From positions 29,538 to 93,537 of the forward strand of contig CABYVK010000004.1 of assembly GCA_902522385.1 (NCBI GenBank): a DNA stretch of 64,000 nt, in the 5' to 3' direction. Shown here one piece after another: positions 1-64,000 of the stretch. A program made the position numbers and the translations under genes. The notes below the pieces were generated by a model that made no database searches, was not told the DNA's origin, and saw nothing but the letters and a program-made list of their open reading frames with translations. Source of the stretch: an uncultured Pelagibacteraceae bacterium. Lineage in GTDB: Bacteria > Pseudomonadota > Alphaproteobacteria > Pelagibacterales > Pelagibacteraceae. Numbering within the stretch: the first letter of the stretch is position 1; each line of letters opens with the position of its first letter.

Positions 1-615
1 TATAAAACAAAACATCATATTAAAGTATTAAATGACAATTTTACTGATATAAAAAAAGCTATTGGTGTAAAAAGTAAAAAAGAACTTGCCATTACTACTT
101 TTGTTCATTTTAGGGGTGTCCAAAAAAAAACAAAAAGAGGTAAAAGAAAATTTGTAGGTCTCCATAGAGAAACTTTTTATTCAGATTTTGATTATACTAA
201 ACACCAGATTAATATATCTTTACCTATTCAGAACTATAATAAAAACAATAGTTTAAAAATAATTTCAGGATCACATAAGATTCCTGACAAAAAAATTTTA
301 ACAAAAAAACTTAGTAGCTTTGAGTCGGGGGTTAAAAAATTTTCAGTTGATCATAGACTTGGATTACCTTACAATCCAAAAGTAATTGTATCAGGCATTA
401 ATACCTCAAAAGCAAGAAGGACAAATCTTAAAACAGGACAAATTATTTTATTTAGCGCCATGTTAATTCATGGAAATGGAAGTAATAATTATTCAAAACC
501 TAGATTTAGTATTGATTTTGGTTTAATTAAAAAAAAATATTTAAAAGGAAAGAAAATTAAAGACCATAGCCATATTTCTTATGCAAAAAACAAAAAATAC
601 TGGTCATCACTATAA
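1..615 (+). CDS. Phytanoyl-CoA dioxygenase-like Fe(II)/2OG oxygenase, C-terminal part (truncated by window start)
   Basis: Frame 1 is open from base 1 to TAA at 613-615. Translation includes ..VGLHRETFYSDFDYTKHQINISLPIQNYN..SLKIISGSHKI..GQIILFSAMLIHGNGSNNYSKPRFSIDFGLI, a cupin-type oxygenase pattern with a distal His and Arg. Confidence 0.5.
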   Translation, partial: YKTKHHIKVLNDNFTDIKKAIGVKSKKELAITTFVHFRGVQKKTKRGKRKFVGLHRETFYSDFDYTKHQINISLPIQNYNKNNSLKIISGSHKIPDKKILTKKLSSFESGVKKFSVDHRLGLPYNPKVIVSGINTSKARRTNLKTGQIILFSAMLIHGNGSNNYSKPRFSIDFGLIKKKYLKGKKIKDHSHISYAKNKKYWSSL

Positions 616-635
616 AAATTTAAATTAAAACTATA

Positions 636-1616
636 ATGAAAAAAAAAAATCACGAAATTAAAATTTTATGTACCTTAGGTCCGTCTACCTTAAACTATAA
701 GTTTATAAAATTTGCGCTTAAAAACAAAGTATCCCTCTTAAGATTAAATTTATCTCATATAAAACTAAACCAACTAGATGTGCTTCTTTCGTCAAAACTT
801 AAAAAATATAAAAATAAAATTTGTATTGATACAGAAGGTGCTCAAATTAGAACCAAAATTTCAAAAAAAATTTTTTATAAAAAAAATTCTTATGGAAAAA
901 TTTATGATAAAGGCAATAAATTTTCTTTATATCCAGAAAATGTATTTGAAAAATTAAAAGTAAATGATCATCTGGATATTGGTTTTGAAGGATTAAAAAT
1001 TAGGTTAATAAAAAAAAGCGATAATAATTTTAGTTTTATCACAATTAAATCAGGTTATTTAGAAAAAAATAAAGGTGTTCACGTCTATAATAGAAAAATA
1101 AATTTAGACTATATTACCAAGAAAGATGAAAAGGCAATAGAAATTGCAAAAAAACATAAAATAAAAAATTTTGCTCTTTCGTTTACTAATTCTGTAAGTG
1201 ATATCAAAAAATTTAATAAACTATTACCTAATGCTACTAAAATTTATAAAATCGAAACAAAAAAAACTTTGCAGAATATATCAAATATTCTTAAAGAAGG
1301 AGAAAGTTTTTTAATAGATAGAGGTGATTTATCAAAAGAAATTGGGATAGAGCAAATTCCAGTGGCCCAAAGAAAAATCTTAAAGATTTCTAAAAAATAT
1401 CCACACAAAAATATATATATTGCCACTAACTTTTTGGAGAGCATGATTGAAAACCCTTTTCCAACAAGAGCTGAGGTGAACGATATATTTAATGCGTTAG
1501 AAATGGGATCCAAAGGCTTAGTATTAGCAGCAGAAACCGCAATAGGAAAGCATCCAACTGAATGTGTAAAATTAATTAAGAAAATTATTTCAACTTACAA
1601 ATCATACAAGCCTTAG
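636..1616 (+). CDS. Pyruvate kinase-like protein lacking the C-terminal allosteric domain
   Basis: KILCTLGPSTLN, LLRLNLSH, CIDTEGAQIRTK, KNFALSFTNSVSDI, IYKIET, FLIDRGDLSKEIG, ATNFLESMIENPFPTRAEVNDI and LVLAAETAIGKHPTECV match pyruvate kinase barrel motifs. The ORF stops at 326 aa. Confidence 0.8.
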   Translation: MKKKNHEIKILCTLGPSTLNYKFIKFALKNKVSLLRLNLSHIKLNQLDVLLSSKLKKYKNKICIDTEGAQIRTKISKKIFYKKNSYGKIYDKGNKFSLYPENVFEKLKVNDHLDIGFEGLKIRLIKKSDNNFSFITIKSGYLEKNKGVHVYNRKINLDYITKKDEKAIEIAKKHKIKNFALSFTNSVSDIKKFNKLLPNATKIYKIETKKTLQNISNILKEGESFLIDRGDLSKEIGIEQIPVAQRKILKISKKYPHKNIYIATNFLESMIENPFPTRAEVNDIFNALEMGSKGLVLAAETAIGKHPTECVKLIKKIISTYKSYKP

Positions 1617-1622
1617 ATACTT

Positions 1623-2606
1623 TTATTCCATATAAGAAAGATTATAATCAAAAAAATTGCACATCTCACTGATGTTATATTTTTTAAAGTTATATAAATA
1701 TATTTCCTTTAGACATTTGGGTAAATTTTTCCAAATTTCTTCAGCCTTAATTGGATTTTTTCTGTGTACACCCACTCTGTCAATTTTATCAAAACTTAAC
1801 TGACTCATTAGTAAGTTATTTGCACCTTCGTCCTTTTCAATTTTGTTTAAAAGTTTATTTTGAAAATATTCTTTACTCTTTACAAGTTCTTCCATTTTTA
1901 ATCCTTGAACTTCATTTTTACAGTTTCTGAACAGGTCCAATTCTTTCTCGAAAAAATTTCTACACATAGCGTCAAAGTATTTAATTATATAATCTTTTTC
2001 ATCGAAACTTTTGGAACTATTTTCATAATCATTTTTATTTTTCATTTTTAAAACTAAATTTTTTATATTTTTATAAATTAAATTATTTTTTGGAATGATT
2101 TTGTATAATTTACTAAATGATTTTAAAAATTTCAAATTATCATTCGGAGAGTTTCCCTCTAAGTAATTTCTTGAAACCTCCGTGTCATCGAAAAGCGAAA
2201 TTACATGCTGAAATATATTCTCATTATCTATTTTTTTATAATCTTTATAAATTCCATGCCATAAATCTGCAATAAATACACTGTGGATTCTCTCTAATGG
2301 TTCTCTAGTGATATAAAAAAAAACACCACCATTTTCTTCACAATCTTTTTTAATTACTGTTCCATGATATCCATGTATTGATCCAAAATTAAGTAAACCT
2401 CTACAAGATTCTTCACATATTAATAAACTTTCGATATATTTTTTAGGAGGCATATATTTCACCCAACTATGCTTTGGGTAAGCTTTATTGGGTTCTATAG
2501 GAGGAAATGATCGAGACGAAGTAAAACATGTTATTTTACCATGTTTGTTAAGCACATTCGCAACCCAGTTGTTAGCACTTGATCCTCTAGATGAAATATA
2601 AAACAT
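1623..2606 (-). CDS. Sulfotransferase-like P-loop protein
   Basis: N-terminal FYISSRGSSANNWVANVLNKH resembles a sulfotransferase PAPS-binding loop, followed by FFYITREPLERIHSVF. Confidence 0.5.
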   Translation of the reverse strand: MFYISSRGSSANNWVANVLNKHGKITCFTSSRSFPPIEPNKAYPKHSWVKYMPPKKYIESLLICEESCRGLLNFGSIHGYHGTVIKKDCEENGGVFFYITREPLERIHSVFIADLWHGIYKDYKKIDNENIFQHVISLFDDTEVSRNYLEGNSPNDNLKFLKSFSKLYKIIPKNNLIYKNIKNLVLKMKNKNDYENSSKSFDEKDYIIKYFDAMCRNFFEKELDLFRNCKNEVQGLKMEELVKSKEYFQNKLLNKIEKDEGANNLLMSQLSFDKIDRVGVHRKNPIKAEEIWKNLPKCLKEIYLYNFKKYNISEMCNFFDYNLSYME

Positions 2607-2614
2607 TTTTACCT

Positions 2615-3241
2615 TTAATTTAAATTTTTCAACATAACATTATCATATTTTTGAAATAATCTTATATTTGGTTTTGTATTTTTAAATACAGTTGTATTAG
2701 AACCAACTGATACATTTTTTTTAATTTCAATATTATTAACCACCACACAATTTGCACCTAAAAAAACGTTGTTTCCAATTTTACATTTTCCAAGTATTTT
2801 AACACCTGGAGCAATAAAACAATTTTTTCCAATTTTAGTATCATGTCCTATTGAAACATTATTGTGAATTATTGTTTGATCTCCAATTTCTACATTGTCA
2901 CCTAAAAAAGTATAATCAAATATTGCAATACCTTTTCCAAGTTTACAATTCCCTAAAGATGCTTTGTTGGAAATTAGGTTTATAAAATTTACTTTATATT
3001 TTAAAAGTTTTTTTGTTGCTTTATTTCTTAAAGTCATATTTTTTCCAACTGAATTAAATACTAAATATTTTTTATTTTTTCTTAAAATATTCCATTTTCC
3101 TAGTATTAAACAATTCTTTTTTTTTTTGATTTTATCATCAATAAATCCAACAAAATATTTTTTTAAATTATTATTATTATTTATTAAAGTTAAAATGTCA
3201 TTAAAACCAACACCAGCAACTACAAATTTTTTATTTTTCAT
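2615..3241 (-). CDS. NeuD/PglD-like sugar O-acyltransferase with left-handed beta-helix repeats
   Basis: Hexapeptide repeats (IGDQTIIHNNVSIGHDTKIGKNCFIAPGVKILGKCKIGNNVFLGANCVV) after a short N-terminal Rossmann-like segment. Confidence 0.75.
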   Translation of the reverse strand: MKNKKFVVAGVGFNDILTLINNNNNLKKYFVGFIDDKIKKKKNCLILGKWNILRKNKKYLVFNSVGKNMTLRNKATKKLLKYKVNFINLISNKASLGNCKLGKGIAIFDYTFLGDNVEIGDQTIIHNNVSIGHDTKIGKNCFIAPGVKILGKCKIGNNVFLGANCVVVNNIEIKKNVSVGSNTTVFKNTKPNIRLFQKYDNVMLKNLN

Positions 3242-3245
3242 TTTT

Positions 3246-4409
3246 CTAAATCTTTAATTTTTTAACATAGCTAGAGTACTGCATACCTCTTCCCCACCAT
3301 ACTTTAAAATCAATAAATAATTTTCCTTTATTGTTTTTTATATATTTGGGTAAATCAACAATATAGTTTTTAATAGATTTTTTTGTTTGTTTAAATTCAT
3401 TAGGAAGTAAATTATTTAACTTTTCTAAATTTTTTAAAAATTCACTTATTTGTTTATAATTATTATCTTTAATTATTTTATTATGAATGATAATTAATTT
3501 TCTTGAAAGTTTTTCCATATTTTTAATTTTTTTTAATGTATTTTTTTTTAGTCTAAAATTTTTAAATTCTAGCCTATAATCAATTAAAAAAAGAGAATTT
3601 AAAATATGCTGCTTTTTATAAATTTTATTTGTGTGATTTTGGTTTTTTATATGTTTGTGCCAAGTGTCGTCGATTAAAAACTTTGGATGACTGTTGTAAA
3701 AATAAAAATTTTTTTCTAAGCATTTTAAAGTGTCCAAGGTATCAAAGTCATACTTATTTTCAAATGAATGGTCATGCAAAATTACGTCAGAAACCCAATC
3801 TTTAACAGGCCTTGTTGTAGTTTTTAAGGTTGCAAGATGGGATTTAAAAATTTTACATGATGTTTTTAATCTATTTTCAAAACTAATATTTGAGTTATAT
3901 ATCTTGATCCGCAATAATCTTCTACAAACTTCAGACAGCAAAGAAAAAGGTGAATGTGTAGTTGTTATTAGCACCCCTCCATTTTTAACACATTTTGAAA
4001 TTATCTTAAGCATTTTGTTAGGATATTTTTGATTTGGTATTGTTCCCTCAACAATTGCTATGTCATACTTTTTTTTAGTTTTAAAATTAAAAATATTTCT
4101 TTTAATTAATTTTATAACTTTAGCATTGATTTTTTTATTTTTTATTTTTTTTCTTAATTCGTAGATACTTTTTTCTGATCCATCAACAAATGTGTAGCTT
4201 CGAGGTCGAAAAAAACTTGTTGCTTGTGCATTCCACCCACCACCAGGACCAAACTCAATAATGTTTTTGTTGCTAAAAAAAGATAAAGGAATCCCAAGAT
4301 TAGAATACAAGTGATTTCTTTGGTATAAAAAACTCTTTACATTTTTTACATTTTGAGATGTAGGAATAATGTTGTATTTATTATAATAATCTATAAATGG
4401 TTTTTTCAT
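3246..4409 (-). CDS. Class I SAM-dependent methyltransferase; internal start preferred
   Basis: NIIEFGPGGGWNAQATSFFRPRSYTFVDGSEKSIYEL is SAM motif I/II. The longest ORF (to 4592) would overlap the divergent CDS at 4471; MKKPFIDYYNKYN at 4409 is in frame. Confidence 0.65.
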   Translation of the reverse strand: MKKPFIDYYNKYNIIPTSQNVKNVKSFLYQRNHLYSNLGIPLSFFSNKNIIEFGPGGGWNAQATSFFRPRSYTFVDGSEKSIYELRKKIKNKKINAKVIKLIKRNIFNFKTKKKYDIAIVEGTIPNQKYPNKMLKIISKCVKNGGVLITTTHSPFSLLSEVCRRLLRIKIYNSNISFENRLKTSCKIFKSHLATLKTTTRPVKDWVSDVILHDHSFENKYDFDTLDTLKCLEKNFYFYNSHPKFLIDDTWHKHIKNQNHTNKIYKKQHILNSLFLIDYRLEFKNFRLKKNTLKKIKNMEKLSRKLIIIHNKIIKDNNYKQISEFLKNLEKLNNLLPNEFKQTKKSIKNYIVDLPKYIKNNKGKLFIDFKVWWGRGMQYSSYVKKLKI

Positions 4410-4470
4410 TAAACAATTTTTTAAATTACTTGTAAGAAGATAAAAATGATTTGCAACCAAAGAATACATA

Positions 4471-5142
4471 ATGTTTAAAGAAAAAAATACATATAATCCA
4501 CTAAAAGAATATCTAGATAAAAAAAAGGAAACAACAATGGGTCTTATGTATAGCTTTACATGGAACAACGATCCTAAGCATGTTGGTTTCACAATTTCAA
4601 GATATAAATTTGTTTCAAAAATGTTAGAAGGAAAAAAAAATGTTCTAGAAGTTGGTTGTTGCGACGGGTGGCCTTCTAGAGTTGTAAAAAGTTCTGTAAA
4701 AAAACTTACCGCGGTTGATTTTGACCCAAAATTTATTGAAATAGCAAAAAGTAATATGTCAAAAAAATATAAAACTAATTTTTTAGTTCATGACATGACA
4801 AAGTCTCCACTTCTAAAAAAAAAATTTGATTCTATTTATTCTGTTGATGTTCTAGAACATATACCTAAGAAAAAAGAAAAAAAATTTATTAAAAATATTT
4901 TATCAAACTTAGATAAAAAAGGATCCTTAATTATAGGCACTCCATCAAAAGAATCACAAGGAAGTCCAAAATTTAGAAAAGCAAAAGGACACATTAATTG
5001 TAAAACAGGATATGAGTTAAAAAAGATGCTAAGTAAATATTTTTCAAATGTTTTTTTATTTTTAATGAATGATGAATTAATACATACTGGTATGCCAAAG
5101 TTATCAAATTATTTATTTTGTATTTGTACAAATAAAAAATAA
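4471..5142 (+). CDS. Class I SAM-dependent methyltransferase
   Basis: NVLEVGCCDGWPSRVVKSSVKKLTAVDFDPKFIEIAK and FDSIYSVDVLEHIPKKKE. Confidence 0.8.
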   Translation: MFKEKNTYNPLKEYLDKKKETTMGLMYSFTWNNDPKHVGFTISRYKFVSKMLEGKKNVLEVGCCDGWPSRVVKSSVKKLTAVDFDPKFIEIAKSNMSKKYKTNFLVHDMTKSPLLKKKFDSIYSVDVLEHIPKKKEKKFIKNILSNLDKKGSLIIGTPSKESQGSPKFRKAKGHINCKTGYELKKMLSKYFSNVFLFLMNDELIHTGMPKLSNYLFCICTNKK

Positions 5143-5168
5143 ATATTTCATTTCTTATCTAAATTAAA

Positions 5169-6392
5169 CTAACTTAACCACTCCTCATTCTTTTTTAAAA
5201 ATGATGTTGAAATTTTTCCTAAAATCTCTTTTTCAATTATATTTTTTTTTATAAAGTAATCGTATGGCTGATTGATTTCTTTCAAATCTATTTTTTCACA
5301 TGTTTTTTTAACCATATCCCAAAATTTTTTTTGAATTTCTGCATCATTTTTAATTGGAGAATTATTTATTCTATCTATTAATTCCAAAGCAGCATCTCTC
5401 CATTCTTCTGGAGTATTATCTTTAAAAACTATTTCTTGATTTAAGAAATTTTCAGCCAAACCAATATTTAAATTTTTATTTTTAAAAAAATCTGCCATTT
5501 CAGACAGTTTTAAGTTCCTATTTAATTTCTTTGAAAAATGGTGTCTATTTATATTTAAAATTTTATTTGAATGAGTTTCAAAAAATGGAAAATAAGAACA
5601 AGTTAATAAAGGTTTTCTAAATAAAATGCCTAATGCATCTAGCCCAGTAGCTGTGCTAATTACAAATTCACAATTAGCAAATAAATAAAAGTCATAAAAA
5701 TCATCATTTACATCTAATGAAGCATAATCAATAATCATTTTATTTCCATTATCAAATTTTTTTTCAGCAGTTTTGCCCATCCTAAGCACTTTATATCCCA
5801 ACTCTGTTAATTTATTTGCTGCTAAATAAAAATTTTCAATATTGTGGTCTCTGTAATCATGATAAGTGTAATCTTTATTCGGAAAGAATTTTTTTAAGTA
5901 TGAAGAATCTCTTATGCATAGACATACATATTTTTCGTTATCTTGTAAATTAAGTTTTCTTAAAAAACTTTTACCTTTATCTATCTCCTCTTTATTAAAT
6001 GTAAAAAAACATTTATTTTTATAAATTGAATTATTATAGTCATACTCATGCTCTATTGTGTTTATATCTAAAGTATGTATTTTAAGAGTTTTAAAATATT
6101 TTGTTAAGAATAAGTGCAATCTAAGCAGTTTTGAAGAAAAAAAATGTGGAATTATAGTAATTTTTTTTTTAAGCATTTTTAGAAAATAGTAATTTGAAAT
6201 AACTTTTCCTTCGCAAAACAAATCTATGCATCTGTCATTTTTTTTTTGATTGGTTAGGTACAAGTCCATATTTCTAACAAAATGACCAATTCTTTTTGCA
6301 GGTAAACTACATATTCTGATTAATACAATTGGCCTTATTAGGTAAATTGCTAACAAAAATAACAATAAGGGAAATGTCCAAATATATCTCAT
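5169..6392 (-). CDS. TIGR04372-like putative glycosyltransferase
   Basis: YVCLCIRDSSYLKKFFPNKDYTYHDYRDHNIENFYLAANKLTELGYKVLRMGKTAEK and FVISTATGLDALGILFRKPLL match my recollection of this family. Confidence 0.65.
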   Translation of the reverse strand: MRYIWTFPLLLFLLAIYLIRPIVLIRICSLPAKRIGHFVRNMDLYLTNQKKNDRCIDLFCEGKVISNYYFLKMLKKKITIIPHFFSSKLLRLHLFLTKYFKTLKIHTLDINTIEHEYDYNNSIYKNKCFFTFNKEEIDKGKSFLRKLNLQDNEKYVCLCIRDSSYLKKFFPNKDYTYHDYRDHNIENFYLAANKLTELGYKVLRMGKTAEKKFDNGNKMIIDYASLDVNDDFYDFYLFANCEFVISTATGLDALGILFRKPLLTCSYFPFFETHSNKILNINRHHFSKKLNRNLKLSEMADFFKNKNLNIGLAENFLNQEIVFKDNTPEEWRDAALELIDRINNSPIKNDAEIQKKFWDMVKKTCEKIDLKEINQPYDYFIKKNIIEKEILGKISTSFLKKNEEWLS

Positions 6393-6415
6393 TTATTCTT
6401 TTATTATTTGTTGCA

Positions 6416-6871
6416 CTATTTAAAAACAGAATCTGTTTTAAAAAAAGGTCCTTGCCTTATTTCATGAAAAATTACATACTTTGTTAATGGCACAATTTGA
6501 TGATAAGTATTTTTTCTCATCCTAAAAATATTTTTTTTTTTATTTAAAGTAATTTTCCTTTTTTTACCTTTTTTTAAATACTCAATTTTCATTTCTCCTT
6601 TTATGATATGGTATATTTCATCTTTGCTAATATGTTTGTGATAAATATTTTTTTTTTTTTTATTTATAAGATTTATCATATTATGTATTTTTGACTTTCT
6701 ATTTGAGTGCATGCAAATTCTTATATCTTGAAGATTTTTTTTTTTTGAAAACATAATCAAATGATTAATAATTTTTTCATCAATTATTGAAAACTGATCT
6801 TTTAAAAAAATGGCTAACGTTTTTCCACTTTTGTCGATTTTATATTTTTTTTTATTATTAAAAATTGTCAT
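6416..6871 (-). CDS. WbuC-like cupin-fold protein
   Basis: RICMHSNRKSKIHNMINL..HKHISKDEIYHIIKGEMKIEYLKKG..NTYHQIVPLTKYVIFHEIRQGPF, a cupin with His-rich metal-binding motif. Confidence 0.65.
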   Translation of the reverse strand: MTIFNNKKKYKIDKSGKTLAIFLKDQFSIIDEKIINHLIMFSKKKNLQDIRICMHSNRKSKIHNMINLINKKKKNIYHKHISKDEIYHIIKGEMKIEYLKKGKKRKITLNKKKNIFRMRKNTYHQIVPLTKYVIFHEIRQGPFFKTDSVFK

Positions 6872-8193
6872 TAAAATGTCGGTGTATTAATACTTTCTTT
6901 TTTTAATAATGGCCATTTTTTTTGTATTTTTTTAAAAGTTTCTAAAAATATATTTAAATTTTGTTCTAATTCTTTGTGTGAAATATTTAAAGCTAATGGA
7001 AAAGCGACCCTATGCCATTTTGCATCTATAAAAATTTTTTTATTTAACATTTCTTTTTTTATAAAATTTCCAAATTTTTGATTATTGTCAGTATTATATT
7101 CTAGTGAATTTCTTAAGCCTCTGCCTCTAACATTATAAAAAAAATCATTACCTGATAATTCGCTCGTTAAAGTATTTCTTAAAAAAGACCCTTTTTTGTT
7201 AACATTTTTTAAAAATTCATTTTTATGAATAATTTTTTGAACTGATAAAGCGGCCGCAACAGATAAAGAATGACCTTGGTGCGTATTAGAATAGAAAATT
7301 TGACCAGACTTTTTTGAAATCAGATCGGTTATTTTGTTATGTGTAATTACGGCACTTAGGGCTCCATATCCAGCTGCAAGAGTTTTGCTAATAAAAACAA
7401 AATCAGGGGCAATATTATCCCAATCAAAACAAAAAATTTTACCGCTAGTCCCTGTGCCACACCATACCTCATCTAAAATAAGATGAATGTTATATTTGTT
7501 ACAGATTTTTCTAATTTTTTTCCAATAATTTTTGCTAGGAGGAACATCTCCTATAAGACCACCCGCAATAGTTTCTCCAACAAACGCACAAATTTTTTCT
7601 GGTCCTATTGATAAAATTTTCTTTTCTAGTTCTTTAGCTGATCTCTCTGAATATTCTTCGTCATTTTCATTATTTTTCTTGTAACGATATTTGTTATGTT
7701 CATTTATTTTAAAACAATTTTTACTAAGGATTTTATTATAAAAGGAAAGATTTGGTCTATCCCCCAAGCTTAATGCATGAGTAGTGCAGCCATGATATGA
7801 TTGTTTTCTAGATATAAAATATTTTTTATTTTTATAACCTTTTTCATAAAAATATTGGTAACTCATTTTCATTGCAGCTTCACAGGCCTCAGCTCCAGAA
7901 GATCCAACTAAAAAAAATTTATTTAAATGTTTGCTTTTTGCTAATAATAAATTAGCCAACCTTTCCCTATTGGGATCTGAAAAAAATTTATAATCGATGT
8001 GACAATACTTTTTTGCTTGATTATAAATTGCTCTTTGAATTTCTTTATTTCCCCAACCTAATATTGCGTGTCCAGTATAACCCCCTGTAAGATCAGTATA
8101 TTTTTTACCTTTGGAGTCATAAAAATAAATTCCATCAGCTTTTTTAATCTCAATATTTTTTTGATTTAAAAATGTTTTCAATAATTTTTTCAT
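6871..8193 (-). CDS. Class III PLP aminotransferase (glutamate-1-semialdehyde aminomutase-like)
   Basis: DLTGGYTGHAILGWGN, FLVGSSGAEACEAAMKMSYQ, LILDEVWCGTGTSGKIFCFDWDNIAPDFVFISKTLAAGYGALSAV. Start MKKLLKTF at 8193 avoids overlap with the upstream methyltransferase. Confidence 0.8.
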   Translation of the reverse strand: MKKLLKTFLNQKNIEIKKADGIYFYDSKGKKYTDLTGGYTGHAILGWGNKEIQRAIYNQAKKYCHIDYKFFSDPNRERLANLLLAKSKHLNKFFLVGSSGAEACEAAMKMSYQYFYEKGYKNKKYFISRKQSYHGCTTHALSLGDRPNLSFYNKILSKNCFKINEHNKYRYKKNNENDEEYSERSAKELEKKILSIGPEKICAFVGETIAGGLIGDVPPSKNYWKKIRKICNKYNIHLILDEVWCGTGTSGKIFCFDWDNIAPDFVFISKTLAAGYGALSAVITHNKITDLISKKSGQIFYSNTHQGHSLSVAAALSVQKIIHKNEFLKNVNKKGSFLRNTLTSELSGNDFFYNVRGRGLRNSLEYNTDNNQKFGNFIKKEMLNKKIFIDAKWHRVAFPLALNISHKELEQNLNIFLETFKKIQKKWPLLKKESINTPTF

Positions 8194-8194
8194 T

Positions 8195-8860
8195 TTATTT
8201 GAAATATATAAATTCGTAATCTCCTTTGTAGCCAAAATGATTATAAATCCAGATCCATTCTTTCTTTTCAAAAAAAGATTCACAAGTTAAAGCCCAACAT
8301 TGCAAATTAAATAATTCCTTTTCGTCTCTGTAGCTTTCAAGCATTATATATGATTTTTTACCAACTCTTTGTATTTCTTTTAACGCTTTTTCAATCTCAA
8401 ATATTTTTAAATTGTGCAAACATCCTAAGGAAATAACTAAATCAAACTTATTATTTTTAAATGGATATTTGTCCTGAGCTCTATGTAAGAATAAAAATTT
8501 TTTTATTTCCTCTCTTGTCGAATTTAATGCATATTTTGATATATCAAATCCACAAATTTTTATTCCCGGTATAAGTTTTTTTATTTCGTAAAGTAAAAAT
8601 GCTTTACCACAACCAACATCAAGAATACTTGAATTTTTATTTAGTTTATAATTTTTTATTATGGATTTTGCTACATTTTTCCATCTTCCAGGAATATATT
8701 TGTATCCACCATACCCATATTTTCTGTTCCCGTCCCAATAATCCTTTCCATATTTTTTGGAAACATTCATGCAGTGAACTTTCTTATCCAGCATCCTAGA
8801 TATATAATTTCTTTTGGTAGAATTATGCAGCTTAGATACGAAATTTTTTAATTTCCCCAT
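8195..8860 (-). CDS. Class I SAM-dependent methyltransferase
   Basis: SSILDVGCGKAFLLYEIKKLIPGIKICGFDISKYAL and FDLVISLGCLHNL. Confidence 0.75.
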   Translation of the reverse strand: MGKLKNFVSKLHNSTKRNYISRMLDKKVHCMNVSKKYGKDYWDGNRKYGYGGYKYIPGRWKNVAKSIIKNYKLNKNSSILDVGCGKAFLLYEIKKLIPGIKICGFDISKYALNSTREEIKKFLFLHRAQDKYPFKNNKFDLVISLGCLHNLKIFEIEKALKEIQRVGKKSYIMLESYRDEKELFNLQCWALTCESFFEKKEWIWIYNHFGYKGDYEFIYFK

Positions 8861-9258
8861 AAATCCTTAATACTTGGACATCTAAACAAATTTTTTTTTA
8901 CTAACCATATCATTTCAACTCTGTCTGATTCCATTTTATTAGAAATTTTGAAACCCTCGTTAGCAAAATATAATGTTTTATTTTTGTTAATAAATTTTGA
9001 GTATATAGTTTTTCTTTTTAAATTATTTTCTGGTAGTTGAAAAATGCTATATGCAACAACTCCGTGCATATTTTTAATTTCATCAATTATTTGATCAAAA
9101 ATTAAGCTTGAATTCTCCATAGAATATTCAGTAGAACTTAACATGTAATGTAAATTCATAGTCTTGCAGTACTGTCTTATAACAATATTTTGAATATGTT
9201 GAGGAACTCTTTCCCCCATAAATTGTCTACTAAAATTATATCCTCTAACTTTTTTCAT
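8848..9258 (-). CDS. Sporadic carbohydrate cluster protein (LIC12192/TIGR04323-like)
   Basis: MKKVRGYNFSRQFMGERVPQHIQNIVIRQYCKTMNLHYMLSSTEYSMENSSLIFDQI resembles this family by recollection. The neighbouring oxygenase supports the context. Confidence 0.6.
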   Translation of the reverse strand: MKKVRGYNFSRQFMGERVPQHIQNIVIRQYCKTMNLHYMLSSTEYSMENSSLIFDQIIDEIKNMHGVVAYSIFQLPENNLKRKTIYSKFINKNKTLYFANEGFKISNKMESDRVEMIWLVKKNLFRCPSIKDLWGN

Positions 9259-10054
9259 CTATTTTAGGCAAAGAATAATTCATTGCTATTTCAGATATTT
9301 TTTTCATAGTGATTGGTTCAAAAAACTCACCAATTTTTTTATCTCTATAAGGAGTAAAAATTCCTTTAAATCTGCAGTTAAAAGACCACCTTGTTTCCTT
9401 TTCTTTATTAATTCTATTTCCATGAGGTAAAGTTTGATTAAATAATAATACTTGCCCATAATTAATATTAATCCAATTAATATCCTTTTTGATAAACTGG
9501 TATAATTTTTCACTAGAATTTTTTTTATTTTTATAAATCATTGAATTAACCTTTTTAAGTTTTGATGGATTTAAGATGTACATCGATTTTGTTTTGTAAC
9601 AATTTACTAATGGGAGCCAAACAACTATTTCAAAGGCGGAGTCCCCGGACCAAACGTCGGAATGGACGGGAAGTAATGAGCTTTTATCATTTGGTAACTG
9701 AATACTTAAATTAATTCTAGTTTGCATCGCCAATTCGTTACCCACCAAAATATCCAGAAACGGTTTGGAAATTAAATAATACAATTCCTTCAATTTTTTA
9801 TTATTATTTAAATCTTTAATAATATCTAGTCTAATTGAATTTAGATTTGTTCTATTAATTTTTTTATGGAATAGATCTAACAGTTTGTTTGGTTCAAGTT
9901 TATTTTTTATTTTTGCTCTTTTATTAATTGAATCTATTAATATTTTTTTAATTTTTTCTAAAGACTTAACATCACTAACATCTTGAACTATATAACCTTT
10001 TTTCTCAAAATCTTTTGATATTTTTTTCTCTATTTTTGATGCAAAATTCAACAT
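9245..10054 (-). CDS. Sporadic carbohydrate cluster 2OG-Fe(II) oxygenase-like protein
   Basis: MQTRINLSIQLPNDKSSLLPVHSDVWSGDSAFEIVVWLPLVNC..VLLFNQTLPHGNRINKEKETRWSFNCRFKGIFTPY: HxD, distal His and Arg. Confidence 0.65.
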   Translation of the reverse strand: MLNFASKIEKKISKDFEKKGYIVQDVSDVKSLEKIKKILIDSINKRAKIKNKLEPNKLLDLFHKKINRTNLNSIRLDIIKDLNNNKKLKELYYLISKPFLDILVGNELAMQTRINLSIQLPNDKSSLLPVHSDVWSGDSAFEIVVWLPLVNCYKTKSMYILNPSKLKKVNSMIYKNKKNSSEKLYQFIKKDINWININYGQVLLFNQTLPHGNRINKEKETRWSFNCRFKGIFTPYRDKKIGEFFEPITMKKISEIAMNYSLPKIDEKS

Positions 10055-10059
10055 TTAAT

Positions 10060-10551
10060 TTACCAATTTTTACCAATTCTTTTATCGCTTTTTAAACTTA
10101 TAAAAGTTGGTCCCTTGTTTTTATAACATTGATACGTAAATTTTTCAGTCTCAAGACTACTATTTGGAAAAAAAGACTTAACATTTTTGAATAATTTCAT
10201 TAATTTTTTTCCATTTAATTCAGAATGACTTGGTCCAAGAGAAGGGTAGTCGGCGAAACCTACCAATTTCACATTCGCTTTTTGTTGGTCAATATCAAGT
10301 TTTATCTGTTCAAAAGGTCTCTCAATTAAAAAAGGAGTTATAGTATAAACCCATGGCTTAAATCCCTCTAGAGCCAATCCTGCTGCAAAACCAATTAAAC
10401 TTTGTTCGCAGATTCCCATGTTGATGAATCTTTCTGGATTATCTTTTCTAAAATCATCAAAAATTCCATAACCTATATCCCCGACAAGCAATATTATTTT
10501 CTTATCTTTTTTTGCTAGCTTATTTATTATTTTTCCAAATTTCCTTCTCAT
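10060..10551 (-). CDS. Transketolase pyrimidine-binding (Pyr) domain subunit, 163 aa, no third domain
   Basis: IILLVGDIGYGIFDDFRKDNPERFINMGICEQSLIGFAAGLALEGFKPWVYTITPFLIERPFEQIKLDI is the transketolase central domain. The stop is followed immediately by the next gene. Confidence 0.8.
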   Translation of the reverse strand: MRRKFGKIINKLAKKDKKIILLVGDIGYGIFDDFRKDNPERFINMGICEQSLIGFAAGLALEGFKPWVYTITPFLIERPFEQIKLDIDQQKANVKLVGFADYPSLGPSHSELNGKKLMKLFKNVKSFFPNSSLETEKFTYQCYKNKGPTFISLKSDKRIGKNW

Positions 10552-11304
10552 TTATTTTATTCCTAGCTCTTTTTTTCCTATTTCAATTTCTTTTCCTTGC
10601 AATTTCCTTGCATGCCAAACTGGATCATTTTCGAATTGTTTAATTCCCTTACCTTTAATTGTATGAACTAAAAGTACCACAGGTTTACTCTGATTTTTTA
10701 TCTTTTTAAATGCTGAGATAAGTGAATTAAAAGAATGTCCATTTTTTACTTCAATACATTTCAAATTAAATGATTTAAATTTTTTTGATAAGTTATGGAG
10801 AGGAAGTGCATCTCTCAATCTGGACAATGCTTGAATTTTATTATAATCTACAATTATAACTAAATTATTTAATTTATGTTTTGAAGCTATTAATAAAGTT
10901 TCCCAGGTAGTTCCTTCTTGACACTCACCATCACTTATCATTGCGTATATTTTTCCATTCGATTTTTTCTTTTTTAAGCCATATGCCATGCCAGTTGCAA
11001 TCGGTAGCCCATGCCCTAGACTTCCAGTTGTACAATGAATTCCATTTTTTGGATCTAATTCAAGGTGAGTAGTGAGTTTAGTTTTCAAACCTTTTTTTCT
11101 TAGCAATAAACATAGAGGAAAAGAAGAGTGTGATTTACTTAAAATGAATTTATCATTTTTTTTAATTACTACTTCAAACAAGCTGACGAGAGTCTCTATC
11201 ATTGAAAAACTTCCACCAAGATGAGCTTCACCTTTTTTTATAAAAGCTAAAAATGTTGATTTTCGTAAGTCAGATGCTTGTTTAATTAAATTTTTATAAT
11301 TCAT
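10552..11304 (-). CDS. Transketolase N-terminal (TPP-binding) subunit
   Basis: GAHCTTGSLGHGLPIATGMAYGL-type segment (GIHCTTGSLGHGLPIATGMAYGLK), ISDGECQEGTTWETLLIASKHKLNNLVIIVDYNKIQALS. Confidence 0.9.
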   Translation of the reverse strand: MNYKNLIKQASDLRKSTFLAFIKKGEAHLGGSFSMIETLVSLFEVVIKKNDKFILSKSHSSFPLCLLLRKKGLKTKLTTHLELDPKNGIHCTTGSLGHGLPIATGMAYGLKKKKSNGKIYAMISDGECQEGTTWETLLIASKHKLNNLVIIVDYNKIQALSRLRDALPLHNLSKKFKSFNLKCIEVKNGHSFNSLISAFKKIKNQSKPVVLLVHTIKGKGIKQFENDPVWHARKLQGKEIEIGKKELGIK

Positions 11305-12287
11305 TATTTTAAATTAATTGATTGCATCCTTTTAATATTGAAATATTTTTCATCATCAAGTGAGTTTGGAAGAAGTTTTTTTTGAAATGCTTCTGTTAAA
11401 TCTTTAACAGCATCTTCAACAGTAAAATTAGGCTTGAAATTCAATATTGTTTCAAATTTTGATGAGGATATATGATAGGACCTGTCATCATTACTATGTT
11501 CATTTTTAATTCTAACATCTTTACCAACCACTTTCTTTACTGTCTCAGCTATTTGGTTAACTGACAAATTGTCGTAGCCAACATTAAAAATTTCTCCTGA
11601 AATCAAATTTTTTGGAGCCTCTAGCACTGTTAAATAAGCACTTACCATATCTGATATATGTATATTTGGTCGTAATTGTTTACCACCAAAAACTTTTATT
11701 TCTCTTTTATTAAAAGCTAAATTAGTTAAAATATTTACTACCAAGTCAAGTCTTTGCCTAGGAGCGTATCCACATACCGTAGCAGGTCTAATTATTGTTG
11801 TTATAAAATTTTCTGATTTGTATTTTAAAAGTATTTTTTCGCAATCAGCTTTAAATTTGGAATAATCTGTTAATGGCTCTAAACTCATATTCTCATTTAC
11901 ATTTTCTTCATTTTTAATTCCATATACACTTGAAGATGAGGCATAGATAAAATGTGTTATTTGACTATCTCTTGCACTTTTCACAAGCGGTTCAAATGAG
12001 TCTAAATTTATTTCTTTTCCTAATGTAGGATTTAACTCAAAACTCGGATCGTTTGAAATACATGCCAAATGAATAACTGCATCATGATTTTGCATGCTTT
12101 CTTTCAATAGAGTATAATTTCTCAAATCACCTTTAATTGTTTTTAAATTCTGGTGTGGTTTTAATACTTCCTGCCCATAAATCATTAAATCATAAACTGT
12201 TACATAATAATTTTTTTTTAAAAGCTCAGGTACCAAAGATGATCCAACATATCCTGCGCCGCCGGTTATAAAAATTTTTTTAATCAT
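11304..12287 (-). CDS. NAD-dependent epimerase/dehydratase (extended SDR)
   Basis: KIFITGGAGYVGSSLVPELLKK, HLACISNDPSFE, YASSSSVYG, DYSKFKADCEK. Confidence 0.85.
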   Translation of the reverse strand: MIKKIFITGGAGYVGSSLVPELLKKNYYVTVYDLMIYGQEVLKPHQNLKTIKGDLRNYTLLKESMQNHDAVIHLACISNDPSFELNPTLGKEINLDSFEPLVKSARDSQITHFIYASSSSVYGIKNEENVNENMSLEPLTDYSKFKADCEKILLKYKSENFITTIIRPATVCGYAPRQRLDLVVNILTNLAFNKREIKVFGGKQLRPNIHISDMVSAYLTVLEAPKNLISGEIFNVGYDNLSVNQIAETVKKVVGKDVRIKNEHSNDDRSYHISSSKFETILNFKPNFTVEDAVKDLTEAFQKKLLPNSLDDEKYFNIKRMQSINLK

Positions 12288-12293
12288 TTCTGT

Positions 12294-13265
12294 TTATTTT
12301 AAATATTTAAACCAATTTTTTGTTGCAATTTTGATTTTATCTTTTGTCCATACTGGTGCATTTTTCCAAAAATCTATTTCTAATAAAACTTTTTTAACTC
12401 CTTGTTCTATACTAACTTTTGGTTTCCAATTTAGCTTTTTTTTAATTTTTTTAATGTCAGCTAAAGTTATATTTGGCTCACCAGGTCTTTTAGGTATATA
12501 AGTTTTTTTACCTTTTATTAATTTAGCCAAGTAATTAATACTTATACTTTTTCCTGTTCCTAAATTAAATATTTCATTTTTAATTCTAGATTTTGCTACT
12601 GTAATAATTGCATCCACTACATCTGTAACATATGTAAAATCCCTTTTCTGATTTCCATCACCTACAATTGTAAAAGGTTTTTTTTTTAATTTTTGAGCAA
12701 GAAAAACTCCCATAACCGCTCCATAGGTACCAGAAGTTCTGGATTTAGGACCATAAATATTAAAACATCTAAGTGACACCACGGGTATTTTATAAACCTT
12801 TCCCCAATGCATTACTATTTCTTCGCCTAAATATTTTGTGAGTGCATAAGGATACTCAGTTTTAATTTGAGAATTTTCTTTCGTTGGATAAAATTTTGGT
12901 ATCCCGTAACAAGATGAGGAACCAATATATATAAATTTTTTAATTTTTTTATTTTTACATAATTCAATAACATTAAAAGTACCTATTACATTACTAGAAA
13001 AATAGTTCTTTGGATTTTCAATGCTTGGCACTATGTCGGCCAATGCAGCTATATGAAAAACCCAATCTACATTTTTAAAATACTTAGAAATTTTTTCTTT
13101 ATTAGCTATATCAGCTTTAACAAATTTAACTTTTAAATTTTTAATATTTTTAATATTTCCAGTAGAAAGGTTGTCAATAACAATGACTTCGTGATTTTTC
13201 TTAACCAAATGTTCAACTAAATGACTTCCCAAAAAACCACATCCGCCTGTAACAATACATCTCAT
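12294..13265 (-). CDS. NAD-dependent epimerase (UDP-glucose 4-epimerase-like SDR)
   Basis: CIVTGGCGFLGSHLVEHLVKKNHEVIVIDNLSTG, YIGSSSCYGIPKFYPTKENS, YPYALTKYLGEE. Confidence 0.88.
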   Translation of the reverse strand: MRCIVTGGCGFLGSHLVEHLVKKNHEVIVIDNLSTGNIKNIKNLKVKFVKADIANKEKISKYFKNVDWVFHIAALADIVPSIENPKNYFSSNVIGTFNVIELCKNKKIKKFIYIGSSSCYGIPKFYPTKENSQIKTEYPYALTKYLGEEIVMHWGKVYKIPVVSLRCFNIYGPKSRTSGTYGAVMGVFLAQKLKKKPFTIVGDGNQKRDFTYVTDVVDAIITVAKSRIKNEIFNLGTGKSISINYLAKLIKGKKTYIPKRPGEPNITLADIKKIKKKLNWKPKVSIEQGVKKVLLEIDFWKNAPVWTKDKIKIATKNWFKYLK

Positions 13266-13271
13266 TTAAAC

Positions 13272-14783
13272 CTATCTTAAAAAAGTTGAGAAAAATTTAT
13301 TTAATTCTTGAGCCTCAACCACATTTTCATTTCCATATTTTTCTAGAGTCTTTGCCCCGAACATAGATCCAGCAATCAAAGATATTTCATCTTTTTTACC
13401 AACAGCAAAAAATAATGAGATAATAGATAACATTATATCTCCTGTTCCTACTTTATCAATTACATTGTTTGCAATCCCGGGAATTTTAATTAATTTATTT
13501 ATTTCATTTCTATACATTAAAACACCACTCTGGCCTTTGGTTACAATTATATTTTTAATTTTATATTTTTTTGAAAATACTTTTACTAATTTTTCTATGT
13601 GAGTTATTGAGTCTCTCATTTCATATCTCAGCTCTGTTTCATTTATAATTAAACTTTCCACTCCTTTATATTTTAAAATAGAATGACTACCCCTGCTATT
13701 TGCATTTATTTGGCAATTTAAAAATATATTTTTTTTTCTTTTAAGAATTTTTTTAATAATTTCGTTGTTTAGCAATCCGTGACCATAATCAGCAACAATT
13801 ATGATATCATAATTATTTATGTTTTTAATAAATTTACAAAACGTTTTATAGTCTGAACTATGTGTTTGTCCTTGATCAGTATCATAAATTCCTAAAACTT
13901 TAGTATTTGACAGTTCATCAACGTATCTTTTTTTTTCTATAGTTGAGTAACCTTTTGCTTTGATATATTTAAAATTTATATCTTTAAGTTTTTTTTTTAT
14001 ATAATTTATATAATTATTTTTTAAACCAAGTTTTGAAAAAAAAGTTACGTTATCACATAACTTGCTTGCATTTTGAGCTATTGATGCAGCACCTCCTAAA
14101 AATATTTTTGAATTATTTTCTTTTATTACAAGCATTGGATCCTTGCTTGCTTTTCCAATTGTTTCACAAAAAGAATATTTGTCTATAATTGTTTCTCCAA
14201 TAACTAGTACTTTTAATTTTTTAATTTTTAGAAGAATTTTTTTGAGATCCAAAAGCTTGAACTTGTTGGATATTTTCTTAAAATATTGTGTCAACTGGTC
14301 TGAAAATATCATATTGTTTTTAAACAATAATTCTGTTGAACTATTTAAAGCTGTTTTAGTAAATATTATTTTTCCACCATATTGTTCGACTGCTTTTTTT
14401 TCATCTATGATTTTTTTGCTAATATCGTCTGATAAATTTTTATAATCACTTCCTTTAATATAAAAATTTGGTTTTATATTTTTAATTATATTTTCAGCAG
14501 AACCACTATCGCTTTCAACAACATAATCTACAATATTCAAAGAGGAAATAGATTTCATTCTTTCCTGAAGTTTAAAAGAAGGTCTTCCCGGTCCTTTACT
14601 AACAAATCTATCAGAGGTTACAGAAACTATTAAAATGTCTGCATATGATTTTGCTTCATTGAAATGCTCAATATGACCAATATGTAATAGATCAAAAACT
14701 CCATGGCATAATACGATCTTTTTGTTTTTTTTGTTTTTTTTTAAAACTTTTTTAAGATTTAAAATTGAATAAATTTTTTTCAT
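13272..14783 (-). CDS. Bifunctional nucleotidyltransferase/PfkB kinase, HldE-like with reversed domain order
   Basis: N-term KIVLCHGVFDLLHIGHIEHFNEAKSYADILIVSVTSDRFVSKGPGRPSF (cytidylyltransferase fold). C-term VLVIGETIIDKYSF..FLGGAASIAQNAS..NVIDKVGTGDIMLSI (PfkB). Confidence 0.88.
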   Translation of the reverse strand: MKKIYSILNLKKVLKKNKKNKKIVLCHGVFDLLHIGHIEHFNEAKSYADILIVSVTSDRFVSKGPGRPSFKLQERMKSISSLNIVDYVVESDSGSAENIIKNIKPNFYIKGSDYKNLSDDISKKIIDEKKAVEQYGGKIIFTKTALNSSTELLFKNNMIFSDQLTQYFKKISNKFKLLDLKKILLKIKKLKVLVIGETIIDKYSFCETIGKASKDPMLVIKENNSKIFLGGAASIAQNASKLCDNVTFFSKLGLKNNYINYIKKKLKDINFKYIKAKGYSTIEKKRYVDELSNTKVLGIYDTDQGQTHSSDYKTFCKFIKNINNYDIIIVADYGHGLLNNEIIKKILKRKKNIFLNCQINANSRGSHSILKYKGVESLIINETELRYEMRDSITHIEKLVKVFSKKYKIKNIIVTKGQSGVLMYRNEINKLIKIPGIANNVIDKVGTGDIMLSIISLFFAVGKKDEISLIAGSMFGAKTLEKYGNENVVEAQELNKFFSTFLR

Positions 14784-14872
14784 AAAATAAGAATATATTA
14801 ATTAACATAAATAGATGTAAATATAAGTTTTTATTTTCAAAATTAAATAAAAAAACGATTTTTCCTTTGACT

Positions 14873-14907
14873 GTTCACCAAATGAACATTATGTTCATTT
14901 TATGAAC
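14873..14907 (+). promoter_or_regulatory. Candidate operator: four alternating half-sites GTTCA/TGAAC/GTTCA/TGAAC at exact 10-bp steps
   Basis: GTTCA 14873-14877, TGAAC 14883-14887, GTTCA 14893-14897, TGAAC 14903-14907. The central ATGAACAT-T-ATGTTCAT (14882-14898) is a perfect inverted repeat. Confidence 0.7.
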
Positions 14908-15228
14908 AAAAAAAAGCCCTTACAAAAACATTTAGACGTTTTAAGAGTGGTTCATAATAACCCGAATTCCTCACAAAGAGATCTTGCTGAAAGTTTAGGA
15001 ATAAGCCTTGGTAAATTCAATTATCTTTTAAAAGCGATGACAAATAGAGGTTTAATAAAAATTCAAAATTTTTCTAAAAGTAAAAAAAAAATTAATTATA
15101 TCTATGTTCTTACTCCTAAAGGATTAAAGCAAAAATTAAGTCTCACTTTAAGATATATGGAAATTAAAATGAAGGAATATGATGAATTAAAAAAAGAGGT
15201 AAATAATGTGGATAGTCGCAAAAGTTAA
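14902..15228 (+). CDS. MarR-type, EPS-associated winged-helix regulator (TIGR04176-like)
   Basis: KHLDVLRVVHNNPNSSQRDLAESLGISLGKFNYLLKAMTNRGLIKIQNFSKSKKKINYIYVLTPKGLKQKLSLTLRYMEIKMKEYDEL. Confidence 0.85.
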   Translation: MNKKKPLQKHLDVLRVVHNNPNSSQRDLAESLGISLGKFNYLLKAMTNRGLIKIQNFSKSKKKINYIYVLTPKGLKQKLSLTLRYMEIKMKEYDELKKEVNNVDSRKS

Positions 15229-15676
15229 AAAAGACAACTATAATTTATTTTTTAATGAACTTAAAAAAAAAGTAAGTGATGTTAAAATTTATTATCCAAA
15301 AATTTCTTATAAAAATAAAAACAAGAATATTTTAGGTGATTATGTATTTTGTTATCATGATAAATTTAATCAAAATTTTCATTTACATTTTAATTATTTA
15401 AAAGGTTTAGAGTTTTTTTTAAATAATAATAAAAAAGATCAACCTGATATAATTAAATTTATAAATTACTGTCGTTCACATGAAGATAGATATGGATTCT
15501 TAAAAAGTTCGTTTTTTAAAAGTAATATCTATAAAATTGGAAAATTTATAAATGGACCATTTGCTAATTATTTATTTGAATTAGTTTCTAAAGAAAAAAA
15601 TAAACTGAAAATTATTTTAGGAGATTTTAATTTAACTGTTTCAGATAATAATAATATTTTGTATCAAAAGATATAA
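15206..15676 (+). CDS. NusG/RfaH-like specialised transcription antiterminator
   Basis: MWIVAKVKKDNYNLFFNELKKK..YYPKI..LGDYVFCYHD resembles a NusG N-terminal domain. IGKFINGPFANYLFELVSKEKNKLKIILGDFNLTVSD resembles a KOW domain. Confidence 0.7.
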   Translation: MWIVAKVKKDNYNLFFNELKKKVSDVKIYYPKISYKNKNKNILGDYVFCYHDKFNQNFHLHFNYLKGLEFFLNNNKKDQPDIIKFINYCRSHEDRYGFLKSSFFKSNIYKIGKFINGPFANYLFELVSKEKNKLKIILGDFNLTVSDNNNILYQKI

Positions 15677-15711
15677 ATTAATATGACTATAAAAAACTCT
15701 ATTTTACTTGT

Positions 15712-15723
15712 GGCGGAGCTATG
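15712..15723 (+). promoter_or_regulatory. Candidate ops-like antiterminator-recruitment element GGCGGAGCTATG
   Basis: Conspicuously GC-rich 12-mer in AT-rich DNA between the NusG-like gene and the next CDS. Similar to the RfaH ops core (GGCGGTAGCNTG) with one base missing. Confidence 0.3.
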
Positions 15724-16728
15724 TCAGAAATAACCTCAAAAAAAAATATTCTATTAATAGGCGGTGGTGGCTATATCGGAACATCGATGATGGATGACTA
15801 TTCCAAAAATACAAAAATATCAAAAATTAATTGCATTGATAGACTTATTTATAAATCCCAAAATATAGATAAAAAGATTATTAGAAATAGAAAAATAAAT
15901 TTTTTTAAGGGCGACTTCAGAAATAGAAAATTATTAAATAAAGCTCTCAAAGGTGTATCAGATGTAATTATTTTAGCAGGATTAGTTGGTGACCCAATAA
16001 CCAAAAAATATAAAAAATTATCTGAAAATATTAATTATATAGGAATTAAAAATTTAATAAAATTTTTAAATAAAAATAAAAATTTAAAAAAATTAATTTT
16101 TATTAGTACATGTTCAAATTATGGAATTGTTAAAAATAAATTAGCAGATGAAAATACAAAGCTATTACCAAAATCACATTACGCAGTGTCAAAAGTTAAT
16201 ATAGAAAAGTATATTTTAAACTTCAAAAAAAAAAATTTTTGTCCAGTAATTTTGAGATTTTCAACTGCTTTTGGTTACTCACCAAGAATGAGATATGATC
16301 TAACAATAAACGAGTTCTGCAGAGATATTCACAAAAATAAGGAATTAGTAGTTTATGATCCTTATACATGGAGACCATATTGTCATGTAAAAGATTTTTC
16401 AAGGATTGTGTTTAAAGTTTTAATTTCAGATAATAATATTGTTAGAAATCAAGTTTTTAATGTTGGATCAAATCAAAATAATTACAGAAAAATAGATTTA
16501 GTAAATTTATTAAAAAAATATAAAAAAAATTCAAAAATTATTATCTTAAAAAAAAAGGTAGATCCAAGGGACTATAGAGTAAATTTCAATAAACTTACGA
16601 GAATATTAAAAATAAAACCTAAATTTTCAGTAAAATATGGAATTAAAGAAATATTTAAAAAAATTAAAAATAACAAAATTTCCAAGGATCATGGTAATCA
16701 CATAATAAAAAGTGATGTCAAAAAGTAA
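15721..16728 (+). CDS. NAD-dependent epimerase/dehydratase (extended SDR)
   Basis: NILLIGGGGYIGTSMMDDY, VIILAGLVGDP, FISTCSNYGI, HYAVSKVNIEKY. Confidence 0.8.
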   Translation: MSEITSKKNILLIGGGGYIGTSMMDDYSKNTKISKINCIDRLIYKSQNIDKKIIRNRKINFFKGDFRNRKLLNKALKGVSDVIILAGLVGDPITKKYKKLSENINYIGIKNLIKFLNKNKNLKKLIFISTCSNYGIVKNKLADENTKLLPKSHYAVSKVNIEKYILNFKKKNFCPVILRFSTAFGYSPRMRYDLTINEFCRDIHKNKELVVYDPYTWRPYCHVKDFSRIVFKVLISDNNIVRNQVFNVGSNQNNYRKIDLVNLLKKYKKNSKIIILKKKVDPRDYRVNFNKLTRILKIKPKFSVKYGIKEIFKKIKNNKISKDHGNHIIKSDVKK

Positions 16729-17899
16729 AATAATATCAGAAGAAATCATTAATAATATAAAGCATGCGATTAATGATAAAAAAAGTAATTTTCACCATCT
16801 TCATGAGCCATTAATTGAAAAAAAAGATTTAAATCCGATTAAACATGCTATCAACTCTGGTTTTGTATCCTCAATTGGGAAGCATTTAAAACTTTTTGAA
16901 AAAAAAATTAAAAAATTAACAAAATCAAATAATGTTGTGCTTACAAGTTCAGGATCTACTGCCTTACACACGGCTCTACTAGCATTAGGAATAAATAAAA
17001 GTCACGAAGTTTTAATTCCAAATTTTAACTATATTGCATCGGTGAACTCAGTATTAATGTGTAGCGCAACACCTCATTTGATAGATATTGAGGAAAAAAC
17101 TTTAGGAATTGATGTTAAAAAATTAGATAATTATCTTAAAAAAAATACTTATCAAAGTAAAAAGGGCTGTATCAATATTAAAACTAAAAAAATAATCAAA
17201 TCATGTATTGCTTTACATACATATGGTTACCCATGCGATATAATAAATTTAAAAAAAATTTTAAGGAAAAGAAAAATAGTATTAATAGAGGATTCAGCTG
17301 AAGCTGTTGGTAGTTTTTTTAATAAAAAACATCTTGGAACCTTTGGTTATGCTGGGATATTTAGTTTTAATGGAAACAAAACTATTACATCTGGAGGTGG
17401 AGGAGCAATTATTTCTAATAATAAAAATTTTATTAAACGTTGTAAACACCTTTCCACAACAGCTAAAGGAAAACATAAATATTTATTTTTTCATGATACA
17501 ATGGGTTATAATTATAGAATGCCAAATATAAATGCTGCACTGGGTTATGCACAAATATTAAAACTAAACAAAATAATAAATGCAAAGAGAAAATTAAATC
17601 AAAGATATTTAAATGCTTTTAAAAATAGCAAATATATTAAAATATATCTTGATAGAAAAAACTCAAATTCTAATAATTGGTTAAATATAGGAATTTTGAA
17701 CCATAAATATTCAAAATTTCGTAATACAATAATATCTTCATGTATAAAAAATAAAATATTTGTTAGACCAGGATGGAGTTTAATGTCAGAAACTATTTAT
17801 TTAAAAAAATGTCCAAAAATGAACTTATCGAATTCAAAATCTTTGTTCAACAGATTAATATGTTTCCCAAGCAGTCCATATTATAATTATAAAAAATAA
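16712..17899 (+). CDS. DegT/DnrJ/EryC1 aminotransferase, LegC-like
   Basis: HHLHEPLIEKKDLNPIKHAINSGFVSSIGKHLKLFEKKIKKLTKSNNVVLTSSGSTALHTALLALGI..VLIPNFNYIASVNSVL; IEDSAEAVGS; FNGNKTITSGGGGAI. Confidence 0.75.
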   Translation: MMSKSKIISEEIINNIKHAINDKKSNFHHLHEPLIEKKDLNPIKHAINSGFVSSIGKHLKLFEKKIKKLTKSNNVVLTSSGSTALHTALLALGINKSHEVLIPNFNYIASVNSVLMCSATPHLIDIEEKTLGIDVKKLDNYLKKNTYQSKKGCINIKTKKIIKSCIALHTYGYPCDIINLKKILRKRKIVLIEDSAEAVGSFFNKKHLGTFGYAGIFSFNGNKTITSGGGGAIISNNKNFIKRCKHLSTTAKGKHKYLFFHDTMGYNYRMPNINAALGYAQILKLNKIINAKRKLNQRYLNAFKNSKYIKIYLDRKNSNSNNWLNIGILNHKYSKFRNTIISSCIKNKIFVRPGWSLMSETIYLKKCPKMNLSNSKSLFNRLICFPSSPYYNYKK

Positions 17900-19044
17900 T
17901 GAAATTTTTTTACGGCAAGCAATATATAAATTCTAAAGATCAAAAAAAAGTTTTAGAAGTTCTTAAATCTGATTATTTAACCCAAGGACCCAAAATTGAT
18001 ATTTTTGAAAAAAAATTGATTAATAAATTTGGTTCTAAATATTCGATAGCTGTATCAAGTGGTTCCGCAGCACTACATTTAATTGCAAAAGCTCTAAACT
18101 GGGGTAAAAATGACACTATTTTAACTTCTCCTATTACATTTGTTTCAACGGCTAATTGCATAGAGCACGTTGGAGCTAAAACAGACTTTGTAGATATTGA
18201 TGAAGATACTTATACGATTGATCCAAATCGTTTAGAGGATAAATGTAAAAAAGCTAAAAAGAAGGGAAGTAAATTTAAGGCAGTTATAGCTATTGACTAT
18301 GCTGGCCACCCTTGTGATTGGCAGTCTTTAAAATATTTAGCAAATAAATATAAGTTCCAGTTAATCAATGATAATTGCCATGCTATTGGAGCTAAATATA
18401 AAAAAATGAGTAATTATGCAGCAAAATATGCACTTGCAGTTTCACACAGCTACCATCCGGTTAAAAATATCACAACTGGCGAAGGGGGGTCAGTATTAAC
18501 AAATGACAAAATACTTAATAATAAAATCAGATTATTAAGAAGCCATGGAATGCTAAGAAATGACCCAAAAAAACCTTGGTTCTACAGTGTGGATGATATT
18601 GGATTTAACTATAGGATAACTGATATGCAGTCAGCGTTAGGCATAAGCCAGCTAAGCCAGTTAAGTAAATTCATAAGCAAAAGAAATACTATAGCAAGTT
18701 ATTACATGTCTTATTTTAAAAATAATGAAAAAATTAAGTTACCAATTGAAGGAAAAGATATTAAACATGCATATCATCTTTTTCCAATATTATTAAATTT
18801 AAAAAAAATTAAAAAAACAAAGTCTGAGATTTTTATGGATTTAAGAAAGAAAAATATATTTTTACAAGTTCATTATATACCTGTGCATATGCATAGTTAT
18901 TATAAAAAAAAATATGGATTTAGAAAAGGAGATTTTCCTGTTTCAGAAGATTTTTATGAAAGAGAAATTTCATTGCCTATATACTTTGATTTAAATTTAA
19001 AAAATCAAAAATATTTATGCAAAACAATAGAAAAGATTTTATAA
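17899..19044 (+). CDS. pseC: PseC-like UDP-4-amino-sugar aminotransferase (DegT family)
   Basis: MKFFYGKQYINSKDQKKVLEVLKSDYLTQGPKIDIFEKKL..SSGSAALHL..TSPITFVSTANCIEHVGAKTDFVDIDEDTYTIDPNRLE; SYHPVKNITTGEGGSVLTND. Confidence 0.8.
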   Translation: MKFFYGKQYINSKDQKKVLEVLKSDYLTQGPKIDIFEKKLINKFGSKYSIAVSSGSAALHLIAKALNWGKNDTILTSPITFVSTANCIEHVGAKTDFVDIDEDTYTIDPNRLEDKCKKAKKKGSKFKAVIAIDYAGHPCDWQSLKYLANKYKFQLINDNCHAIGAKYKKMSNYAAKYALAVSHSYHPVKNITTGEGGSVLTNDKILNNKIRLLRSHGMLRNDPKKPWFYSVDDIGFNYRITDMQSALGISQLSQLSKFISKRNTIASYYMSYFKNNEKIKLPIEGKDIKHAYHLFPILLNLKKIKKTKSEIFMDLRKKNIFLQVHYIPVHMHSYYKKKYGFRKGDFPVSEDFYEREISLPIYFDLNLKNQKYLCKTIEKIL

Positions 19045-19050
19045 TTTTTA

Positions 19051-20703
19051 ATGCAAATTACAAAAGAGATAAATCTGGTCAACAAAGCCATCAATAGTAA
19101 TCTTGAGACTAAAGTAAAGCTAGGAAGTAAAACAAAAAAAATATCTATATATTTTTTAAGAAATGATGCTATTGACCTTTTTACCAATAAAATTGAAAAT
19201 TATCTTTCAATTTCAAATTACAATGCAAAATTTATCTTTTCTGATTATAACGATAGTTTAAAAATTCCAAATAAAAAATATGATTTAATATTTATTTGGC
19301 TTGATTATACAAGATATAAAATTAATAAAAACTTTTTTACTTGGATACGTAATAAATTTAAGGAATTAAAAAAAAAACACGGGCCAAAAATTGTCATTAA
19401 TTCTATTTTGCTTCCAAAAAAAAATAAAAGTATTAACTACAATTTAAATAAAAAATTAGATAAAATTACTAAAGATGAAGGCATAATATTTTATAACTAC
19501 TTCGATACGTTTAAAATAGATTTAAAAAAATTCTGGGATATAAATAGAAGTAAAGTTTTAGGAACAAAAATTTCATTTTTTGCACAAGATATTTTGGCTA
19601 AAGAAATAGGTTTAAAATTGATACCATCAATTTTTGAGCAAAAATTAAAAGCAATTATTTTTGATTTAGACAATACACTTTATAACGGAATTGTAGGAGA
19701 GGATGGAGTAGAAAAAATTAAACTTACGAAAGAGCATAAAATCATAGAGTCAAATATTAAAAATTTTGTAAAAAATGGCATGATAGTATCAATATGTACC
19801 AAAAATAATTCCAAGGATTTAAATTTAATTTTTAAAAAAAAAATATTAAATAAAAAATTATTTTTTCCTGTAGAAAATGGATGGAATAGAAAATCTGAAA
19901 TGATTCAAAATATTCAAAAAAAAATTAAAGTTAGTTTTAAAAATATATTATTTATTGATGATAATATAAATGAAGTCTTGGAAGTAAAAACTAATCTAAA
20001 AGAAATAAAAGTTTTTCATACACAGAGCCCAGCAGATACTTTAAATTGTTTGAAATTTTATCCAAATTTATATGATTTCTATAATTCAAGAGACTCTATA
20101 GCAGAAAAAAGAGTTGCAGACTTAAAATCAGAAGAAAAGAGAGAAAAACTGAAAATAAATTTTTCCAATGAGTATGAATACTTGAAAAAACTTAAAATGA
20201 TTACTGAATTTCAAGTAAATTCGATGAAAATGTTAGAAAGAGTTTTTTCATTATCAAACAAAGTAAATCAATTTATTTTTGATTATAAGAGATTTGATAA
20301 AGAAAAAATAAAAAAATATCTGATTTCAAAAAAAAAATTTATTATTACATATTCGTTGAAAGACTTTATATCAGATTCAGGAAACATCGGAGTTACATTT
20401 GCAACAATTTATAAAGATGATTTATATATAGATGATATATGTATAAGCTGCAGAGCGCTAGGAAGAGAAATTGAAAATACTTTGGTATTTGAACCAATTA
20501 AAAGAATTTGTAGAAAAAATAATTTAAAAAACGTTGTAATAAAATTCAAGGTCGGGGAAAAAAATGAACCAGCTATTAATTACATAAAATCGATATTTAA
20601 AATTTACAATAAAAAATTTCATACTAATACAAAAAAATTAGATATTAAGGTTGATGAATTAAATAAAATCAAATCACTATATACAAAAGTAAAATTCAAC
20701 TAA
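19051..20703 (+). CDS. FkbH-like HAD-IIIC family protein (acyl-ACP loading type)
   Basis: AIIFDLDNTLYNGIVGEDGVEKI, CTKNN, FIDDNINEVLEV, and C-terminal DDICISCRALGREIENTLVF. Confidence 0.85.
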   Translation: MQITKEINLVNKAINSNLETKVKLGSKTKKISIYFLRNDAIDLFTNKIENYLSISNYNAKFIFSDYNDSLKIPNKKYDLIFIWLDYTRYKINKNFFTWIRNKFKELKKKHGPKIVINSILLPKKNKSINYNLNKKLDKITKDEGIIFYNYFDTFKIDLKKFWDINRSKVLGTKISFFAQDILAKEIGLKLIPSIFEQKLKAIIFDLDNTLYNGIVGEDGVEKIKLTKEHKIIESNIKNFVKNGMIVSICTKNNSKDLNLIFKKKILNKKLFFPVENGWNRKSEMIQNIQKKIKVSFKNILFIDDNINEVLEVKTNLKEIKVFHTQSPADTLNCLKFYPNLYDFYNSRDSIAEKRVADLKSEEKREKLKINFSNEYEYLKKLKMITEFQVNSMKMLERVFSLSNKVNQFIFDYKRFDKEKIKKYLISKKKFIITYSLKDFISDSGNIGVTFATIYKDDLYIDDICISCRALGREIENTLVFEPIKRICRKNNLKNVVIKFKVGEKNEPAINYIKSIFKIYNKKFHTNTKKLDIKVDELNKIKSLYTKVKFN

Positions 20704-20705
20704 TA

Positions 20706-20948
20706 ATGAAAATAGACGAATTAGAAAAATTATTTATATTTTTTTTTAAAGTTAAAAAAAAAAATGTTAAGAAATTAAATATGAAAACGTTTTCAAAGTG
20801 GGATTCACTTAATCATATAAAATTAATAAGCAATATTGAAAATAAGTATAAAATTAAAATGACTAATAAAGAAATTAGTCAAGCAACAACATTTGAAAAA
20901 ATTTACAAGGTTTTAAATAAAAGAATTAAAGAAGTTAGGGTAAAATGA
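20706..20948 (+). CDS. Acyl carrier protein
   Basis: 80 aa with phosphopantetheine-type motif TFSKWDSLNHIKLISNIENKYKIKM. Confidence 0.85.
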   Translation: MKIDELEKLFIFFFKVKKKNVKKLNMKTFSKWDSLNHIKLISNIENKYKIKMTNKEISQATTFEKIYKVLNKRIKEVRVK

Positions 20949-21451
20949 TTAAAATAAAATTAATAAATAAAATAGTAAATTTAAATGATTGGGTAAAATG
21001 GCTTAACGATAAAGAAGTTACTAAATATAGTGAACAAAGATTAAAAAGACATACTCACGCATCACAAAAAAAATTTTTAAATAACAAAATCAAAGCAAAA
21101 GACTCAAAAATTTTTCAAATATTTTTTAATAGTAATTTTGTTGGAATTGTTGAGTTAGGAAATATTGATAAATTCCATAATACCTGTGAAGTAATGTACT
21201 TTATAGGGAATAAAAAATATTGGGGAAAGGGTGTAGCTGCTAGTGCTATTAATTTAGCACTAAAGTATGCTTTTAAAAAACTAAAAGTCTATAAAGTTTT
21301 TGCTGGCACCTACAAAAAAAATGTGGCTAGTCAGAGAGTTTTAACAAAAAATAAATTTAAACTTGTAGGAAAGATGAAAAATCATCTTAGAGTTTTAAAA
21401 TCATCAAAAAAAATAAGAGATGATAAACTCATATACGAAAAATTAAAATAA
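20945..21451 (+). CDS. GNAT N-acetyltransferase (possibly PseH-like amino-sugar N-acyltransferase)
   Basis: NLNDWVKWLNDKEVTKYSEQR..GIVELGNIDKFHNTCEVMYFIGNKKYWGKGVAASAINLALKYAF..VFAGTYKKNVASQRVLTKNKFKLVGK. Confidence 0.75.
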   Translation: MIKIKLINKIVNLNDWVKWLNDKEVTKYSEQRLKRHTHASQKKFLNNKIKAKDSKIFQIFFNSNFVGIVELGNIDKFHNTCEVMYFIGNKKYWGKGVAASAINLALKYAFKKLKVYKVFAGTYKKNVASQRVLTKNKFKLVGKMKNHLRVLKSSKKIRDDKLIYEKLK

Positions 21452-21456
21452 ATTTT

Positions 21457-22371
21457 ATGATTAAAACAAGTATAATGGGACTTGGAAATATTGGATATTT
21501 TTATGATGTTCAAAATCAAAATAAAAAGCTTACCCACTTTAGCTCTATAAACAAAAGCAATAAATTTAAACTAGTATCCTTGGCAGATAAAAATTTAAAA
21601 ATTTTAAAATATTTAAAAAAAAAACACAAAATACCGATATATAAAGATATAATTCAGGCCATTAACAATCACTCATCTAAGTTTTTAATTATTGCATGTA
21701 AAGTAAATTTCAAAATTATTCTTAGAATAATAAAAGAAACAAAAATTAAATATATTCTAGCTGAAAAACCTTTTTTAATTTCAAAAACAGACTTTGCAAA
21801 ACTAAAAAAAATTTTAAAAAAAAAAAAAATCTTTTTTTCTTTAAATTTTCAAAGAAATTTTTCTGATAAATATATTAAATATTTTAGAGATATTAAAAGA
21901 GGACTTATAGGAAAAAAGCTTAAAATATTTTGTTATTATAACAAAGATTTTTACTCAAATGCCACTCATTTGCTTAATTTAGTTTTGTTATTAGGAAAAA
22001 AAAATTTTAGTTTAAAAAAGATTGGTTCCAAGTCTTTATATTTTAAATCTAAAGATTTTGAATTATACTTTTTTAACATTAGTGAACAATATAACCACAA
22101 TTCATTAGTAGTATTTGGATCAAAAGGTAGATTTGAATTTTCATCTAGACCCGAAACAGGTAAAATATATTTAAAATACAAAGATACAAACTACAAGGAT
22201 GTAAATGTTTTAAAACTAAAAAGAAAGGTAAATTTTATAGAAAAACATCCACAGCACAATGTTTTAAAAGATGTTTATAAATCATTAAAATATAACAAGT
22301 CCCCATCTCTATCTATGAAAGACATTTCTTTATATTTAAAATGTATGGAAAAAATTCAAAAAATAATATGA
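21457..22371 (+). CDS. Gfo/Idh/MocA-family oxidoreductase
   Basis: IMGLGNIGYFYD, ILAEKPFLIS, NFQRNFSDKYIKYFRDIKRGLIGK. Confidence 0.75.
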   Translation: MIKTSIMGLGNIGYFYDVQNQNKKLTHFSSINKSNKFKLVSLADKNLKILKYLKKKHKIPIYKDIIQAINNHSSKFLIIACKVNFKIILRIIKETKIKYILAEKPFLISKTDFAKLKKILKKKKIFFSLNFQRNFSDKYIKYFRDIKRGLIGKKLKIFCYYNKDFYSNATHLLNLVLLLGKKNFSLKKIGSKSLYFKSKDFELYFFNISEQYNHNSLVVFGSKGRFEFSSRPETGKIYLKYKDTNYKDVNVLKLKRKVNFIEKHPQHNVLKDVYKSLKYNKSPSLSMKDISLYLKCMEKIQKII

Positions 22372-23594
22372 AAATAAAAAGATATAATTCTATTGGAAAA
22401 GAAGAAATTGCTGCTGCAAAAAAAGTTTTAAAAAGTGGAATACTATCTGATTTTGTTGGCTCCAAATCAAAGAAATTTCTTGGAGGGCATTTTGTTCAAA
22501 AGTTTGAAAATAAAATACAAAAATATTTTAAAGTTAAATATGCTGTAACAACAAACTCATGGACTAGTGGGTTAATAACAGCTTTGGGTGCACTTAAAAT
22601 AAAACCAGGTGATGAGGTAATATGTACTCCTTGGACAATGTCAGCTTGTGCTATTTCTATTTTACATTGGAATGCAATACCAGTGTTTGTTGATATAGAT
22701 AAAAAAACGTTTAACTTTAACTTAGAGAATTTAAAAAAAAAAATCACTAAAAAAACTAAAGTTATTTTAGCAGTAGATATTTTTGGACAATCAGAAAATA
22801 TAAATGAAATAAGAAAAATAATTAAAAACAAAAAAATTCATATTCTTTCAGACTCAGCTCAAGCTATTGGATCAAAGTATAAAAATAAATTTTCAGGCAC
22901 CTTTGCAGATATTGGGGGATATAGCCTCAATTCCCACAAACATATAAATACAGGAGAGGGAGGAATTATAGTTACAAATCAAAAAGATCTTGCAGAAAGG
23001 TGTAGGCTAATAAGAAATCATGCAGAATCTGTTACTAAATCAAATTCCAAAAAAGAATTAATTAATTTAATTGGATACAACTTTAGACTTGGCGAAATCG
23101 AGTCTGCTATAGGAATTGAGCAATTAAAAAAATTAAATAAAATAATAAAGTTTAGGAAAAAATTAGCTTTTACAATTATAAATAAGATAAAAAATTTACC
23201 AGGTTTACAAACGCCCGTTCTAAAAAAAAATTTTACACATTCATTTTATGTAATACCCTTTGTATTAGACCTGTCTAAGTTGAAGCATAATAGAAAAAAT
23301 ATTATTCAAATTTTATCTAAAGCAGGAGTAGTGGGATTAAACGAAGGTTATCAAAATCTTCACAGATTGCCAATATTTAAAAAAAAAATTGCTTACGGTC
23401 CAAATGGATTCCCGTGGAATAATTTTAACAAAAAAATTACTTATAAAAAAGGTGATTGCAAAGTTGCTGAAGAGTTACAAGATAAATCCTTCTTTTATTT
23501 AAGCTTGTGCTCTTATGATTTTAAAATTGAGCACATGAAAAAATTTGCAAATATTATTAATAAAAAATGGAAAAACATTCAGAAAAAAAACTAA
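22368..23594 (+). CDS. DegT/DnrJ/EryC1/StrS aminotransferase
   Basis: YAVTTNSWTSGLITALGALKIKPGDEVICTPWTMSACAISIL; SDSAQAIGSKYKNKFSGTFADIGGYSLNSHKHINTGEGGIIVTN. Internal Met at 22368 gives an overlap with the upstream stop. Confidence 0.88.
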   Translation: MKIKRYNSIGKEEIAAAKKVLKSGILSDFVGSKSKKFLGGHFVQKFENKIQKYFKVKYAVTTNSWTSGLITALGALKIKPGDEVICTPWTMSACAISILHWNAIPVFVDIDKKTFNFNLENLKKKITKKTKVILAVDIFGQSENINEIRKIIKNKKIHILSDSAQAIGSKYKNKFSGTFADIGGYSLNSHKHINTGEGGIIVTNQKDLAERCRLIRNHAESVTKSNSKKELINLIGYNFRLGEIESAIGIEQLKKLNKIIKFRKKLAFTIINKIKNLPGLQTPVLKKNFTHSFYVIPFVLDLSKLKHNRKNIIQILSKAGVVGLNEGYQNLHRLPIFKKKIAYGPNGFPWNNFNKKITYKKGDCKVAEELQDKSFFYLSLCSYDFKIEHMKKFANIINKKWKNIQKKN

Positions 23595-24466
23595 AAGATA
23601 AAACAGTTGTTTTTTCTAATGATCCTGGCGGTGCACAAGTTCTTTCATCATATTTTTATTTTAATAAACTAGAAATAATTTACCTATGTTGTTCAAACAA
23701 AGCAGAAATTTTTTTTAAAGAAAAAAAAATTAAGTACAAAAAAATTGGTTTTAAAAAAGCTATTGAAAATGGAACTATTTTTTATACCTCTACTAGCTGG
23801 AAAAGTAAATTAGAGATCAGAGCAATTGAAAAATTAAAACAAAATAACAGAAAAATTATAACTTTTATCGATGGGTGGGATAATTATAAATCGAGGTTCA
23901 AATATAATAAAAAATACTTTTATCCAGATGAAATTTGGAATTTTGATAGATTAGCTAATAAATTTTGTAAAAAAATTTTTCCAAAGATGGTCAAAATAAA
24001 ACAAAAAAGAAATTATTTCATGAATTACGCAATAAAAAAAATTAAATCATATAAAATTAGTAGTAATTATAAAAATAATTGTCTATTTATAACAGAGCCA
24101 CTTACAGCCACATTCAAAAAATTGTATAATAAAAAACCACCTTATTCAGAATTAGACTCATTTTACTTTTTTTTAAAAAATATAAAAAAAATAAAAGAAA
24201 TTAAAAATGTCAATGTGAAGATTCATCCAAACGATGAAATTAAAAATTATAAAAAAATTTCAGATAAATTTAATAATTTAAAGATAAGATTTGTAAGAAA
24301 AAATATTTTTTATCTTTTAAGAAAAAATTTTTACGTTGCTTCATGCTCTAGCTCTCTAATGTACGTTGCGTGGAAAAATAAAAATAATATAATTTGTACA
24401 ATTCCAATTAAAAATTTAACACCTAAGCTTCCAATTAAAAATTTTAAATATTTATATAATCTATAA
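23567..24466 (+). CDS. Uncharacterised glycan-cluster protein (possible GT-B-like fold)
   Basis: ORF of 299 aa overlapping the preceding gene end; KTVVFSNDPGGAQVLSSYFYF..IKIHPNDEI-like segment. No confident family match. Confidence 0.45.
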   Translation: MEKHSEKKLKDKTVVFSNDPGGAQVLSSYFYFNKLEIIYLCCSNKAEIFFKEKKIKYKKIGFKKAIENGTIFYTSTSWKSKLEIRAIEKLKQNNRKIITFIDGWDNYKSRFKYNKKYFYPDEIWNFDRLANKFCKKIFPKMVKIKQKRNYFMNYAIKKIKSYKISSNYKNNCLFITEPLTATFKKLYNKKPPYSELDSFYFFLKNIKKIKEIKNVNVKIHPNDEIKNYKKISDKFNNLKIRFVRKNIFYLLRKNFYVASCSSSLMYVAWKNKNNIICTIPIKNLTPKLPIKNFKYLYNL

Positions 24467-24467
24467 A

Positions 24468-25757
24468 ATGGGAAAAAATATTGGAATCATAATTGATAGA
24501 AATAATGATTACGATTATTTATCTTCAATAATAGATATTTTTTTAAAAAATGGTTATAAAATAATTTGTTTTCATAATTATACTAAGATTGAAAATAAAT
24601 ATAAAAATTATAGTTTCCCAAAACTTAAGTATTCTCCATTTTATAAAAAAAAAAATATTAAATTTATCAAGTTTGAAAAAAATAATTTTTTAAAAAAATT
24701 TAATAAATATAATTTTATACAAATTTTTTCCATTTATTTCCCAGTTTATTTTATTAATGAAAGTAATTTTGATAAAAAGACTAAATATAAAATTTCAACA
24801 AAATGGTGCACAATTATGTCTGTAGATATATTCAATTTATGTGAAAAGTTAAAATTTATGCCTAAAGATACCTCTTTAAAATTAATTTTACATTCAAAAT
24901 TTTATGAGAAAGGTATTAAAAAGCATTTAAAAAAATACGATTATAATTCGTATTCATATTTATTAAATAATGTAAAAATTTTTATATTCGGACTTAGTTC
25001 TCAAAAACTTATTAAATTAAATAAAAAAGAGATAAAGAGAAAATTGAAAATTAATACAAATAAAAAAATTTTACTTTACTTGCCATTTCCAGTTGAGCTT
25101 GCGAGAAACAAGGGACCTTTTTCTAATGGGTTTCAAATTCAGTATTCTGCAATGGATATTACAAAATATAAAAAAAACAATGTGAAGAATTTTTTATATA
25201 AATTTTGTATTTTTTTAATAATGTTGTTTTTTAATTTTAAATATTTTATAAATTATTTAAAAAATCAAAAAGAAAATACAGTTTTTAAAAAAATTAAAAA
25301 ACTTAATACTTTCTATATAATTTCAAAGCCTAGATTTAAACATATAATTACAGATTTAATAATTTCTAAATCAGACCTTTATTTAAACGATAAACAGAAA
25401 TATCACTACCCATCATTATTAGAAGAACTTATATTTATCTCTGACATAGTAATTGGGTATTCGTCTAATGCTTTAATTAAAGCCGCGAGCATGAATGTAA
25501 ACACATTAAATATAAAGTCTGATCTGCAAGATTGGGAGAGCCCCCAACATTTTAAGTATGCTGGTTATAATAATAAATTTTATAACTATAAAAATGTTAT
25601 AAAATCAATCTCAATAAAAGAATTTTTAAATAACCCACATGTGCTTAAAAAAATTATTAAGAATAAAAATAATAGTTTTAATAGCTATAGAAAAATATTT
25701 ATTGGCAATGCCTTAACGATTAAAAATTTACAGAGAATAATAAGTTATAAATTTTAG
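24468..25757 (+). CDS. Surface carbohydrate biosynthesis protein, CDP-glycerol transferase-like or other GT-B candidate
   Basis: 429 aa ORF directly after 23567..24466; LLYLPFPVELARNKGPFSNGF..LLEELIFISDIVIGYSSNALIKAASMNVNTL. Confidence 0.5.
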   Translation: MGKNIGIIIDRNNDYDYLSSIIDIFLKNGYKIICFHNYTKIENKYKNYSFPKLKYSPFYKKKNIKFIKFEKNNFLKKFNKYNFIQIFSIYFPVYFINESNFDKKTKYKISTKWCTIMSVDIFNLCEKLKFMPKDTSLKLILHSKFYEKGIKKHLKKYDYNSYSYLLNNVKIFIFGLSSQKLIKLNKKEIKRKLKINTNKKILLYLPFPVELARNKGPFSNGFQIQYSAMDITKYKKNNVKNFLYKFCIFLIMLFFNFKYFINYLKNQKENTVFKKIKKLNTFYIISKPRFKHIITDLIISKSDLYLNDKQKYHYPSLLEELIFISDIVIGYSSNALIKAASMNVNTLNIKSDLQDWESPQHFKYAGYNNKFYNYKNVIKSISIKEFLNNPHVLKKIIKNKNNSFNSYRKIFIGNALTIKNLQRIISYKF

Positions 25758-25767
25758 AAAAAAATAA

Positions 25768-26511
25768 ATGAAAATAGGAATTACCATAGTAACCCATCAT
25801 AAACCTTTTCTTATTAAATCATCTTTAAATTCTTTAAGTTCTCAATCATTTAAAAATTATGATTTAAATTTTATTTTTATTAAAGGATCTGGAATAAAGA
25901 AAACCAAAACTTATAGAAGATTTAATTTACTTGCTTCAAAATTAAAAAATTCAAGATATCAGCTTTCAATGGACTCTAAAGAGGTTTTTAATATTATCAA
26001 GAATCACAAAAAGACTAATAAAATACATATTTACGATAATAATCAATCTTTAGATAGTGGAGCATGGATAAAATATATTTCTAAAAAAACATGGAATAAA
26101 TATGATTATACTTTTTTTTTGATGGAGGGATTTTTATTTAAAAATAAATACGCTTTAGAAGACGCTATTAATTTTATTAAAAACAAAAAACCAAATATGA
26201 TAATGTTGGGATCTGAACTAATTTTTCATACAAAAAAAGTGATTAAAAAATTAGCTCATAATCCGTACGAAAAAAATATTAATAAAAAAAAAATGAATGA
26301 CTATCATCAACATAACATTGATAAAGTTTTAAAAGAATTTGGAAAAGTACATAATTTAAAGATTATTATTAACAATTGGAAGAAATATAATTTTTTTAGG
26401 AAAGACAACAATGATATTGTAATTAATTTCGTAAGCCCAAACTATTTTAATTTTTTTAAAAAAAATGAGACTATATGTAAAATATATTATAAAGGAAAAA
26501 AATATTTTTAA
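25768..26511 (+). CDS. GT2-like glycan protein, N-terminal part (probable frameshifted partner of 26465..26929)
   Basis: MKIGITIVTHHKPFLIKSSLNSLSSQSFKNYDLNFIFI. Downstream ORF continues in the +1 frame with a 47-bp overlap. Confidence 0.55.
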   Translation: MKIGITIVTHHKPFLIKSSLNSLSSQSFKNYDLNFIFIKGSGIKKTKTYRRFNLLASKLKNSRYQLSMDSKEVFNIIKNHKKTNKIHIYDNNQSLDSGAWIKYISKKTWNKYDYTFFLMEGFLFKNKYALEDAINFIKNKKPNMIMLGSELIFHTKKVIKKLAHNPYEKNINKKKMNDYHQHNIDKVLKEFGKVHNLKIIINNWKKYNFFRKDNNDIVINFVSPNYFNFFKKNETICKIYYKGKKYF

Positions 26512-26929
26512 CCCTTTTCAGAAAAAAATATTTTATAGTGAAGGAGATTTTAGGTATTTAATTCCAACTAAATTTTTAAATTTAAAATTATTTAAAAAAA
26601 ATATTTATTTAAATAATATTTCAGCACATTTAATTAACTCACCTTTCTTTTTTGTAAATGGTTGTCAGCATATTTACAGTAGAGAGTATTTAAATATATT
26701 AGCAAAAAATTTTAAAAAGTATAATTTAGTAAATTTTGTTTATAATACTCCTTTTTCAGGCTCGTCATTAGAAATTATATGGGGACTTTTGCCCAGTGCA
26801 TTTAAATTTGAAAAATGGTATTTAGATTGTTTGCATAGACCAAGAAAAAATTTTTATAATTATATGAGAGAAGATACCAAAAAAGGTATGAAGAAATATA
26901 TGAAAATGTATGGAATAAATCATGAGTGA
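26465..26929 (+). CDS. C-terminal continuation of the frameshifted 25768 gene, or independent small ORF
   Basis: Removing one A from A7 (26496-26502) or A8 (26458-26465) joins the two ORFs into one frame. Confidence 0.45.
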   Translation: MRLYVKYIIKEKNIFNPFQKKIFYSEGDFRYLIPTKFLNLKLFKKNIYLNNISAHLINSPFFFVNGCQHIYSREYLNILAKNFKKYNLVNFVYNTPFSGSSLEIIWGLLPSAFKFEKWYLDCLHRPRKNFYNYMREDTKKGMKKYMKMYGINHE

Positions 26930-28079
26930 TACAAAAATTATAAGATGTAAAAAGTGTTTGTTACCAAACACCAAACCAAGCTTACAATTTGTTGACGGTG
27001 TCTGCTCAGGGTGTTTAAGCTTTGAAGAAAGAAAAAAAATAAACTGGAAATATAGAGAAAAAGAGTTTTCAAAAATTGTTGATAAAGTAAAAAAAGAAGT
27101 TAAAGGCAATTATCATTGCATAATTCCTTGTAGTGGAGGAAAGGACAGCTTTGTTCAAACTTTAAAAATTTTAGAATACGGTTTAAATCCATTATGTGTA
27201 GTAGCCTCTACCCAAAAATTGTCAAATCTTGGAAGAAAAAACATTGAGGCTTTAAAAAAACTTGGTGTCGATGTTCTCGAATTTTCAGTAGACCCAATTT
27301 TAAGAAGAAAAATAGATAAGTTTACCTTAGAAACAGTCGGAGATATTTCATGGAGCGAACATATAACTATCTGGACTATCCCAGCCAGAGTGTCAGTAAA
27401 TCATAAAATACCTTTAATAATTTGGGGTGAAAATAGTGAAAATGAAAATGGAGGACCTCTAAAAAATCAATCAGGTACTGAAATAAATTTAGATAGAAAA
27501 TATATAGATGAGTTTGGTGGGCTTTGTGGTTTAAGAACATCTGATATTTCTGAAATTTTAAAAATATCAAAGAATAAACTTTTGCCATACACTTATCCTG
27601 ATCTTAAGCAATTAGAAGATATTAATTCTAGAGGGATATTTCTCGGACAATTTTTTTCTTGGGATGGTCATGAAAATGCAATGAACGCAAATAAATATGG
27701 TTTTTCTTTTTATGAAAAAAATGAACTTGAGGGTTCAATAGTTAATTATGAAAACTTAGATAATCTTTACATGAGAATTCATGATTATTTTAAATACTTA
27801 AAATTTGGGTATGATAGAGTAACCGACTGGTGTTCGTGGCATATTAGAAGAAATCGAATTACTAGAGAAGAAGCATTAAAATTAAACAACGAAAAATGCG
27901 GACAATATCCACACGAATATATGGGAACTAAATTAGATGAAATTCTTAAGGAGATAGATTTAACCAGGCCTGAGTTTGACAAAATATGTGACGAATATAC
28001 AAATAAAAGTATTTTTAAAGTTAATAATGATGGTCAACTGATTATAAGTGAAGATAAAAGACTTTTTCTTAACGAATAA
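26922..28079 (+). CDS. N-acetyl sugar amidotransferase (WbpG/PseA/PtmG family), copy 1
   Basis: RCKKCLLPNTKPSLQFVDGVCSGCLSFEERKKINWKYRE; CIIPCSGGKDSFVQTLKILEYGLNPLCV (PP-loop); RVTDWCSWHIRRNRITREEAL. Confidence 0.88.
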   Translation: MSDTKIIRCKKCLLPNTKPSLQFVDGVCSGCLSFEERKKINWKYREKEFSKIVDKVKKEVKGNYHCIIPCSGGKDSFVQTLKILEYGLNPLCVVASTQKLSNLGRKNIEALKKLGVDVLEFSVDPILRRKIDKFTLETVGDISWSEHITIWTIPARVSVNHKIPLIIWGENSENENGGPLKNQSGTEINLDRKYIDEFGGLCGLRTSDISEILKISKNKLLPYTYPDLKQLEDINSRGIFLGQFFSWDGHENAMNANKYGFSFYEKNELEGSIVNYENLDNLYMRIHDYFKYLKFGYDRVTDWCSWHIRRNRITREEALKLNNEKCGQYPHEYMGTKLDEILKEIDLTRPEFDKICDEYTNKSIFKVNNDGQLIISEDKRLFLNE

Positions 28080-28088
28080 ATTTTCTAA

Positions 28089-28697
28089 ATGATACTTATA
28101 CTTGATTATAATGTGGGCAATGTAAACTCTATAATTAGAGCAGCAGAACTTTATTCATCTAATGTAAAATATTCTAATAATATTGAAGATATATTAAATG
28201 CAAAAAAAATAATAATGCCAGGACAAGGTAGTTTTGATTATGCGATGGAAAATATTCATAAATTAAATATTTATGAAACAATTCGCTCTGTTGCTTTAGA
28301 AAAAAAAACTCCAATTTTAGGAATTTGTTTGGGCATGCAGCTTTTAGCTACTTCAGGTACAGAAAATAAGTTTTGCAAAGGTTTAAATTTAATAGAAGGT
28401 ACCGTAAAAAAATTAAATTGTCCAAGCAAGTATTTGCCTCATATTGGATGGAATAGTGTAAATTTTGAAAAAGAAAATAGTCTTTTTAATGGTATAGAAA
28501 ATAAGTTAGATTATTATTTCTTACACAGTTTCCACTTCGAATGTGAAGATAAAAAAAATACTTTAGCAACCTGTGAATATCATTTTAAATTTAATGCAAT
28601 TGTTAAAAAAAAAAATATTTTAGGAATACAATTCCATCCTGAAAAAAGTCTAGAGAATGGCCTAAAGTTATTAAAAAATTTTATTTTAAATGATTAG
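28089..28697 (+). CDS. hisH: HisH-like glutamine amidotransferase, copy 1
   Basis: MILILDYNVGNVNSIIRA, PGQGSFDYAM, GICLGMQLLATSGTE, GIQFHPEKS. Confidence 0.9.
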   Translation: MILILDYNVGNVNSIIRAAELYSSNVKYSNNIEDILNAKKIIMPGQGSFDYAMENIHKLNIYETIRSVALEKKTPILGICLGMQLLATSGTENKFCKGLNLIEGTVKKLNCPSKYLPHIGWNSVNFEKENSLFNGIENKLDYYFLHSFHFECEDKKNTLATCEYHFKFNAIVKKKNILGIQFHPEKSLENGLKLLKNFILND

Positions 28698-29451
28698 TGA
28701 CAAAAAAATAAGAATAATTCCATCTATTTTATATAATAAGTTAAACGCTATAAGAGGCAAAAACTTTGAAGGCTGGAGAGTAATAGGGAATGTATTGCAG
28801 ACAACTAGACTTTATAGCAAAAGAAATATAGATGAACTTTTTTTTTTAGATACCGAGGCAACAAGATCACAAAAAATAAATTTAGAAATAATAAAAGAAT
28901 TTACAAAAGATTGCTTTATGCCAATTACTATAGGTGGTGGAATTAAATCTATTGAAGACATTGATAATCTTCTAAAAATGGGTGCTGATAGAGTATGTTT
29001 AAATACATCTGCATTTAATGACAGTGAATTTTTAGCAAATGCTATAAAAAAGTTTGGCAGTCAGTGCATAGTTGTGTCAATTGATTATAAGAATATAGAT
29101 AAAATTCCAATTGTATTTATTGACTCAGGCAGGATACAAACAAAAAAAAATTTATTTGATTACATAAAAAAAATTGATGAATTAGGGCCATCTGAAATTG
29201 TTTTAACTTCAATAGATCATGATGGAATGATGAAGGGATATGATATTAAAAATTTAAAACTTTTAAAAAAAAAAATTCAAACTAGCATAATAGCTTCTGG
29301 AGGAGCTGGATCATATGAAGATGTATATAATTTGATTAAAGAAACTGGGATACAGAATATTTCTGCTTCAAGCATTTTTCATTTTACAGAGATCACTCCA
29401 AATACTTTAAAAAGATATTTAAGCGATAAAGGTCTTAATATTAGAAAATGA
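28690..29451 (+). CDS. hisF: HisF-like protein, copy 1
   Basis: IRIIPSILYNKLNAIRG, MPITIGGGIKSIEDIDNLLKMGADRVCLNTSAF, VVSIDYKN, LTSIDHDGMMKGYD, IIASGGAGS. Confidence 0.88.
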   Translation: MISDKKIRIIPSILYNKLNAIRGKNFEGWRVIGNVLQTTRLYSKRNIDELFFLDTEATRSQKINLEIIKEFTKDCFMPITIGGGIKSIEDIDNLLKMGADRVCLNTSAFNDSEFLANAIKKFGSQCIVVSIDYKNIDKIPIVFIDSGRIQTKKNLFDYIKKIDELGPSEIVLTSIDHDGMMKGYDIKNLKLLKKKIQTSIIASGGAGSYEDVYNLIKETGIQNISASSIFHFTEITPNTLKRYLSDKGLNIRK

Positions 29452-29537
29452 GAGTAACTATATTTTTATAGATTTAATTATGACTAAATTTTTGTAAAAG
29501 TAGAATTTTAAAAATATATAATATAAACATAAAAAAA

Positions 29538-30107
29538 ATGAAAAATAACTATTTTAAATTTATAGATAATTATAAAAACGATCTTTTAAAATTAATTAAA
29601 GAAACAAACATTAAAAAGACTAATGAATTGAAGAGAAAACTTGTTACCACAAATAAAAGAAATGGAAAAGTTTATATATTCGGAAATGGAGGTAGCGCCT
29701 CAACAGCAAACCATATTTCTACTGATTTAACAAAGAATGCAAAAATAAAATCAATATCAGTGTCTAATGACAATTTAATCTCATGTTTTTCAAATGATTA
29801 TTCTTTTGAAACCTGGATGCAAAAATATGCAGAAAATTTTGTAGAAAAAAAAGATACAGTTATACTTATTAGTACTAGTGGTAATTCAAAAAATATACTG
29901 AATCTCGCTAAATATTGTAAAAAAAAAAATATAAACTTTTATTCTCTCACAGGATTTAAAAAAAATAATAAATTAAACTTAATTTCAAAAAATAAAATTT
30001 GGGTTAATTCAAAATCATATAACCAAATTGAAATAATGCATTTTGTGATTTTAGCCATGGTTGTTGATTTGATAATTGGTAGAAAGTCATATGGCCCCAA
30101 TCTGTAA
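29538..30107 (+). CDS. SIS-domain phosphosugar isomerase (GmhA-like)
   Basis: KVYIFGNGGSASTANHISTDLTKN..DTVILISTSGNSKNILNLAKYCKKKNI. Confidence 0.8.
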   Translation: MKNNYFKFIDNYKNDLLKLIKETNIKKTNELKRKLVTTNKRNGKVYIFGNGGSASTANHISTDLTKNAKIKSISVSNDNLISCFSNDYSFETWMQKYAENFVEKKDTVILISTSGNSKNILNLAKYCKKKNINFYSLTGFKKNNKLNLISKNKIWVNSKSYNQIEIMHFVILAMVVDLIIGRKSYGPNL

Positions 30108-30118
30108 AAAAAAAAATA

Positions 30119-30472
30119 ATGTCAAAAAAAATCAAAAAATTTTGTTTTGATATTGACGGTGTAATCTGCTCAACAAGAAAGAGTGATTACTTTAAGTCTA
30201 AACCAAAAAGAAAAGTTATAAATATGATAAATACACTTTATGAAAAAAATTATATTATCATATTTACAGCAAGGTATATGGGAAGAAACAATCAAAATTC
30301 TCAAAAAGCCAAAAAACAAGGATATAAAAAAACATTTAATCAACTTAGTAAATGGGGTTTAAAATTTCATAAATTAAAATTTGGAAAACCATCTTACGAT
30401 GTGTTTGTGGATGATAAAAATTTTTCATACAAAAAAGATTGGGTCAAAGATTTTAAGAAAAAATTTTTATAA
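30119..30472 (+). CDS. HAD-family capsule biosynthesis phosphatase-like protein
   Basis: KKFCFDIDGVICSTRKSDYFKSKP, IIFTARYMGRNNQN, YDVFVDDKNF. Confidence 0.7.
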   Translation: MSKKIKKFCFDIDGVICSTRKSDYFKSKPKRKVINMINTLYEKNYIIIFTARYMGRNNQNSQKAKKQGYKKTFNQLSKWGLKFHKLKFGKPSYDVFVDDKNFSYKKDWVKDFKKKFL

Positions 30473-30478
30473 TTAAAA

Positions 30479-31057
30479 ATGAAAAAAAAAATAATTATTA
30501 TAGGTGCGGGAGGGCATGCTAAGTCTTGTATAGATGTAATTGAAAATCAAGGAAAATATAAAATTTATGGAATAATTGATAAGAGCAATAAAAATAAATT
30601 ACTAAATTATAAAATTTTAGGTAATGAAAAGGAGTTGCCACTTATTAGAAAAAGAATTGACAATGCCTTTATTGCAATCGGGCATTTAAAAGATAATTCA
30701 GTAAGGTTAAAAATTCAAAAATTATTAAAAAAATATTCATTTAAATTACCAATAATTATTTCGAAAAAAGCCCATGTTTCAAAAAATTCAAAAATTGGGG
30801 AGGGAACTATTATTATGCATAATTGTGTAGTAAATTCATGCGCTACTATTGGTAAAAATTGTATAATAAATTCAGGCGCTATAATTGAACATGATACTAA
30901 TATCGAGGATAATGTTCACGTATCAACAAATGCTACAGTTAATGGTTCAGTATTTATAGGCCAAAATTCCTTTATTGGAAGTGGATCAGTTGTAAAGCAA
31001 AATATCAAAATCAAAAAAAATTCATTTGTTAAAGCAAATACATTTGTAAAAAAATAA
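30479..31057 (+). CDS. NeuD/PglD/LegH-like sugar O/N-acyltransferase
   Basis: KIIIIGAGGHAKSCIDVIENQGKYKIYGIIDK plus hexapeptide repeats. Confidence 0.85.
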   Translation: MKKKIIIIGAGGHAKSCIDVIENQGKYKIYGIIDKSNKNKLLNYKILGNEKELPLIRKRIDNAFIAIGHLKDNSVRLKIQKLLKKYSFKLPIIISKKAHVSKNSKIGEGTIIMHNCVVNSCATIGKNCIINSGAIIEHDTNIEDNVHVSTNATVNGSVFIGQNSFIGSGSVVKQNIKIKKNSFVKANTFVKK

Positions 31058-31060
31058 AAT

Positions 31061-32080
31061 ATGTTAAATAAAAGTAAAACTCCTTTAATTATTGCTGAAG
31101 CAGGCATAAATCATAATGGAAAGTTAATTAATGCTCTTAAACTAATTGATGCAGCAAAAAAAGCTGGAGCTGATTACGTAAAATTTCAAATTTATAAAAC
31201 CGAAAACCTGGTTGATAAAAAAATTGGTTTGGCAAATTACCAAAAAAAAAATCTAAAAAAAAAAATTAGTCAATATAGTATGTTAGAGAAATACAGTTTA
31301 GAATTTGATAAATTTTTAAAAATTATTAAATATTGCAACAAAAAAAAGATTAAATTTATTGCAACTCCTTTTGACTTAGATAGTTTAAAATTTTTAAAAC
31401 AAAACAAAGTTAACATTATTAAGATATCGTCATCAGATATTAATAATTTTGAAATTTTAAGTGAAGTTATAAAATTTAACACAGATCTTATTTTATCTTC
31501 AGGTTTATCTGATATTAAAGAGATTGAAGAAACATTAAACTTTCTTTATAAAAAAAAATTTAAAAAAAATAAATTGACATTGCTTCACTGCACATCAAAT
31601 TATCCAACTCCTATAATTGATGCAAATTTAAATGTAATTAAAAGTTTAAAAAAAAAACTTAAAATAAATATAGGATATTCTGACCATACAAGAAGTCTAT
31701 TATCGGGAGCTATAGCAGTTTCATTAGGAGCAAATATTATTGAAAAACATATTACACTTGGAAATACACTGCCCGGTCCAGATCATAAAGCCAGTCTAAA
31801 TCCAAAAGACTTTAAAATATACGTTGATAATATTAATGAGGTTAAAAATTTATTAGGATCATATAAAAAAAAATTAAATAAATCTGAAATATTAACTAAA
31901 AAAATTGTTAGCAGATTTATTGTTGCAAAAAAATCTATAAAAAAGGGAGAAATTTTCACAAAAGATAATATTACCTGTAAAAGAACATTTTATGGAATTA
32001 GCCCAAATAAGTGGCTGAAAATTCTAGGAAAAAAATCAAACAAAAACTTTAAAATTGATGAAAGAATTTCATTAAAATAG
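31061..32080 (+). CDS. NeuB/LegI-like nonulosonate synthase
   Basis: PLIIAEAGINHNGKLINALKLIDAAKKAGADYVKFQIYKTENLV, LLHCTSNYPTP, NIGYSDHTRSLLSGAIAVSLGANIIEKHITL, C-terminal SAF-like domain. Confidence 0.92.
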   Translation: MLNKSKTPLIIAEAGINHNGKLINALKLIDAAKKAGADYVKFQIYKTENLVDKKIGLANYQKKNLKKKISQYSMLEKYSLEFDKFLKIIKYCNKKKIKFIATPFDLDSLKFLKQNKVNIIKISSSDINNFEILSEVIKFNTDLILSSGLSDIKEIEETLNFLYKKKFKKNKLTLLHCTSNYPTPIIDANLNVIKSLKKKLKINIGYSDHTRSLLSGAIAVSLGANIIEKHITLGNTLPGPDHKASLNPKDFKIYVDNINEVKNLLGSYKKKLNKSEILTKKIVSRFIVAKKSIKKGEIFTKDNITCKRTFYGISPNKWLKILGKKSNKNFKIDERISLK

Positions 32081-32083
32081 AAA

Positions 32084-33238
32084 ATGAAAAATAAAATTTG
32101 TTATATATCAGGAGCGAGGTCTGAGTTTGGAATAATTTCAGGTCTATTAGAAAATTTAAAAAAAAACAAAAGTTTTAAATTAGATGTAATATTTACTGGA
32201 TCGCATTTATCTAATTTTTATGGCAACACAATTAATGAAGCTAAAAATATTGGATTAAACAATTATTATAAAGCAAAAATTCTGACAGTTAAAAATAATA
32301 AAATTGATACTGCGAATTTAATTTCCTCCTCTATATCTAAAATTAATAGATTGCTAAAAAAAATTAATCCAAAATTGGTAATTTTAGTAGGTGATAGATA
32401 TGAAACTTTTTCAGCAGCCATAGTGGCTTATAGTAAAGGAATTCCAATTCTTCACTTTCACGGTGGAGAAAAAACTTTAAATTCTTTAGATGATAATTAC
32501 AGACACTCCATAAGCAAGTTATCTCATTATCACTTTGTCTCTAATAAAATTTATAAAAAAAGACTTATTCAACTTGGTGAAGTTCCAAAAAGTATATTTA
32601 TTTGTGGATCGCTATCATTAAAAAATATAGACAAAAATAATCTCTTTTCAAAAAAAATTATAGAAAAAAAATTTAAAATTTCTTTCAAAGAACATAATAT
32701 TATTGTTAACTTTAATAGTGAAACTTTAAGCAAGAAAAAAACTGAAAATGACATAAATATAGTCTTAAGCTCCTTAGAAAATTTAAAAAATACTTGCATA
32801 ATTTTTACTATGCCTGGAGCAGATGTTAATAATGATATTATTTTTAAAGAGATAAATAAATTCGTAAAGGATCACAAAAACTCTTACTTTGTTAAATCTT
32901 TTGGATTTAAATATTATTATTCTATTCTTAATATTGTGGATTTAATGATTGGAAATTCATCAAGTGGAATTATTGAAATGCCTTTCTTTAATAAGCCGAC
33001 AATAAATCTTGGGAAAAGACAACATGGAAGAGTAATGCCAAAATCAGTTATAAATTTTAAAATCTCAAAAAAATTAATAGAACAAAAAATTTCTAATATT
33101 TTAAAAAATAAGAAAAGTATTAGTGGTAATAAAAATCCTTACTATAACAAAATGACTTTTAAACAAATTGAAAATATAATAGAAAATATTTTAAAAAAAA
33201 AAGTATCATTTAAAGTATTTAAAGATTTAAGTTTTTAA
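32084..33238 (+). CDS. NeuC/LegG-like hydrolysing UDP-sugar 2-epimerase
   Basis: KICYISGARSEFGIISGLLENL, LVILVGDRYETFSAAIVAYSKGIPILHFHGGEKTLNSLDDNYRHSISKLSHYHFVS. Confidence 0.9.
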   Translation: MKNKICYISGARSEFGIISGLLENLKKNKSFKLDVIFTGSHLSNFYGNTINEAKNIGLNNYYKAKILTVKNNKIDTANLISSSISKINRLLKKINPKLVILVGDRYETFSAAIVAYSKGIPILHFHGGEKTLNSLDDNYRHSISKLSHYHFVSNKIYKKRLIQLGEVPKSIFICGSLSLKNIDKNNLFSKKIIEKKFKISFKEHNIIVNFNSETLSKKKTENDINIVLSSLENLKNTCIIFTMPGADVNNDIIFKEINKFVKDHKNSYFVKSFGFKYYYSILNIVDLMIGNSSSGIIEMPFFNKPTINLGKRQHGRVMPKSVINFKISKKLIEQKISNILKNKKSISGNKNPYYNKMTFKQIENIIENILKKKVSFKVFKDLSF

Positions 33239-33239
33239 A

Positions 33240-34274
33240 ATGTTTTTATCAAATAAGTTTTTAAAATCGGCTACTATATCTAAAGAATCAAGAATAATTG
33301 ATGCAATAAAATCATTAAATAAGTCAACTATCCAGATAGTATTAGTTGAAGATAGAAAAAAGAATTTTTTTGGCACCATAACTGACGGTGACATAAGAAG
33401 AGCCTTAGTAAAAGGTAAAAATTTAAATTCAAAAATAGATACAATAATAAAAAAAAAACCCTACATTTTAGAAAAAAAAGAAGACATAAAATATGTTCAG
33501 AACATTTTACATAAAAAAAATATCAAACATTTACCTATAATTAAAAAAAGAAAAGTTATCGGTATCTATTCAAGCATTTTACCAGTTGGAAAAAGTAAAA
33601 TACTTAAAAATAGGCTTGTAATAATGTCTGGTGGTTTTGGAAAAAGATTAGGAAGTTTAACTAAAAAAACACCAAAAGGAATGTTAATATATAAAAATAA
33701 ACCATTACTAGAACATATAATTTTACTTGCAAAAGAAAATGGAATTAAAAATATTTATTTATCAGTATATTATTTAAAAAAAAAAATTGTTAATTATTTT
33801 AAAAATGGAAAAAAGTTTAATTTAAATATAAAATATTTAAATGAAAAACATCCACTAGGAACTATAGGATCCATAAGATATCTTAAAAAAGAAAAAAAGC
33901 CATTCGCAGTTATTAATTGCGATGTAATATCAAATATAAATTTTGATGAAATGTTTAAGTTTCACAAAAAATCTAGATCAGTTATTACAGTCGGGCTAAA
34001 AGAATTTTCTTATGAAAATCCTTATGGAGTTATTAAAAATTTAAGGAATAAATTTTTAACATTTGAAGAAAAACCAATAATTAATTTTAAAATAAATGCA
34101 GGAGTTTATATTTTTAATAATAAAGTTATTGATATAGTTAAAAAAAATAATATTAGAGATGTCCACAATCTTATTGATTTTTGCCAAAATAAAAAATTTA
34201 AAATATCAGTTTTTCCAATAATTGAAGATTGGACAGATTTTGGTCTTGCAAAAAAAATACTGAGATCAAAGTAA
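33240..34274 (+). CDS. CBS-domain sugar nucleotidyltransferase (PtmE-like)
   Basis: CBS pair (FFGTITDGDIRRALVKG) followed by LVIMSGGFGKRLGSLTKKTPKGMLIYKNKPLLEHII. Confidence 0.85.
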   Translation: MFLSNKFLKSATISKESRIIDAIKSLNKSTIQIVLVEDRKKNFFGTITDGDIRRALVKGKNLNSKIDTIIKKKPYILEKKEDIKYVQNILHKKNIKHLPIIKKRKVIGIYSSILPVGKSKILKNRLVIMSGGFGKRLGSLTKKTPKGMLIYKNKPLLEHIILLAKENGIKNIYLSVYYLKKKIVNYFKNGKKFNLNIKYLNEKHPLGTIGSIRYLKKEKKPFAVINCDVISNINFDEMFKFHKKSRSVITVGLKEFSYENPYGVIKNLRNKFLTFEEKPIINFKINAGVYIFNNKVIDIVKKNNIRDVHNLIDFCQNKKFKISVFPIIEDWTDFGLAKKILRSK

Positions 34275-34315
34275 ATTTTTCTTGAATTAGTTTTTTTTTT
34301 TAATAATAATGATAC

Positions 34316-34483
34316 ATGAATTTTCTTAAAGGAAATTATAAAATTAAAAAAAAGTTTAAAACAAAAAAACTTTCGAAAGAAGAGGAATTAGAAAAAATCT
34401 TTGAAGAAAATGCAAAAAAAAGAATTGGAGGTAGTATGGTTTACGTCTCCAAAAAAAAGGTAAACTGGGATCTTGAAGAGTAG
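34316..34483 (+). CDS. Small 55-aa ORF, unknown function
   Basis: ATG 34316 to TAG 34481-34483: MNFLKGNYKIKKKFKTKKLSKEEELEKIFEENAKKRIGGSMVYVSKKKVNWDLEE. Not in the supplied ORF track. Confidence 0.4.
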   Translation: MNFLKGNYKIKKKFKTKKLSKEEELEKIFEENAKKRIGGSMVYVSKKKVNWDLEE

Positions 34484-34502
34484 AAGAGAGTAGAAGTAAA
34501 AA

Positions 34503-35516
34503 TTGTTTTTCCAAAAATTGCAAAAAAAACTTGGTAGTATAACTAATACATCTTTATCTAAAGAGATATATAAAAATATTTTAAGAAATAGTAAAATTGT
34601 AAAAAAACATTTTTCAATTAAAGAGTTGAAAAATAAAAATTTTAATAACTCTAAAGTGGCGCTTATTGTTGCAGGAGGGCCTAGTTTAAGAAAAAAAGAT
34701 TTTAGAAATTTAATAACTAAAAATAGAAAAAAATTTCATATTATATGTGCAGAAGGAACACTATTTTATTTGTTAGAAAAAAAAATTATTCCAGATTTAG
34801 TAGTTACTTTAGATCCACATAAAAAACGAATTGTTAGATGGTTTGGAGATAAAAATTTAACTAAAAAAGATTTAAAAAAAGATGATTATTATAGAAGACA
34901 AGATCTTGACTTAAAATTTAGAGATGAAGTTTCTACTAATAAAAAAATTTTAAAATATACTAATAAATATGGAAAATTTTTAAATGTTGCTCCCTGTACA
35001 TCTTCAAGTTCATTAGTTGTTAAAAGACTTATAGAAATGAAATCTAAACTATTCTGGTGGAACCCATTTCTGGATGAACCAAAGCAAAAAAATAGCCTTT
35101 CAAAAAAAATATATAAATTGAATAAACTTCCTTTACTAAATAGTATCGGCAATGTTGGATCTGCATGTTGGGTAATTGCTGAAAGTGTATTTGGATTTAA
35201 AAAAATTGTTTTAATAGGGATGGATTGTTCTTATTATATTGATACACCAATTAAAGCCACACAATATTACGATATTTTGATTAGAACTTTTGGAAAAAAA
35301 AATATCAATAAGTTCTACAAAAAAATTTATAATCGAAAATTAAAAAAATATTTTTATACAGATCATGTTTATTATTGGTATAAAAATTTATTTATCGATG
35401 CAGTTAAAAATTCCTACTCAAAAACTTATAATTGCACTGAGGGAGGAATCATTTTTGAAAAGCCGATTATAACAAGAAAATTTAAAGATTTTTGTAGCAT
35501 TGAGTTAATTAAATAG
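34503..35516 (+). CDS. DUF115/Maf (motility accessory factor)-like protein
   Basis: KVALIVAGGPSLRKKDFRNLITKNRKKFHIICAEGTLFYLLEKKIIPDLVVTLDPH; NSIGNVGSACWVIAESVFGFKKIVLIGMDCSY. Confidence 0.75.
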   Translation: MFFQKLQKKLGSITNTSLSKEIYKNILRNSKIVKKHFSIKELKNKNFNNSKVALIVAGGPSLRKKDFRNLITKNRKKFHIICAEGTLFYLLEKKIIPDLVVTLDPHKKRIVRWFGDKNLTKKDLKKDDYYRRQDLDLKFRDEVSTNKKILKYTNKYGKFLNVAPCTSSSSLVVKRLIEMKSKLFWWNPFLDEPKQKNSLSKKIYKLNKLPLLNSIGNVGSACWVIAESVFGFKKIVLIGMDCSYYIDTPIKATQYYDILIRTFGKKNINKFYKKIYNRKLKKYFYTDHVYYWYKNLFIDAVKNSYSKTYNCTEGGIIFEKPIITRKFKDFCSIELIK

Positions 35517-35553
35517 ATTTACATGAAAAAATAATATTATATATACTACATCG

Positions 35554-37143
35554 ATGGCAAAAGTTTTATTTATAAACCCTACTGTAAGAGAAGAAGAAGA
35601 GCCAAAACATATTCCAATGGGAATGGCTCAACTTGCTGCAATTGCAATTAAAGAAGGACACGACGTCCAAATTTTTGATCAAAATGCATGGAGGCAAGAG
35701 GATGATGTTGTGAGAGATGTAATTAGCTCAGATAATTGGGATTTAATTGGAATTGGAGGAATTACAACTGCTTATGCCTCAATTAAAAAATTAGTAAAGA
35801 TTTGTAAAGCTTGCTCACCAAAAAGTCTTATTAGTTTAGGAGGTGGTGTCTTAACGTCAATCCCAAAAGAAGTGATGTCTTGGTTACCTGAAGTGGATTT
35901 TGGTTTTGTAGGAGAATCTTACAAAACGATTGTAGATGTTTTAGATGCTTTGGATACTAAAAATTATGACCTTAAGAATGTTGATGGACTTATTTTGCGA
36001 GGAGACAATAACAAAATTATTTTCACTAAACAAAGAACTCTTTTACATGACTTAGATTTGTTACCTTATCCTGCGTATGAATTATTTCCTGTGAAAGAAG
36101 TATATTTCAAAAATAGTGCAATGATGTATTCAGAGGAAGGAATGTTAGCTACTAGAAGAATGGATATAAATGGAAGTCTTGGATGCTCATTAGTATGTAA
36201 ATTTTGTTATCACCTGGGTATCACTGGCGATATGAAATATGAAAAAAACAAATCTGGAGAAGTAGAGAATGTTTCATTCGATAAAGAGGGAAATTATACT
36301 AGAAATATAAGATTCCACAGCCCAGACTATATAATCAATCAAGCGGTTTATTTAAAAAAAAAATATGATGTGAATTTCATATATTTTTTAGATGAAAATT
36401 TTATGACTATGGATGTTTTCTCAAAAAGAACTTGGTTGCGGGATATATGCAAAGGATGGAAAGAAGCTGGTTTAGTTCCAAAGAAAAAGAAAGATGGAAC
36501 ATGGGACGGTGTTTATTGGTCTGGAACTAGTCATGCAACTCTTTGCAACCCAGAAGTATTAGGAATGATGGCAAAACATGGTTGCTCACATTTAGTTTAT
36601 GGTTACGAACATTTTGATGATAGAATTTTAAAAACTATTGGAAAAGGATCTAATAGAAAAACAAATTTAAGAAGTTTTTTCTGGACATTGAAAGCAGGCA
36701 TAAGGCCAATACCAAACCAAATTATTGGATTTCCAAACGAAGATTTTGACTCACTAAGAATGCAGATGAAAGCATGGGATGATCTTGGTATCGTAACCAA
36801 ACCACATTTTGCAACTGCTTATCCCGGCTCATTATGGTTTACAGAATATAGAGATGAAATATTAAACCAGTATAAAGGACAAGGAAAAAAACTAGGGCTA
36901 CACGATGATTTAGAAGCTTATATATATGATTTAGGGGATGCATCAAGAGTTTCTGGAGTAATTTCTAAAAATTTTAACGCAGTAGAATTGGTAGGTTTAA
37001 GAGAAATGATGCTTCATAGACAATATGATAAAATTGATCAATATGAGAAGGAGTGGAGAAGAAAACACAATATTAAAGATGGAGAACCTTCAACACTGAT
37101 TAGAGAAAAAATAAGTAAATTTAAAAAAATTGAAGTAGCTTAA
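35554..37143 (+). CDS. B12-binding-domain radical SAM protein
   Basis: N-term VLFINPTVREEEEPKHIPMGMAQLAAIAIKEGHDVQIFDQNA..LIGIGGITTAY; radical SAM motif GCSLVCKFCYH (CxxxCxxC). Confidence 0.85.
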   Translation: MAKVLFINPTVREEEEPKHIPMGMAQLAAIAIKEGHDVQIFDQNAWRQEDDVVRDVISSDNWDLIGIGGITTAYASIKKLVKICKACSPKSLISLGGGVLTSIPKEVMSWLPEVDFGFVGESYKTIVDVLDALDTKNYDLKNVDGLILRGDNNKIIFTKQRTLLHDLDLLPYPAYELFPVKEVYFKNSAMMYSEEGMLATRRMDINGSLGCSLVCKFCYHLGITGDMKYEKNKSGEVENVSFDKEGNYTRNIRFHSPDYIINQAVYLKKKYDVNFIYFLDENFMTMDVFSKRTWLRDICKGWKEAGLVPKKKKDGTWDGVYWSGTSHATLCNPEVLGMMAKHGCSHLVYGYEHFDDRILKTIGKGSNRKTNLRSFFWTLKAGIRPIPNQIIGFPNEDFDSLRMQMKAWDDLGIVTKPHFATAYPGSLWFTEYRDEILNQYKGQGKKLGLHDDLEAYIYDLGDASRVSGVISKNFNAVELVGLREMMLHRQYDKIDQYEKEWRRKHNIKDGEPSTLIREKISKFKKIEVA

Positions 37144-37827
37144 TTATTTTTTAATATAATTTTTTGCAACTTTAAAATCTTCCAAAGTATCAATATCTAC
37201 AGATGATTTCTTATCCATTACATAGAAAATTGTTTTATTTGTATAAAAATTTTTAATACTTTTGAATTTAGATATAAATATTCCACCATTTGGTAAATAT
37301 ACTTTACTATTATTTTGTCTTCTGAATGAATTACTTTGATTAAATGCAAATTGAACATATTTATTTTTTTTCTTTAAAATCCAAAAATTTTTTTTATCAG
37401 TCTCAGAAACAGAAATTAGAGTTTTACAACTATTTATATTTTTCTTAAAAAGCTTTATAGAATTATCTATGTGATGAAATTTTCTCAAAGGTGATGAGCC
37501 TTGTAAAAGAACAATTAGGTCAAATTTATACTTTTTATTTCTTAAAAATTTTATAGCGTGTTTTATAACATCATAAACTGAACTAGTATCTTTAGAATAC
37601 TTAGCAGGTCTAATAAATGGTACATCTAATTGATATTTTTTTGAAATCCTTATTATCTCTTTTGAATCTGTACTTAAAACACAGTGGTCTAAGTTTTTAC
37701 ATTTTTTTACTTCATCAAATGTCCATTCTATACATTTTTTGCTTCCCAATTTTAGTAGATGCTTATTTTTTAGTCCTTTAGAATTTTTTCTAGCAACAAT
37801 AAGACCTAGAACTCTTAGTTTTTTCAT
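37144..37827 (-). CDS. Acylneuraminate cytidylyltransferase-family enzyme (NeuA/LegF-like)
   Basis: VLGLIVARKNSKGLKNKHLLKLGSKKCIEWTFDEVKKC..VLSTDSKEI..IVLLQGSSPLR. Confidence 0.82.
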   Translation of the reverse strand: MKKLRVLGLIVARKNSKGLKNKHLLKLGSKKCIEWTFDEVKKCKNLDHCVLSTDSKEIIRISKKYQLDVPFIRPAKYSKDTSSVYDVIKHAIKFLRNKKYKFDLIVLLQGSSPLRKFHHIDNSIKLFKKNINSCKTLISVSETDKKNFWILKKKNKYVQFAFNQSNSFRRQNNSKVYLPNGGIFISKFKSIKNFYTNKTIFYVMDKKSSVDIDTLEDFKVAKNYIKK

Positions 37828-37837
37828 TTATTAAGTT

Positions 37838-38338
37838 TTAATTTGGGAAAAGATTTTTAACAAAATTTATTTTTATAATTCCTTCAATTACAATTGAAAA
37901 TAAAATAGTAGATATCAATGTATTACCAAAAAACGGTATTGCCATTATATAACAAGTTAGCAGACCATTAAATGTATATCCATAAGAACCAAGAGTCCAT
38001 ACTCCAAAGTTTGTTATTAAAAAAAATATAATTGCAGCTGCAATAGCACCAGATACTCTTTTTATTAAACTATTAAAGAAAAATTTGGATAAGTATCCAA
38101 TGATAAAAACACTTCCCCAGGTAAATAATGTAAGGCTATGAAAACCAATAAATAAATCTGTAATTAAAAAACATAACATTACTGCAAAAATATATTTAAA
38201 ACCAAAAATTGCAGGAATATAAAAACTTAATGCAATTAAACTAGTAAAATTTGGAGGATGAGGAATAAATCTACTTGCAGCTAGGGCAATGAATATTCCA
38301 AAACTTATTTTGATGTACTCTTTCATTAGATTTTTCAA
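37838..38338 (-). CDS. DUF6580-like membrane protein, putative cobalamin-associated transport component
   Basis: AASRFIPHPPNFTSLIALSFYIPAIFGFKYIFAVMLCFLITDLFIGFHSLTLFTWGS matches recalled DUF6580 pattern. Directly downstream of btuB-like gene. Confidence 0.65.
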   Translation of the reverse strand: MKNLMKEYIKISFGIFIALAASRFIPHPPNFTSLIALSFYIPAIFGFKYIFAVMLCFLITDLFIGFHSLTLFTWGSVFIIGYLSKFFFNSLIKRVSGAIAAAIIFFLITNFGVWTLGSYGYTFNGLLTCYIMAIPFFGNTLISTILFSIVIEGIIKINFVKNLFPN

Positions 38339-38450
38339 TTTATCATAAAATTTAATGATCTACTAGTAACTTTATATTTATAAACTTCAAAATTTATTAT
38401 TTATCATAAAATTTAATGATCTGCCAGGTGCTTTGTATTCATAAGCCTCA
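38338..38450. repeat. Degenerate 61-bp-period direct duplication covering the btuB 3' end and its downstream flank
   Basis: 24-nt exact match ATTTATCATAAAATTTAATGATCT at 38338-38361 and 38399-38422, then a diverged but alignable 28-nt extension. Confidence 0.85.
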
Positions 38451-40333
38451 GAGTATTTTTTATCAAAAATATTTTTGGCTGAAAAATTGAGATTATATTT
38501 ATCAGATAAATTATAATTTATTATATAATCTGCTGTAAAATAGTTTGAAAGTATAACATCCTCAAAATTATTATTTGTATTTCCATAATCTCTCCTTTCA
38601 CCAACATATTTTAATTTGACAGTATGTTTTAAATTATTATTAAAAAAATTTGTTCCTATTAAATGAATTTGATGTCTTGGAACTCTAACATTCATTTCAT
38701 CATTACAACGATTAGCTCCGGGACCGCCGGTTGCATCAGGATTGTCACATGTTGTACCATCACGAGATTTCGTTCCAGTATATCCAAGGCTCAATATATA
38801 ATCATTATTAGGTTTCCAATTACCTGAAAACTCTAATCCATAACTTTTAGTGTTTGAGTTACTATTATCTAGTGCATAATTTCCACCTCCAGAATAATAT
38901 TTTTCACCAACACCACCAGAATGAGATTTCCATCCTTTAATATCATTCTTATATTTAAGATAAAAAGTAGTTAAGCTCATGTTAATATTTTTTGAAGGGA
39001 ACAATTTATCAATACCAAAATCAATACTTCGACCAGTCTCAGGTTTTAGAGACTCTTTGTTAGTTAAATGATTACCATGATGAAGAGAATATAATGCAGG
39101 AAATCTCACTGATGTACCAATATTCGCTCTTAATTTTGTGTTACTATCTATTTTATGTGATCCCGTTACTCTACCTGTGTAATATTCACCAACAGTTGTG
39201 TGTTCATCTCTCCTTAAGCCGAAAGTGGCATAAGTTTTTTCGCTAGTTCTAGTTTGTATATCAAAATATTGAGAAAATATTGCCTCATCACTCTCAGCGT
39301 ATGCACTATCTGTATAATAATTATAAAGCTCTGCTTTATCAAATTCATTGTCTAGACCAAATATAATTTTTGTATCAAGATTTAAATTATACTCAGACAA
39401 AAGATTTATTGCATCTCTGTAACCATAATAATTTCTTTTTGTATTGTTATATTGAGTAGTATTTCTTAATACATAAGTATTATTATAGAATAATGTATTT
39501 TTTAAGTTTCCTTTATTAAAAATTAGACGCCCTGAATAAATTGCTTGTTGATCATCGGTAACGTCATTAAGATCTGTATAAGATTTATTTACAGCGTCAT
39601 ATTCTAAAAAAGAGTCATTATAATATAAGTAATTTTCAATTCTAAAATTTTCATTAAAATTATAACCATAATTCATTGTTAAACCGTCACTTCTGTAACC
39701 ATCTTTTTCAGAATTATCCGTCATAGCAGACTCACCATCAGTTGAGAAATTAGTATAATTTACAAAATAATCATAGTTGTTGACTTTCCCATCAAAACTT
39801 AAATCAATTTTTTTGGTACCAAAAGAGCCTGTTGATATGTTAATATCTTGATTGTTTCCGTCTCTACCTTTCTTTGAAAATACTTGAATTGTTCCAGCCA
39901 ATGCGCCACTACCATATAGAGAGCTTTGTGCACCTTTTAAAATTTCAACTTTATCAAATGATCCAGACAATAAATTATTAAAATAATAATCATTGGATGG
40001 AGTAGAGGGATCTGAAACTTTAACACCATCTATATAAACTGTTGAATATCTTTTTGGCTGACCTCTTAACTGAATTCCTGATATTGTTCCATATCCTCCA
40101 GATTGAAAATAATTTATACCATTCAAATTATTATCTAAAATATCACCCAAAAAGAATTGGCTTGAATCTGCAATGATCTTTTTGTCAATGATATCAACGT
40201 CGCTACCAACAACACTTTCAGATTGATAAGTTTTTCCTGGTGATATTACGATAACTGGTATTTCACTTGCAAATGTTGATAGTGGAAAAAATAATTTTAA
40301 TATAAATAAAACAAATATAAATGATTTAAACAT
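38387..40333 (-). CDS. btuB: TonB-dependent outer-membrane receptor, BtuB-like
   Basis: Signal peptide, plug (SPGKTYQSESVVGSDVDIIDKKII..ILDNNLNGINYFQSGGYGTISGIQLRGQPKRYSTVYIDGVKVSDPS..VEILKGAQSSLYGSGALAGTIQVFSKKG). C-term NIFDKKYSEAYEYKAPGRSLNFMINNKF. Cobalamin riboswitch upstream. Confidence 0.92.
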   Translation of the reverse strand: MFKSFIFVLFILKLFFPLSTFASEIPVIVISPGKTYQSESVVGSDVDIIDKKIIADSSQFFLGDILDNNLNGINYFQSGGYGTISGIQLRGQPKRYSTVYIDGVKVSDPSTPSNDYYFNNLLSGSFDKVEILKGAQSSLYGSGALAGTIQVFSKKGRDGNNQDINISTGSFGTKKIDLSFDGKVNNYDYFVNYTNFSTDGESAMTDNSEKDGYRSDGLTMNYGYNFNENFRIENYLYYNDSFLEYDAVNKSYTDLNDVTDDQQAIYSGRLIFNKGNLKNTLFYNNTYVLRNTTQYNNTKRNYYGYRDAINLLSEYNLNLDTKIIFGLDNEFDKAELYNYYTDSAYAESDEAIFSQYFDIQTRTSEKTYATFGLRRDEHTTVGEYYTGRVTGSHKIDSNTKLRANIGTSVRFPALYSLHHGNHLTNKESLKPETGRSIDFGIDKLFPSKNINMSLTTFYLKYKNDIKGWKSHSGGVGEKYYSGGGNYALDNSNSNTKSYGLEFSGNWKPNNDYILSLGYTGTKSRDGTTCDNPDATGGPGANRCNDEMNVRVPRHQIHLIGTNFFNNNLKHTVKLKYVGERRDYGNTNNNFEDVILSNYFTADYIINYNLSDKYNLNFSAKNIFDKKYSEAYEYKAPGRSLNFMINNKF

Positions 40334-40385
40334 AACAAAAGCAACCTTCCTAGTTAGTTAATGCTATTGTTAATTTTCGTTAAAG

Positions 40386-40434
40386 GAAAAAATAACAAAA
40401 GCATTTGTCTTAATTTCAACTGTGCCTTTGTTAA
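40386..40434 (-). terminator. Intrinsic terminator hairpin in the cobalamin riboswitch expression platform
   Basis: Minus-strand RNA UAACAAAGGCA (+ strand 40423-40433) pairs with UGCUUUUGUUA (40393-40403), with one G.U, loop of about 19 nt, followed by a U run. Confidence 0.75.
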
Positions 40435-40439
40435 CTTCA

Positions 40440-40585
40440 GATTGTAGAACTAGACTTTTCCTGGCCATCATTCGACAAAGGTCTTTACCGGGTGGCGCTC
40501 GGACTTGAAATAAATTCTTACCGTTGCAGGAACAGTCAATGATTTACACATTGTTTCCCACCATGCATTTCGGCAAGTTAATAAT
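40440..40585 (-). ncRNA. Cobalamin riboswitch aptamer
   Basis: Minus strand: GGTGGGAAACAATGTGTAAATCATTGACTGTTCCTGCAACGGTAAGAA..CAAGTCCGAGCGCCACC, matching the conserved B12-riboswitch core. End points approximate. Confidence 0.95.
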
Positions 40586-40705
40586 AGATATAATAAAAAA
40601 TAAGTCAAGAATAGATCGAAATAGTAAATAATTTTTTTATATTCTTGCTAGAGGTGTTAAAATTTTTTATATGTCCATAGGTTTATATATATTTAGAAAT
40701 TAGTA

Positions 40706-41836
40706 ATGTCATACAAACAATCAAATCCTAAACTTTCAGAAGTTTTTTGGTGTAATAATTGTTTAAACATGTCCACAAGACCAAGAATCAAATTTGATGA
40801 CAAGGGATGGTGTAACGCATGTCAGTGGATGGTAGAAAAAAAAACAATTGATTGGAAAAAAAAACAGCTGGAATTTAAGAAACTGTTAAAAAAATTTAAA
40901 TCTAAAGATGGTTATGATTGCATTGTGCCGGTAAGTGGAGGAAAAGATGGATCATCAATTTGTCATACATTAAAAACAAAATATGGAGTAAATCCTTTAG
41001 CGGTGACAGTAAGACCTCCAATAGAGCTTGGACTTGGAATTAAAAATTTACAAAATTTCGTCGCAAAAGGATTTGATCATATTCATATAACTCCAAATAG
41101 AAATGTAATGCAGCAACTTGACAAACTTGGATTTTTAAATCAAGGCTTTGCATATTTCGGTTGGTACGTAGCAATATTTACTGCTGTAACTAATTTAGCA
41201 TGTAGAATGGGAATCAATTTAATTATTTATGCAGAAGATGGAGAGATTGAATATGGAGGAAAAAGATATGCCGATAAAAAAATGCTTTTTGACGTAGAAC
41301 ACCAAACAAAAATATTTTTTGAAGGAGGTTATTATGATTATATAAAAAAAGTTAAAGCAAGCCCCTCAGAAAAATGTTTTTTTCTTTATCCACCCAAAAA
41401 AGCTTTGAAAAAATTAAAATATGTATTTTTTTCTCATTATCATTCATGGGATCCATATAAAAATTATTTGATTGCAAAAAAACATTGTGGCCTCAAGGAA
41501 TTAGAGCATACAAATCAAGGTACTTTTACAAATTTTGCTCAAAACGATCAATCATTATACTTGTTGCACTGTTACTTAATGTATTTGAAATTTGGATTCG
41601 GAAGAGCAACACAAGATGCGGGTATAGAGATAAGAAGAGGAGCCATGACTAGAGAGCAGGCAGTCAACTTAGTAAAACTTTACGATGGAAAATTTCCAGA
41701 AGAATATATTGATAGTTACATTAAATACTACAAAATAAATAAAAAAACTTTTTTTAATACTCTTAATAAATTTTGTAACAAGAATTTGTTTGAGTTTAAA
41801 AACAACAAATTTATTCCTAAATTTGAAATCAAATAA
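40706..41836 (+). CDS. N-acetyl sugar amidotransferase (WbpG family), copy 2
   Basis: FWCNNCLNMSTRPRIKFDDKGWCNACQWMVEKKTIDWKKK; CIVPVSGGKDGSSICHTLKTKYGVNPLAV; GFGRATQDAGIEIRRGAMTREQAV. Confidence 0.88.
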   Translation: MSYKQSNPKLSEVFWCNNCLNMSTRPRIKFDDKGWCNACQWMVEKKTIDWKKKQLEFKKLLKKFKSKDGYDCIVPVSGGKDGSSICHTLKTKYGVNPLAVTVRPPIELGLGIKNLQNFVAKGFDHIHITPNRNVMQQLDKLGFLNQGFAYFGWYVAIFTAVTNLACRMGINLIIYAEDGEIEYGGKRYADKKMLFDVEHQTKIFFEGGYYDYIKKVKASPSEKCFFLYPPKKALKKLKYVFFSHYHSWDPYKNYLIAKKHCGLKELEHTNQGTFTNFAQNDQSLYLLHCYLMYLKFGFGRATQDAGIEIRRGAMTREQAVNLVKLYDGKFPEEYIDSYIKYYKINKKTFFNTLNKFCNKNLFEFKNNKFIPKFEIK

Positions 41837-42450
41837 TGTTTAAAATTACAATAATAGATTATGAATCGGGTAATTTATATTCAATCAAGAACGCTATTGA
41901 GTTTTTAGGTTACAAAGCTGAAATAACTGATTCACCTAAAATTATATCAAAGTCTAAAATTTGTATTTTGCCTGGTGTTGGCGCCTTTGATGCATCAATT
42001 AAAATGATTAAAAAAAAAAAAATTTATGATTCAATTTGTGAGGTAGTAGAAAAAAAAAACAAAATATTAGGAATTTGCTTAGGAATGCAACTACTATGTA
42101 ATTCGTCCACAGAAAATAAGGTTACTAAAGGTTTTAATTTTGTAAATCTTAAAGTGGATAAATTTAAAAAAAAAAATAGATTTCAATTTCCTCATGTTGG
42201 TTTTAACAATATTTCAAATAATAAAAATATGAAAATGCTAAAATCATTACCAGAAGATCCAGATTTTTATTTTGATCACTCTCTTAGAATTTCAATGGCT
42301 AAAAATGTTGACCTAAACACATCTATTACTGATTACAGTGAGAAATTTATATCCTGCTTTGAAAAAGATAATATTTTTGGAACACAGTTCCATCCAGAAA
42401 AAAGTAAAACAAATGGTTTAAAACTTTTGTCTAATTTTATTAAATGTTGA
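41836..42450 (+). CDS. hisH: HisH-like glutamine amidotransferase, copy 2
   Basis: ITIIDYESGNLYSIKNA, LPGVGAFDASI, GICLGMQLLCNSSTE, GTQFHPEKS. Confidence 0.88.
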   Translation: MFKITIIDYESGNLYSIKNAIEFLGYKAEITDSPKIISKSKICILPGVGAFDASIKMIKKKKIYDSICEVVEKKNKILGICLGMQLLCNSSTENKVTKGFNFVNLKVDKFKKKNRFQFPHVGFNNISNNKNMKMLKSLPEDPDFYFDHSLRISMAKNVDLNTSITDYSEKFISCFEKDNIFGTQFHPEKSKTNGLKLLSNFIKC

Positions 42451-43217
42451 AAAAAAGATTAATTTTCACTCTTTTATATTGCGAAGGTTATTTTGTATTA
42501 AGCAGAAACTTTAATTTACAAAAAATTGGAAATTATCAATGGCTTATTAAAAACTATAATTTTAATGATATTTATAAATTTATAGATGAATTAATTGTAT
42601 TAAACATTAGTAGAGACAAGAGTTTAAAAATATTTAATGAATATTGTGATATACTTAAAAATATTTCAAAAAAGTGTTTCTTTCCAATTTCTGGCGGAGG
42701 TTGTGTGGAAAGTTTTGATATGGCAAAGAAAATATTTAATTCAGGATGCGAAAAAATTGTGCTCAATACAAATTTTATCGAAAATTTAAATCTAGTTAAA
42801 AAAGTAAAATCAAATTATGGAAAACAAAGTATTATTTGTTCTATTGATTATAAAAATGAAAAAAAAAAATATAATATATTTCATTTTAATGGTGAAAAAA
42901 AATATCATGAAAGTTTTGAAGAATATATTAAAAAAATTTCAAAATTTGGAGTTGGCGAAATAATGGTAAATTCTATAGATAGAGATGGAACAGGAAACGG
43001 GTTTGATCTTAATATATTAAATTTTGTACCGAAAAATTTTCAAACACCTATTATTTTTTCAGGTGGAGCCGGACATGGTAGCCATTTTATAGACGCCCTA
43101 GAAGATAGTAGAGTAAATGCAGTTTCTACTGCTAACCTTTTAAATTTTATCGGAAATGGTTTAGAAATATCAAGAAAAAAAGTAGAGAAAAAAATTAAAC
43201 TACCAATTTGGCTTTAA
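42444..43217 (+). CDS. hisF: HisF-like protein, copy 2 (diverged)
   Basis: FFPISGGGCVESFDMAKKIFNSGCEKIVLNTNFIEN, IICSIDYKNE, MVNSIDRDGTGNGFDLNILN, PIIFSGGAGHGSH. Confidence 0.8.
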   Translation: MLKKRLIFTLLYCEGYFVLSRNFNLQKIGNYQWLIKNYNFNDIYKFIDELIVLNISRDKSLKIFNEYCDILKNISKKCFFPISGGGCVESFDMAKKIFNSGCEKIVLNTNFIENLNLVKKVKSNYGKQSIICSIDYKNEKKKYNIFHFNGEKKYHESFEEYIKKISKFGVGEIMVNSIDRDGTGNGFDLNILNFVPKNFQTPIIFSGGAGHGSHFIDALEDSRVNAVSTANLLNFIGNGLEISRKKVEKKIKLPIWL

Positions 43218-44230
43218 TGAAAGTTTTTTATAGTAAAAAAAATTTAGGCGACTTTGCTAAAATAAAAAAAACGCTACAAAATAAAAATTCAAGCCTTTTA
43301 AAAGAAGTAAAAGAAATTAATAAATTTTATTTAAAACAAATTAAAAGAAAAAAATGTAAAAATTGTAACCGAACAATTAAAAATGTATCTTTCCAATCTT
43401 TTGGTGTCTCTTATTCACTTTGTAAAACTTGTAATCATATTAATGGGATGAATGAAGACACAAATAAATTTTTAAAATATTTATATTATACAAATAAAGA
43501 GGATGAACACATAAATTATTCAAAGAGATATTTGGAAGATTTTGATATTAAGGTTAAAAATATATATTTACCAAAAGCCAAATTTTTAAAGAAAGTAATT
43601 AAAAAAAGAAATGTAAAAATTTTAGATTTAGGATGTGGGGCAGGTCATTTTTTAAAAGCTTGTGAGAAACTGAATATGAATGGTATGGGATTTGACTCCA
43701 ATAAAACATTAGTCAATCTTGCAAAAAAAAAATTACGAAAAAATAAAGCAAAATTTTCAAAATTAGAGAATTTGCGCGATATTGTTTTAAATAATGGGGG
43801 TGATTGTATTTCTTTAATATCAGTTCTTGAGCATATCCAAAATCCATCAGAGTTTTTTGAAATTTTCAAAAAATCAAATTTTAAATATCTTTATATTTCA
43901 ATACCTCTTTTTAGTTTTACGTCTTTGATCGAGCATGCGTTCAACAACATATTTCCCAGAAGCTTATATGGGCCACATACTCATATGTATACGAAAGAAT
44001 CCATTTATTATATTTGTAAAAAAAATAAATTAAAAATTGTTGGTGAATGGTGGTTTGGCTCTGATTTTAGTGATCTTGCTAGATCTTTAATTTTAAGTTC
44101 AAAATCTAAAAATAACACAGATTTTAAAAAATTATTTGACAAATACTTTTATAATAACGTAGACAAACTGCAGTCGGTTCTAGATAAAGAAAAAATGTCA
44201 TCAGATCTTCAATTAATTATTAAGAAATAA
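43208..44230 (+). CDS. SAM-dependent methyltransferase with N-terminal Cys4 (zinc-ribbon-like) motif
   Basis: KKCKNCNRTIKNVSFQSFGVSYSLCKTCNHINGM; VKILDLGCGAGHFLKACEKLNMNGMGFDSNKTLVNLA; SVLEHIQNP. Confidence 0.8.
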   Translation: MALMKVFYSKKNLGDFAKIKKTLQNKNSSLLKEVKEINKFYLKQIKRKKCKNCNRTIKNVSFQSFGVSYSLCKTCNHINGMNEDTNKFLKYLYYTNKEDEHINYSKRYLEDFDIKVKNIYLPKAKFLKKVIKKRNVKILDLGCGAGHFLKACEKLNMNGMGFDSNKTLVNLAKKKLRKNKAKFSKLENLRDIVLNNGGDCISLISVLEHIQNPSEFFEIFKKSNFKYLYISIPLFSFTSLIEHAFNNIFPRSLYGPHTHMYTKESIYYICKKNKLKIVGEWWFGSDFSDLARSLILSSKSKNNTDFKKLFDKYFYNNVDKLQSVLDKEKMSSDLQLIIKK

Positions 44231-44233
44231 AAA

Positions 44234-45628
44234 GTGTTAAAATCAAAAAATATCAAAGTTTGTATCTTGCAAACATCAATTTATTTTGGAAATGAGAAGT
44301 CAATCTTTTTATTAGAAAATGAATTAAAAAAAAAATTTTCTGAAATTAAGTATGTATTATTTTCAAATAAAGTATTTGAAAATTATAAAAAAATTTTCAC
44401 AAAAAAAAAAATATATAAATATTTTCCATCCACCTTTCCAGCATTTAGAGAAAAGTTTAAAAATGATGACGAATTTAAAAATAGGTCGATATTTTGGTGC
44501 TATTCATGGAATGATATAAAAAAACAAATTTCTGACGCAGATATAGTTATAGCAGGATCAAATAGAAATAATGAATTATTAGTAAAGTTCTGTAAAGAAA
44601 ATTCAATTTTTTTAGTTATCCAAAAAAATCCCGCCTCTCTAGATCCCGATACAAATATTTTGCCAGATTTATACTTGTTAAATAATAAAGATTTTTATAA
44701 TAGATTAATAAAATTTAAATATTTTTCAAAATCTGATTATAAAAAAAAAATTAAAGTTACTGGATCTCTTCAGTATTTATATTTATTAAGGTCCAAGAAA
44801 TTAAATCCAAATTATTTTTACAAAAAATATAAATTAAAAAAAACAAAAAAAATAATTATTTTTTTTGGAGAAGGTCCACAATTTTTTGATGATAAATATC
44901 TTAAAAGTATGAAAGAAATAAAAAATATATTCAAAAAAAGTAATTTTCAATTACTATACAAACCACACCCAAGCGAATATGCAAATAGAAAAAATATTCA
45001 TAAAAGAGATATTCATAAACTAAGTTTCAAGAAAGATTTGCCTATTTGCTCAGAGGAAGATTATCCAACCGCACTTAAACTTTCATCTGGTGGAATGTCT
45101 TTTCTTGGTTCAATAAGCTATGAACTTAATCTTTTTAAAAAACCAATTATATATGTAGATAGATTAAGATGGTATTACGAGGAAGCGAATCAATGGTCTA
45201 CAAAAAATTTAAAATACATTCCAAAAACTAGCACAAACTACAATACAAAATTGAATTTACATTCTTTTAAAGAAATACTAAAGGACGGAAAGCATAATCA
45301 ATTAAAAAAAGAAACTATTTGGTATTCACAATCCCCTTCCGAAATGTATAAAGCTTTTTTTGGTCTCGACACTAGTATCGAAAATCTGGGCTCAACATTA
45401 AATTATCTAAATAAAATTAATTTTTCGGAAAAAAAAATATTTAGATTGTGTCAAAAAGTAGGTCACATTAATGGCAATTTAGACAAAAAAATTGTCGATT
45501 TAATTGAAAAAAATTACATTAATTATAAAGATAATATTAGTATTAAATTGTTAAGATTTTTATTCTTTAAATTTTACTTTTTGTTAAGAAGTTTATTCAT
45601 TGGATTAAAAAGAAGGATCAATACCTAA
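44234..45628 (+). CDS. Uncharacterised surface-carbohydrate protein, possible GT-B-like; GTG start
   Basis: 464 aa ORF in operon; IIIFFGEGPQFFDDKYLKSMKEIKNIFKKSNFQLLYKPHPSEY..SGGMSFLGSISYELNLFKKPIIYVDRLRW. Confidence 0.5.
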   Translation: MLKSKNIKVCILQTSIYFGNEKSIFLLENELKKKFSEIKYVLFSNKVFENYKKIFTKKKIYKYFPSTFPAFREKFKNDDEFKNRSIFWCYSWNDIKKQISDADIVIAGSNRNNELLVKFCKENSIFLVIQKNPASLDPDTNILPDLYLLNNKDFYNRLIKFKYFSKSDYKKKIKVTGSLQYLYLLRSKKLNPNYFYKKYKLKKTKKIIIFFGEGPQFFDDKYLKSMKEIKNIFKKSNFQLLYKPHPSEYANRKNIHKRDIHKLSFKKDLPICSEEDYPTALKLSSGGMSFLGSISYELNLFKKPIIYVDRLRWYYEEANQWSTKNLKYIPKTSTNYNTKLNLHSFKEILKDGKHNQLKKETIWYSQSPSEMYKAFFGLDTSIENLGSTLNYLNKINFSEKKIFRLCQKVGHINGNLDKKIVDLIEKNYINYKDNISIKLLRFLFFKFYFLLRSLFIGLKRRINT

Positions 45629-45649
45629 AATGAAATATTTTAAAATTAA

Positions 45650-45738
45650 ACAATGATTTTTATAGGACATTCACTATCATCATTGTCTATGTGTAATAAA
45701 TTTGTAAAATTAAACAAGAAAAATTGATTCGATCAATT
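45650..45738. repeat. Two inverted repeats in the intergenic leader of the PseF-like gene
   Basis: ACAATGAT (45650-45657) / ATCATTGT (45679-45686), and AATTGAT-TCG-ATCAATT (45722-45738). Confidence 0.5.
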
Positions 45739-45795
45739 CTTCAAATGATTAAAACACAAAAAAATTTTATAAGCGAAAATTAAGTAACTAATATT

Positions 45796-46497
45796 ATGAA
45801 TAAAAAAACACTAGCAATAATACCTGCAAGACATGGAAGCAAAAGAATTAAAAATAAAAATATAAAAATTTTTTTTGGAAAGCCTATAATATATTACGCT
45901 ATCAAGAGTGCAATTAAATCCAAAGTTTTTAGTGACGTAATTGTAAGCACAGATTCAAAAAAAATTGCAAAAATTTCTAACAAATTTGGTGCAGAAACGC
46001 CATTTTTAAGGTCAAAAAAACTTTCTAATGACAACACAAATACTATCTCTGTAATAATCGATGCAATTAACCAAATGGAAAAAATTGGAAAAAAATATGA
46101 AATTGTTTGTTGTATTTATCCTGCAAATCCATTTTTAAGTTCAAAAAATTTAGTTAAAGCATTTAATATAATCAAAAAAGAAAAAAATATTGATTATGTA
46201 TTAACAGGAATTGCTTATCAGCATCCTATAGAAAGATCATTCAAAATAAGAAAAAATAAAATAGTCTCATTACAACAAAGCAAAATAAATTTGAGAACAC
46301 AAGATTTAAATGACAGCTTTCATGATGGTGCTCAATTTTATTTTGGAAGAACAAATAAATGGAAAAGTAGAAAACCTATAATTTCGAAAAATTCAAAAAT
46401 TATCATTTTAGATCAGCTAAAGAGTCAAGATATTGACTACCCAAGTGATTTTGAGATAGCCAAAATAAAATTTAGAAAACTAAAAAATTTAAATTAA
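45796..46497 (+). CDS. pseF: PseF-like pseudaminic acid cytidylyltransferase
   Basis: TLAIIPARHGSKRIKNKNIKIFFGKPIIYYAIKSAIKSKVFSDVIVSTDSKKIAKISNKFGAETPFLRSKKLSNDNT; DSFHDGAQFYFG. Confidence 0.82.
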   Translation: MNKKTLAIIPARHGSKRIKNKNIKIFFGKPIIYYAIKSAIKSKVFSDVIVSTDSKKIAKISNKFGAETPFLRSKKLSNDNTNTISVIIDAINQMEKIGKKYEIVCCIYPANPFLSSKNLVKAFNIIKKEKNIDYVLTGIAYQHPIERSFKIRKNKIVSLQQSKINLRTQDLNDSFHDGAQFYFGRTNKWKSRKPIISKNSKIIILDQLKSQDIDYPSDFEIAKIKFRKLKNLN

Positions 46498-46521
46498 AAC
46501 ATATAAACAAACAATATATTT

Positions 46522-47493
46522 ATGAATATTTTAGTTACAGGTGGAGCGGGCTATATTGGAAGCAAAGTATCAATAGATCTTCTTGAAAAAGGGCATAATG
46601 TTTTTATTTTAGACAATTTATCTAAAGGAAAAAAAAAATTAATACCCAAAAAATCTGTTTTTTTTAAATTGGATATTTCAAACAACAAAAAAATATCAAA
46701 TTTAATTAAAAAACATAATATTGAAGTGGTATATCATTTTGCAGCTTTTATATCAGTTCCGGAATCTCTTAAAAAGCCGAAATTGTATCTAATAAATAAT
46801 TATTACAAATCCAAAATTTTTATCAATAATTGTATAAAAAATAATGTGAAGTATTTTATTTTTTCATCCACAGCTGCAGTTTATGAAAATCCAAAAAAAA
46901 TTATAAAAATTAATGAAAATTTTAAAAGAAATCCGAAAAATCCGTATGGTTTATCTAAATTACTTGTAGAGAATTATATACAGAGCTTACAAACAAATAT
47001 GAAATTTTGTATTTTAAGATATTTTAATGTCGCTGGAGCTGATAAAAAATTAAGGACGGGTCAATTAGGCAATAACTCAAACTTATTTAATAATTTATCT
47101 AATGCTATACTTTATAAAAATAAAGTATTTGAAATTTATGGAAAAAATTATTTAACAAAAGATGGGACTGCTGTTAGAGATTTTATACATTTAGAGGATT
47201 TATCAAATATACATATTAAATGTTTGTCATTTCTCAAAAATAAATTAAAGAGGAATTTAATACTAAATTGTGGATATGGTGAAGGTTATTCAGTTTATGA
47301 TATTGTTTCAATTGTAAAAAAAAGATATAAGTTAGACTTTGTATATAAAAAAAAAAGACCAGGAGATCTTCCATTTATTGTTGCTAATTGTAAAAAATTA
47401 CAAGAAAAATTGAATTGGAAACCAAAATTTAATTCTATAGAAAAAATAGTTGACTCATCAGTTAGATGGGGAAAAAAGCAAAAACATTATTAA
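46522..47493 (+). CDS. galE: UDP-glucose 4-epimerase
   Basis: NILVTGGAGYIGSKVSIDLLEKGHNVFILDNLSKG, FSSTAAVYENP, NPYGLSKLLVENY, RYFNVAGAD. Confidence 0.85.
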   Translation: MNILVTGGAGYIGSKVSIDLLEKGHNVFILDNLSKGKKKLIPKKSVFFKLDISNNKKISNLIKKHNIEVVYHFAAFISVPESLKKPKLYLINNYYKSKIFINNCIKNNVKYFIFSSTAAVYENPKKIIKINENFKRNPKNPYGLSKLLVENYIQSLQTNMKFCILRYFNVAGADKKLRTGQLGNNSNLFNNLSNAILYKNKVFEIYGKNYLTKDGTAVRDFIHLEDLSNIHIKCLSFLKNKLKRNLILNCGYGEGYSVYDIVSIVKKRYKLDFVYKKKRPGDLPFIVANCKKLQEKLNWKPKFNSIEKIVDSSVRWGKKQKHY

Positions 47494-47590
47494 AAGGTCA
47501 AATTAATATAAATTTTGATATTATAAAAAATATATGTAAAAAAGCTAATTTAGTCTTTTAATTAATTGATTTTTGGTTATACATCACATC

Positions 47591-48538
47591 ATGAAAAAAA
47601 TTGTTATAACAGGTGGCTCAGGTTTTATAGGTGGTCATATAGTGGAATTTCTTTTAGATAAAAACTTTAAAGTAGATGTTATTGATTTATGGGAGTCCCC
47701 CGAAATCAAAAATTTTAAAAAAAAATATAATTCAATCAAATTTCATAAATTTAATTTTCTTAATTTTGAAAAGTTTAGAAAAGTTTTAAGAAATAAGGAT
47801 GCACTCATTCATATGGCTGCAATACTTGGAACCTCAGAAACCATTACAACTTATGATGTAGAAGATGTAGTAAGAACAAATGTTTTAGGTACAACAAAAG
47901 TTCTAAAACTTTGTAATGAATTAAAAATTAAAAAAGTTCTAATACCAACTACACCTGATGTGTCGTGGTTAAATCCATATAAAATTACAAAACAAGCAAT
48001 CGAGAGACTTGCTCAACTATTTAATAAAGAATATAATTTAAATGTTAGATGTTTAAAACTTGGAAATATATATGGTTCTCGTGAAAGATGGTTAGAGGCA
48101 AATAAAACAGACATAAAGGCACCATTTAATTATCAAAAAATAATTCCATCTTTCATCATGGATCATCTAAATAAAAAACCAATCACAATTTATGGTGATG
48201 GAAAGCAAAAATCAGAATATATATTTATTGATGATGTTGTTATGTCATTTTATTTATCATTAAAAACAAAAAAAAGATTCGGAACAGAAGTAATACATGT
48301 TGGAAGAGGAAAAAATAACTCAGTTGTAGACATTATTAACGCACTTGAGAAGGCTTGGGGCATTAAATTTAAAAAGAAATTTGTAAAAATGAGACCTGGA
48401 GAACATAAAATTCAAATTAAATTAAACCCAAAACCATTAAAAAAATATTTGAATTATTCTTTACAATGGAATTTAGTTGAAGGATTAAAAAAAACTATTC
48501 CATATTATTTACAACAGTATAAAATTTCAAAAAAGTGA
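47591..48538 (+). CDS. NAD-dependent epimerase/dehydratase (SDR), shortened active-site loop
   Basis: KKIVITGGSGFIGGHIVEFLLDK, HMAAILGTSETI, NPYKITKQAIERLAQLF, RPGEHKIQIKLNP. Start MKKIVITGG at 47591. Confidence 0.8.
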   Translation: MKKIVITGGSGFIGGHIVEFLLDKNFKVDVIDLWESPEIKNFKKKYNSIKFHKFNFLNFEKFRKVLRNKDALIHMAAILGTSETITTYDVEDVVRTNVLGTTKVLKLCNELKIKKVLIPTTPDVSWLNPYKITKQAIERLAQLFNKEYNLNVRCLKLGNIYGSRERWLEANKTDIKAPFNYQKIIPSFIMDHLNKKPITIYGDGKQKSEYIFIDDVVMSFYLSLKTKKRFGTEVIHVGRGKNNSVVDIINALEKAWGIKFKKKFVKMRPGEHKIQIKLNPKPLKKYLNYSLQWNLVEGLKKTIPYYLQQYKISKK

Positions 48539-49278
48539 AAAAAAATAATCCATTAGTTCTTAGAATGGATGATGTTGGTGCAAGTTCTAAAAAATTTAAT
48601 ATATACTCTAAATCAAGAATAGGAAATTTTTTATTTTTAAAAAGAATTAAACCTTTTAAAGCTTGGGGTCCATACGATGAAATTTCAGCTGAAAAATGGA
48701 AAAAAATAATTGACCTTTTGAATCTTTATAATTTTAAATTAACTATTGCAGTAACAGCTACCTGGGTTGATGAAAAAAATAATCTTATACCTTTTCCAGA
48801 AAAATTTCCCGGACAAGCAAATGTATTAAAGGACGCTTTTAAAAATAAAATAATTGAAATAGCAAACCATGGGTTGACACATTGCGTTGTAGGAAAACAT
48901 CTTCCTAGATATTTTACATCTGTAAGGAAATATCATAGAGAATTTTGGGATTGGATACCACATGATACACACAGAATACATCTAGAGAAATCAAGTAAAA
49001 TTTTAAATGAATGGTTAGAAAATAAAATTGATATTTTTGTTCCTCCAGGAAATGTTTATTCGGAACAAACCATCGGTGCTTTAAATGAATTGAATTTTAC
49101 AGGGATAAATTCATCAAAAAAACTAGATTGTAGTTATAAAAATTTGAAATTTATAGATGAAAAAAATGTGTTTGCATTTCATGATAAAGAAATTTCATTA
49201 TTTGGTATAGATTGGTTTGAAACCCAATTAAAAAAATTTAAAACAACCTATACTGCAAGTTTTTTAAAAGAATTATAA
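48535..49278 (+). CDS. Polysaccharide deacetylase-like protein; GTG start
   Basis: LVLRMDDVGAS, LTIAVTATWVD, IEIANHGLTHC, DIFVPPGNVYSEQTIGALNELNFTGINSSKK. Start overlaps the upstream stop (GTGA). Confidence 0.65.
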   Translation: MKKNNPLVLRMDDVGASSKKFNIYSKSRIGNFLFLKRIKPFKAWGPYDEISAEKWKKIIDLLNLYNFKLTIAVTATWVDEKNNLIPFPEKFPGQANVLKDAFKNKIIEIANHGLTHCVVGKHLPRYFTSVRKYHREFWDWIPHDTHRIHLEKSSKILNEWLENKIDIFVPPGNVYSEQTIGALNELNFTGINSSKKLDCSYKNLKFIDEKNVFAFHDKEISLFGIDWFETQLKKFKTTYTASFLKEL

Positions 49279-49914
49279 ATGGATAGTTTTCGTAGACAAA
49301 AAATTGATAAATTAATTTTAATGAATATTAAGTTTATTAATGGCGAAATATTGGATATTGGAGGTACAAATAATACAAAAGAAATTTTAAAATCTTTTTT
49401 ACCCAATAAAACTAATATAAAAATATTAAATAAAAATAAGAATTATCAAGCAGATATTTTAGCAGACTTTGACTATTATAATAATTTTAAAAAAAAATAT
49501 GACACTCTTCTGTCTTTTGAATTGCTAGAATACTTAGAATACCCTAAAGATTTTTTTAATAAGGCATATAAATTGTTAAAACCAAAAGGTCATATTATCT
49601 TGTCAATTCCATTTTTAAACCCAATACATGGAGATAAATTAGATAACTACAGAATAACTAAAAAAAAATTAATTGAAATTATTAAAAGAGAAAAATTCAA
49701 AATTATAAAATTTCAAAATGTTGGTTCTGTAGGTACAGTGATAAATGATATAATAAGAGCTAGCTGTGGATATGCTTCAAAATCTAAAAAAGGAAAAATA
49801 TCGATAGTTATATTATTTATGTTTAAATGGTTTTTTAGATTATTAGATTATTTAACAATTTATCAATCAGAATTTATAAATTCAGGCTACTTTATAATTT
49901 TAAGAAAAAAATAA
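49279..49914 (+). CDS. Class I SAM-dependent methyltransferase
   Basis: GEILDIGGTNNTKEIL, YDTLLSFELLEYLEYPKDFFNKAYKLLKPKGHIILSIPFLNPIHG. Confidence 0.75.
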   Translation: MDSFRRQKIDKLILMNIKFINGEILDIGGTNNTKEILKSFLPNKTNIKILNKNKNYQADILADFDYYNNFKKKYDTLLSFELLEYLEYPKDFFNKAYKLLKPKGHIILSIPFLNPIHGDKLDNYRITKKKLIEIIKREKFKIIKFQNVGSVGTVINDIIRASCGYASKSKKGKISIVILFMFKWFFRLLDYLTIYQSEFINSGYFIILRKK

Positions 49915-49915
49915 A

Positions 49916-50935
49916 TTGAAAATATTTATTTCATATAAATTTAAAGAGGAAGCATGGGGAGGTGGTAACCAATTTTTAAAAAATTTAAGAGAAAAGTTTT
50001 TAAAATCGCGGAATATTTGTGATCACCCAAAGGATGCAGATATAATTTTATTTAATAGTCATCATAATTTAATTGAAACTTTAATTTATAAAATTAAATA
50101 TCCGAATAAAAAATTTATACATAGAATTGATGGGCCAATTTCATCCTACCGTGGTGATGAAGAAAAAAAATTAGATAAATTAATTTACTTATTTAATTCA
50201 AAAATTTCAAATGGGACAATATTTTTATCTGAATGGTCAAAAGACGAAAATATTAAAAGAGGATACTTATTAAAAAACGATTATAAAGTAATTTATAATG
50301 CTTCGAACAATCAAATATTTAAAGAAAAAAAATTCACATTAATCAATCAAAATAGAAAAATAAAAATCTTAACTTCATCTTGGTCTGATAATTTACTAAA
50401 GGGTTTTGATATTTTTAAACATTTAGATGAAAATCTAGATTTTAATAAGTATCAAATGATATTTGTTGGAAACTCAAAAATAAAATTTAGAAATATTAAA
50501 ATAATTAATCCAGTAAAAAGTGAGTTATTATATAAATATATTGAAAACTCCGACGTTTTTATTTTTGGTAGTAAAATAGAGTCGTGTTCAAATCTTTTAA
50601 TGGAGGCTATGGCAACAGGAATTCCCATTCTAGTAATAGATGGAACCAGCAATAATGAAATTTTTAATTCAAATGGATATATTTTTAAAGATAAAGCCGA
50701 TGTTATCCCTCAACTTGAAAAATTGATCAATAATTATGAAAATTTTAAATTAGAAAAAAGATTTTTTCTAGATGAAACAGTAAAAGAATATTATAATTTT
50801 TTTAATCATATTATTAAAGATCAAAAACAGAAAAAAATCTCTTCAATTTTAATTTTAGAGTTATTTCTTAAATATTTTTATTTTAAAGTTCAAAACAAAT
50901 TCAAATTCTGGAAAGATAACATTATAAAAAAATAA
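49916..50935 (+). CDS. Glycosyltransferase (GT4-like); TTG start
   Basis: RKIKILTSSWSDNLLKGFDIFKHLDENLDFNKYQMIFVGNS..VFIFGSKIESCSNLLMEAMATGIPILVIDGTSNNEIF. Confidence 0.82.
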   Translation: MKIFISYKFKEEAWGGGNQFLKNLREKFLKSRNICDHPKDADIILFNSHHNLIETLIYKIKYPNKKFIHRIDGPISSYRGDEEKKLDKLIYLFNSKISNGTIFLSEWSKDENIKRGYLLKNDYKVIYNASNNQIFKEKKFTLINQNRKIKILTSSWSDNLLKGFDIFKHLDENLDFNKYQMIFVGNSKIKFRNIKIINPVKSELLYKYIENSDVFIFGSKIESCSNLLMEAMATGIPILVIDGTSNNEIFNSNGYIFKDKADVIPQLEKLINNYENFKLEKRFFLDETVKEYYNFFNHIIKDQKQKKISSILILELFLKYFYFKVQNKFKFWKDNIIKK

Positions 50936-51010
50936 TCTGAAACTTTTATATATTACTTCTATACAAAAAAATATATATAAATTAGAAAATAGGAGAAATT
51001 AAAACAAACA

Positions 51011-52105
51011 ATGGGTTTAAAATTTTTTTTAAAAAAAAATTTTTATAATATTCTAGCTAATAATAAAAAACTGAATACTTATGAAAACAATTTAATAATA
51101 AAATCTGAAAATAAAAATTGGGTTTTGAATCAGTTAGCACATGAATATAAAAAAGTTTTTTCAAATATGTTTAGTAATATTTCATTAAATGAGAAAGATA
51201 TATTTATTTCAGATAAAATTCATTTGTTCATTATGTCAAAGTATTATGCTTTAGAAAATTTAAATAAGTTTAACCACAAAATATATTTCCCTTATTTTCA
51301 TGGAGTATCCGACTCAGATGAACATCAAAAAAATGTTAAATTTATTAAAAATAATCTTGATAAAATAACAAAAATTCAAGTATCAAATTCCTTGATAGAA
51401 AATTCCTTTTTAGAAAATGGTATTCCTCAAGATAAGTTTATAAGGATACCAATTACAGTTGATCTTAATAAATTTGACTTAATTCAAAAATACACCAAAA
51501 ATGAAATTAGAGAACTTTACAATATTCCAAAAAGTTGTTTTGTTGTTGGATCTTTTCAAAAGGATGGGGACGGATGGGGAAGAGGAGATGATCCAAAATT
51601 AATTAAGGGACCAGATATATTTATTAAAACTATTAAAATTTTAAAAAAAAATATACCAGAAATATTTGTTTTAATTTCAGGTCCATCCAGAGGATATGTA
51701 GTAAACAACTTAAATAAATTGAAAATACCATTTAAACATTTAAATTTTTCAAACTATGATGATTTAATAAAGTTATATAAATCCTTAGATGTTTATCTAA
51801 TTTGTTCTAGAGAGGAAGGTGGTCCAAGAGCGATAATGGAGTGTTTTGCAAGTAAGACACCTCTTGTTACAACAAATGTTGGTCAAGCTATTGATATAAT
51901 AAAAAATAAATTTAATGCATTTAAATCTGAGGAAATAAATGAGGAAATATTAGCAAATCTTATTTTTTCAAAAGTTTACAAAAAAGATGATAAATTAGAA
52001 GAAATTGTAGAAAACGCATATATAACTGCTAAAAACAATTCTTACGAGAGTCAAATTAATCTTTGGGAAAATTTTTTTGATTTTCAAGGAGAAAAAATAA
52101 AATGA
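51011..52105 (+). CDS. Glycosyltransferase (GT4-like)
   Basis: VVGSFQKDGDGWGRGDDPKLIKGPDIFIKTIKILKKNIPEIFVLISGPSRGYV..DVYLICSREEGGPRAIMECFASKTPLVTTNVGQAIDII. Confidence 0.85.
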   Translation: MGLKFFLKKNFYNILANNKKLNTYENNLIIKSENKNWVLNQLAHEYKKVFSNMFSNISLNEKDIFISDKIHLFIMSKYYALENLNKFNHKIYFPYFHGVSDSDEHQKNVKFIKNNLDKITKIQVSNSLIENSFLENGIPQDKFIRIPITVDLNKFDLIQKYTKNEIRELYNIPKSCFVVGSFQKDGDGWGRGDDPKLIKGPDIFIKTIKILKKNIPEIFVLISGPSRGYVVNNLNKLKIPFKHLNFSNYDDLIKLYKSLDVYLICSREEGGPRAIMECFASKTPLVTTNVGQAIDIIKNKFNAFKSEEINEEILANLIFSKVYKKDDKLEEIVENAYITAKNNSYESQINLWENFFDFQGEKIK

Positions 52106-53064
52106 TTTTAATCACCGGTGTTGCAGGTTTTATTGGTTATCATACTGCAGAATTTTTTCTAAAAAAAAATATTAATATCATCGGAATTGATAACATGAAT
52201 GATTATTATGATATAAATTTAAAAAAAAAAAGAATACAACTTTTAAATAAAAATTATAAAAAACAATTTAAATTTATTCAATTAGATATAAATAATTACA
52301 AAAAACTTAACAACTTATTTATAAAATTTAAAATTAGAAAAGTAATTCATTTAGCTGCTCAGGCTGGTGTTAGATACTCTATTTATAAACCAACTGTGTA
52401 TTTAGATACAAATATAGTTGGTTTTTTTAACATTTTAGATATTTCAAAAAATCACTCTATAAAACATTTTTTATTCTCATCAAGTAGCTCTGTTTACGGT
52501 GATCAGACAAAACATCCAATCAAAGAAATTTTTGAAACCAGTAAACCTTTATCATTTTATGCTGCAACAAAAAAATCGAATGAGGTTTTATCTCATTCGT
52601 ATAGTAAAATATATAATTTACCCATTACATGTCTTAGACTTTTTACTGTATATGGCCCTATGGGTAGACCAGATATGGCACCTTATAAATTTACAAAAGC
52701 TGCAATTGAAAATAAAAGTATTCAAATTTACAATAAAGGTATTCATGAGCGAGATTTTACATACGTAACAGATGTAGCAAAAGTTATTTATAAACTATCT
52801 AATAAGCAAATAAATAAAAATCTTTTTCAAATATTAAATGTATGTAGTAGTAAAACAATTAAACTAATGGACTTCGTCAAATTAATTGAACGATTAACTA
52901 ATAAAAAAATAAATAAAAAATTTGTTAAAAGACAAAAAGGTGATGTAATAAAAACTTTTGGTAATAATAATAAATTAAAAAAAATAACAAATATAAAAAA
53001 ATTCGTATCGGTGGAGGAAGGAATGAAAAATTTTATTGATTGGTATATTAAATACCATGTTTAA
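52102..53064 (+). CDS. UDP-glucuronate 4-epimerase-like SDR
   Basis: ILITGVAGFIGYHTAEFFLKKNINIIGIDNMNDYYDINLKKKRIQLL, HLAAQAGVRYSIYKPTVYLDTNIVGFFNILD, YAATKKSNEVLSHSYS. Confidence 0.9.
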   Translation: MILITGVAGFIGYHTAEFFLKKNINIIGIDNMNDYYDINLKKKRIQLLNKNYKKQFKFIQLDINNYKKLNNLFIKFKIRKVIHLAAQAGVRYSIYKPTVYLDTNIVGFFNILDISKNHSIKHFLFSSSSSVYGDQTKHPIKEIFETSKPLSFYAATKKSNEVLSHSYSKIYNLPITCLRLFTVYGPMGRPDMAPYKFTKAAIENKSIQIYNKGIHERDFTYVTDVAKVIYKLSNKQINKNLFQILNVCSSKTIKLMDFVKLIERLTNKKINKKFVKRQKGDVIKTFGNNNKLKKITNIKKFVSVEEGMKNFIDWYIKYHV

Positions 53065-53863
53065 AATTCAATTATTTTTTTTTAAAGTTATTTTTACAAT
53101 TTTTAAAATAGGTCATCCTTTTGGAATTATGAGATGGGCTAGTAAGGAGACTTATATTGAAATATACGAAAAAGGTTTGAATAACAATTATCCTGAAATA
53201 GATAATTATGAGGATAAATTAAAAAAAAAAATAGATATTAATTGGCTTAATAAACTAGCACTGAAAACACAAGTTGTAATAAAAAAAAGCAGTATCAATT
53301 ATCAGCATGGGAGAATTTTGTATGCAGAACTATGTAATTATATTCGAAATAATTCCATTAAGAATATTATTATTCTTGAAACAGGAACTGCAAGAGGCTT
53401 TTCTTCAGTTTGCATGTCTAAAGCAATAACTGATTGTAAATTAGATGGAGAAATTAATACTATAGATATTTTGCCAAATAATAAAAAAATTTATTGGAAC
53501 TCTATAAGTGATATAGATGGAAAAAAAACAAGACTAGAGCTCCTACAAAGCTGGAAGGAATACACTAATAGAATTATTTTTCATACAGGTAATAGTGTAA
53601 AGGTTCTAAAAAAATTAAACTTAAAACGAGTAAATTTTGCTTTTTTAGACGGTTCACACAATAAAAAAAAATTAGAAATTGAATTTGATTGGGTTATGGA
53701 GAGACAACTCAAAGGAGATATAGTAATTTTTGATGATTATGATCCTTACAATTTTAGAGAAATTTATGATTTTGTTGAAAATTTAGAGAAACAAAAGACC
53801 TATCAAATTGTTAAATTATTTTCTGATAAAAACAGAGGTTATGCCATTGCATACAAATTTTAA
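53057..53863 (+). CDS. Class I SAM methyltransferase (CmcI/MTF24-like)
   Basis: IIILETGTARGFSSVCMSKAI, EINTIDILPNNKK, VNFAFLDGSHNKKKLEIEFDWVMERQLKGDIVIFDDYDP. Confidence 0.7.
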   Translation: MFKIQLFFFKVIFTIFKIGHPFGIMRWASKETYIEIYEKGLNNNYPEIDNYEDKLKKKIDINWLNKLALKTQVVIKKSSINYQHGRILYAELCNYIRNNSIKNIIILETGTARGFSSVCMSKAITDCKLDGEINTIDILPNNKKIYWNSISDIDGKKTRLELLQSWKEYTNRIIFHTGNSVKVLKKLNLKRVNFAFLDGSHNKKKLEIEFDWVMERQLKGDIVIFDDYDPYNFREIYDFVENLEKQKTYQIVKLFSDKNRGYAIAYKF

Positions 53864-54992
53864 AAAAAAAAATATTTTTATTTTTTTTTCTTTTGGTGTC
53901 TCATTAGTCACTTGGTCAAATCAAAAAATACTAGAAAGAGAAGTTAAATATTATCAAGCTTTAAAAAAAAATAATTATAATATAACCTTTGTCACTTATG
54001 GTGATAAAAATGACTTAAAATTTAAAAAAAATTTAAAAAATATAAAAATACTACCCTTATTTAAAAATATTAAAAAAAATTTTTTAACTAAATATTTAAT
54101 TTTATTGTTTGGGCCATTTATTTTAAATAATGAACTAAGTAACTGTGATCTTATAAAAACGCATCAAATTACAGGGGGTTTATTAGCAATATTATGTTCA
54201 AGATTAAAAAAAAAAAAATTAATTATACGAGCTGGATGGGAACCAACTTTAAATTATAAAAATTGGAATATAAATTTTATTAAATATTTAATATTAATAT
54301 TAAATTCATTTTTATCTTATAAACTCTCAAATAAAATTATAGTAACATCACACGAAATTAAAAATTTTATAAATACTAAATATTTTATAAATTCAAAAAA
54401 AATTGTAGTAATTCCTAATGCAGTAAATTTGAATCAATTCAAAAATTTAAAAAAAAAAAAGTACACTAATAGAGTTATTACTATTTCAAGGCTAGAGAAA
54501 CAAAAAAACCTTTTTTCACTTCTTAATATTTGCAAGTTATCAGATCTAGATTTAGATATTATTGGAACTGGTACTCAAATAAATGAATTAAAAAAATTTG
54601 CAAAAAAAATTAACTTAAATGTAAGATTTTTAGGCCAAATAGAAAATAGTAAAATTCCAAATTTTTTATCAAAATATAAATTTTACATAACATCATCTAA
54701 AATTGAGGGATCTCCAAAAACTATTATGGAAGCAATGGCAGCTGAGTTGCCTGTATTTGGTCTTAAAGCTAGGGGGCTAAATCCTATAGTTCAAAATGGC
54801 AAAACTGGATATCTTCATTCTAATATAAAAAATTTGTCCAATAAAATAAAAGAATTAAAACATAATCAGAAAATTTTGAAAGAATTAGGTTTAAATGCTC
54901 GAAATTCAATTAAAAAAAATTTTAAATTAGAAAAAAATATAAATTTAGAAAATAAAATAATAGAAAAATTAATAAATGAAAAAAAATATTGA
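53808..54992 (+). CDS. Glycosyltransferase (GT4-like); start uncertain
   Basis: IVVIPNAVNLNQFKNLKKKKYTNRVITISRLEKQKNLFSLLNIC..YITSSKIEGSPKTIMEAMAAELPVFGLKARGLNPIV. True start may be MPLHTNF within the ORF. Confidence 0.85.
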   Translation: MLNYFLIKTEVMPLHTNFKKKNIFIFFSFGVSLVTWSNQKILEREVKYYQALKKNNYNITFVTYGDKNDLKFKKNLKNIKILPLFKNIKKNFLTKYLILLFGPFILNNELSNCDLIKTHQITGGLLAILCSRLKKKKLIIRAGWEPTLNYKNWNINFIKYLILILNSFLSYKLSNKIIVTSHEIKNFINTKYFINSKKIVVIPNAVNLNQFKNLKKKKYTNRVITISRLEKQKNLFSLLNICKLSDLDLDIIGTGTQINELKKFAKKINLNVRFLGQIENSKIPNFLSKYKFYITSSKIEGSPKTIMEAMAAELPVFGLKARGLNPIVQNGKTGYLHSNIKNLSNKIKELKHNQKILKELGLNARNSIKKNFKLEKNINLENKIIEKLINEKKY

Positions 54993-55830
54993 TGTAATAA
55001 TCTGCACAAATAAAAAATTAACAGTTTTAAAAAAATTAATCAGGCAAATTTTTTTCCAGAGAGGAAATTTTTTCATTAAAATCATTATCATTCATCAAAC
55101 TCATTCAGTTGCTTTATTTCCTGATTTTTTAAATAATAAAAATATTGTTTATAGAAATATAAAAAAACAAAATTTATCAGTTGCAAAAAATACTGGTCTA
55201 AAGATAGCAAATTCAAACAATATATGTTTTTTGGATGATGATGTTTATATAAAAAAAAACTATTTTTTTGATTGTATAACTTTTTCCAAAAAGAAAAAAT
55301 GTGATCTTATTTTCAATAAGATTATTCAACAAAAATCTCTTAAACCTCTTTCAAAAAATATGGGTAATCGTGATATAAAAATAAATTTCTTAAATTCAAG
55401 TTGCTGTCTATCATCCTCAATGTGGATATTTTTAAAAAATAAAAAGAAATTTTTTTTTGATGAAAGATTTGGATTGGGAGCGAAGTATGGAAGTGGTGAA
55501 GAGACAGATTATATCTTCAATAATCTTAAAAAAAAAAATTCAATATATTATTTAAGCAAGGCCTCAATTTACCATCCTGAGGATTTTTCATATCAAAAAA
55601 ATTTAACTCAGGTTTATGATAAATTTTATTCGTATGGTACTGGACAAGGAGCTTTATTAAAAAAAAATATTGATATCTCTGTAATAAAAATTATTTATTT
55701 ATTTATTATCTCTTTATTTAGATCTTTTGTTGCAATATTAATTTATTTAATTTTTTTTGATAAAAATAATATAATTAAATATTATTCTTTGCTTAAAGGT
55801 AAAATTTTTGGCTTTATAAATTATAATTAA
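54976..55830 (+). CDS. Glycosyltransferase family 2
   Basis: IDVIICTNKKLTVLKKLIRQIFFQ, SVAKNTGLKIANSNNICFLDDDVYI, GLGAKYGSGEETDYIFNNLKK. Confidence 0.8.
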   Translation: MKKNIDVIICTNKKLTVLKKLIRQIFFQRGNFFIKIIIIHQTHSVALFPDFLNNKNIVYRNIKKQNLSVAKNTGLKIANSNNICFLDDDVYIKKNYFFDCITFSKKKKCDLIFNKIIQQKSLKPLSKNMGNRDIKINFLNSSCCLSSSMWIFLKNKKKFFFDERFGLGAKYGSGEETDYIFNNLKKKNSIYYLSKASIYHPEDFSYQKNLTQVYDKFYSYGTGQGALLKKNIDISVIKIIYLFIISLFRSFVAILIYLIFFDKNNIIKYYSLLKGKIFGFINYN

Positions 55831-55832
55831 AA

Positions 55833-56747
55833 TTGGAAACAGATAATAAAATATCAGTAATTTTGCCCGTATATAATTCTCAGGAATTTATAAGTCAAAG
55901 TATTAATAGTGTACTAAATCAAACTTATAAAAATTTTGAGTTAATAATTATTGACGATGGATCGACTGATAATAGTAAAGAAATTTGTAAAAAATTAAGT
56001 AAGAAAGATGAAAGGATTATATTTATAGATAACTTACACAAAGGACTTACTATATCACTAAATAAAGCTTTAGAAATTGCAAAAGGAAAATTTATAGCTC
56101 GCCAAGATGCAGATGATGTTTCGCTTCCAGAAAGATTTGAGAAACAAGTAAGCTGGTTTTTAAAAAATGAAAAAAGGGTATTATGTGGAACCAATTGTAA
56201 AATCTTATACAAAAACAATGTTTATAAAAATAATAAATCTTTAAAATTTACAAATAGTGGAATTACAAAAAAATTAAAATACTCAAATTGTTTTGTACAT
56301 TCATCAACCATGTTTTTGAGAAATAGTGCTCAAATTTTAGGAAACTATGATGAAAATTTAGAATTTGCTCAAGATTATGATTTATGGTGGAAATTGACGA
56401 CTCTTGGAGAGGTAGGTAATTTGAATGAAAAATTATTAGTACTGAGAAATAGAGAAGACTCAATTTCGGTAAAAAATAAAAATAATCAAACACTAAATTT
56501 TATTAAATCATGTATTAAATTTTATGCTTATAAAAATAAAATTGTAGGTATTAACGAAAATAAAGATATAAAATTTTATGAAAATAACATTTTAACAAAA
56601 AATAAAATTAAAGTTATGAAATATTTATATAACGATAAGTTAGATGAAAAAATTTATTTTAAAAACTTAAATTTAAAGCAGTTATTCGAATTATTCTCTC
56701 ACCCTAATTTACTTATAAGAAAAATAATTAAAAAAATTATTAAATAA
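55833..56747 (+). CDS. Glycosyltransferase family 2; TTG start
   Basis: ISVILPVYNSQEFISQSINSVLNQTYKNFELIIIDDGSTDNSKEICKKLS, FIARQDADDVSLPERFEKQ. Confidence 0.93.
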   Translation: METDNKISVILPVYNSQEFISQSINSVLNQTYKNFELIIIDDGSTDNSKEICKKLSKKDERIIFIDNLHKGLTISLNKALEIAKGKFIARQDADDVSLPERFEKQVSWFLKNEKRVLCGTNCKILYKNNVYKNNKSLKFTNSGITKKLKYSNCFVHSSTMFLRNSAQILGNYDENLEFAQDYDLWWKLTTLGEVGNLNEKLLVLRNREDSISVKNKNNQTLNFIKSCIKFYAYKNKIVGINENKDIKFYENNILTKNKIKVMKYLYNDKLDEKIYFKNLNLKQLFELFSHPNLLIRKIIKKIIK

Positions 56748-56748
56748 A

Positions 56749-57825
56749 ATGAAAATTTTATATATTACTAAGTATTTTCCACCAGAGTATGGAGGAATAG
56801 AAACTTTATCTAAAAATATATGTGATTTTTTTTTCAAAAAAAATAAAAAAATTGAGGTTGTTTGTTTCTCTAAAAAAAAAACATATTTGTCAAAATCTAA
56901 TTATTATAATGTTTATTTTTTTAAGCCTCTTTTAAATTTATTTTCAACACCAATATCAATATCAATCATATTATTTATTTTAAAAAATTATAAAAAATAT
57001 GATTGTATTCATATCCATACGCCCAATCCATTAATCGAATTAATTTTGATTTTTTTACCAATAAAAAAATTAATAATAAGTTGGGGCAGTGATATTGTTA
57101 ATCAAAAAATATTAAAACTTTTTTTCAATCCAATTCAATTTTTTTTATTAAGAAAATCAAAAAAAATAATATGTTTGTCAAATAATTATTTAAATTATTC
57201 CCGTGAATTAAAAAATTTCAGAAAAAAAATAGTTATAATTCCTCCAATAATAAAAAAATTATCTAATACACATAAAGTTAAAAATAATCATAAAATAAAT
57301 ATATTAATGGTCGGAAGATTAGTTGACTATAAAGGATATGATATAGCAATAGAAGCTTTAAGCCTTTTACCAAAAAATTATAATTTAAATATTATTGGGA
57401 GTGGTAAAAATAAAAAAAAATTAATTAATCTCATTACAAATCTAAAATTAAATAAAAGAATTAAACTTTTAGATAAAGTAAATGATCAATTGAAGGAGAA
57501 ATATCTCAAAAAGTCATCTTTTTTCTTAATGTGTTCGACAAGTAGAGCAGAGTCTTTCGGTATCTCAATACTAGAGGCTATTTCAAATAGTTTGCCTTTA
57601 ATAATATCGAGAGTTAAGGGTTCAGGTATGAATGATATGATTATAAATAAATTTAATGGATATAAATTTGAAAATTTTTCACATATAGATTGTGCTAAAA
57701 AGATTACTAAACTTTGCGAGAGCAAAAAAAGATTAAATTTATTTTCAAAAAATAGTCTAAAACTATTTAATCAAAAATTTAATAGAAAAAAAATAGAAAC
57801 CAATTTAGAAAGAATTTATTATTAA
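56749..57825 (+). CDS. Glycosyltransferase (GT4-like)
   Basis: ILYITKYFPPEYGGIETLSKNICDFFF, ILMVGRLVDYKGYDIAIEALSLLPKNYNLNIIGSG, STSRAESFGISILEAISNSLPLI. Confidence 0.92.
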   Translation: MKILYITKYFPPEYGGIETLSKNICDFFFKKNKKIEVVCFSKKKTYLSKSNYYNVYFFKPLLNLFSTPISISIILFILKNYKKYDCIHIHTPNPLIELILIFLPIKKLIISWGSDIVNQKILKLFFNPIQFFLLRKSKKIICLSNNYLNYSRELKNFRKKIVIIPPIIKKLSNTHKVKNNHKINILMVGRLVDYKGYDIAIEALSLLPKNYNLNIIGSGKNKKKLINLITNLKLNKRIKLLDKVNDQLKEKYLKKSSFFLMCSTSRAESFGISILEAISNSLPLIISRVKGSGMNDMIINKFNGYKFENFSHIDCAKKITKLCESKKRLNLFSKNSLKLFNQKFNRKKIETNLERIYY

Positions 57826-57830
57826 AAATA

Positions 57831-59072
57831 ATGCTTGATAAAATTTTAATTTATTTAGTTATTTTTATACCAATATCTTTAATTTCTGGTCCATTAATAC
57901 CTGAAATATTAATGTTTTTTGCTATAGCAATTTTTCTTTATAATATATTCAAAATTAAGAATTATAGCTATTTTAAAAATATTTATACTTATTACTTTAT
58001 ATCTTTTTTTTTATTTATTAATCTAAGAAGTCTATTTGTTGACGAAATATTTATATCCTTAAAATCAACTATTTTTTATATTAGGTTTTATTTATTATCT
58101 TTAGTAATTTGGTACATATTAGATACAAATAGTTATTTTCCTAAAAAGTTTTTAAAATTTTTTTTAATATCAATTATTATTTTAATTTTAGATGCAACAT
58201 TGCAATTTAATATTGGGACTAATATTTTAGGATGGGAAAAATTTCATCCACACCGTGTATCTAGTTTTTTTGGTGATGAATTGGTATTGGGTAGTTACCT
58301 TGTTAGATTTTTGCCTTTGATTGTTGGATTATATATTTTTATTAATTTTAATGAATTTAATTTTAATAAAACTTTACTATTATTTTTAATAATTTTATTA
58401 TTTTATATTGGCATATCTATATCTGGAGATAGATCTGCATTTTATTTGTCATTATTATTTTTACCATTTTTAATAAGTCTAAGAAAAATTACTTATCTTA
58501 AAAAAAAATTATTTATATTTGGAACAGCATTCTTAGTATTTCTATCTATCCTAGTATTTACCAATAACTCAATAAAGCAAAGAGTTATAGACTCTACTTT
58601 AAGCTCAATGCTTATGAAAGGTAGTGATAACAATAAAAATAATAGAATTGTATTATTTTCTAATAATCATGAAAATCATATTAAAACTGCAATTAAAATT
58701 TTTAATGACAATAAGTTAATTGGAGTTGGTGTAAAACATTTCAGATTTGTTTGTAGTGATCCAAAATATTTTGAAAATAAACATAGCTGTTCAACACACC
58801 CTCATAATATTTACGTTCAGATACTTGCGGAATTAGGTTTACTAGGTTTTCTTTTTATTATGTTATATTTTATTTATATTTGTTTTAAAATATTTAAAAA
58901 CTTATTTAGCAAAAAAAACAGCCCTAAAAAATTCTTAAATTTGATGGTTCTGTCCTCAATTTTTATAAATTTATTTCCTTTTTCACCCTCAGGAAATTTT
59001 TTTAATAATTGGATAAGCATCATATATTTCATTCCAATTGGTTTTTACCTTTATTCAATTAAAAAAAACTAA
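57831..59072 (+). CDS. O-antigen ligase/polymerase family membrane protein (Wzy_C-like)
   Basis: Multi-TM protein with GISISGDRSAFYLSLLFLPFLISLRK and NKLIGVGVKHFRFVCSDPKYF..CSTHPHNIYVQILAELGLLGFLFIM. Confidence 0.85.
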   Translation: MLDKILIYLVIFIPISLISGPLIPEILMFFAIAIFLYNIFKIKNYSYFKNIYTYYFISFFLFINLRSLFVDEIFISLKSTIFYIRFYLLSLVIWYILDTNSYFPKKFLKFFLISIIILILDATLQFNIGTNILGWEKFHPHRVSSFFGDELVLGSYLVRFLPLIVGLYIFINFNEFNFNKTLLLFLIILLFYIGISISGDRSAFYLSLLFLPFLISLRKITYLKKKLFIFGTAFLVFLSILVFTNNSIKQRVIDSTLSSMLMKGSDNNKNNRIVLFSNNHENHIKTAIKIFNDNKLIGVGVKHFRFVCSDPKYFENKHSCSTHPHNIYVQILAELGLLGFLFIMLYFIYICFKIFKNLFSKKNSPKKFLNLMVLSSIFINLFPFSPSGNFFNNWISIIYFIPIGFYLYSIKKN

Positions 59073-59076
59073 TGTT

Positions 59077-60108
59077 TTATTTTAACTGTTTACGTAATAG
59101 TAAATAAACAAAAGTATAAAAAATTATAAATATAAATATATTAGATATTAAAATATATTTATTCTGATAAAAATTAATTGAAACTAAATTAAATAATAAA
59201 ATAAATAAATTAATAGATATTGCACACAAAATTTTTGAGTTAGTTTGATTATAATTATATTTAATTTGATAAAATTTTTGTATTAAGTGATGGAGATGTT
59301 TTTTATCTGGCTGATAAGGTCCTTTTTTATAGAAAATTTTTCTTATCATTGAAAAAAAAACCTCAAATGCGGGATAAATTAATAAATTTGCGTAAAAGTA
59401 AGGGTACGAATATCCCTCTAGGTTGCTTAACTTAATCACGTAAAGCCCTATAATAGCTCCCAAAACATAAGAACCAGAATCTCCAAAAAAAATTTTTTCT
59501 CTAAAATTATAAATTAATAAAATTAGTAAAATAGGCATTATTAGTAAACCTGTTTCAGTGGTATTTTCTAAGCCTAATTTAAAATAAATAAAATAATTTA
59601 AAAATGCCAAAACTAATATTCCATAAAGCAATGTAAGACCATGGACACCATCAATAAAATTTACACCATTTATCAATATTACTAAGCATATACTGGTAAA
59701 AAAAATTGAAAAAAAAGGATAGTTTATAAATAACTCATTAATTATATTAAATTTTAAATCTAATATTTGGTTATTAGAAATAATAATATAAATTATAGAA
59801 AATAAAGAGATAAGCAAAAGTCTTAAATTTGCATTAAAATTTTTTTTAATATCTGAAAAAAAACCAATTAAAAAAGTTAATGTTAAGAATAAAAAATTAT
59901 TTAAATGATTAAATTTAATATAAGCTATATATAAAACTATTAAATATAAAAAAAAAATTAAACCACCCGTATTTAAAATTTTATTATTAAATTTTTCTTT
60001 GTGGTTTAAATTGGGTTCATAAATAAATATTTTAAAATGTGAAGATAGAAAATTTATTAAAATTACAATTAATATAGAAAAAATAAAAAGCACTAACGCA
60101 TATATCAT
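59077..60108 (-). CDS. MraY/WecA-family polyprenyl-phosphate sugar-1-phosphate transferase
   Basis: NKILNTGGLIFFLYL, FLIGFFSDIKKN, INGVNFIDGVHGLTLLYGI, EKIFFGDSGSYVLGAIIG. Confidence 0.88.
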   Translation of the reverse strand: MIYALVLFIFSILIVILINFLSSHFKIFIYEPNLNHKEKFNNKILNTGGLIFFLYLIVLYIAYIKFNHLNNFLFLTLTFLIGFFSDIKKNFNANLRLLLISLFSIIYIIISNNQILDLKFNIINELFINYPFFSIFFTSICLVILINGVNFIDGVHGLTLLYGILVLAFLNYFIYFKLGLENTTETGLLIMPILLILLIYNFREKIFFGDSGSYVLGAIIGLYVIKLSNLEGYSYPYFYANLLIYPAFEVFFSMIRKIFYKKGPYQPDKKHLHHLIQKFYQIKYNYNQTNSKILCAISINLFILLFNLVSINFYQNKYILISNIFIFIIFYTFVYLLLRKQLK

Positions 60109-60119
60109 TTTTTTAACAT

Positions 60120-61139
60120 TTATCTGTTATATACTTCTAAGTCAGATAGAGACATAATTTTAACTAAATTCTTAAAATTTACTGAAGGTTTCCATTTAAG
60201 TTGTTTTTTAGTTAAAGAGGCATCACCTAACAATTTTTCAACTTCATTTGGTCTATAAAATTTTTTATTAATTTTTATTATTGTTTTGTTATTTTTTTTA
60301 AGTACAAGTTTTTCATTTTCATTTTTACCTGTCCAGTATGCATCAAAATCAAAATATTTAAGAGACTCATTTATAAACTGTCTTACAGTATACATTTTAC
60401 CAGTAGCAATAATATAATCTCTTGCTTTTTTTTGTTGAAGCATTAACCACATCGCATGAACATAATCTCCAGCAAAACCCCAGTCTCTTTTTGCATCAAT
60501 ATTTCCAACCTCAAGGCAATCTAGTATACCAGCTTTAATTTTAGATAATCCAGTTGTAATTTTTCTTGTAATAAAATCTTCTCCTCTAAGTGGAGACTCA
60601 TGGTTAAAACAAATACCACTTACAGTAAATAAATCGTAGGCCTTTCTATAATTTATAGTTGTATAATGTGCAAAAAGTTTTGAGATAGCATATGGGCTTA
60701 CAGGGTTAAAAGGTGTTTTCATAGTTTGGGGTGATTCTAATACGTCACCAAACATTTCCGAGGAAGAAGCTTGGTAAAACTTTGGCTTATATTTTAAATT
60801 TCTTATAACCTCTAAAATTCTTAAAACTCCAAGACCTGTTACATCTGAGGTAGAAATTGGATTTAGAAAAGATGAGCCTACAAAAGATTGTGCGGCAAGA
60901 TTATAAACTTCAGAAATTTTATACTTGTTAAAAATTCTAATTATTTGAGTAATTTCACTTAATTCAAAATCCTCTATTATAATTTTATTTTCTACTCCAA
61001 GCTTTCTTAATCTCCATTTATCATCCCTAGCGGATCTTCTATCCGCACCTACTACAGTGTAATTTTTACTAAGTAATAATTTTGCTAAATAAGCTCCATC
61101 TTGACCACTAATGCCAGTAATTAAAGCAATTTTTTTCAT
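60120..61139 (-). CDS. gmd: GDP-mannose 4,6-dehydratase
   Basis: KIALITGISGQDGAYLAKLLLSKNYTVVGADRRS, YQASSSEMFGDVLESPQTMKTPFNPVSPYAISKLFAHYTTINYRKAYDLFTVSGICFNHESPLRGEDFITRKIT. Confidence 0.95.
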   Translation of the reverse strand: MKKIALITGISGQDGAYLAKLLLSKNYTVVGADRRSARDDKWRLRKLGVENKIIIEDFELSEITQIIRIFNKYKISEVYNLAAQSFVGSSFLNPISTSDVTGLGVLRILEVIRNLKYKPKFYQASSSEMFGDVLESPQTMKTPFNPVSPYAISKLFAHYTTINYRKAYDLFTVSGICFNHESPLRGEDFITRKITTGLSKIKAGILDCLEVGNIDAKRDWGFAGDYVHAMWLMLQQKKARDYIIATGKMYTVRQFINESLKYFDFDAYWTGKNENEKLVLKKNNKTIIKINKKFYRPNEVEKLLGDASLTKKQLKWKPSVNFKNLVKIMSLSDLEVYNR

Positions 61140-61207
61140 AATTTATTTAGAGTTATATTAAATTTATTAATTATCAAACATATATATATGAAATTATTAA
61201 TATTAAA

Positions 61208-62779
61208 TTAATTTATTATTATGAACCATTTAAATTCATTAATTTTTTTTCCCTCATGCACTAAGTATTTGTTTGAATTATTTGATATTTTTGACTTATA
61301 AATTCTTTTTTCAGGAGGAAAAGGGAAATTAGTAAATTTATGGACATCTTCTCTTTTGAATTCATTTTTAATTCTATTAAAATTTTTAAAATTGAAAAAT
61401 AGCGCTAAAAAAATAATAAAAATAAAATAATTTTTTTTATTTGAAATAATTTTTGAGTTATTTTTTAAAAATATTAAACATAAAGAAATAAAAAATACAA
61501 TTATAATTGCAATACCGAATCTTAATTGAGGCAAATATAAAAGCCAAAATAAAATTGATAAAATTGAAGCTAGTAATAGAAAATAAAATTTTTTATTAAT
61601 AGTCAATTTTTCTTTAATAAAAAAATAAATAATTAAAATAATTGGAATTAAAATAAATTCAAAAATTTTATAAAAGAAGTGATTATAAAACCATACATTA
61701 AACCAATTATTAATATTAAGATATGATTTTGTATCAGCTATAGCATTTTGTATAAAAAAACCTTTTGACCAAAGCTCCACGTGAATTGAGTGATTAATAA
61801 CTCTTTGAAAATCAATCGACCAACTAACTAAACTTTTATTAAAACATGTTGTTTCTAAAAAGTATATTAAACAACCACTTCTTAAAAAACTTTCTGAAAT
61901 GATGCAAAACAAGGTCAGAATTAACAAAAAATTGTATTTGTTAATTAAATTTAATTCCTTTTTTTTAAAATAATCTGAAATAAAAAAATAAATTAAAACT
62001 GGAGTAAAAAATAATGCGGTAACCTTTATTGAAACTGCATATAAAAATAATATTACATAAAAATATTTAAACAAAATATTATTTTTTTTATCAAATTCAT
62101 TTATTAAATATAAAAGTACTATTTTTAATAGTATAATGTTTGATAAATAGTCATATCCAAACTCTGAAATTCTTGCCAATTTAAAAGTAAGTATAGTCAA
62201 TATTATTAAAAATATTTGTGATAATTTTTGTGAACTTGAAAAAATATTTTGAATTAAAAAAATAATTGTGTTTAGGTAAACTAAATAAACTGGGATTAAA
62301 ACCATTTTAAATTCAAATACTGGTAGATAAAAAAATCTTTGAATAAAGGAGAAAAAGGATGTAGATAAAATATGAATATCATCTAAATTACCAATACCAA
62401 TAATAGGCTTGCCTAATGATATTTGCTGAATAAAATTGAAATGATAAGGCCAGTCTTCATGTAGTTTAGAGATTACTAGCCCTGAAAAAAAAATTAAGTT
62501 TATTAAAAACACTCTATAGATTATGTTTTTTTCACCTTTTATTAGGAAAAAACAAAAACCAATTATTATTATTAATAGATTTAAAAATTCGGAGTTTAAA
62601 TTTGAATAGTATAAAATTTGACCTAATAGATTAAGTAAAATTAATCCAATAAAGAAATTTATAAAAATATCTATCCAAATATTTTCAAAAGTTTTGTTAT
62701 TAAATAAAGTACCAAATCCTATTATTGAGAAGTAGCTTATTTGAGTAGCTAAAAAGAAATAAAGTGTATTTAATAACAT
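61208..62779 (-). CDS. Large multi-TM membrane protein (glycosyltransferase- or flippase-like, unassigned)
   Basis: 523 aa, many hydrophobic segments. LHEDWPYHFNFIQQISLGKPIIGIGNLDDIHILSTSFFSFIQRFF resembles LIC_10190-like membrane proteins by recollection only. Confidence 0.5.
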   Translation of the reverse strand: MLLNTLYFFLATQISYFSIIGFGTLFNNKTFENIWIDIFINFFIGLILLNLLGQILYYSNLNSEFLNLLIIIIGFCFFLIKGEKNIIYRVFLINLIFFSGLVISKLHEDWPYHFNFIQQISLGKPIIGIGNLDDIHILSTSFFSFIQRFFYLPVFEFKMVLIPVYLVYLNTIIFLIQNIFSSSQKLSQIFLIILTILTFKLARISEFGYDYLSNIILLKIVLLYLINEFDKKNNILFKYFYVILFLYAVSIKVTALFFTPVLIYFFISDYFKKKELNLINKYNFLLILTLFCIISESFLRSGCLIYFLETTCFNKSLVSWSIDFQRVINHSIHVELWSKGFFIQNAIADTKSYLNINNWFNVWFYNHFFYKIFEFILIPIILIIYFFIKEKLTINKKFYFLLLASILSILFWLLYLPQLRFGIAIIIVFFISLCLIFLKNNSKIISNKKNYFIFIIFLALFFNFKNFNRIKNEFKREDVHKFTNFPFPPEKRIYKSKISNNSNKYLVHEGKKINEFKWFIIIN

Positions 62780-62820
62780 ATCTAATTTTAAAATTTTTTA
62801 AAAAATTTTTCGATTAAAAA

Positions 62821-63840
62821 TTAAACTAATTTCAAAATTTTTTTTGATATTGAATCACCAGGCTTATATTTTTTTGGTGATTTTTTATTTAATAAATAAT
62901 TGAAATACTTCGGCTCTAAACCAATATTGGGTCTTCTTCTTACGATATTATTTATATTAAATTTTTCACCTTTGTTTATAGTTTTACTAACATAAATAGA
63001 TCTTCTAAAAATTTTAGATTTATCCTCGGATTTATTTCTAACAAATTTTTCTTTGCCAAGCAGCTGGTAGCTTAAATTTATTTCCTCTCTATAAACTCTT
63101 AACTCTTTTCCTTTTAAAGAAAAATTAATGTCATGACCTTTTTTTTGATTATCTAATGCAATATGCTTCTCAAAAACTTCCGCTCCTGCTATTACAGCTG
63201 ATGAAGCAACTCTATAATTTCTAGAATGATCAGATAGACCTATTCTACAATTAAATTTTTTTTTAAGTAAGCCTATGTTGTGTAAATTAAAATCTTTAAG
63301 TTCCGAGGGGTAGTTGCTTACGCAATAAAGAAGTGTAATATTTTTAAGTTTATTATATTTTAAGGCAATATTAAATGAAGTTTCGATTTCTTTTAAATTT
63401 GCCATACCAGTAGATAAAATCATTGGTTTTTTTAATAAAGCAATTTTTTTTATTAGGGGTAAATCTGTTAATTCAAAAGATGCAATTTTATATATAGGAC
63501 AATTCAAATTTTCTAAAAAATCAACAGCTGTTTCATCAAAAGGAGTACTAAATATTTTAATTTTGTTTTCTTTTGCATATTTAAATAATTCTTTATGCCA
63601 ATTTAAAGGGGTATGTGCTTCTTGATATAAATCCCAAAGCTTATAACCTTTCCAAAGACCTGATTTAATAATAAACTTTTTATTATTTGAATTGATGGTC
63701 ATAGTTTCAGGAGTATAGGTTTGTAATTTTACTGCATCAGCTCCATTTTTTTTTGCACATTTAATTAATTGCTTTGCTAGATTTAAACTACCACAATGAT
63801 TTGCTGAAATTTCTGCAACCAAAAAGGGTCTTTTTCTCAT
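62821..63840 (-). CDS. pseI: PseI-like pseudaminic acid synthase (NeuB family)
   Basis: PFLVAEISANHCGSLNLAKQLIKCAKKNGADAVKLQTYTPETMTIN, WKGYKLWDLYQEAHTPLNWHKELFKYAKENKIKIFSTPFDETAVDFLE, CRIGLSDHSRNYRVASSAVIAGAEVFEKHIALD. Confidence 0.88.
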   Translation of the reverse strand: MRKRPFLVAEISANHCGSLNLAKQLIKCAKKNGADAVKLQTYTPETMTINSNNKKFIIKSGLWKGYKLWDLYQEAHTPLNWHKELFKYAKENKIKIFSTPFDETAVDFLENLNCPIYKIASFELTDLPLIKKIALLKKPMILSTGMANLKEIETSFNIALKYNKLKNITLLYCVSNYPSELKDFNLHNIGLLKKKFNCRIGLSDHSRNYRVASSAVIAGAEVFEKHIALDNQKKGHDINFSLKGKELRVYREEINLSYQLLGKEKFVRNKSEDKSKIFRRSIYVSKTINKGEKFNINNIVRRRPNIGLEPKYFNYLLNKKSPKKYKPGDSISKKILKLV

Positions 63841-64000
63841 TAAGACCTATTAATTTTTGAAAGTTTTTTTATTAATGAAGAAATTTTTTTATCATCATTA
63901 AAAACATTAGACATAATTTTTGCTGCATTTTTGGGATCATGTTTGAATGAAAGTTTTAGCAAGTTCATCCAATTAACATTATTTTTAGATCTAATTTTTT
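63840..64000 (-). CDS. C-terminal fragment of an unidentified protein (continues past window)
   Basis: Minus-strand frame reads ..NNVNWMNLLKLSFKHDPKNAAKIMSNVFNDDKKISSLIKKLSKINRS* with TAATG coupling to the PseI-like start. Confidence 0.45.
   Translation of the reverse strand, partial: KIRSKNNVNWMNLLKLSFKHDPKNAAKIMSNVFNDDKKISSLIKKLSKINRS

Follow-up and report, generated by a model that had tools for sequence, protein, structure and literature searches.

Two divergent genes flank a 118-bp intergenic region (14784-14901) in the window, the 64,000-nucleotide stretch of SAR11 DNA that was analysed here. On one side lies an hldE-like gene, and on the other a gene for a small winged-helix regulator of the MarR_EPS family, whose end is overlapped by a gene for a NusG/RfaH-type paralogue (Table 1). 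The regulator gene has polysaccharide genes around it: epimerases, aminotransferases and the hldE-like gene. Four half-sites of alternating orientation occupy the regulator's end of this region: GTTCA at 14873-14877, TGAAC at 14883-14887, GTTCA at 14893-14897 and TGAAC at 14903-14907, in steps of exactly 10 bp. They make up two dyads of the form GTTCA-N5-TGAAC, and the regulator's ATG at 14902 is shared with the last half-site. An earlier sequence-only reading of this DNA had described the four phased half-sites, the overlap with the start codon and the divergent 118-bp region in these terms, and each is found as it said.

How unusual is such an array? Within the 64-kb window, the exact dyad occurs nowhere but in these two copies. 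The genome-wide scan which the earlier reading had proposed, run here on a 1.085-Mb draft that is 78% complete, gave three exact matches (the two array dyads and a third at C4:20605), against one match for a reversed control pattern. Dinucleotide shuffling of 14784-14933, repeated 20,000 times, produced three exact dyads and no four-half-site array. When up to one mismatch is allowed, 42 sites are found genome-wide versus 65 for the reversed control. In the window, where four sites were found against 1.57 expected, the one-mismatch sites at 8765 and 63963 (the latter with a low model score) were taken as chance occurrences rather than as operators.

Table 1. Features of the locus, with the third exact dyad found elsewhere in the genome; positions are those of the window unless a contig is named.
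Feature	Position	Strand	Basis and remarks
hldE-like kinase/nucleotidyltransferase gene	13272..14783	-	NCBIfam; possible second target
Predicted divergent promoter, TTTACA-18-TATATT	14792..14821	-	consensus scan, 10/12 matches; outside the operator
Predicted -35 hexamer of the regulator promoter, TTGACT	14867..14872	+	consensus scan; directly abuts dyad 1
Dyad 1, GTTCACCAAATGAAC	14873..14887	.	sequence, kept upstream of homologues; occupies the -35/-10 spacer
Predicted -10 hexamer, TATGTT	14890..14895	+	consensus scan; 17 bp after the -35; shares 3 bases with dyad 2
Dyad 2, GTTCATTTTATGAAC	14893..14907	.	sequence, kept upstream of homologues; includes the ATG start codon
MarR_EPS (TIGR04176) winged-helix regulator, 108 aa	14902..15228	+	NCBIfam (131 bits), model, fold search
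NusG/RfaH-type paralogue, 156 aa	15206..15676	+	model, Foldseek; overlaps the end of the regulator gene
Third exact dyad	C4:20605 (in the putative second operator-promoter of this genome, L004:8606-8640)		genome scan; some 30 bp past the 23S rRNA

The regulator and the NusG/RfaH-type gene behind it

The protein encoded at 14902 scores 131.4 bits against TIGR04176, above the curated cut-off of 88. This family is named in NCBIfam as "MarR family EPS-associated transcriptional regulator", and the window's member likewise sits among glycan genes. Its fold model, built with 24 homologues (pLDDT 83), has helices at 7-19, 25-32 and 36-48, a beta wing, and a C-terminal helix at 72-107. It contains a winged-helix DNA-binding domain, and the nearest solved structures found by Foldseek are MarR-family regulators. 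Family score, fold and structural matches thus uphold the MarR-type identity that had been assigned from the sequence. The monomer model shows the long C-terminal helix only, without an N-terminal dimerisation helix.

The next protein, encoded at 15206, belongs to no clear family by sequence, with weak Pfam NusG matches in 4 of 24 homologues. A sequence-only search against solved structures found no NusG, and a fold model was therefore used. This model (pLDDT 84) fits the arrangement of an N-terminal NusG-like and a following KOW-type domain: Foldseek matches it to full-length NusG, RfaH and Spt5, with E-values down to 2e-5 but full-length TM-scores of 0.3-0.4. A homologue of this gene comes after MarR_EPS in 49 named loci. 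Many distant class members also carry a NusG-like reading frame behind the regulator, as judged by a simple start-motif test that is weaker than the fold model.

NusG paralogues of the RfaH/UpxY type are encoded within glycan operons (PMC7593976). The 15206 gene resembles them in its NusG/RfaH fold and its location in a glycan operon, but differs in being preceded by the gene of the putative repressor MarR_EPS and in having no ops-like element in the window. No match to the ops-like GCGGTAGC, the recruitment element of enterobacterial RfaH, was found in the window; NusG paralogues apart from RfaH may rely on different signals, and SAR11 leaders are too short for such an element. In nine loci of the same class (L013-L015, L017-L020, L022 and L165), an ops-like GCGGTAGC does occur, downstream of the dyad (or of the form with a 4-bp centre) and upstream of the MarR_EPS start.

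Dyads in relatives of the regulator

A homologue search of named genomes yielded 80 loci, nearly all from SAR11, of which 78 have enough upstream sequence. The earlier reading had proposed looking for the same array before the regulator's homologues, and the dyads are there in strength: an exact copy precedes 75 of these 78 (mean 0.02 and maximum 1 in shuffles), a count of related genomes and hence not of independent cases. Two dyads are the usual state in SAR11. In two of the three dyad-less loci (L056 and L063), a tandem is found some 1.4 kb farther away on the upstream side, separated from the regulator by a reading frame of the same direction.

Of 33 homologues from outside the genus that score above the family cut-off, 22 have the exact dyad and 11 do not; nine of these 11 carry a variant with a 4-bp centre, a pattern that was picked after those 11 sequences had been seen. 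Of 18 more distant members of the class that score under the cut-off, 15 have the exact dyad and three do not, and 11 have two or more. When no 5-mer is specified in advance, GTTCA/TGAAC with its gap emerges as the commonest inverted 5-mer; otherwise, the 10-bp spacing within the dyad is set by the search itself.

The dyad also follows the gene within the genus. Among 37 genomes of the genus, intergenic exact dyads were found in all nine that carry a MarR_EPS gene, whereas the 28 that lack it have none. The 12 dyads in the gene-negative genomes all lie within coding sequence. One of the positive genomes, G028, was missed by the profile search because its contig ends inside the gene, whose first residues are readable; it was classed as positive after its dyads had been seen, and without it the contrast is 8/8 versus 0/28. 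Since the genomes of the genus are related, Fisher-test p-values overstate this contrast.

One relative of the window's regulator appears under an unexpected name. In L068, a record labelled as a Neomarinimicrobiota MAG, a MarR_EPS protein 57% identical to that of the window has the same tandem, with a 23S end motif upstream; the contig is possibly misbinned SAR11.

The array as a putative operator, and alternative readings

The constant place of the dyad before the regulator's relatives across Proteobacteria argues that the array is very probably an autoregulatory operator for the MarR_EPS protein encoded at 14902, a switch by which this protein limits its own operon. Autorepressors with tandem operators are a well-known kind of system. 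In the E. coli marO region, two palindromic MarR sites lie in the promoter of the protein's own operon, one between the -35 and -10 hexamers and one near the gene start, and they serve autorepression. The present array resembles marO in its two-site layout and its MarR-type protein; it differs in its recognition sequence, and also in that the 14902 protein is shorter, with no N-terminal dimerisation helix in its model, and the next gene encodes a NusG paralogue. A search of the open-licence literature for the motif and the family found no published operator for TIGR04176.

The dyads, their overlay on a predicted promoter, their conservation and their dependence on the gene are seen directly in the sequence. 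From these we infer that the binder is the 14902 protein, that its effect is repression, and that each GTTCA-N5-TGAAC dyad would hold one homodimer, the half-sites being one helical turn apart. Dyad 1 fills the predicted spacer between the -35 and -10 hexamers, and dyad 2 spans the start codon as well as the -10/+1 region, so that two bound dimers would exclude RNA polymerase and thereby repress the regulator unit. This unit consists of MarR_EPS and then the NusG/RfaH-type elongation factor, at the head of a surface-glycan operon, and once made, the NusG paralogue may help polymerase through this long operon. In the window the ATG comes 6 bases after the -10 of TTGACT-17-TATGTT (14867-14895), and the mRNA is accordingly predicted to be leaderless or nearly so. 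The 14902 protein has no obvious sensing domain, which counts against this main explanation, as do the 11 of 33 homologues outside the genus and the three of 18 more distant ones that are without the exact dyad.

The earlier reading went on to propose that one operator could control both operons; on this view it would repress the regulator's operon together with that of the divergent hldE-like gene. The divergent gene is a plausible target, since in 11 named loci an hldE-like homologue follows MarR_EPS on the same strand, and in G017 such a homologue has its own tandem next to it. However, the best predicted divergent promoter is clear of the array by a gap of 51 bp; the divergent neighbour varies among relatives, and in L119 each direction has its own separate tandem. 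From the sequence, repression of both operons by the one array is thus a possible but rather unlikely arrangement.

Much less probable is a single cooperative operator for which the strict 10-bp register of all four half-sites would be essential. The register is exact in the window, and a few relatives share the 20-bp distance between dyad starts (for example G007 and G025). Yet among 52 close SAR11 tandems this start-to-start distance is 20 bp in five, 21 in two, 22 in 11, 23 in 20 and 24 in 14, and in the more distant class members it is mostly 22-25 bp. The window's 20 bp is therefore a minority state (47/52 are at 21-24), and the four-half-site register is not conserved: the conserved 10-bp spacing is that within each dyad, not that across all four half-sites. 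The earlier claim that all half-sites lie on one helix face accordingly does not extend to the relatives, with their dyads mostly 22-24 bp apart and a modal distance of 23.

What accounts for this distance is suggested by the promoter rather than by helical phase. The six bases before dyad 1 form a TT(T/G)AC(T/A) -35 hexamer in nearly all of the 52 tandems, and in 40 of them the best -10 begins 2 bases past dyad 1, after a 17-bp spacer. A 17-bp spacer and a 6-bp -10 hexamer add up to 23, the modal spacing, so the dyads would appear to be placed by promoter geometry.

Could the 14902 protein act from these dyads as an activator? This too seems very improbable, as the sites lie over the start and the -35/-10 spacer, positions at which a bound protein normally blocks polymerase. 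Least credible of all is that the dyads belong to an unrelated regulator such as LexA. The alphaproteobacterial LexA box, GTTC-N7-GTTC, has the GTTC half-site in common with them, but this direct repeat is absent from the window and present in only one of the 78 upstream regions, counts on which LexA was rejected; moreover, the intergenic dyads track the MarR_EPS gene.

Further dyads and the surface-glycan island

If the array is indeed the operator of the MarR_EPS protein, which other genes would it serve? The third exact dyad of the genome, just after the 23S rRNA gene, has the same promoter overlay, a degenerate second dyad and a run of same-strand genes downstream, and the 14902 protein probably acts there in trans. 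A decayed MarR_EPS copy behind this dyad was suggested by eye; the profile gives it only about 6 bits (domain E-value 0.35), and it is not established. Extra intergenic dyads are also found in G012, G017, G025 and G028, several of them beside glycan genes.

The MarR_EPS match of 17 named loci starts 147-203 bp after a 23S 3'-end motif. This is the position of HVR2, the SAR11 hypervariable surface-glycan island as set out in the sections of PMC2217521 drawn upon here. The present genome agrees with HVR2 in that surface-glycan genes start directly after the 23S rRNA gene; regulation of the region is not discussed in those sections, which do argue that phage selection may target surface glycans (PMC2217521).

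Taken together, and tentatively, GTTCA-N5-TGAAC may be the recognition sequence of this whole, experimentally uncharacterised regulator family in Alphaproteobacteria and other Proteobacteria. In SAR11, by the same tentative reading, the operator, the small repressor and the NusG paralogue might form a mobile two-tier switch, acting on initiation and on elongation, for the 23S-adjacent surface-glycan island, with several island operons under the same operator. TIGR04176 would thereby gain a concrete and testable recognition sequence that serves as a regulon predictor, and in SAR11, which has few regulators, the dyad would mark surface-glycan operons that may switch together.

Two further forms of the regulator accompany dyads of this kind. 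In L024-L039, class members that fall below the TIGR04176 cut-off, tandem dyads precede a relative of 200-290 aa that carries an additional C-terminal domain, and a NusG-like gene often comes next; this extra domain matched no NCBIfam family in the two proteins scanned. In L170-L174, the MarR_EPS domain shares a single open reading frame with a bifunctional sulfate adenylyltransferase/APS kinase, and dyads with a 4-bp centre lie upstream.
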